From Bolinopsis microptera (Eukaryota > Ctenophora > Tentaculata > Lobata > Bolinopsidae), in NCBI RefSeq assembly GCF_026151205.1, contig NC_087075.1, forward strand, positions 13,405,628-13,469,627: a DNA stretch of 64,000 nt, read 5' to 3'. The notes under the pieces were generated by a model, which did no database searches, was not told the DNA's origin, and was given only the letters and a program-made list of their open reading frames with translations. Shown here one piece after another: positions 1-64,000 of this stretch (positions are counted from its first letter, which is position 1; the number at the start of each line of letters is the position of its first letter). Position numbers and translations under genes: made by a program.

Positions 1-270
1 ATGCCAGGAACTAGAAATAAATATTCTGGAATACTGTGTTTCCCTGAAGAGGTCTAAATCTAATTGGAACCATCAAGGTGAATAAAATAAAATTATTGGA
101 TGCCAGGAACTAGAAATAAATATACTGGAATACTGTGTTTCCCTGAAGAGGTCTTAATCTAATTGGAACCATCAAGGGGAATAAAATTAAATTATTGGAT
201 GCCAGGAACTAGAAATAAATATACTGGAATACTGTGTTTCCCTGAAGAGGTCTAAATCTAATTGGAACCC
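1..270. repeat. 99-bp tandem repeat, about 2.7 copies
   Basis: The unit begins ATGCCAGGAACTAG at positions 1, 100 and 199, giving a 99-bp period with only a few differences between copies. The array runs off the left edge of the window, so its true length is unknown. No coding content is evident. Confidence 0.9.
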
Positions 271-1380
271 TGTAGGCGCCGCGCACAGGATCTATTTAAT
301 TGTTATCTTACAATTACATGTCGCATTTCTTAATTACTAGAGCCAAAATTTCAGAAGCAAAATAATTTAAAACATATTTCTGTCGTTCACGCAGTACAGG
401 CCGTGAGCACTGCGATCTAATTAATAGATCGAAAAATAATAATGGAGAAATTCCAAAAACCGCGCGCTCGTTATTTGTGATTAAATTGAGTGCTATTATA
501 TGCGCGCCTCTGTGAACAGCAGTACCGCTCAAGCATGAAGTACTAAGCGGTACGCAGTTCTGCGTGAGGCGTAGACATTTGTAGCACACGTTTCATTCAA
601 CTAATCAATTATGTGACATGTAATTATATTAAAGCAAAAAGAATATTAATTTTAGTAATAATTGACGTAAACATATGTGTTTAAATAACATTTATAATCT
701 AGCGAGTTACCAATAATATAATACTATTTGTTTGTATTATTGATTATATATGTTTACACTAGCCTATATTATGATGGAGATATACATTATATAATTGCTC
801 CAATATTCAACACTGCTAAACAACAAATACCTACTCGCCCATCGATGAAGCAGTCGCCAAAACAAAGCTCAAAGTTAATATACCTTCGTACTTCGTTTTG
901 GAAACTGTAGAATGCCAGTAAATAATTATAATTTGTGTTTCAATCGTGTATTCGATGGGCAAGCACTCGCCACTCGAGGCCGAGACAAACGGCACCGGCT
1001 CCGCCCTGCAACCATGAAGTAATGTAAGCAGTAAGGCGGGGCGGTGGTGTGCGCCGTTTATACGGCCCACAGCACGAGACATTTTGAGCTCCAAGACTTA
1101 CGACTATAAAAGTCCCGAGTTAAACGTAGCGACTTACCATCGTCAGCCGTCAAAAATTTAGAATTTGTATGTTATAAACTCTACATCTGATATCAGTATA
1201 ACATGTAATTTAGTTTGTTATTGGCTAAATTTTTAACTCGATTAAGCGATGCAGACGGATGAACTAGGCTCCTCCTCCGTCAAAAACACAATGAGAGGGG
1301 ATTGTGGAAGGACACGAACACTATTCGTTAACTCGTACCCCGGGTACCCCCTAGAACTATATGTCCCATCAGATCACAGG
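271..1380. other. Intergenic sequence with no supported gene
   Basis: Only short unsupported ORFs are present on either strand. They show no recognisable domain or splice pattern. A GC-richer patch lies around 950-1080, but nothing in it can be named. Confidence 0.5.
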
Positions 1381-1401
1381 CAAATAAATATCACTTCTTA
1401 A

Positions 1402-2515
1402 TCAGAATTCAGTGAAATTTTTGTCACACCACTCAGTTCCATACCGGTTTTGAGCTCTTAGAAGTGACTGTTTAAGTAAATTCTTGATAGATCTGCATGT
1501 GGAGGTGAAATTTAACGGGCCAACTTTACGGAATTCATTCCACAGCCATGCAGATTTATAAACAAATTGATTAGTTGGAGAGGGCGTAATGAACAGATTA
1601 TCTTTCCTATTTGATATGTTGAATAAGTAGTATAACGAAATTGGTACTCGTGACTTAATGATCTTAAAAAGTTCCATTAAACAACGGTATCTGTACAGGT
1701 TCTCTGTAACAAGTAATTCATGTTTTGTGAATAGAGGCTTAGTGGACTCTTTAACATAGAATTCAGATCCTAGACGTTGAGAATTAATTGGTCTTGCTCT
1801 AGCACATGTCTTGAACTTGTCTACATAAGCTTCATAGTCTCCAAATAGAATCCTGATACACTTCTTTTGAGTAATAAATAGCGGTTTTAACTGATTATTG
1901 GGAATACCTCCCCAGACAGAAATAGCATAACCTAGGTGTGATTCAAAGAGGGAATGATATATTTGCTTATATAGTGATTCTGGTAAGCATTTCTTAATAC
2001 GGTAGATACGTCCACAAGCACTTCTTAGTTTCTTGTTGAGGGATGATATATGTGGTTTCCAGCTCAATTTATCATCCATGATTACTTCAAGAAATTTTGT
2101 CTGACTTACACGTTTAATTATTTTGTTATTAATGGACAAGTTTTGGCTATCTATATCGGCATCTAATTCGTTATTATTACGTTTAGAGGGAGAAAAATAC
2201 ATGTAACAACACTTCTTTACATTAATGTGCAGTAGGTTAACTCCCATATACTTGTTTACGGCCTGTAGTACTTCATTAGCTAATTCATATGCTTTATTTC
2301 TCGAATCGGCAGCGACAAATATATTAGTATCGTCTGCAAATAAGACAAATTTACCATTTTTAGTTATATTGCATATGTCATTGATGTACAGTAGGAAAAG
2401 TAGAGGTCCTAATACACTACCCTGAGGGACCCCGAATTCGACCGGTAATTCATCAGATTTGGTATCCAAAACGTTTACAAATTGTTTCCAATTAGACAAA
2501 TAACTAGAGATAAGA
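1402..2515 (-). pseudogene. 5'-truncated non-LTR retrotransposon reverse transcriptase
   Basis: This minus-strand open frame of about 365 residues is the C-terminal half of a LINE-type reverse transcriptase. It carries the palm motif GVPQGSVLGPLLFLLYIND and the catalytic FADDTN box near residue 55. The thumb and connection region follows (KLSWKPHISSLNKKLRSACG, then a tail with AISVWG). Fingers and endonuclease domains are missing. Just upstream, at about 2515, homology switches abruptly to a different retroelement tail, so the copy is truncated and chimeric. It ends with a stop at 1402 and is presumably dead. Clade is not assigned. Confidence 0.85.
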
Positions 2516-2830
2516 TTGCTGTTTGCTCATCCGAGCCACAGATGCACAGCGGAGAGGCCGCTGCTCTGTCAACTCTGAAGAGAAACGAGTTCAGTAGATT
2601 GTTCTTGTACATGAGACTCATAACCAATACTTCCACTTCGCGGCTCACTCCAAAGGGGATGGGAAGGGGGTTGCAGGAGACTCTTGGAATATCAGACCAT
2701 CCTTCCATAAGTAGTAGGTTTTGTAAACTTTCTTGCCAAAGTAGCTCTGTGAATTGCTGTATCATTCCCTTGGTGTACTTGTAAGTCTTTGGGGATAGTA
2801 GCAGAATGTGGTCCAGGTTTCTGTGGCTGA
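2516..2830 (-). pseudogene. Fragment of a second retroelement ORF C-terminus
   Basis: The minus-strand frame contains a segment ending SPLCICGSDEQTA. This resembles the Cys-rich tail found after the reverse transcriptase or RNase H region of many LINEs (pattern C-x-C-G-x-x-E-T/Q). It is cut off where the neighbouring reverse transcriptase fragment begins. The family cannot be named. Resemblance is by motif only, so confidence is modest. Confidence 0.4.
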
Positions 2831-4490
2831 TAACATAACATGCTAGCTTTCTTTATTTTTGTAAGTCGCGTCGGCTGACATCTTGGGTTGTACTGGATGT
2901 AACAAGTTTATTATCGGATGTCTACTTATATTTATTATGATATCATTATTCATTGTAATGGCAATAAAATTTAAATTTTGTTTTACTTAAAAATTTTGTT
3001 TTACTTAGTTCTTCTTATAATTACTTTGCGCTTTCTGCCTAAATGACTTGGTCAATGTAACTTAGTCAATGTGACACGAAGCTTTTATATTTATTGGAGT
3101 TGGAAAAGCATAGCAATTTTTAACTGACTGGCTAAATAGTAATTGGTAATTTTTTAAAAAATCTAAATCTTTTCAAACAATACATAATTATACAGAATTG
3201 AATGCTTCTAAATAAACCCAGTTATAAAAGGAGAAAACCGATATAGCCCTAATATCCACTATCCCAGTATGAAACCCAAATTATGTATTGAAAGAGGGGT
3301 GACCAAAACACAGTAGTGTGCAGTAAGAAATACCACACCCGCAATAACATTGGGCCCTAGCAAAAAATTAATTAATCAATGAATTAAAACATATATATTT
3401 TGAGGCTCACGACGTCTCGTCCCATGGGTGGAGTTGTAGGCTGAGTATGTGTTCAAATCTCCTTACTTCGTATGGTGAAACATTGAAAGGTTTGCCTTAG
3501 CCTTTGGGACGAGTGTTTGCCCACCGGGGATCCAAATATATGTTTATCATGGACATTACTTTGACACATAAACTAATCAAACGACTTTAATGATTCCAGA
3601 AAATTTTACTAACTGCATTTAGCTAGTTTATAGTAAATACACACGATCGCAGAATAGAGGAGCACAATTGGGTTCCTTGTTCTGCGACTGTGTTTCCTCG
3701 GTGGGCCGACAGGTTTTTGTTGTGTAGTAGTGCTGGGGAAAAAAACGCTTTAACTATCAATGAGAGTACAAATTTTTAATTCTTGACCTTAGTGCCACAG
3801 TTTCTGTGGTAAAAACAAATTTATAGTTAAACGTTATATATTGTAGAAGGGCATGATTTACTCACATCACTAAGCATCTGGATGGATAATTAGCACACAA
3901 AAATAAACTGACCTTTAAACATGACCACCAGCTATACCACGTAACCATAGCTCCGAAATAAATAAATTGCTCTACATAGAAACATCTGGCCTGATCCTAT
4001 CACATTGTGGTCCCCAGGGGTTCGGTAAAGCCCTCACAGGCAACTGGGTCCTTTTACCAGCCACAATAAAATTGATCATGCCAGTACTGTCATAAACTGT
4101 AACCAACTATTTAAAAATTAGATATCTTTTGCTAAATTTTAAATTTTAAGTCATAGAGCAATCTTCTCAATTTTAAAATTTTTAAGAATTATGTTTTACC
4201 CTAACTATGATGTGGTGGCATTAATACTAAATTTCAACTTTGAAAGTAAATAGATTATTAGTGACAACAAAATTATAGTTTAAGACATCCATTCTGCATT
4301 GTGTTTCCAATATTAGAATTTATGATATGTATTGATTGAATAATTGGTAATAAATTTAACTTTTGTTTTATTAACTTTTGTTTTATTATAATATTGTACT
4401 TATAGAAAATATATCACTCTAAAGGCTCCTTCTCCGAGCTAATGACTCTAAAGTTCCTGATAACATGAACTTTGTCAGGCTCTGCTGTCC
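2831..4490. other. Non-coding sequence; possible SINE-like patch
   Basis: No ORF of note is present. At about 3395-3535 a segment contains a GTTCAAATC motif resembling a tRNA B box and ends near CCACCGGGGATCC, which might be an old SINE. No A box or terminal repeat could be matched. Confidence 0.3.
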
Positions 4491-4503
4491 TTTTATTGAG
4501 TAG

Positions 4504-5408
4504 TTAGTCGACAACTTTCTTGTAGGCCATCCTGTCTGCAGCTGATCTATCTGGAGTAATGTAAACTGAACTAAACCCGTCTACATGTCTTAGTAGCTTA
4601 GTCTTGCTCAAGATGGTACGAGCTTGATCTGAGCTTGACAAAAGGAATTTCACTGGCCTGACTCGTTCACTTGTAGTTGTGTCCTTTCCAACTCGTTTAC
4701 ATCTCAAAATTTTCGGTTTTTCGTTGAGATGGTCCAACAAAATACCAGATACCTTAGCATCCAGGTTCTCCACGGCCTCAGTCTCTGGAAGCCCAAAGAT
4801 AATCAGACTTTTACTTCGATCTTCTTCTAGGGAAATTCTTTTCACTGCAGCTTGAATCTTCTTCGGTGCAAAGGCGTTTTTGCATGTGTTTTTCAAAAGA
4901 GACGAAAAGGTTTTGATCTCTTTCTGAGCTGCACTTTTCACAGTTCCAATCTCATCATCCTTCTTCAAAGCTAACTTCTCCTGCAAATCACTGATTTTAG
5001 CCATATCTGCTTCTTGCTTAGAGAGCAACTTCTCTTGTAGTTCAATGATTTTAGTCGCATCTTCTATTTTTTCTTTCCTGAAAATTCTGTTGTCGTTAGC
5101 TGTTTCTGTGGCGGATTGTAACAATGGACCACAATAATCGTTCAGCAAACAGCAAACTGTCTCTAACCATTCTGATAACCTTTCTCTAGCACACTTCTCT
5201 GGTTCAGTTTATCAAACTCCACATCATCGTTGTGTTCAACTCCGATTTTACTTCTAATCTCCTTGAAAATACTTTCAGTCGCCATTTGTATCTGATTCAC
5301 ATATTCCGTAAGAAACTGGCCATTCACGACCATATCATCATCTAATATATCCATATGTTCATTCTGTAGCGGAAGAGGCATCGTACACGTTGTACAGAAA
5401 ATGTACAA
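4504..5408 (-). pseudogene. LINE ORF1-like protein (coiled coil plus RNA-binding-like domain), frameshifted
   Basis: Two minus-strand frames appear to form one broken ORF. The 5163-5408 frame gives an acidic N-terminus that stops early. The next frame (from 5148) continues with a heptad-rich coiled coil (two ELQEKL/DLQEKL-type repeats) and then a domain with RSKSLIIFGLPE. That block is typical of L1-type ORF1 proteins and related chromoviral-like host proteins. The C-terminus follows the usual arrangement (RVRPVKFLL, then a stop at 4504). A single frameshift near 5160-5200 would restore continuity. No endonuclease or reverse transcriptase follows directly, so this is a remnant or a domesticated fragment. 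Confidence 0.6.
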
Positions 5409-6037
5409 ACAATGTATACAAATCTACAAAGCCAGAGAGATAATTCAACGCGCACACAGTACTACTGATAAGAGAGCTACAATTTAGCAACGAATGTAAA
5501 AGTGTAATATCGACATAGATAAGATTGACTGTTTGCGAACTAAATACGAATAACATTATTGCCCTGAGTCCTGACTTGACTGCCGGGTGCATATACAAAG
5601 TCCTTCCATTGTAATATTGAGTCATGTCATGTTGTAAGGTATGGACTCACGACCTTTCATAGGCAGTGATAGTTGCCAATGAAGTGCAAACAATGAATCA
5701 CGTTAACTGAAATGTTGTTAACATAAAACCATTGTGCATGCCTTTCTAAACAGCATACCTTTTTACTGTGATTATTTTTATGTGCTAACCATGAATTGCA
5801 GACATTGTGACTAAACTAAAAGTTTCTGCCACAGCTAGCTTACATAAAGACAGGGTAACAAAGAGATAACTTTCAATGGAAGTTCAAATTTCTAGGACCC
5901 TCAATAAAGGTAATATATAAATACTTAACACTTATAGTTCTCGTTCACATATTACATGATCACTGAAGCTGAGGGGATTACGCTAACTTTCAATTGTAAC
6001 ACAATAGTATTATATGTAAAACTGCTTACAGAGGGGA

Positions 6038-6295
6038 CAGTGGCGTAATGTTGCCTGTTGGCGCCCCCCCCCCCCCCCTCCCGCCGAAAAAGCGCCCCCC
6101 TGTTGGCGCCCCTTCCCCTTTTGGTGCTCCTCCCTAAAATTGAACAAATTAGGTGATTTTAGAGGAAACGCGCAGTTTTGCTAGTACTTTAGTTAAGTTT
6201 TCGAAATTGTCCCACATTCAAACGACGATTTGGCGCCCCCCTAAGAAGGCGCCCCCCGCTGTGCGGGGTCAGCGGGGCCCTTTGTTGCGCCACTG
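6038..6295. mobile_element. hAT-type MITE with 8-bp target duplication
   Basis: The element begins CAGTGGCGTAATG and ends with the near-complement TTGCGCCACTG. It is flanked by a perfect 8-bp direct repeat AGAGGGGA (6030-6037 and 6296-6303). An 8-bp duplication and CAGTG termini are hallmarks of the hAT superfamily. It is non-autonomous with no ORF, and a close relative lies at 16021-16257. Confidence 0.9.
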
Positions 6296-6325
6296 AGAGG
6301 GGAGAGGGGGAAGGTTAGCCAAAAT

Positions 6326-6326
<1 letters not shown>

Positions 6327-6360
<34 letters not shown>

Positions 6361-7753
6361 AATGGCATAAAATGGCATAAAATGGAGACTTTTTCTATGA
6401 AGAAAATGGAAAAACCCATGAGTAATTCTCCATTTTCTCCATTTTATGCCATGAATTTTGTCTTCGAAATTTCATCTTTAACACCATTTAACACCTAAAT
6501 TGGACATCCTTACATGTTTATTTACGCTTACTAGGGGCGTAACAAGCTTATGAAAGCTCATAGTAGGCTACTAGATGCTTATACTAGGTTAGTAGAGGCA
6601 CACTTCAGGCAAACTCATAATTACTCAAGCCTAGTGTAAAGTTATTTCTACAGGCTACAGCAGGAGTGAGTAATAGGGGAGAGTAATAGGCACTGAGAAG
6701 TGAGACCTACATCCTCGAAAGTCGAAACAAGCTTGCACTGCATAGGGGAGGCCTGCCTTCCGAGATCGCATTACCAGGGGGAAGCCTAGAGTCCAAAATT
6801 GTGTACCGAGGGGTAAATTTCTAAGTCAACATTTTTCAAATTTTTTCTGAAAACCGCTTTTCTCCACGTTTCATGCTACCCTGTTCATTATTTGCCGAAA
6901 ATATTTTTTCGGTTTTTCGAAGTCCACACCTTCCCCTCGATACACAATTTTGGACTCGAGGTAATGCGATCTCGGAAGGCAGGCCTCCCCTTTGCAACAC
7001 GAGCTCGGAATCGGGAGCTCTCGATACGGGAGGTACGTATCGAAAATGACTCGGACCGAAAATTTTCTAAGTCAACATTTTTCAAAGTTTTTCTGAAAAC
7101 CACTTTTCTCCATGTTTTATGATACCCTGTTCATTATTGGCCGAAAATATTTTTTCGGTTTTTCGAAGTCCACACCTTCCCCTCGATACACAATTTTGGA
7201 CTCGAGGTAATGCGATCTCGGAAGGCAGGCCTCCCCTTTGCAACACGAGCTCGGAATCGGGAGCTCTCGATACGGGAGGTACGTATCGAAAATGACTCGG
7301 ACCGAAAATTTTCTAAGTCAACATTTTTCAAAGTTTTTCTGAAAACCACTTTTCTCCATGTTTTATGATACCCTGTTCATTATTGGCCGAAAATATTTTT
7401 TCGGTTTTTCGAAGTCCACACCTTCCCCTCGATACACAATTTTGGACTCGAGGTAATGCGATCTCGGAAGGCAGGCCTCCCCTTTGCAACACGAGCTCGG
7501 AATCGGGAGCTCTCGATACGGGAGGTACGTTTCGTAAATGACTCGGACCGAACATTTTTTAAGTCAACATTTTTCAAAGTTTTTCTGAAAACCATTTTTC
7601 TCCATGTTTTATGATACTCTGTTCATTATTGGCCGAAAATATCTTTTTTTTAAATAATTTTTCTCGAAATTCTAAATTTTTTAGGTTTTCCATGGCATAA
7701 AATGGCATAAAATGCTCCATTTATGCCATTGGCCCCCCCCCCCCCCCCCCCCC
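6327..7753. mobile_element. TIR element with poly-G / poly-C termini
   Basis: The left end is a run of about 32 G followed by CCAATGGCATAAAATGGC. The right end is the inverse, ATGCCATTGG followed by about 21 C. The sequence GCCAAAATG flanks both sides (6318-6326 and 7754-7762), consistent with an 8-9 bp target duplication. The interior is mostly a 246-bp tandem repeat and has no transposase. I cannot assign the family. The homopolymer ends may be secondary expansions. Confidence 0.8.
6765..7640. repeat. 246-bp tandem repeat inside the poly-G element
   Basis: The motif CCGAAAATATT recurs at 6895, 7141, 7387 and 7633, an exact 246-bp period. Copies are nearly identical, with a few substitutions in the last one. 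The short open frames on both strands repeat with the unit and are unlikely to be genes. Confidence 0.9.
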
Positions 7754-7923
7754 GCCAAAATGTGATTGCACAATATGTGGACTACCCCTTACGCAATAAC
7801 TTTTAATCAGGTTTTACCAAGTTAATATAATAAATCATCTCTGCTGCAACTTAATGTTTATCCTTTGCTCCCACCTCCCATGAATATAACCACTAATATT
7901 TGAGACTCAATTCATGAAATTTG

Positions 7924-8043
7924 TACAGTGTGGCTCGGAAGTAACTGCCCATATTTATATTTTCTGAAAATTTGTGCAATTTCAATACGAATAACATGAG
8001 TTATTTAAGAAAAATGTGGGCAGTTACTTCTGTGCCACCTTGC
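7924..8043. mobile_element. Small palindromic MITE
   Basis: The ends TACAGTGTGGCTCGGAAGTA and the complement of TACTTCTGTGCCACCTTGCA form imperfect terminal inverted repeats that include GTAACTGCCCA. The terminal pattern resembles the mariner-like palindromic MITE at 13780. Target duplication is unclear. Confidence 0.6.
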
Positions 8044-8298
8044 ATAATATATATACAGTTGTCACTGATGATATCATGGTTTTGTATCATGATTGAAACA
8101 TTTGTCTGACTCAACCGGTTGTTTCAATTTGTATATATATATATATATATATATATGAATTTTGTGTTTATATATATGTGAATTTCGTGTTTTACTGTTT
8201 CACTGAATGTCTCAAATATATATATATATAATATATCAATTCAATGAAATTTAAACTGATAACTTGTATGATATTTAATTTCAGGAGTACTCACAAGA

Positions 8299-11200
8299 AT
8301 GGCCACGGAAGAGGATCATATCGCTGAAAAGAAATTCTACAGCCCTTCATTATCAACACCCATAGTATCACAAGACTTGTTCTCTTCTTGTGTTCCATAC
8401 AAGTCTCCAGATAACATTGTTAATAACTTGGAGGAGGAGGAAGAAGAGGAGGAGGGGGATTGTGTAAAGGACCAGGAGTCGCATTCCTCAGTTCCTACTC
8501 TTGAAGCAGATGAAGATGAGATGGAGATTACTGATCTGGAAACATCAGTACTAAAATCTCCAGAAACCCCAGAACCCAACATGTTTGTTAATGAGGATAG
8601 TATGGGGTTTGATAACCTTAATGCGCTGAACATAGTCACTCCATCTGTGGACTCTACTCAGTCCTTCATGAGTCTACTGAAGAAGAACCTTTCTCCTATC
8701 AAGAGGAAGTGTTTAAGAGTTGAACTAGAACCTGAACCTCTTAACAGTACTCAGACTTACTTCAACCTGACTAAACATTACAAACTACTCTCAGAGGAGC
8801 GTAAGAAAGTTTTGTATGGTAAGACTTGTGATAAGAGTAATTCTACTACTGTGAGACCACTAAGAAGGAAACTATTTAACGAGAAGGAGGGAGAGAAAGA
8901 GGAGGTATTGGAGAGAAGGGAAGAGAAAGAGGAGGAGGTAGTGGAGGCTACTGAACTGGGAGATTATGATTACAAATTGGAGTCGTTTGAAGAAGAGTGG
9001 GCTAAAGTCTCTGTTCTGAAACCAAACTCTGCAGTACGAGTTAAGAGCACCGCAAAAACAGATGGAGTATCTGCTACTAACAGAGAAAGTGGAGACAAGT
9101 CAAATGGTCCCTTTAATGTGGCTAATTCTCTCAAAACTCCGAATAAACAGATTGTTAAGTTGCAGGGGGAGACCCCACTTGACATCTGTGATATTGATGT
9201 TCCTTCAATGGTTGTAGAAGAGACTGTGTGCACTGTAGAAGATACTGTGTATTTGGTAGAAGAGCGTGAAGGAGGAACAGTATCTAGTGTTTCTACGGAC
9301 TGTAAACCAGCCGAAACAGTTGACTTTACTAGTTTTCAAGAGATTGTCAGCGATGAAAAGTTGGAACCAGTTTCTTGTGCCTTGCAGTCAGTTGATAACG
9401 TTATTGTAACTGATTTAACCTCTAACGCAACCACTATCAAGAGTGTGCAGACAAATGAGGCTATTGTTTCTTCTCCTGCTAAAGAGAATGTCGCCACAGA
9501 TGAACACAGTCACTCTGATAACGTAGTGACAATGTTACCTGAGTGTTTAGAGGTGGAGAAAGTTTCGGACTACTTTTATCAAGACAAGAAGATGAAAAGT
9601 GAAGATTGTCCGGAGAAGAAGTTATCGGCTGTCGCTGGTTTAAACAATCAGTTGAGGTTGGTTTCCTGGAAATTCTTCGTAGCTAGAATATTCAGTATTT
9701 GAACAAAATGTTCCAAAAACTATTTTTATTATTTTCCCTGTGTGTTATCTTTGCCTTAGCGTTCCTTAAACTTAAGTTTTACCGAAATATGTTTCAGCTG
9801 TAAACGACCTCTAGTCCACAAACAAACATTTGATCCAGAGAACAGAATCTACAAGAGAGCAAGTGAGTAGCTCTGTTAACAGCAGTTGTTGTCAGGTGTT
9901 ACCAGGTGTTTCCAGTGCAGGTGTTACTAGGTGTTACTAGGTATTGCCAGGTGTTGCCAGGTGATACCATGTGTCAGGGGGTAACCTGTGACATACATTT
10001 TATCAGAATTAAAAGTAATACGGCTTACCGTACCTGTGACATATATTTTATGAGGAAAATTAAATTAAATGTTCCTAAAGTAAAAAGGGGGAGGCGATCG
10101 TGTTACCACTACACCAACCGGCCGACGGAGCAGAAGGCCCGGGTTCAAACCCAGTTGGATGCAAGTCGGCCAGTTACCAAGCTGTGATTTGGTACAGCTT
10201 CGGCTGGTGATACACACTCCCTGGCTCGTAGGACTAACCCCCTACAGCTAGTATAGTGCCTCAGCACAGAGTGGCTTAGGGTTACTGAAAAGGAGATAAG
10301 CACCTCAGGCCATCCCAACTTGTGGGAGAGACCTGCCCTTGTATCTTGTTGTAAAGTAAAGTAAAAAGGGGGCGTTTAAGTGAAATCAGAGCAGACAACC
10401 TAAATCAATTAAATCAATTAAATAATTGAATAACAATAAATTAAGTAACTAACCATGGTAAGGAGCCGGGTAGTGTTGGCCCTGTTGGGGCCACTCTCCT
10501 ATAACAGCGCAGTAAACGACACTGGACTCTGAAATGAAGAGATTATCACACCTGACTTAAAGTTGCGACAAAAATATAACATGACAACCATGCTTACTAG
10601 GTCTAAAAATAGTAATAACCCAGTTTTACCCTTATTCTCTTATTGAATTTATTAACCTGTCGATGGAACTTTGGTTTATTAAGTCATCACAAACTCTACC
10701 AGATTATTTAGTCTGATAATTATTGAATTTTTATTTTCAAATTATCTTCTTCACGCTATTGAATATGCACATAATAAATCTATAAATGTAATCGACGTGT
10801 TCATTCTACATCCTAATACGGAGCCTCACTGAAGCTGTGAGTATTGAATTACACACGGTCCGCACAGTCTTTACTCCCCACTCTATGAGATCACCGTTTT
10901 ATTGTGTGCTTCTGTTGTGTGCAGTCTGCTGCACGAATGGAAGTAATTTCTTTCTCGACGATTCTTCGATATTTTATTGTATCTCCTAATAATAGATTGT
11001 TTTGCACAGAAAAGGTTTTTTTAAATAATTTTGTTAATTGTAATTTTGATATCAAATTAATTACAAATTTGGCTCCCCAGGCCCAGCATCTAGGGTAATT
11101 GAATTGATCAATATTACATTCAATTCGTGTTTAACCAACCCACTTAAGCGAATTTGGCTACTAGACGAAATCGCAGGAGCCAGAGTGTTTTTGTGCAAGA

Positions 11201-14200
11201 AACAAAAGAAAAAGTCAAAGCAGCATCTTCTGATATCAAATTTGCCTGCCGGCTGCCAATCAACTGTGAAACAATGTTTGCAGGCTTTTTAAAGAACAAA
11301 TTTTATAAAATCCAAGTCTCAAGAGTAAGAATAAACTTCTTGTTTGCTCAGCCTTGCTTTTGTAAGCAAACATGTTCTTCTGATAAGTATTTGTTTTACA
11401 TGTATTTTACATGTATTTTATATTAAACAGTAATAACCATCCTAGTCAACTATCGATAAACCATGCCTATTACTTTCCCTAACTAATACTACAGAGTATT
11501 TCTACCTTCCTCTTGAAGTTCGGTAAATAGGGGTTTGACAATGTAATAATTGATTTCACATCTTAAAACTTATCCAGTGATGGAGGAAACAACAGTTGTT
11601 ATCAAGATAAAAGAAGGGGACCCACTACTTGTCTCGAAACAAAGACTTACATCTGACAGTCGTATATTCAGAAACCTTATTGATGAGTGCAATTTTGAGG
11701 AGATTGACATGAGCGACTTTTCAACTGCAGCGGTAACTTTGTTCTTGACCATTCTGGAAGACAAAAATCTTGGCGAGATAAGAAATGATATGTTCAGAGA
11801 ACTTCACAAGATGGCGGTTGTCTTTGAAGTTATGTGGCTGAAAAACGACTGCCACAGATGGTTACGAAGCAAAATGAGCTTGGCAACAGAAGATCATGTC
11901 AAGTCATTCTTATTTGATGAGTGTTGGTATATGCTGCAAAAATGGGAAGACAGAGATGCAATGGACGCCCTGATTTCATGTCTCTCACCTAAAAACAATT
12001 CATCATTTATCTCCAAGTATATGTCAGACTTGAGGAAACTAGAGCTAAAGCAGATTGATATGATGTTAAAATTAGGTGGAGGGGATTCTGATGTTTTCCT
12101 AAGTGTTATGCTGTACAATCTAGTCCGCAAGAAAGATATGAGCGATAAACTTCAACATCTCCTTCGGAAAATGGATTTAGCATTGTGTTGTGAACGGAAT
12201 GAGAAACTGTATCTCGAAGTTTTTGACACAATATCAAACTTATCGGAAATTTCAAATGCTAATTTGAAGTTTATTTACAACTTGACATCCGGGACTATAA
12301 GAGAAATGAGTTCTAGGAAACGAAAATTAAAACAAGGGACAACGGTGGTGCGTGATTGGAAGAAATATGAAGATTTATTGAATACCTGTAAAACATCGAA
12401 TGATATCATTAAATCTGTAAATGAGGACTGTGTTAAATCAATGTACGAGGTAGTTGACCTACTGCTCAAGGTTTGCCACGTTAAAACACCAAACGAGGAG
12501 GAGAGACAAACATTTATTACCACACTTGAGAACATTTGTACCAATCCCGGCAATAATATGCTTCAAAAGATATCGAAGGAATATCTTGATATCATCACTG
12601 ATGCTGTGGATTATTCTAATCTTGAGCAGTCTGATCAGCTAATAGCTCTGCTAAATGATATAAAGAGTAATGATAAGCTCACCACAAGTCATCAGAGCGT
12701 TATCATAAAACGTGATAAGTACATTATAGTAACAGAAGATAAGGAGAGGAAACACCTGTATACCTTTAAACACCCTGGTACAGGAACCTGCACAGAGACA
12801 GGTAAATGTGGTTTTATCTTGAGAGAAGCTGTGTCAGACAATAAATGGACATTTGAACTGTGTACAGACAGCGAGGATTATACAGACACTGGAGTACATT
12901 TCCACGATATTATCTCCGCACATGACATGTTCATGTATAATACTATGTCAGGACACACAGCTGCTGGTAACAAAGTAACCGTGGTAGGTGCGTGGAAGTG
13001 GCGGGAGATATGGTTACCTGACATTACAGACTGGGTGTTTGTAGAGTGGTCTATAGCTTATAATGTTACTGATTATATGGTTGCTAAATAGGACAAATAC
13101 TAGCATGATCAGTGAAATAAAACGTTACATTGAAAACCTTTGTTTTTAAAAAGATTCACAGGGGGGGGGGGGGGGGGGATTCCAATGGTGAAAAATGGTG
13201 TGAAATGGCAAATGATTTGTATTGTGAATTGAGTATCAAAATTGTAAAATTTCACCATTTTTCACCATTTTTTCGACGAGCATATTTGCCTTCTAGTTTT
13301 AGTTTTGACCTTGTGTTATAATTCTACAACAATATTTGGTTATTATAACTCAGATTTAAACATGTGTTTCGTTATATTTAAAATTTTAGTATATAGGTTT
13401 TAAAATTCAGAAACTCGATTCACCAAAACAATCAATCACCATTTTTCATCAAAACTAGTAAACATGGTGAGAAAGATACATTGGAACTAGTAACTTTTAG
13501 TGAACAATGAACATGGCGAGTGAGGTACATCAAAACTAGTAACTTTTGGTGAACATGGCGAAAATGTTACATCAAAACTAGTAACTTTTGGTGAACATGG
13601 CGAGTAAGGTATATCAAAACTAGTAACTTTTGGTGAACATGGCGAGTAAGGTATATCAAAACTAGTAACTTTTGGTGAACATGGCGAGTAAGGTATATCA
13701 AAACTAGTAACTTTTGGTGAACATAGTGAGTAAGGTATATCAAAACTAGTAACTTTTGGTGAACATAGTGAGTAAGGTACAGGGTGGCCCAAAAGTGACT
13801 ACCCACACGCAACCTCTTAATAACTCACGTAATTCGTCTCCAAATTACGTGAGTTATTAAGAGGTTGCGTGTGGGTAGTCACTTTTGGGCCACCCTGTAC
13901 ATTCAAAATGGTAACTTTTATTTATCATGGCCATCTTGCTATGCGCTTGCTTCTCTCACCGTGCTAGCCCGGCCCTGGGAGGCCACAGAAAACAGAATAT
14001 TTGTATCTGGGAGGAAATTTTAAACTTTCTGGATGTGGGGCCCCGGCCCTACACTGCCGACCATGTCATTATACTTCAATTTGACAAGTCCCATTGGGTA
14101 GAATTTAAATGCAACTGGAGCTTCATTTAGAGCTAGACGCCCCTCTAAATGCCCCTCTTTTAGGTCAAAATGTATGCGCCTCCGAGATACTTTACGCTGT

Positions 14201-14443
14201 TGGTCACTATGTGTTACTAAGTGTAACCATGTGCATGGTGTACCAGTGAAGGTGTTGCAAGGTGTTACTGACATTTTGATTGAGTTAAATTCAGGAGCAG
14301 AATCAGGAGCTGATAGAGGAGATGAAGGAATTCCAATAAACTCCCCGGAGCTAGTTCAGAAGATGTTCAGGGAGACAGGACTCTTAGCTTCTGGGTTTCC
14401 ATCTTACCCTCCCCCTATCTCTAAAAGTGAGATCTCTTTTTAG
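8299..14443 (+). CDS. Acidic protein of unknown function, three coding exons
   Basis: Exons are 8299-9656, 9798-9862 and 14295-14443. The splice phases 2 and 1 match, and each junction has a GT donor and AG acceptor. The ATG at 8299 follows a 3' splice site at 8284, so a 5' UTR exon lies upstream. The joined protein is about 523 residues: a low-complexity acidic N-terminus (Glu run at residues 45-52), Ser/Thr-Pro sites (LKSPETPEP, SPIKRK) and a charged KEK/EEE stretch. The short, better-folded-looking tail holds CKRPLVHKQTFDPENRIY and PELVQKMFRETGLL. I do not recognise the family. The SP/TP-rich disordered profile would suit a nuclear or cell-cycle protein, which is inference. Extra exons in the last 4.4-kb intron cannot be excluded. 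That intron contains a complete BTB gene. Confidence 0.65.
9863..10084. repeat. Short degenerate 10-bp repeat (AGGTGTTACC type)
   Basis: From about 9893 to 9968 the sequence repeats variants of CAGGTGTTACTAGGTGTTAC. Similar decamers recur on the opposite strand at 53870-53970 and 54575-54800, so this simple repeat is scattered in the region. Confidence 0.6.
10085..10375 (+). mobile_element. tRNA-derived SINE
   Basis: The head resembles a tRNA, with an A-box-like TGTTACCACTACACC and a good B box GGGTTCAAACCC. It is followed by a tail holding CCAAGCTGTGAT and GGTACAG, which is shared with the SINE at 31507. The 3' end is AGTAAAGTAAAAAGGGGG. This is a pol III-type retroposon with no coding capacity. 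Confidence 0.7.
10376..11579. other. Intronic sequence with no supported gene
   Basis: The stretch lies inside the last intron of the 8299-14443 gene model. Only short ORFs without recognisable domains occur. It includes whatever promoter drives the nested BTB gene, but no core element stands out clearly. Confidence 0.4.
11580..13091 (+). CDS. BTB/POZ-domain protein, intronless, nested in an intron
   Basis: A single open frame of 503 residues from the ATG at 11580 (GTGATGG context). An upstream in-frame ATG at 11550 would add ten residues but is less likely. Residues 1-100 look like a BTB fold: a buried strand TTVVIKIK, a PLLVSKQRLTSDSRIFRNL block, IDMSDFSTAAVTLFL, and the helix FRELHKMAVVFEVMWL. 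A BACK-like helical region follows (DECWYMLQKWEDRD). The C-terminal 130 residues have a beta-rich look with several Cys and Trp. BTB proteins of this build commonly act as dimerising adaptors, often for CUL3, but no partner can be inferred here. Lack of introns in an intron-rich region suggests a retrocopy origin. The gene shares strand with its host intron. Confidence 0.8.
   Translation: MEETTVVIKIKEGDPLLVSKQRLTSDSRIFRNLIDECNFEEIDMSDFSTAAVTLFLTILEDKNLGEIRNDMFRELHKMAVVFEVMWLKNDCHRWLRSKMSLATEDHVKSFLFDECWYMLQKWEDRDAMDALISCLSPKNNSSFISKYMSDLRKLELKQIDMMLKLGGGDSDVFLSVMLYNLVRKKDMSDKLQHLLRKMDLALCCERNEKLYLEVFDTISNLSEISNANLKFIYNLTSGTIREMSSRKRKLKQGTTVVRDWKKYEDLLNTCKTSNDIIKSVNEDCVKSMYEVVDLLLKVCHVKTPNEEERQTFITTLENICTNPGNNMLQKISKEYLDIITDAVDYSNLEQSDQLIALLNDIKSNDKLTTSHQSVIIKRDKYIIVTEDKERKHLYTFKHPGTGTCTETGKCGFILREAVSDNKWTFELCTDSEDYTDTGVHFHDIISAHDMFMYNTMSGHTAAGNKVTVVGAWKWREIWLPDITDWVFVEWSIAYNVTDYMVAK
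13161..13440. mobile_element. Possible second poly-G-ended element, one end only
   Basis: A run of 18 G is followed by ATTCCAATGGTGAAAAATGG, closely paralleling the left end of the 6327-7753 element (poly-G then CCAATGGCATAAAATGG). Internal complements such as CACCATTTTTCACCATTT occur at 13252-13271, but no poly-C right end is present. It is probably a truncated relative. Confidence 0.45.
13465..13778. repeat. 42-bp minisatellite, about 7 copies
   Basis: The unit contains CAAAACTAGTAACTTTTGGT followed by GAACATGGCGAGTAAGG. The repeat creates long artificial open frames on the minus strand, which should not be read as genes. A palindromic MITE sits at its right edge. Confidence 0.85.
13780..13897. 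mobile_element. Near-perfect palindromic MITE with TA duplication
   Basis: The termini CAGGGTGGCCCAAAAGTGAC and their exact complement are flanked by TA on both sides (13778-13779, 13898-13899). The arms are about 55 bp around a short loop at CGTCTCC. TA flanks and the CAGGGTGG end fit a Tc1/mariner-type MITE. The transcript would fold into a long hairpin. Confidence 0.85.
13900..14294. other. Intronic sequence before the last exon
   Basis: No separate gene is supported. Short ORFs on both strands lack any domain. The segment precedes the 3' splice site at 14294 (AAATTCAG) of the three-exon gene. Confidence 0.4.
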
Positions 14444-15046
14444 TTGTAATGATTTTTTAAAAGGTACACATCAAATAGTAATTAGATGAATTTATTGTTT
14501 AATAATTAGTTTTGTTTACAGACCCCCCCTCCCCCTTTTTCTACACCCCTGATTATAGCAGAAATATCAGTCAAACGTAGAACTAATTAAAAAACATTGG
14601 TAAAAATATTGTAATCAAAATGTAAGAATATAATAATATACACTGAGTAACAATGCATCTTCTCCTCAGTTGTTCCCATCCCAATACCAGACGCACCAGT
14701 CACAAAGAGAAGAGGTTTAACACGCAGATCCACACGGTTATCTTTACATCCCTATATAATCAGGAACATTCACGTCAACGAGGAATAATTAGTTAGATAA
14801 TAAGCTATTAATTGGTCAGATGATTATTGGGATTATTTATCATTATATTTTGTGGATTCTGCTTTTGGAATTGAGATGGTGACTCTGAGTTAAGTTGCAG
14901 TTTTCTTGAGAACTTTATTTGAAAGTGTTGAGGTTTCTGGGGGGTAACCAGTTTCATTGGACCACAAAGACGACAATAATGCTAAACAATGCTAAAGATT
15001 TCCAAAGAAGGAGTGGGGGTGAGGAAGGGAGGGGGTGGAAGTGGGG

Positions 15047-16388
15047 GAGGGAGTGGGGGTAAGGGGTGCACTCTAGTGGGGGTGATGGGTGCACTCTAGT
15101 GGGGGTGAGGGGTGCACTCTAGTGGGGGTGAGGGGTGCACTCTAGTGGGGGTGAGGGGTGAACTCTAGTGGGGGTGAGAGGTGCACTCTAGTGGGGGTGA
15201 GGGGTGCACTCTAGTGGGGGTGAGGGGTGAACTCTAGTGGGGGTGAGGGGTGCACTCTAGTGGGGGTGAGGGGTGCACTCTAGTGGGGGTGAGGGGTGCA
15301 CTCTAGTGGGGGTGAGGGGTGAACTCTAGTGGGGGTGAGGGGTGAACTCTAGTGGGGGTGAGAGGTGCACTCTAGTGGGGGTGAGAGGTGCACTCTAGTG
15401 GGGGTGAGGGGTGCACTCTAGTGGGAGTGAGGGGTGCACTCTAGTGGGGGTGAGGGGTGCACTCTAGTGGGGGTGAGGGGTGCACTCTAGTGGGGGTGAG
15501 GGGTGAACTCTAATGGGGGTGACGGGTGCACTCTAGTGGGGGTGAGGGGTGTACTCTAGTGGGGGTGAGGGGTGAACTCTAGTGGGGGTGAGGGGTGCAC
15601 TCTAGTGGGGGTGAGGGGTGCACTCTAGTGGGGGTGAGGGGTGAACTCTAGTGGGGGTGAGGGGTGCACTCTAGTGGGGGTGAGGGGTGAACTCTAGTGG
15701 GGGTGAGAGGTGCACTCTAGTGGGGGTGAGAGGTGCACTTTAGTGGGGGTGAGGGGTGCACTCTAGTGGGGGTGAGGGGTGCGCTCTAGTGGGGGTGAGG
15801 GGTGCGCTCTAGTGGGGGTGAGGGGTGCACTCTAGTGGGGGTGAGGGGTGAACTCTAATGGGGGTGACGGGTGCACTCTAGTGGGGGTGAGGGGTGCGCT
15901 CTAGTGGGGGTGAGGGGTGCACTCTAGTGGGGGTGAGGGGTGCACTCTAGTGGGGGTGAGGGGAGCACTCTAGTGGGGGTGAGGGGTGCACTCTAGTGGG
16001 GGTGAGGGGTGCGCTCTAGTCAGTGGCGTAACGTTGCCTTTTGGTGCCCCTCCCTAAAATTGAACAAATTAGGTGATTTTAGAGAATACGCCGGTAAAAT
16101 CTCTAAAAATGTGTGTATCTAGAGCAAAACGCGCAGTTTTGCTAGTACTTTAGTTAAGTTTTCGAAATTGTCCCACATTCAAACGACGATTTGGCGCCCC
16201 CCTAAGACGGCGCCCCCCTGCACAGCGGGGTCAGCAGGGCCTTTCGTTACGCCACTGGCTCTAGTGGGGGTGAGGGGTGCGCTTTAGTGGGGGTGAGGGG
16301 TGCACTCTAGTGGGGGTGAGGGGTGAACTCTAATGGGGGTGACGGGTGCACTCTAGTGGGGGTGACGGGTGCACTCTAGTGGGGGTGA
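15047..16388. repeat. 23-bp minisatellite, roughly 45-50 copies
   Basis: The unit is close to GGGGGTGAGGGGTGCACTCT plus AGT, with scattered variants (TGAACTCT, TGCGCTCT). The plus strand is strongly G-rich. It is interrupted at 16021-16257 by a hAT-type MITE, showing that the array predates that insertion. Confidence 0.95.
16021..16257. mobile_element. hAT-type MITE inserted in the 23-bp minisatellite
   Basis: The ends CAGTGGCGTAACG and CGTTACGCCACTG are perfect 13-bp inverted repeats. The 8-bp flanks GCTCTAGT (16013-16020 and 16258-16265) are a clean target duplication taken from the minisatellite unit. The body matches the copy at 6038-6295 (for example CGCGCAGTTTTGCTAGTACT). Confidence 0.95.
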
Positions 16389-19300
16389 CGGGTGTGGGGA
16401 GGATAATGGAAGTGGTTAAAGTTGTATTTAATGTCACTGGTCAAGGTTAGGAAATGAATGTGGACCTGAACAATTAGAATCGAACAATTAGATCGTGAAA
16501 GTTTAGGTTTGGTATGGGATTATCTCTCCAATGTTATGTTAGTAAATTTAATGACGTCATTTTCAAAGCAATATTACTGTGAATACACATGGTTTTACTT
16601 AATGAGTCAAACATTGTCTATCATCAATATTTGATGGTGCATAATGTACGGAGTTGAAACTGAAACCAAAATATATTAATTCGTCACCTTCATTTTAAAA
16701 GGTATAATGGGAGTTGTTACTAGGCTGCTTTTTAACGGAAAATATTTTATGGTTTGATATTTTCGTGTTATATTTGTCAATATAATTGAAGGTGATGAAT
16801 GATATCTGTTCTGTTGTAAGAATGGGGATTTCAATTTTTGTGTTCAGTATAAATATACAATCTGTTTATATCGACATTTAATTTATACAATTTCAGATTT
16901 TGTTTAAACATGATTGACCTTGTATTTACTTTTGTGGATTAATCTATAAATTATTCTGTTCTTAATTCATAGCTCTCTGATTTTCAATATTTCAGTTTAA
17001 AGTGTCAAATATTTCTGTGTTATCAATCGAATCAATACTTTGAAGTTTTTACCATAAGTAAAATGGTATTATTAAAAAAGTAAATAGAAATATGCATTTA
17101 ATGTTTTTGAAAAATAGGTTATTTGTTGGAAAGATGTTTTTGATATTTATATTGATAATCGATCATCCGAAATGAATCAATTGTATTAATTAAATTAATA
17201 TAATATTAAATTAGATTTAAGATTAGGTGTGAACTCACAACTGTTACTGTTAAATTATTGAATTCGAATTGAAATTTCCGAGAAAAACAAGTTGAATACC
17301 TGTTTAAATCCATGACTGTATTTTCTTATGTCAAAGTTTATTCCCTCGAATTTGTGTGCTTTTTTAATTTTCGGTCTCAATTTATCGAATGGTCACACTA
17401 CTCTATCGTAGTTAGTGGGCGACGCAACGTATAATATAGACAATATATGCTTTTTCAGCACTCACCATGACAGAAATTGGCCGCGCCTATCTGCCGCGCG
17501 CTGACCCTAATATTGCGCGGCTCTAGGTCGGCTGGTGTGTCCTTTTTGTATGAAGTCTAGAGCTCCGCGCCTTACATTAAACAGCAATAAAGAAAGACAT
17601 TGTTTCAGTCCTGAACTGACTTTATTCCCAGGTGAATTAAACTTCGAGCAGAGATCAGCAACTCCCAGGATAAACTTAAATCACTTCCAATACTCACCAC
17701 ATAACAACTATCAGAGAACTTTCACAGCTATAATTCCAGTAAGTTGTAGTTATTGTTCGGATGCAGTATTCTAATATCAATGATACTGCCCCAACTTTAG
17801 AATAAGGCCTAGAAGTACGGATCATCAATGAAGTCACGACGATTACATTACCACGCGACGATGCGAGCGTGTAATACTAATACGTCTCATGAGGTTTAGA
17901 ACTACATTTCAAATCGTTATCATCTCATTATCAGCACTTCAACATTATCCGAACCTGTAGTTAATATTCCCTGTATTAAATAGCGTTACATGTCAACAAT
18001 TAGCTGCGATGAAGGATTGCAATCTGTAATCTCATTTACATTGCAGGTTACATATTAGCGACTACAGAATTATTCTCTAGTACGTTTAAATAGAAATATG
18101 AGAGCAGTTTGCTGAACACACATGTTATTGCAAATATTTTGGATGAGAAATTCAACTCCAAAAACTTTTCACACCTGGTAATTTTGGAGTTTCTCTCTTT
18201 TCACAGATTCTCAAAAAGATAACATTCCTAGACTTTATACAATCATTCTGAGACACAAAGTATAAATATATGTATCTTACTTAATGAATAAAAGGCGGAG
18301 CGAGTAACAACTAGTTCCTATCCAATCAGACTCACTCAATAAGTCACGTGATACAGCTAAGCCAATCATAGGCCTGGAATTGTTGCTTCCTAAGGAAAAG
18401 AGTTTACTAATTAACCAGCGGACCCACGGGCCTTTTGTCAGAGAAATTCATTACAAATACAATACAACAGTTAGGTGCTGTTTCCAGCACACTTCTGAAA
18501 GAATTAACATTGATAGGTTGTAATTAAAGTGTTAATTAGTGATTGGTATTTTGTTTTAAAACGCCCAATATCTACAGTAGCAGTACACCCTGCTACTCCA
18601 GTTAATATCTGGACACTACTAATAATAATACTGCTCCACTAATTACAGTGAGACTACAGAACACCATTAGTAACTAGCTAATTAGTTGCTCTGGTCTGTG
18701 TAGGAGGTTAATGTGAGATATGGTGCGGAATATCACTACATTATGTGCTAATCTAGCTATCATTTAGTATCATATTAATTAAAACATGGAACAATCTAGG
18801 GTGTTTGGTAACTAGACTAAAATTACAGTTGCTTGTTTTCCTACTCAATATTTTATGGATTACATTATTACAAAGAGTTCAAGTAGCTTACTTGTCACTG
18901 TGACGCTAAATACAACTTCTCCGGGACACACTTCTTGTCGTAATATTGATTTCATTAAAATGCTACACTGATTTCTTATAGCGTATTTTAAAACAACTCC
19001 CATCGTTCTACTTGTCTACAGTTTTAACTACTTTCTATACTGAATAGCGAGAATTTAACCAATAAAACGTTAAAACGCTCCGTCAATAGTGGTACTTGTA
19101 AGGCGACATGTTAATAAGCAGTTCTAGTAGAATAATGTCCTTATATAGCCATCACGTGACAGAGCAATAATAGAAGAATATCGGAAGATCAAGCAACACA
19201 CCAACAATGTGTGTGGGACTGTATAATTGTTATTGTACAGTGTCATGGCTGTGTGCAATAGTGGAGGAGCTATTTTAAAATATAATCCGCTCTCTTTTTA

Positions 19301-20380
19301 TCGTGAAGCATGTCAATACTTCAATAGTGTTACTTATCAGATATAAAAACACAAACAGGTAGAACCTCACAGATGGTATTATCTCAAATTTACTTAAATG
19401 TTAAATAAGTTTGTTAATTTCCATAAAGACCCCCTCCTCTCCCCCAAGAATCACATATCAGACTCACAATGCGTTTAACAGTATTGCTCCAAAAACTGTG
19501 CCTGTAGTTATACACAACTAAGTTCAGTAAACAGTACCACCTAACTACCTAACTACACACGGCTCAGTGCCCACAGTACACACTAGGAACCCACCAAGTT
19601 TCCTTCACGTGCCGCACATACCAACACCACTCACCAACAGGGGAGAGCAGGGCAGCTAGCAGAGCAGCTAGCAGAGCAGGGCGGCTAGCAGAGCAGAGCA
19701 GCTAGCTCCTCTCATACCTGTCACCTTTATTAAGTGTTAGAAACCAGTCCACACTGTTCCTGTCACGTGGGCTTAGTGCCTTGTTCTGATTGGTTGGTTT
19801 GTGTCATTTGGTGCTACAAGCAGTTCTGATTGGTTGGTTTTAGAACGTTTAAAGTTACCGCTGATCTGAATAGTTGGCACGCTTACCAAGTTTCCCCATT
19901 TTAGTGCAAATACAAACATGGCTTAAACATGTTAAAGTGTTCAGGTGTTCTACAGTAAGACTTTAATACGAGGTTGTATTATGTATTTGTACGTGACAAT
20001 AAACAGGTAATAGCTCTGTTGGTGTTTACTGAATTAGAGATTACAGTTTCTACTAGTTGGACTGTGCTCTGTGTTAGTAGAATAGCGTACTAATTAGTAC
20101 TAATTAGTTTTCTTATCTCTTTAGAATGTGAAGTGATTAATTTCAAAATCTTTGTGAAAAAGGAATTAAAATCAATGACCTGCTCGCGCTCGTGAGAAAA
20201 ACTTGATAATCGCCAATTAATAATTATACGATTACTTGTACATAGTACCTACCTGTACAGTTTATATATTACCCAAGATGGGGAGAATTACATCTAGCTT
20301 AGTGTTTGTGAGTCAAGTTTACACACTGCAGAGATCCAATCAGGTCTCATGTCTGATTACACAGCTCTACTCTAAAGAGA
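16389..20380. other. AT-rich sequence with no convincing gene
   Basis: I see no ORF with recognisable domains. A frame at 17535-17774 (79 codons) lies in a GC-richer patch (17455-17600) and has possible splice-like edges (CAG at 17631, GTAAGTTG at 17739), so an isolated exon is conceivable but unsupported. Around 19650-19690 there is a short GCAGCTAGCAGA repeat. Confidence 0.4.
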
Positions 20381-20468
20381 GATGAAGTAGAGATGAAGTA
20401 GAGATGAAGTAGAGATGAAGTAGAGATGAAGTAGAGATGAAGTAGAGATGAAGTAGAGAAGAAGTAGA
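20378..20468. repeat. 11-bp tandem repeat AGAGATGAAGT
   Basis: About eight near-perfect copies of AGAGATGAAGT occur in a row, ending in AGAGAAGAAGTAGAC. No function is evident. Confidence 0.9.
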
Positions 20469-20792
20469 CTATAAGCCTGGAGGGGTTGTTTAAGTAGACT
20501 ACAAGACTTGAATAATCTCTTCTAAATCTCTTAAATGCGAGAAGTTAATTTTACAAAACCTCAGACTTAGTACACTCTGTTGCGACAGCACTCTTTCTTA
20601 GTTACACCACATCTCTAATGTAAAACAAATTGACCTTTAAATTGAAACTTAGAGCTGCCATCTGGCGAGACACTGTGAAACTGTACACGACCGCAGATTA
20701 TGTTACTATGTTACTAAGGGAAATAGTATACCAGTGAGGATAGAGTGTTTAACAGTAGAGACTATTAGAGACTAGAGAGTGAAGATAGAGTA

Positions 20793-21044
20793 TTATCTGA
20801 TTATGTCCCAGATACGCAGACAGGTACGAAATTGTTGAATATATGTCGTAATAGTGCTGTCTACAATTTCTATTATCTTCTCAGTTGTGACTTGTAGATT
20901 ATGTCTGGTAATAGTACTGTCTACATATTCTATTATCTTCTCAGTTTTGATTTGAGCAAGTGCATTAAAGCAGATAATAGATAGTATTGTAACGTTTAAT
21001 ATCAGAACAATAAGATGAGACAATCTACTGGGATTATTATTCAT
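20793..21044 (-). CDS. Small secreted-peptide-like ORF, possibly a first exon
   Basis: The frame encodes 83 residues. A start Met is followed by a hydrophobic segment (LIVLILNVTILSIICFNALA) that looks like a signal peptide or anchor. Two copies of a TEKIIE-VDSTIT motif follow, arising from a local tandem duplication of about 66 bp (20837-20960). There is no known family and no neighbour to support it. It might be a non-coding coincidence created by the repeat. Confidence 0.25.
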   Translation of the reverse strand: MNNNPSRLSHLIVLILNVTILSIICFNALAQIKTEKIIEYVDSTITRHNLQVTTEKIIEIVDSTITTYIQQFRTCLRIWDIIR

Positions 21045-21159
21045 TAAAATGTCTTCTTCTATGTAGAATGATAAGACAAGTGTGTACCTACTAGGAGAAA
21101 CAAAGGAGTAAACTTGTAATTAATAATTAATAGTGTCATGTAGGTTCAGGTTAAATACC

Positions 21160-21490
21160 CAGTAAAACCCCGATTTACCGCGCTCCGATTTACTGCAAAC
21201 CCCGATTTACCGCGCTCCGATTTACCGCGCTCCGATTTACTGCAAACCCCGATTTACCGCGCTCCGATTTACTGCAAACCCCGATTTACCGCGCTCCGAT
21301 TTACTGCAAACCCCAATTTACCGCGCTCCGATTTACCGCGCTCCGATTTACCGCCTCCATCTTCTTCTTTCCCCCAAATAGGGCTTAACATGTATAATGT
21401 AAACAAACATAAACCCGATTTACCGCAAACCCCGATTTACCGCGGATGTTTCCTTTCCCCAAAACTCCGCGGTAAATCGGGATTTTACTG
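21160..21490. mobile_element. Pogo/Tigger-like MITE with expanded terminal repeat
   Basis: The left end CAGTAAAACCCCGATTTACC and the complement of the right end (CAGTAAAATCCCGATTTACC) are inverted repeats, with TA beside the right end. Inside, the CCCCGATTTACCGCGCTCCG terminal motif has been amplified several times alternating with ATTTACTGCAAAC. TIR sequence and TA flank suggest the pogo/Tigger group. The left flank is not a clean TA. Confidence 0.7.
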
Positions 21491-21816
21491 TATTAATCAG
21501 TACAGGTGTTATACTAAACATATCCTATATTAGGCAGGTTCCTCTAACTAATAATAACAAACCTCAAGATACTGCTGTAAGGGAATGAACCCCAAGAGAA
21601 TTAGTAATTAGTAACCCTGCTCGGCTGTCATTAACTTGTTATAACAGAGAATTTAGAAAACACGCTAAAATAAGATATGTCACTGTACTAGTAGCTGTAT
21701 TAGCAGCTGTACTACTGTTCTAGCTGAGTAAAGTGTCGTCGCTGTAATACCAGCTCTTAATATTTAGCACTTAATCTGCGTACAGTGGAGAGTTTATTGA
21801 GAAATAAAGAAGTTTA

Positions 21817-21980
21817 GGGGTTGTTCACATATTACGTAATCAGCCGAGGGCGGAGGGGGTTTCCAAATGATTACGCTAGTGTAATTTTGACACAATAGCG
21901 TATGTGTAAAACTGATTACAGAGGGGTAGGTGGCGTTAAAAGTTGTCCAAAAAGTGATTACGTAATATATGAAGGACCCC
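21817..21980. mobile_element. 164-bp PIF/Harbinger-like MITE
   Basis: The ends GGGGTTGTTCACATATTACG and the complement of the right end (GGGGTCCTTCATATATTACG) are inverted repeats, each flanked by TTA (21814-21816, 21981-21983). A 3-bp TWA duplication with GG termini is characteristic of PIF/Harbinger. This intact copy explains the interrupted remnant at 5932-7791. Confidence 0.8.
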
Positions 21981-22086
21981 TTAGTCAGTTAGTTAAGAGT
22001 TAGTGTTAACTCAATGTTTCTCGTCCCTCTTCCTCTCTACCGTCACGGACAGCTAACCGTCAAATAATTATCTTTTTGAGATAAAA

Positions 22087-22230
22087 GAGTACACTACTGA
22101 CACTTGACAGTGAACCTAGTAGCTCAGTAGAGTACACTACTGACACTTGACAGTGAACCTAGTAGCTCAGTAGAGTACACTACTGACACTTGACAGTGAA
22201 CCTAGTAGCTCAGTAGAGTACACTACTGAC
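22087..22230. repeat. 43-bp tandem repeat, about 3.4 copies
   Basis: The unit contains AGTACACTACTGACACTTGA and CAGTGAACCTAGTAGCTC, recurring at 22088, 22131 and 22174 with no visible divergence. Confidence 0.9.
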
Positions 22231-22639
22231 AGCGTCCGGCCCAACAAGGGGAAGTCATTACCCGGCCTTACCCGACCTGGTTACATCACATCCCACACTC
22301 TACCTACCACGTGACACAACACGTGCTCTGACACGTGCTGCGCGGCGTCACACGTGACACAATACAGATAACAGTATCTGTCACGTGACACAGATAGCAG
22401 TGCGTATCTGACATGCCGTATTTCTACACACGCAGAGACTCTGACAGAGAGTCTGTAGTTAATGTCAACAGTATATAAGCAGCTATCCTAGTGGCCTATT
22501 AGCTGAGTTATATCAGTATATGACGTGGTGTGAGCACTGTGTTCTGATTGGTTAATACTGAACAATACCATTAACGTTAGTAAAGTTAGGATTGTAGGTA
22601 TCTGCACGATATAGACGTCATTTTCCCAGGTTCCTACTC

Positions 22640-22876
22640 CTAACTACTATAACTCCTAACTACTACTAGTAGTAGTATAGAGGTAATACTAACTACTATA
22701 ACTCCTAACTACTAGTAGTAGTATAGAGGTAATACTAACTACTATAACTCCTAACTACTACTAGTAGTATAGAGGTAATACTAACTACTATAACTCCTAA
22801 CTACTACTAGTAGTATAGAGGTAATACTAACTACTATAACTCCTAACTACTACTAGTAGTATAGAGGTAATACTAA
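22640..22876. repeat. 46-bp tandem repeat with internal palindrome, 5 copies
   Basis: ACTATAACTCCTAAC recurs at 22646, 22695, 22741, 22787 and 22833. Each unit holds the palindrome CTACTACTAGTAGTAG or a shorter form, so single strands could form a ladder of hairpins. Confidence 0.9.
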
Positions 22877-23695
22877 CGATTGTACTATTAACAGGCTGAT
22901 AACCACCTGCAGGTGTATAATGGTTTTTAAATCAGACAATATCAGTGGATAGCAGGATTAAATTAGAATATATTTTCAGATACTAGGTAAATTTATTATG
23001 CAGGTCATATTCTATTCAGTGAATTATATCCTCAGAATTTGAGGTAGATCTGACTAATATTATAGTCACCTGGAATGTGGACTCTTAAACCAAGGTCAAT
23101 TAAGTAATTAAGTATTTACTTGCCACTAAAGATGGGTATTTTGTAGACTACACTAGATTACAAAGTAGAGTATTAGCTGAGATTTGGGGATTTACCAAGG
23201 ACCAACAGTATTTTCCTCAAGTATATACTACTATTTAAGCAGGGAGCAGTTCATTGGCAATATAGCAAATCTATCTTTTTAGTTTGAGTCCGGTTAAGGA
23301 TTGTAGTTAGAGTACACAATTTAAACTACTAATTAGTAATTAGTAATTAGTAGTCCTATAGAGGTAATCTAAACCCCTGTAGTCAGGCGTACATTAGGAT
23401 CATTATTTAGATCAATGGGGTAAATCTAACCCCCCTCCCCCTTAAACAGGCAGTTCGATATAGCTAAAAAAGGCAATAAGTTACCCAATACCCAATGTTA
23501 ATCCGCTTGAAGAAGTTGCTTAGTTAACCTTAGTATATTCCCTATAATATAATATAACATAACATAATAATATAACAAGGTCACGCGTCATGTAACATGT
23601 ATGTAACACGCGTCACCACCTAATAACATAACTAACAACCATTAACACTTCTAACTTTATGTTATAGGTTTAAAACTCTCCTCTCAACAAAATAC

Positions 23696-23885
23696 CAGCT
23701 CACTTAACAACATTACCACTCATCGCCACTTTAACATCACCACTTTAACATCACCACTATAACATCACCACTTTAACATTACCACTTTAACATTACCACT
23801 ATAACTATAACATTACCACTATAACATTACCACTATAACTATAACATTACCACTATAACATTACCACTATAACATTACCACTTCT
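23696..23885. repeat. Degenerate AACATTACCACTAT repeat
   Basis: A run of ACCACTTTAACATC and ACCACTATAACATT units of variable length (about 14-20 bp) fills this stretch. Confidence 0.8.
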
Positions 23886-25940
23886 CTCAACTTGTCTCAA
23901 GTCTCAACTTGTCTCATATTCTCTAATCACCACGTCTCTTAAAACTATGTGAGGTTATCTTCTTCATCGCCACATTTCCCTGTACAGTGTACACTGACAC
24001 ACAGCAAATCTCACTAAACTGTCAATCTCATACTGTCACTAGTCTGACTCTTATTCCACGGAGCTGTTTAAACTTTAGGCCGTAGGGCCAATAGTGGGGG
24101 CCGGGGGGGGGAGCAGCCGGCAGTATTAATGGATCACTGAATGTGGTCTGCATCATGTGTAGTTGAATGGTTATAATTTATATACAGTACAGAGTACAGA
24201 GTACAGAGTAGGGGCGTGCAGTATAGACAAGCAAGATTGTAGGGCTTAGCATTGATTCACTAGTAGTAAATAACAACACACTAGATATTAGTAACAAGTC
24301 AGTATCTTCCTTTGTTGATAAGAATGTGGTTTTCTCTTTGTTTGGTTCTAACATGCAATAGAATGATAACCACGCAATCATCAACTAAAGTTACCATTAT
24401 TTGAACTACTACAACACGTTTTATGATCTTCTAAAGAGATTTTCCATGACCCCATTATATTTTGAATTATATCAATGCAATTAGTAAAATGTGTATTAGT
24501 AAACCATAGAAGCTGTAATGAATTTTATAAAATAAAAAGGACTATAAATCTCTCATCTAGTATGTAACCAGTGTACCTTATATTATCTGGGTGTAACAGA
24601 ATAACGGAATAATGACCCAATTATTTTACAATTCTGCCAATTAAAGCCGCTACACATGCAGCAGCTACACTAATGTTCCTGAACACGCCTAATATCACGT
24701 GATACTACACCTAGCTCTCATTGGTCCTCCACAGCAAATGCAGCTCTCTGATTGGTCAGTGAGAACCCCAAATACCGACTCTAAACAATCCAGGAGCGTT
24801 TCCTGGTTTGAGTATTGTTATAACACAATACGAGACAATAGAGGGAATAGAGCTGAGGGAGCATGCAGTGCAGTAGTGGGGCTAGTAATGTTACATGACG
24901 TTATTATACGGGATATTATTACAGAGGGAGGTTATGTTTGTGTACAGGGACTAGAGATGTGAGGCATTATTCTCACTTGGCAGCTGGCTGGGGAGCTCTT
25001 TACTGTTCTCACTTGGCAGCAAATCAAAACATAACCACTGCTATATTGTGACCCACTATCATGTGAATTGTGCAGTGTTATATGTTCAATTTAAACTAAT
25101 TACAAGTAAAGACTACAAATCTATTACATTTATTGAGGACGTTACAGAAGGAATTGATTTAATGTAGTTGGAGGAGTCCTAACTCTCCTCACGTCCGAAA
25201 ATGGCGTTTCTCTTGTATCAAATATGTGTATTAATGGTCCATGTTTTGTTACATTATATAGGATTAATTGTACTTTCTTGTGTAACCCTCTGGAACACAG
25301 TTTTAACACATATTATCAGTATGAAAGTAGAGTATTATCAGTGTAAGAGGACAAAAACAATCTTATCAGGGCTAATGTTACCAGTTTTAAATTGTATTTA
25401 ATCAGAATACAGTAAGAACAGTAGTTTTAAACTAAGCCTTTATCTCCGGTCATAAAGCAGCTTAATTCTCTTTAACTCTAGTGAAGTGTATTTTTTACCA
25501 AATGACCAGGACAACCTAAAAAGGGATTTGTTTACAGTATTGAAGAGTTAAGGTACTGTACGATATACTTGAAGAGTGTAAACCTTGCACGGGGTAGTGA
25601 GTAACATGAACTATAATAAGTTTGACAAGCACACACAGGTTTCAAATAATACTTTTACTAGAGCAGTACACTTACTTTATATTTAACATGTACAATGTAC
25701 AAATTGTACATGTTACTAGAAGTGTAACAGTATGTACTGTATAGACTACCATATCATTACCATGCATTAACTGAGACACTCCCAGTTTAAACAGCCCCTA
25801 TTTAAAGAGCGTGTTACCCTCTATTACTACACAGTGCCACCCTACTATTAGTATTTCAGTGACTGTTACCATGGTAATTGGTAACAGGTTACTCCCAGTT
25901 ACCATGGTAACAGGTTAGCAAGCAACCTTACTGCACTCAA
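23886..25940. other. AT-rich sequence with no convincing gene
   Basis: Short open frames at 24178-24384, 24699-24962 and 25201-25401 show no domains, splice pattern or composition supporting coding. A poly-G patch occurs at 24104-24112. Confidence 0.4.
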
Positions 25941-25946
25941 TCAGAA

Positions 25947-26186
25947 CAGTGTTAACTTTGCTCAATCAACTTTTAAACAGTGTTAACTTTGCTCAATCAA
26001 CTTTTAAACAGTGTTAACTTTGCTCAATCAACTTTTAAACAGTGTTAACTTTGCTCAATCAACTTTTAAACAGTGTTAACTTTGCTCAATCAACTTTTAA
26101 ACAGTGTTAACTTTGCTCAATCAACTTTTAAACAGTGTTAACTTTGCTCAATCAACTTTTAAACAGTGTTAACTTTGCTCAATCAG
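25947..26186. repeat. 31-bp tandem repeat, about 8 copies
   Basis: CAGTGTTAACTTTGCTCAAT followed by CAACTTTTAAA repeats with a precise 31-bp period from 25947, without visible divergence. Confidence 0.95.
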
Positions 26187-28063
26187 ATTAATGGTGTCAA
26201 CTCATCTGGCAGACGTTTTACTAACAGGTATTGATTGAAACTTCCTGTAATTGATAGAGTTTCTCAAGATAGCTGTGTAATGAGACGAGCTGTAATATAA
26301 GGTTCCTGGTTGGGTAATAATAAGGTTCCTGGTTATAGACTGTGTGCTCTGAACCGTTACTAACCGTTACTAACCGTTACTAACTGTTAACGACTGTGGA
26401 GTGAAGAAATTATAAATGTTCTGAATTACCTTGTCTGTGTTTTTTGAGCAATGTTATAATTTATGTAAGAGAAATAAAATGAATACAATTATTAAGGTGT
26501 TTTAAAACATTTTACTGAAAAGACTGAAACGTATAATAACATATTCGCATGTTTATGCTTCATAAACATAACATTTGGCGCAAACAAAACGATCGGACCA
26601 ACATGAAACACGTCTTGTTTTCTCTCGCTTGAAAACCAATAATTTAAATTGACATTTGAATGTGGTATCATAATAATATAATATTCTCTCAATTCAGCAG
26701 TCTGTCAGCTTGTATCCACTACCCAGGCCAGGATACCAGGATACTTTGTATCCAGGGTAGATTATAGTTTATTTCAGTCTGATTCTCCATAATATGTTCA
26801 GTGTAAACCAATTAGTAACCTCGGTCTCCCAGTGTAATGATAATAATATGCTACAGTGTAAGAGGTATAATGATCTATAATACGCTCTTCTGCCCGCTAA
26901 ACATATAAAACCTGAGACTAACACACTGTACTTTACTGTACTTACTGTACATTACTACTGTAAAAGTAGAAATGTTGCTTCCCTCGTTGTTAAAGTTAAT
27001 GGGAGCACATTACTTATAATGCATCATAATGGAATAGTAGAAAAGTGTCAAGTCTCCTTCAAATTGGATCGTTACTATAGCAACCGTTATACTATTAAAT
27101 TAGTAAATTATCGATCTAATATTCTAGTTAACCCTTCCATTAACTCTCTAAATAATAATATTAGCCAGTAACCAGTAACCAGTAGTCATGATATTAACTT
27201 AAAACCCAGTATAATCCAGCCAGCTTGAATTCTTGATAACCAATATGTTAGAAGAGCAACGACGCCAGTAAACAACTAAATGATAATTTAACCAATCAAC
27301 TGTAAACTAAAACAAATAATCATCTCGACATTTAAACGAGCTGCTTCAGAGCAAACTGTTCTGAGCTTTATTCACTAATTATGTCAAGGTCAATTATTAT
27401 ACTAATTATTATTCTAATAATTATGCGGATAATTAAATTAATTATACTAATTGTGTTGATTAACACGTCCTGTAAAGCGATGAAGAATAAACTTAACATA
27501 AAAACGTATTATAACCAACTTTCTAATTCACTACTATCACGGACAGTTAAATGAGGGTTGTAACCAAATTCGCGTTAAAAAATATTCTATTATTTACTTA
27601 ATTTAATATTAATCTTTAATAACCTAGTCAATAGTGGTGACAACCTCCGTGAAAAAAGGAAAACAGTGTCTGATTTAATCAATTGTGCTGTAAATATAAA
27701 CTTGTTTCAGTCGGCAGGCTGACAATTTTGTTTTTTCTCGTTATAAAGGCAACATCCTGTAAATGTGAAACTGTTCAACCTAAAAATCAAATAATTTATA
27801 AACGGAAATGCTCCTTTGAACGATTATTTTTCGTTTAAGTCTTTTCTGTACAAATATATAATCAATATCATCAATAAATTACACTAATAATACGACTCGC
27901 ATCCTGATAATATATAAGTTGTAAAACACAACTTTTTATTTCCTTATAAATCCTCAATTTCAATATTTATTACGATTTTATCAAACCTGTTTAATTAATA
28001 AATTAAACGTGTTAGATAAAATCACGTGTGTTTTACAACTTAGATCGACAGTAAATCAAGACG
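26187..28063. other. AT-rich region downstream of the cadherin gene; no gene seen
   Basis: The minus-strand cadherin reading frame stops at 28064, so its 3' UTR and polyadenylation signals should lie below this point. AATAAA-type hexamers on the minus strand (TTTATT on plus) are abundant here and cannot be ranked. Confidence 0.4.
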
Positions 28064-55334
<27,271 letters not shown>

Positions 55335-55420
55335 CTGAAATTATACAGACATTCAGACACCCCGTCCATCCCCATTTGACCAAAAGTTGAGGAATAAATG
55401 AGCAATGGGGATCTACCTTC

Positions 55421-55442
55421 CCCCCCCCCCCCCCCCCCCCCC
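55421..55442. repeat. Poly-C tract
   Basis: About 22 consecutive C in the intron upstream (transcript sense) of exon 55334-55165. Confidence 0.9.
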
Positions 55443-55756
55443 ATTTTTGGAATCAAAAGGAGTTAGTTTTAGATGTCGTGTATTCTCCAGCTGTATTTTT
55501 GATAACCACACTTAGCTGAGGACTAGGGAGCATCCGTTTCATTGTACCTTATTTTTATTTATAATAAACTAAACCCTGCAATAGTATTTATGTATTAATG
55601 ACCCCTCTACTACTACCAGGATCTTACTTACAGCTAGATTCATTAATAACCAACATAACTCTTGTAATATACCAGATTAATGATATAAAATGAACCACAC
55701 ATTAATGAACTGACAACCTGTGCAAGGTTAAACAGAGCACGCCTCTCCACACTGTC

Positions 55757-55960
55757 ATAACACGTGGTACAACACGTGGTACAACACGTTGTACAACACG
55801 TGCTACAACACGTGCTACAACACGTGCTACAACACGTGCTACAACACGTGCTACAACACGTGCTACAACACGTGCTACAACACGTGCTACAACACGTGCT
55901 TCAACACGTGCTACAACACGTGCTACAACACGTGGTACAACACGTGCTACAACACGTAGG
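55757..55960. repeat. 12-bp array of CAACACGTGCTA, about 17 E-boxes
   Basis: Each 12-bp unit carries the palindromic E-box CACGTG. Variants differ only outside it (GGTA, TGTA, GCTT). The Val-Ala-Arg-type and Gln-His-Val frames are artefacts of the 12-bp period. Confidence 0.95.
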
Positions 55961-57035
55961 ATCACGTGATCTAAAACAACCAAACAAGTCAGCTCTATAC
56001 TCTAAGGTATAAGGTAGGAGATAGTAGAGCGGGTATTTAATCACTAAATATCTTAAAGGCTAGAGGGGTGGAGTCCGAGGAGGTTAACCCTGTTTAAGGT
56101 TACAGTGCTACTTTTTATTAAAGGTAAACCTCAAACTTTCGCGCGCGATATCTCAGAACGCAAAGTCTGATTTAGATCGGGTTTTTGTTTCTACTTGTTC
56201 CTCCCCAGCAGGACCCCCTCATCTCAACTAGTTTAATTATTCCTGGTAACCCGGCCTACTGTAAAACATTATATAATGTACTCTAATCTAATGTGCAGGT
56301 CACGTGACAGGGTTACTATAATACTAGGCAGGTTAGTTACTACATTATATAACATTAGGTTAGAGTGTACTGAGTTAGAGGACTCACTCCACGTTTCCAC
56401 ACCGTGTTAGTGTGTATTGAGGTTTGAGTGTTGTGTACTAGGGTTAGAGTGTTGTGTTAGACCTAGCTGAGAGCCAATAAGACTGCAGTGAGTTGAATAG
56501 CTGCTGTCAGATCATGTGTACTTTCTTTTTCTCTTAATCACTTTGTAATAGGACGGAAAAGAGGAGAATAACTAACTTATCTATTCTCTGAAGTTATTTA
56601 TACAGTAGCTAGTAAGAACCACTATCCGCTATCTGTTAACTTGTACTGTAAATCTATCTAATCTACAGTTGATGTACATCACACATTACAAGGAATGTTC
56701 CCACGACCACAAACAATACCTTCACATCCCTGGACTCTGATTGGTTAATAGCAGTCACGTGACTTAGATGAGACGTTCTGATTGGCTAATATCTGCTGTT
56801 TAATAAAAACCATTTCCTCTAAAACCACTGCTCTGTAAACACTACCTTTATCTACATTACATATCATATTACACAGTTCCTCTACCTCTACGTGCAAGCC
56901 GTGTGTAAACAAGAGGTGGGGAGTGTCTGCTTAAAGCCAATTAAATTTAAACAATTCTTCGTTCCAATTATATACCTATCCGCTAAGAATTTCCAATTAA
57001 TAAATTAGTATTTAATAATTAATTTGATAATTAGT
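55961..57035. other. Cadherin intron sequence, no gene seen
   Basis: Unique-looking sequence lying between the E-box array and the exon-donor array. Isolated CACGTG sites also occur (55965-55971, 56298-56305 region). No ORF is supported. Confidence 0.4.
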
Positions 57036-57038
57036 AAA

Positions 57039-60000
57039 TAACCTCCATCAGTAGCGAGCACAGTTAGCGAGATAACTTGATAGTCAGTATCAGGCAGAGG
57101 CAGAGCTACAGTTATACAGTATAGTGCCCACTCCCCGTATTATAATTAGTTAATTAGTTAATTAGTTAATTAGTTAATAACCTCCATCAGTAGCGAGCAC
57201 AGTTAGCGAGATAACTTGATAGTCAGTATCAGGCAGAGGCAGAGCTACAGTTATACAGTATAGTGCCCACTCCCCGTATTATAATTAGTTAATTAGTTAA
57301 TTATTTAATTAGTTAATAACCTCCATCAGTAGCGAGCACAGTTAGCGAGATAACTTGATAGTCAGTATCAGGCAGAGGCAGAGCTACAGTTATACAGTAT
57401 AGTGCCCACTCCCCGTATTATAATTAGTTAATTAGTTAATTATTTAATTAGTTAATAACCTCCATCAGTAGCGAGCACAGTTAGCGAGATAACTTGATAG
57501 TCAGTATCAGGCAGAGGCAGAGCTACAGTTATACAGTATAGTGCCCACTCCCCGTATTATAATTAGTTGATTAGTTAATTATTTAATTAGTTAATAACCT
57601 CCATCAGTAGCGAGCACAGTTAGAGAGATAACTTGATAGTCAGTATCAGGCAGAGGCAGAGCTACAGTTATACAGTATAGTGCCCACTCCCCGTATTATA
57701 ATTAGTTAATTAGTTAATTAGATAATTAGTTAATAACCTCCATCAGTAGCGAGCACAGTTAGAGAGATAACTTGATAGTCAGTATCAGGCAGAGGCAGAG
57801 CTACAGTTATACAGTATAATAGTGCCCACTCCCCGTATTATAATTAGTTAATTAGTTAATTAGTTAATTAGTTAATAACCTCCATCAGTAGCGAGCACAG
57901 TTAGAGAGATAACTTGATAGTCAGTATCAGGCAGAGGCAGAGCTACAGTTATACAGTATAATAGTGCCCACTCCCCGTATTATAATTAGTTAATTAGTTA
58001 ATTATTTAATTAGTTAATAACCTCCATCAGTAGCGAGCACAGTTAGAGAGATAACTTGATAGTCGGTATCAGGCAGAGGCAGAGCTACAGTTATACAGTA
58101 TAGTGCCCACTCCCCGTATTATAATTAGTTAATTAGTTAATTAGATAATTAGTTAATAACCTCCATCAGTAGCGAGCACAGTTAGAGAGATAACTTGATA
58201 GTCGGTATCAGGCAGAGGCAGAGCTACAGTTATACAGTATAATAGTGCCCACTCCCCGTATTATAATTAGTTAATTAGTTAATTATTTAATTAGTTAATA
58301 ACCTCCATCAGTAGCGAGCACAGTTAGAGAGATAACTTGATAGTCGGTATCAGGCAGAGGCAGAGCTACAGTTATACAGTATAATAGTGCCCACTCCCCG
58401 TATTATAATTAGTTAATTAGTTAATTATTTAATCAGTTAATAACCTCCATCAGTAGCGAGCACAGTTAGAGAGATAACTTGATAGTCGGTATCAGGCAGA
58501 GGCAGAGCTACAGTTATACAGTATAATAGTGCCCACTCCCCGTATTATAATTAGTTAATTAGTTAATTAGTTAATTAGTTAATAACCTCCATCAGTAGCG
58601 AGCACAGTTAGAGAGATAACTTGATAGTCGGTATCAGGCAGAGGCAGAGCTACAGTTATACAGTATAGTGCCCACTCGACTCCCCGTATTATAATTAGTT
58701 AATTAGTTAATTATTTAATTAGTTAATAACCTCCATCAGTAGCGAGCACAGTTAGAGAGATAACTTGATAGTCAGTATCAGGCAGAGGCAGAGCTACAGT
58801 TATACAGTATAATAGTGCCCACTCCCCGTATTATAATTAGTTGATTAGTTAATTATTTAATTAGTTAATAACCTCCATCAGTAGCGAGCACAGTTAGAGA
58901 GATAACTTGATAGTCAGTATCAGGCAGAGGCAGAGCTACAGTTATACAGTATAGTGCCCACTCCCCGTATTATAATTAGTTAATTAGTTAATTAGTTAAT
59001 TAGTTAATAACCTCCATCAGTAGCGAGCACAGTTAGCGAGATAACTTGATAGTCAGTATCAGGCAGAGGCAGAGCTACAGTTATACAGTATAATAGTGCC
59101 CACTCCCCGTATTATAATTAGTTGATTAGTTAATTATTTAATTAGTTAATAACCTCCATCAGTAGCGAGCACAGTTAGAGAGATAACTTGATAGTCAGTA
59201 TCAGGCAGAGGCAGAGCTACAGTTATACAGTATAATAGTGCCCACTCCCCGTATTATAATTAGTTAATTAGTTAATTATTTAATTAGTTAATAACCTCCA
59301 TCAGTAGCGAGCACAGTTAGAGAGATAACTTGATAGTCAGTATCAGGCAGAGGCAGAGCTACAGTTATAGTGCCCACTCCCCGTATTATAATTAGTTAAT
59401 TAGTTAATTATTTAATTAGTTAATAACCTCCATCAGTAGCGAGCACAGTTAGAGATATAACTTGATAGTCAGTATCAGGCAGAGGCAGAGCTACAGTTAT
59501 ACAGTATAGTGCCCACTCCCCGTATTATAATTAGTTAATTAGTTAATTATTTAATTAGTTAATAACCTCCATCAGTAGCGAGCACAGTTAGAGAGATAAC
59601 TTGATAGTCAGTATCAGGCAGAGGCAGAGCTACAGTTATACAGTATAGTGCCCACTCCCCGTATTATAATTAGTTAATTAGTTAATTATTTAATTAGTTA
59701 ATAACCTCCATCAGTAGCGAGCACAGTTAGAGAGATAACTTGATAGTCAGTATCAGGCAGAGGCAGAGCTACAGTTATACAGTATAATAGTGCCCACTCC
59801 CCGTATTATAATTAGTTAATTAGTTAATTATTTAATTAGTTAATAACCTCCATCAGTAGCGAGCACAGTTAGAGAGATAACTTGATAGTCAGTATCAGGC
59901 AGAGGCAGAGCTACAGTTATAGTGCCCACTCCCCGTATTATAATTAGTTAATTAGTTAATTATTTAATTAGTTAATAACCTCCATCAGTAGCGAGCACAG

Positions 60001-63000
60001 TTAGAGATATAACTTGATAGTCAGTATCAGGCAGAGGCAGAGCTACAGTTATACAGTATAGTGCCCACTCCCCGTATTATAATTAGTTAATTAGTTAATT
60101 ATTTAATTAGTTAATAACCTCCATCAGTAGCGAGCACAGTTAGAGAGATAACTTGATAGTCAGTATCAGGCAGAGGCAGAGCTACAGTTATACAGTATAG
60201 TGCCCACTCCCCGTATTATAATTAGTTAATTAGTTAATTATTTAATTAGTTAATAACCTCCATCAGTAGCGAGCACAGTTAGAGAGATAACTTGATAGTC
60301 GGTATCAGGCAGAGGCAGAGCTACAGTTATACAGTATAGTGCCCACTCCCCGTATTATAATTAGTTAATTAGTTAATTATTTAATTAGTTAATAACCTCC
60401 ATCAGTAGCGAGCACAGTTAGAGAGATAACTTGATAGTCAGTATCAGGCAGAGGCAGAGCTACAGTTATACAGTATAGTGCCCACTCCCCGTATTATAAT
60501 TAGTTAATTAGTTAATTAGTTAATTAGTTAATAACCTCCATCAGTAGCGAGCACAGTTAGAGAGATAACTTGATAGTCGGTATCAGGCAGAGGCAGAGCT
60601 ACAGTTATACAGTGAAAGCAGTATTAATGACATTCTCACTTTTCAGAACTAAGTGCCTAATATAATTAAGATAGAACATCTAAACAGTTTTATTCCTGTT
60701 CCATATGATCGAGGATAGTCAGGGCTACAAAACCTGACCAAGTTTAGCTCAATCCAGTACTGCGCGTTCAAGATATGAGGTTAAATATACCAAAAATAAA
60801 GGTTTTCTGGTGTGACATCATTGTAAATTATTTGGAGTATAACCTCAATATCTCACAAACTATACATTTGTGGTCTTTCTGAGTTACACTATCTGTTTCC
60901 TTTGGCAATTTCGGTTCAGAGTCAATTAAGTTTGAAACAAAATCTCAGTATATGTGAAAGGACTGAGGATATCAAGTTTGTAAAAGCGCGCGCGCGCGCG
61001 CGCGCGCACACATATAATAACCTCATATCTTCCACATTTAACGATTTTTTATAGAAATTCTTTCACCATCCTGTAGCACTCATGTGCTGAGTAGGATAGC
61101 ATTCAAATCATGTCTTTAAAAGATTTAGATAGATACTGAGGGAGAAAATTCATGTTTGTAAAAGCGCGCGCGCGCGCGCGCGCGCATGGCCCAGACTATA
61201 TCAATGGACGGCCACGGAAGGATAAAAGTACTTTCATACACACCAGCATGCTCATTGATGGCTTAAAATGAAGCTAAGACATACTCCTATCAGATCCACC
61301 ATAAGTTAGATACCATAATAATCATTAAATGTGTCTAAAATGAGGAAGCTTTGACAAGTGCGAGTGGTTTTGGCAAATTTTGGTATAAAATGGGCCCTGA
61401 GATCATATTTTTCTCATTAAAATCACATATATCACGAATATTTATGTGTATTGGGTGTATCCTCATTGGTATCAACCATTTCAATCATCTAGAGCAGCTT
61501 TCCTGATTCTTTATCTCATGAAAATGGGCAAAAAAGCTCATAAATAGTCCAAAATCGGTCATTTTCGCCGCTTTAATAACCTCATTCCTGGCACCCAGAA
61601 CACTTTGGGTACTCAAAACATGATTTTTCGGATACCTCAGACCCCTAACTAGCACATGGAGCCAGAAAGAACAGCATGTAGGGACTTCTAAATTTCCATG
61701 GTTGAGAACCCAATGTCACACTATTCGTTCATTAATCCTGCTTTCACTGGATACAGTATAATAGTGCCCACTCCCCGTATTATAATTAGTTAATTAGTTA
61801 ATTATTTAATTAGTTAATAACCTCCATCAGTAGCGAGCACAGTTAGAGAGATAACTTGATAGTCAGTATCAGGCAGAGCTACAGTTATACAGTATAATAG
61901 TGCCCACTCCCCGTATTATAATTAGTTAATTAGTTAATTATTTAATTAGTTAATAACCTCCATCAGTAGCGAGCACAGTTAGAGAGATAACTTGATAGTC
62001 AGTATCAGGCAGAGGCAGAGCTACAGTTATACAGTATAGTGCCCACTCCCCGTATTATAATTAGTTAATTAGTTAATTATTTAATTAGTTAATAACCTCC
62101 ATCAGTAGCGAGCACAGTTAGAGAGATAACTTGATAGTCAGTATCAGGCAGAGGCAGAGCTACAGTTATACAGTATAATAGTGCCCACTCCCCGTATTAT
62201 AATTAGTTAATTAGTTAATTATTTAATCAGTAAATAACCTCCATCAGTAGCGAGCACAGTTAGCGAGATAACTTGATAGTCAGTATCAGGCAGAGGCAGA
62301 GCTACAGTTATACAGTATAATAGTGCCCACTCCCCGTATTATAATTAGTTAATTAGTTAATTATTTAATTAGTTAATAACCTCCATCAGTAGCGAGCACA
62401 GTTAGAGAGATAACTTGATAGTCAGTATCAGGCAGAGGCAGAGCTACAGTTATACAGTATAATAGTGCCCACTCCCCGTATTATAATTAGTTAATTATTT
62501 AATTATTTAATTAGTTAATAACCTCCATCAGTAGCGAGCACAGTTAGAGAGATAACTTGATAGTCGGTATCAGGCAGAGGCAGAGCTACAGTTATACAGT
62601 ATAATAGTGCCCACTCCCCGTATTATAATTAGTTAATTAGTTAATTATTTAATCAGTAAATAACCTCCATCAGTAGCGAGCACAGTTAGCGAGATAACTT
62701 GATAGTCAGTATCAGGCAGAGGCAGAGCTACAGTTATACAGTATAATAGTGCCCACTCCCCGTATTATAATTAGTTAATTAGTTAATTATTTAATTAGTT
62801 AATAACCTCCATCAGTAGCGAGCACAGTTAGAGAGATAACTTGATAGTCAGTATCAGGCAGAGGCAGAGCTACAGTTATACAGTATAATAGTGCCCACTC
62901 CCCGTATTATAATTAGTTAATTAGTTAATTATTTAATTAGTTAATAACCTCCATCAGTAGCGAGCACAGTTAGAGATATAACTTGATAGTCAGTATCAGG

Positions 63001-64000
63001 CAGAGGCAGAGCTACAGTTATACAGTATAGTGCCCACTCCCCGTATTATAATTAGTTAATTAGTTAATTATTTAATTAGTTAATAACCTCCATCAGTAGC
63101 GAGCACAGTTAGAGAGATAACTTGATAGTCAGTATCAGGCAGAGGCAGAGCTACAGTTATACAGTATAATAGTGCCCACTCCCCGTATTATAATTAGTTA
63201 ATTAGTTAATTATTTAATTAGTTAATAACCTCCATCAGTAGCGAGCACAGTTAGAGAGATAACTTGATAGTCAGTATCAGGCAGAGGCAGAGCTACAGTT
63301 ATAATACAGTATAGTGCCCACTCCCCGTATTATAATTAGTTAATTAGTTAATTAGTTAATTAGTTAATAACCTCCATCAGTAGCGAGCACAGTTAGAGAG
63401 ATAACTTGATAGTCAGTATCAGGCAGAGGCAGAGCTACAGTTATACAGTATAGTGCCCACTCCCCGTATTATAATTAGTTAATTAGTTAATTATTTAATT
63501 AGTTAATAACCTCCATCAGTAGCGAGCACAGTTAGAGAGATAACTTGATAGTCAGTATCAGGCAGAGGCAGAGCTACAGTTATACAGTATAATAGTGCCC
63601 ACTCCCCGTATTATAATTAGTTAATTAGTTAATTAGTTAATTAGTTAATAACCTCCATCAGTAGCGAGCACAGTTAGAGAGATAACTTGATAGTCAGTAT
63701 CAGGCAGAGGCAGAGCTACAGTTATACAGTATAATAGTGCCCACTCCCCGTATTATAATTAGTTAATTAGTTAATTAGTTAATTAGTTAATAACCTCCAT
63801 CAGTAGCGAGCACAGTTAGAGAGATAACTTGATAGTCAGTATCAGGCAGAGGCAGAGCTACAGTTATAGTGCCCACTCCCCGTATTATAATTAGTTAATT
63901 AGTTAATTAGTTAATTAGTTAATAACCTCCATCAGTAGCGAGCACAGTTAGAGAGATAACTTGATAGTCAGTATCAGGCAGAGGCAGAGCTACAGTTATA
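57039..64000 (-). repeat. About 140-bp array of cadherin exon end plus 5' splice site (at least 42 copies)
   Basis: CCTCCATCAGTAGCGAGCAC recurs about every 132-144 bp: 26 times from 57043 to 60534 and 16 times from 61819 to 63925, continuing off the right edge. Read on the minus strand each unit encodes LPLPDTDYQVISLTVLATDG, the C-terminal strand of a cadherin repeat. The donor GGAG/GTTATTAAC and AT-rich intron follow. The frame joins in phase 1 to exon 55334-55165. An AG preceding CTCTGCC would define a 63-nt phase 1-1 core. The two blocks are separated by a TIR element at 60610-61749. Confidence 0.95.
60610..61749. mobile_element. 1.14-kb TIR element inserted in the exon-donor array
   Basis: The ends CAGTGAAAGCAGTATTAATG and the complement of the right end (CAGTGAAAGCAGGATTAATG) are inverted repeats of about 20 bp with one mismatch. 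The interrupted array unit resumes directly at 61751. Target duplication is not clean (ATA on both sides with one extra G). Two (GC)n tracts at 60986 and 61164 each follow GTTTGTAAAA. No transposase is seen. Confidence 0.85.

Follow-up and report, generated by a model that had tools for sequence, protein, structure and literature searches.

A cadherin exon in the genome of the ctenophore Bolinopsis microptera ends in a long tandem array of its own 3' end, its 5' splice site and the beginning of the following intron. We consider it very probable that this array is a mirage minisatellite, in which the outermost donor does the work and the rest is intron. According to two papers on amphioxus (PMC3087553, PMC3902484), mirages are tandem repeats across exon-intron boundaries, found in Adh3, BflGb6, BflGb9 and TnC, with a similar case in PGBD5, and many of them carry AG/GT signals and lie at donors or acceptors. 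The array studied here runs off the edge of the window, the 64,000-nt stretch of DNA that was analysed, overshooting it by 1.5 kb as seen from the sequence of the next 40 kb. Extended coordinates carry the window numbering on into C4:13469628 and beyond, giving 104 kb altogether (Table 1).

Anatomy of the main array

At least 42 tandem copies of a unit of roughly 140 bp had been claimed in the first-pass annotation of this DNA, and the counts agree with it. The motif GATGGAG/GTTATT (slash, exon-intron boundary) has 42 exact minus-strand copies in the window, at 57049-63933, and 53 once the next 40 kb is added, arranged head to tail. The units are mostly 139 or 142 bp, the 41 spacings of the 42 in-window donors being 142 bp (19), 139 bp (16), 132 bp (three), and 136, 144 and 1286 bp (one each); the last contains an insertion of ~1.15 kb with inverted ends. 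In the shortest unit (132 bp) the sequence is IIRGVGTITVALPLPDTDYQVISLTVLATDGG, and that of the true exon at the corresponding place is IHRTTGTITVALPLPDTDYQVISLTVLATDGG, a match indicating that ~75 nt of the unit is exon-derived. The exon end is thus present in the unit as annotated, but it is longer than the last codons assigned to it. After the exon part come the donor and then ~56 nt of AT-rich sequence, made up of the intron start and filler, and the 139- and 142-bp units exceed the 132-bp unit by 7 and 10 nt, located upstream of a candidate AG discussed below. The GT donor, annotated as intact, is indeed kept in all copies, although GTTATT scores as weak by a donor matrix.

The exon at the 5'-most copy is a true cadherin exon. 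It matched a profile built from nine cadherin domains of the same genome (conditional E 3.6e-11), which has 35 cadherin-domain matches in 264.65 Mb; joined to the next exons it matched PF00028 in two stretches (E 5e-24), and two ENA proteins match it with 75-76% identity. P0010 and P0011 stop two residues beyond this exon, and their intron starts differ. A codon-usage exon scan trained on cadherin domains missed some exons and is given a supporting role only. Amplification of a cadherin exon end together with its donor and intron start, as first proposed, is therefore borne out, and the proposed agreement in frame and phase 1 with the exon at 55334 is correct in both acceptor and phase. Because the 5'-most copy belongs to the true exon and the next exon follows in phase 1, the 52 other copies lie inside one 10.1-kb intron. 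The array has these features of a mirage: its unit crosses the exon-intron boundary, with exon end, donor and intron start in 53 copies; the authentic boundary is, by position in the sequence, the outermost copy, the others being intronic; and the splice signals are retained in the copies, all 53 being exact.

Other repeats lie at splice sites of this gene. The acceptor of the main-array exon sits in an array of 16 copies of a 21-bp unit, with 14 exact CCCCAGG, and a repeat at 54558-54800 with periods of 10 and 37 bp adjoins, but does not include, the donor of the following cadherin exon.

Misassembly might have inflated the copy number of the main array, since assembly of long arrays is difficult; for the amphioxus BflGb6 mirage, two haplotypes differ in unit number (6 and 3), and an aberrant draft assembly has been reported (PMC3087553). 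We give this explanation very little credence, because several variants occur in mixed order among the copies, the 1.15-kb element breaks the array, and similar or longer arrays are present elsewhere in the assembly.

Table 1. Positions and features of the arrays and associated exons. Window or extended coordinates unless a contig is named.
Feature	Position	Strand	Basis or remarks
Main donor-site array (probable mirage minisatellite)	57028 to ~65523 (extended); window part 57028..64000	-	TRF and donor counts
True cadherin exon, 202 nt, 5'-most array copy	65450-65651 (extended)	-	VGYEVTQVRARDFDDGIYGAVEYSLDTNTNTVRLFKIHRTTGTITVALPLPDTDYQVISLTVLATDGG; profile match
MITE-like insertion splitting main array	60606..61753	.	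Terminal inverted repeats of 25 nt, 92% complementary
Next cadherin exon	55138..55334	-	Acceptor TTTCAG/GTGGAC, phase 1 with array donors; PF00028 on joined exons; relatives P0007-P0009
Following cadherin exon	54802..54943	-	Repeat at 54558-54800 adjoins its donor
Probable cadherin exon	54448..54535	-	Weak profile match and splice context
Probable cadherin exon	54248..54338	-	Weak profile match and splice context
Exon for transmembrane and juxtamembrane part, taken as same cadherin	30469..30654	-	Homologues P0001-P0006
Second donor-site array, 89 bp x 9	29692..30521	-	Unit of ~50 nt exon end, GTAATT donor and ~39 nt intron
Exon after second array	29314..29404	-	Phase 1 match; P0003 and P0005 continuous across junction
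Donor array, 49 bp x 48	Upstream, extended region		Exon from reading frame and splice context
Donor array, 25 bp x ~70	Upstream, extended region		58 copies with GTAAGATG or GTAATATG; exon from frame and splice context
Donor array, 48 bp x 12	Upstream, extended region		Exon from reading frame and splice context
GNL2-like exon and array pieces	C1:1104400-1105200 and 1108701-1113700
AGGTAAG donor arrays	C1:980934, C1:1105104		2 of 2 among the matches listed
AGGTGAG donor arrays	C1:401054, C1:920915		2 of 5 listed
AGGTGAG acceptor array	C1:2508299		Gene on -
AGGTGAG array ending short of acceptor	C1:1998054		One flank read
TAGGAAG donor arrays	C1:7468258, C3:19211723
TAGGAAG acceptor array	C3:3330009
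TAGGAAG coding repeat	C5:2154468
TAGGAAG arrays adjoining apparent splice site	C1:1431091, C5:19913854		Site outside array

Further arrays in the same region and at other cadherin loci

A second array with the anatomy of the main array lies ~35 kb downstream, at the end of an exon for a transmembrane segment. Six ENA homologues (P0001-P0006) back this exon, which has no Pfam family above cut-off and which we take to be the cadherin tail from its position and its resemblance to such tails. Read-through past its donor gives Gly-Asn-stop. P0001 and P0002 continue for at least 21 residues past the donor of the transmembrane exon, with a different intron start and no copy of the exon there, suggesting that the 89-bp array is not conserved.

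Three further arrays upstream in the extended 104 kb likewise start where an exon-like stretch ends in a donor; their exons gave no Pfam match (three of three tried) and no PDB match (two of two tried). At the cadherin loci C4:12.43 Mb, C4:2.61 Mb and C7:16.05 Mb, only short arrays were found near profile-supported exons, and the splice acceptor was outside the array in both places checked (14996-15108 at C4:2.61 Mb and 13309-13359 at C4:12.43 Mb). When the best donor of each unit was compared with random segments of equal length, p was below 0.05 in four of 39 arrays, which is no clear excess, and the main-array donor scored low.

The window also contains repeats of other kinds. Open frames at 42548-46146 and 1402-2526 resemble the reverse transcriptase and endonuclease of non-LTR retrotransposons, judging by their motifs, and the former includes a 317-bp tandem duplication (44231-44866). 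At 33833-35497 a 391-bp unit is repeated about four times almost without change; the adjoining open frame shows a weak similarity to ankyrin that falls short of the Pfam cut-off.

Splice-site choice within the array

We propose that the array began as a tandem duplication of a segment reaching from the 3' end of the cadherin exon (~75 nt) across the 5' splice site into the early intron, and that it then expanded, probably via unequal exchange, with the intron absorbing the copies. As long as the first donor is used, extra copies would only lengthen the intron. The spliceosome would pick the outermost donor, leaving the remaining donors mostly silent. Because GTTATT is the same in all 53 copies, its own sequence gives the first copy no advantage; the outermost donor may instead be favoured as the only copy with an exon that has its own acceptor upstream, at the right distance. 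Misuse of an internal donor would lead to an immediate stop codon, and translation past the main-array donor reads Gly-Tyr-stop, an in-frame stop after one extra residue. Such arrays may be tolerated because a duplication across one boundary leaves the outermost site functional, unlike an array within an exon, which would alter the protein.

The same properties could be read as signs of regulation, with the internal donors acting as decoys that are bound and sometimes used, yielding a truncated ectodomain or a target for decay, or holding U1 on the long intron. Retention of the donor in every copy and the in-frame stop met at once on read-through are consistent with such a role, as is human IFI6 (6-16), where a minisatellite at an exon end is reported to give several splice donors and mRNA variants, with downstream repeat units acting as donors (PMC4526556). 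We nevertheless judge it very unlikely, as the donor is weak and the transmembrane-exon array is not conserved in P0001 and P0002. Since some downstream IFI6 units are used as donors, limited use of array donors in the cadherin gene is possible.

It is still more improbable that the AG before CTCTGCC is used as an acceptor, which would turn the copies into 63-nt phase 1-1 cassette exons, one or more of them included in some transcripts and each adding 21 residues at the end of a cadherin domain. A 63-nt stretch from CTGTAG to the donor is open in 51 of the 52 extra copies (57 nt in one), and pyrimidines make up 0.35-0.55 of the sequence before the AG, a range overlapping that of 11 presumed-real acceptors (0.40-0.75; one of them probably mis-set). 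The variants among the copies are ACT>ACC, TCT>TCG, ATC>ATA and one 6-nt in-frame deletion, so that three of three substitutions are synonymous (p 0.024, the expected fraction being 0.289; a weak point in favour of the cassettes); the true exon differs from the array cassettes by one further, also synonymous, change. Against use of this AG, a further AG lies 18-28 nt upstream of it, the AG is present within the true exon too, and two other arrays have non-synonymous or frame-shifting variants in their exon part: the 89-bp array has one synonymous and one non-synonymous substitution, with a 7-bp frame-shifting insertion in one copy, and the 48-bp array has two synonymous and four non-synonymous substitutions, not counting a change in one copy at the final base of the exon. 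Over the three arrays together, 6 of 11 substitutions are synonymous (p 0.037, computed post hoc), pointing at most to weak coding constraint in the copies. The ideas of cassette exons, decoys and recursive splicing, raised in the first-pass annotation, have the sites themselves as their positive support.

Relation to described systems

The first-pass annotation knew of no described system of this kind, a statement overturned by the published amphioxus mirages (PMC3087553, PMC3902484) and human IFI6 (PMC4526556). Like the amphioxus mirages, the arrays described here are repeats across an exon-intron boundary, on the donor or the acceptor side, with splice signals; they differ in size, BflGb6 having 6 and 3 units as against 9 to ~164 copies here, and in being found in several genes of one small sample. 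The amphioxus papers report Adh3 data and globin RT-PCR suggesting that mirages leave regular splicing undisturbed (PMC3087553, PMC3902484), and mirages were proposed there as a source of new introns (PMC3087553). With IFI6 the cadherin array shares an exon-end minisatellite supplying donors; downstream units are reported as used in IFI6, whereas those here are candidate donors by sequence. Intron gain by tandem duplication of an AGGT segment is alike in the duplication across splice signals, but here an existing intron is enlarged.

In the open-licence literature, seen in part, there was no related report on ctenophore minisatellites, and on duplicated or tandem donors only GYNGYN donors were covered; the portions seen of PMC12221973, PMC2206037 and PMC2915984 contain nothing about mirages except one citation of the IFI6 paper. 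Relative to that literature the kind of repeat is known; what looks new is how many copies there are and how common such arrays appear to be in a single genome.

Boundary arrays across the genome

Tandem triples of the donor words AGGTAAG and AGGTGAG have 3430 and 3936 matches genome-wide, compared with 96, 1671, 718 and 252 for the control words GAATGGA, GAGTGGA, TAGGAAG and GAAGGAT, an excess counted in matches, which are dominated by long arrays, and not in arrays. The genome appears to be rich in tandem repeats, which make up 1.6, 12, 21 and 74% of four 10-kb pieces taken at round coordinates, so that frequent random matches to a 7-mer are possible. In the 74% piece (C6:5000001-5010000), one 16-bp CT-rich unit builds two arrays of 3.1 kb each, whose flanks are nearly identical. 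For the ctenophore Hormiphora, the genome report gives 13% tandem repeat by TRF (PMC8527503).

Any excess of arrays at splice sites over chance is judged from a small, non-random sample, the first 19 places in contig order among the matches listed, of which 17 were resolved; an irregular place (C5:11005705) and one running beyond the stretch read (C1:2056554) were left out. An apparent exon boundary is spanned by 8 of the 17 arrays resolved among these matches. For TAGGAAG alone, a word without splice meaning (12 places listed, 11 read), the figure is 3 of 11 among the matches listed, and no exon was seen at five of the 11 array places read. Many donor boundaries and some acceptor boundaries across the genome appear to carry such arrays. 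That splice sites are hot spots, where a splicing- or transcription-linked mechanism generates minisatellites in thousands of introns, we regard as unlikely.

Two of the eight boundary-array exons are firm, namely those of GNL2 (PDB, E 4.2e-14) and RTCB (Pfam, E 6.8e-24), the latter with an acceptor array. Matches below the Pfam cut-offs were to copine (1.5e-4), RhoGEF (6.5e-4; no PDB match) and Sushi (0.024). One exon, which looks like ABHD17, and two others gave no Pfam match, and one of these no PDB match either. Near the place left out on C1, at C1:2055700-2056600, the end of an exon resembling DDRGK1 (Pfam DDRGK, E 6.5e-10) is repeated together with its donor at 135 bp in at least 5 copies; a 47-bp array extending over more than 3 kb adjoins them.

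In the most striking case, the GNL2-like exon (GNL2 region C1:1104951-1111530) is followed by a 6.2-kb run of ~164 copies, estimated by span, of a 38-bp unit with AAG/GTAAGG; in the two pieces read, 6 and 61 donors were counted, the stretch between being seen through word-match rows. On its other side the exon has an 8-copy acceptor array, and the exon downstream of the donor array is GVVRLEYVTNAADYIETIMEKIKPKYLTQAYKV. Past the first donor, the reading frame stays open for nine codons before a stop. Genes including an adhesion receptor and a GNL2-like ribosome-assembly GTPase would present dozens of near-identical successive 5' splice sites of which one has to be chosen. As the animal seems to carry many such arrays, it offers a natural test of splice-site choice, which would show whether position alone, as the outermost copy by a defined exon, sets the choice, and whether arrays contribute to the growth of introns or to the origin of new ones.

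At the TAGGAAG coding repeat, C5:2153700-2154560 has a 36-bp coding repeat in which a signal-peptide-like start is followed by tandem QPPGLGRRSAEP, resembling an amidated neuropeptide precursor.
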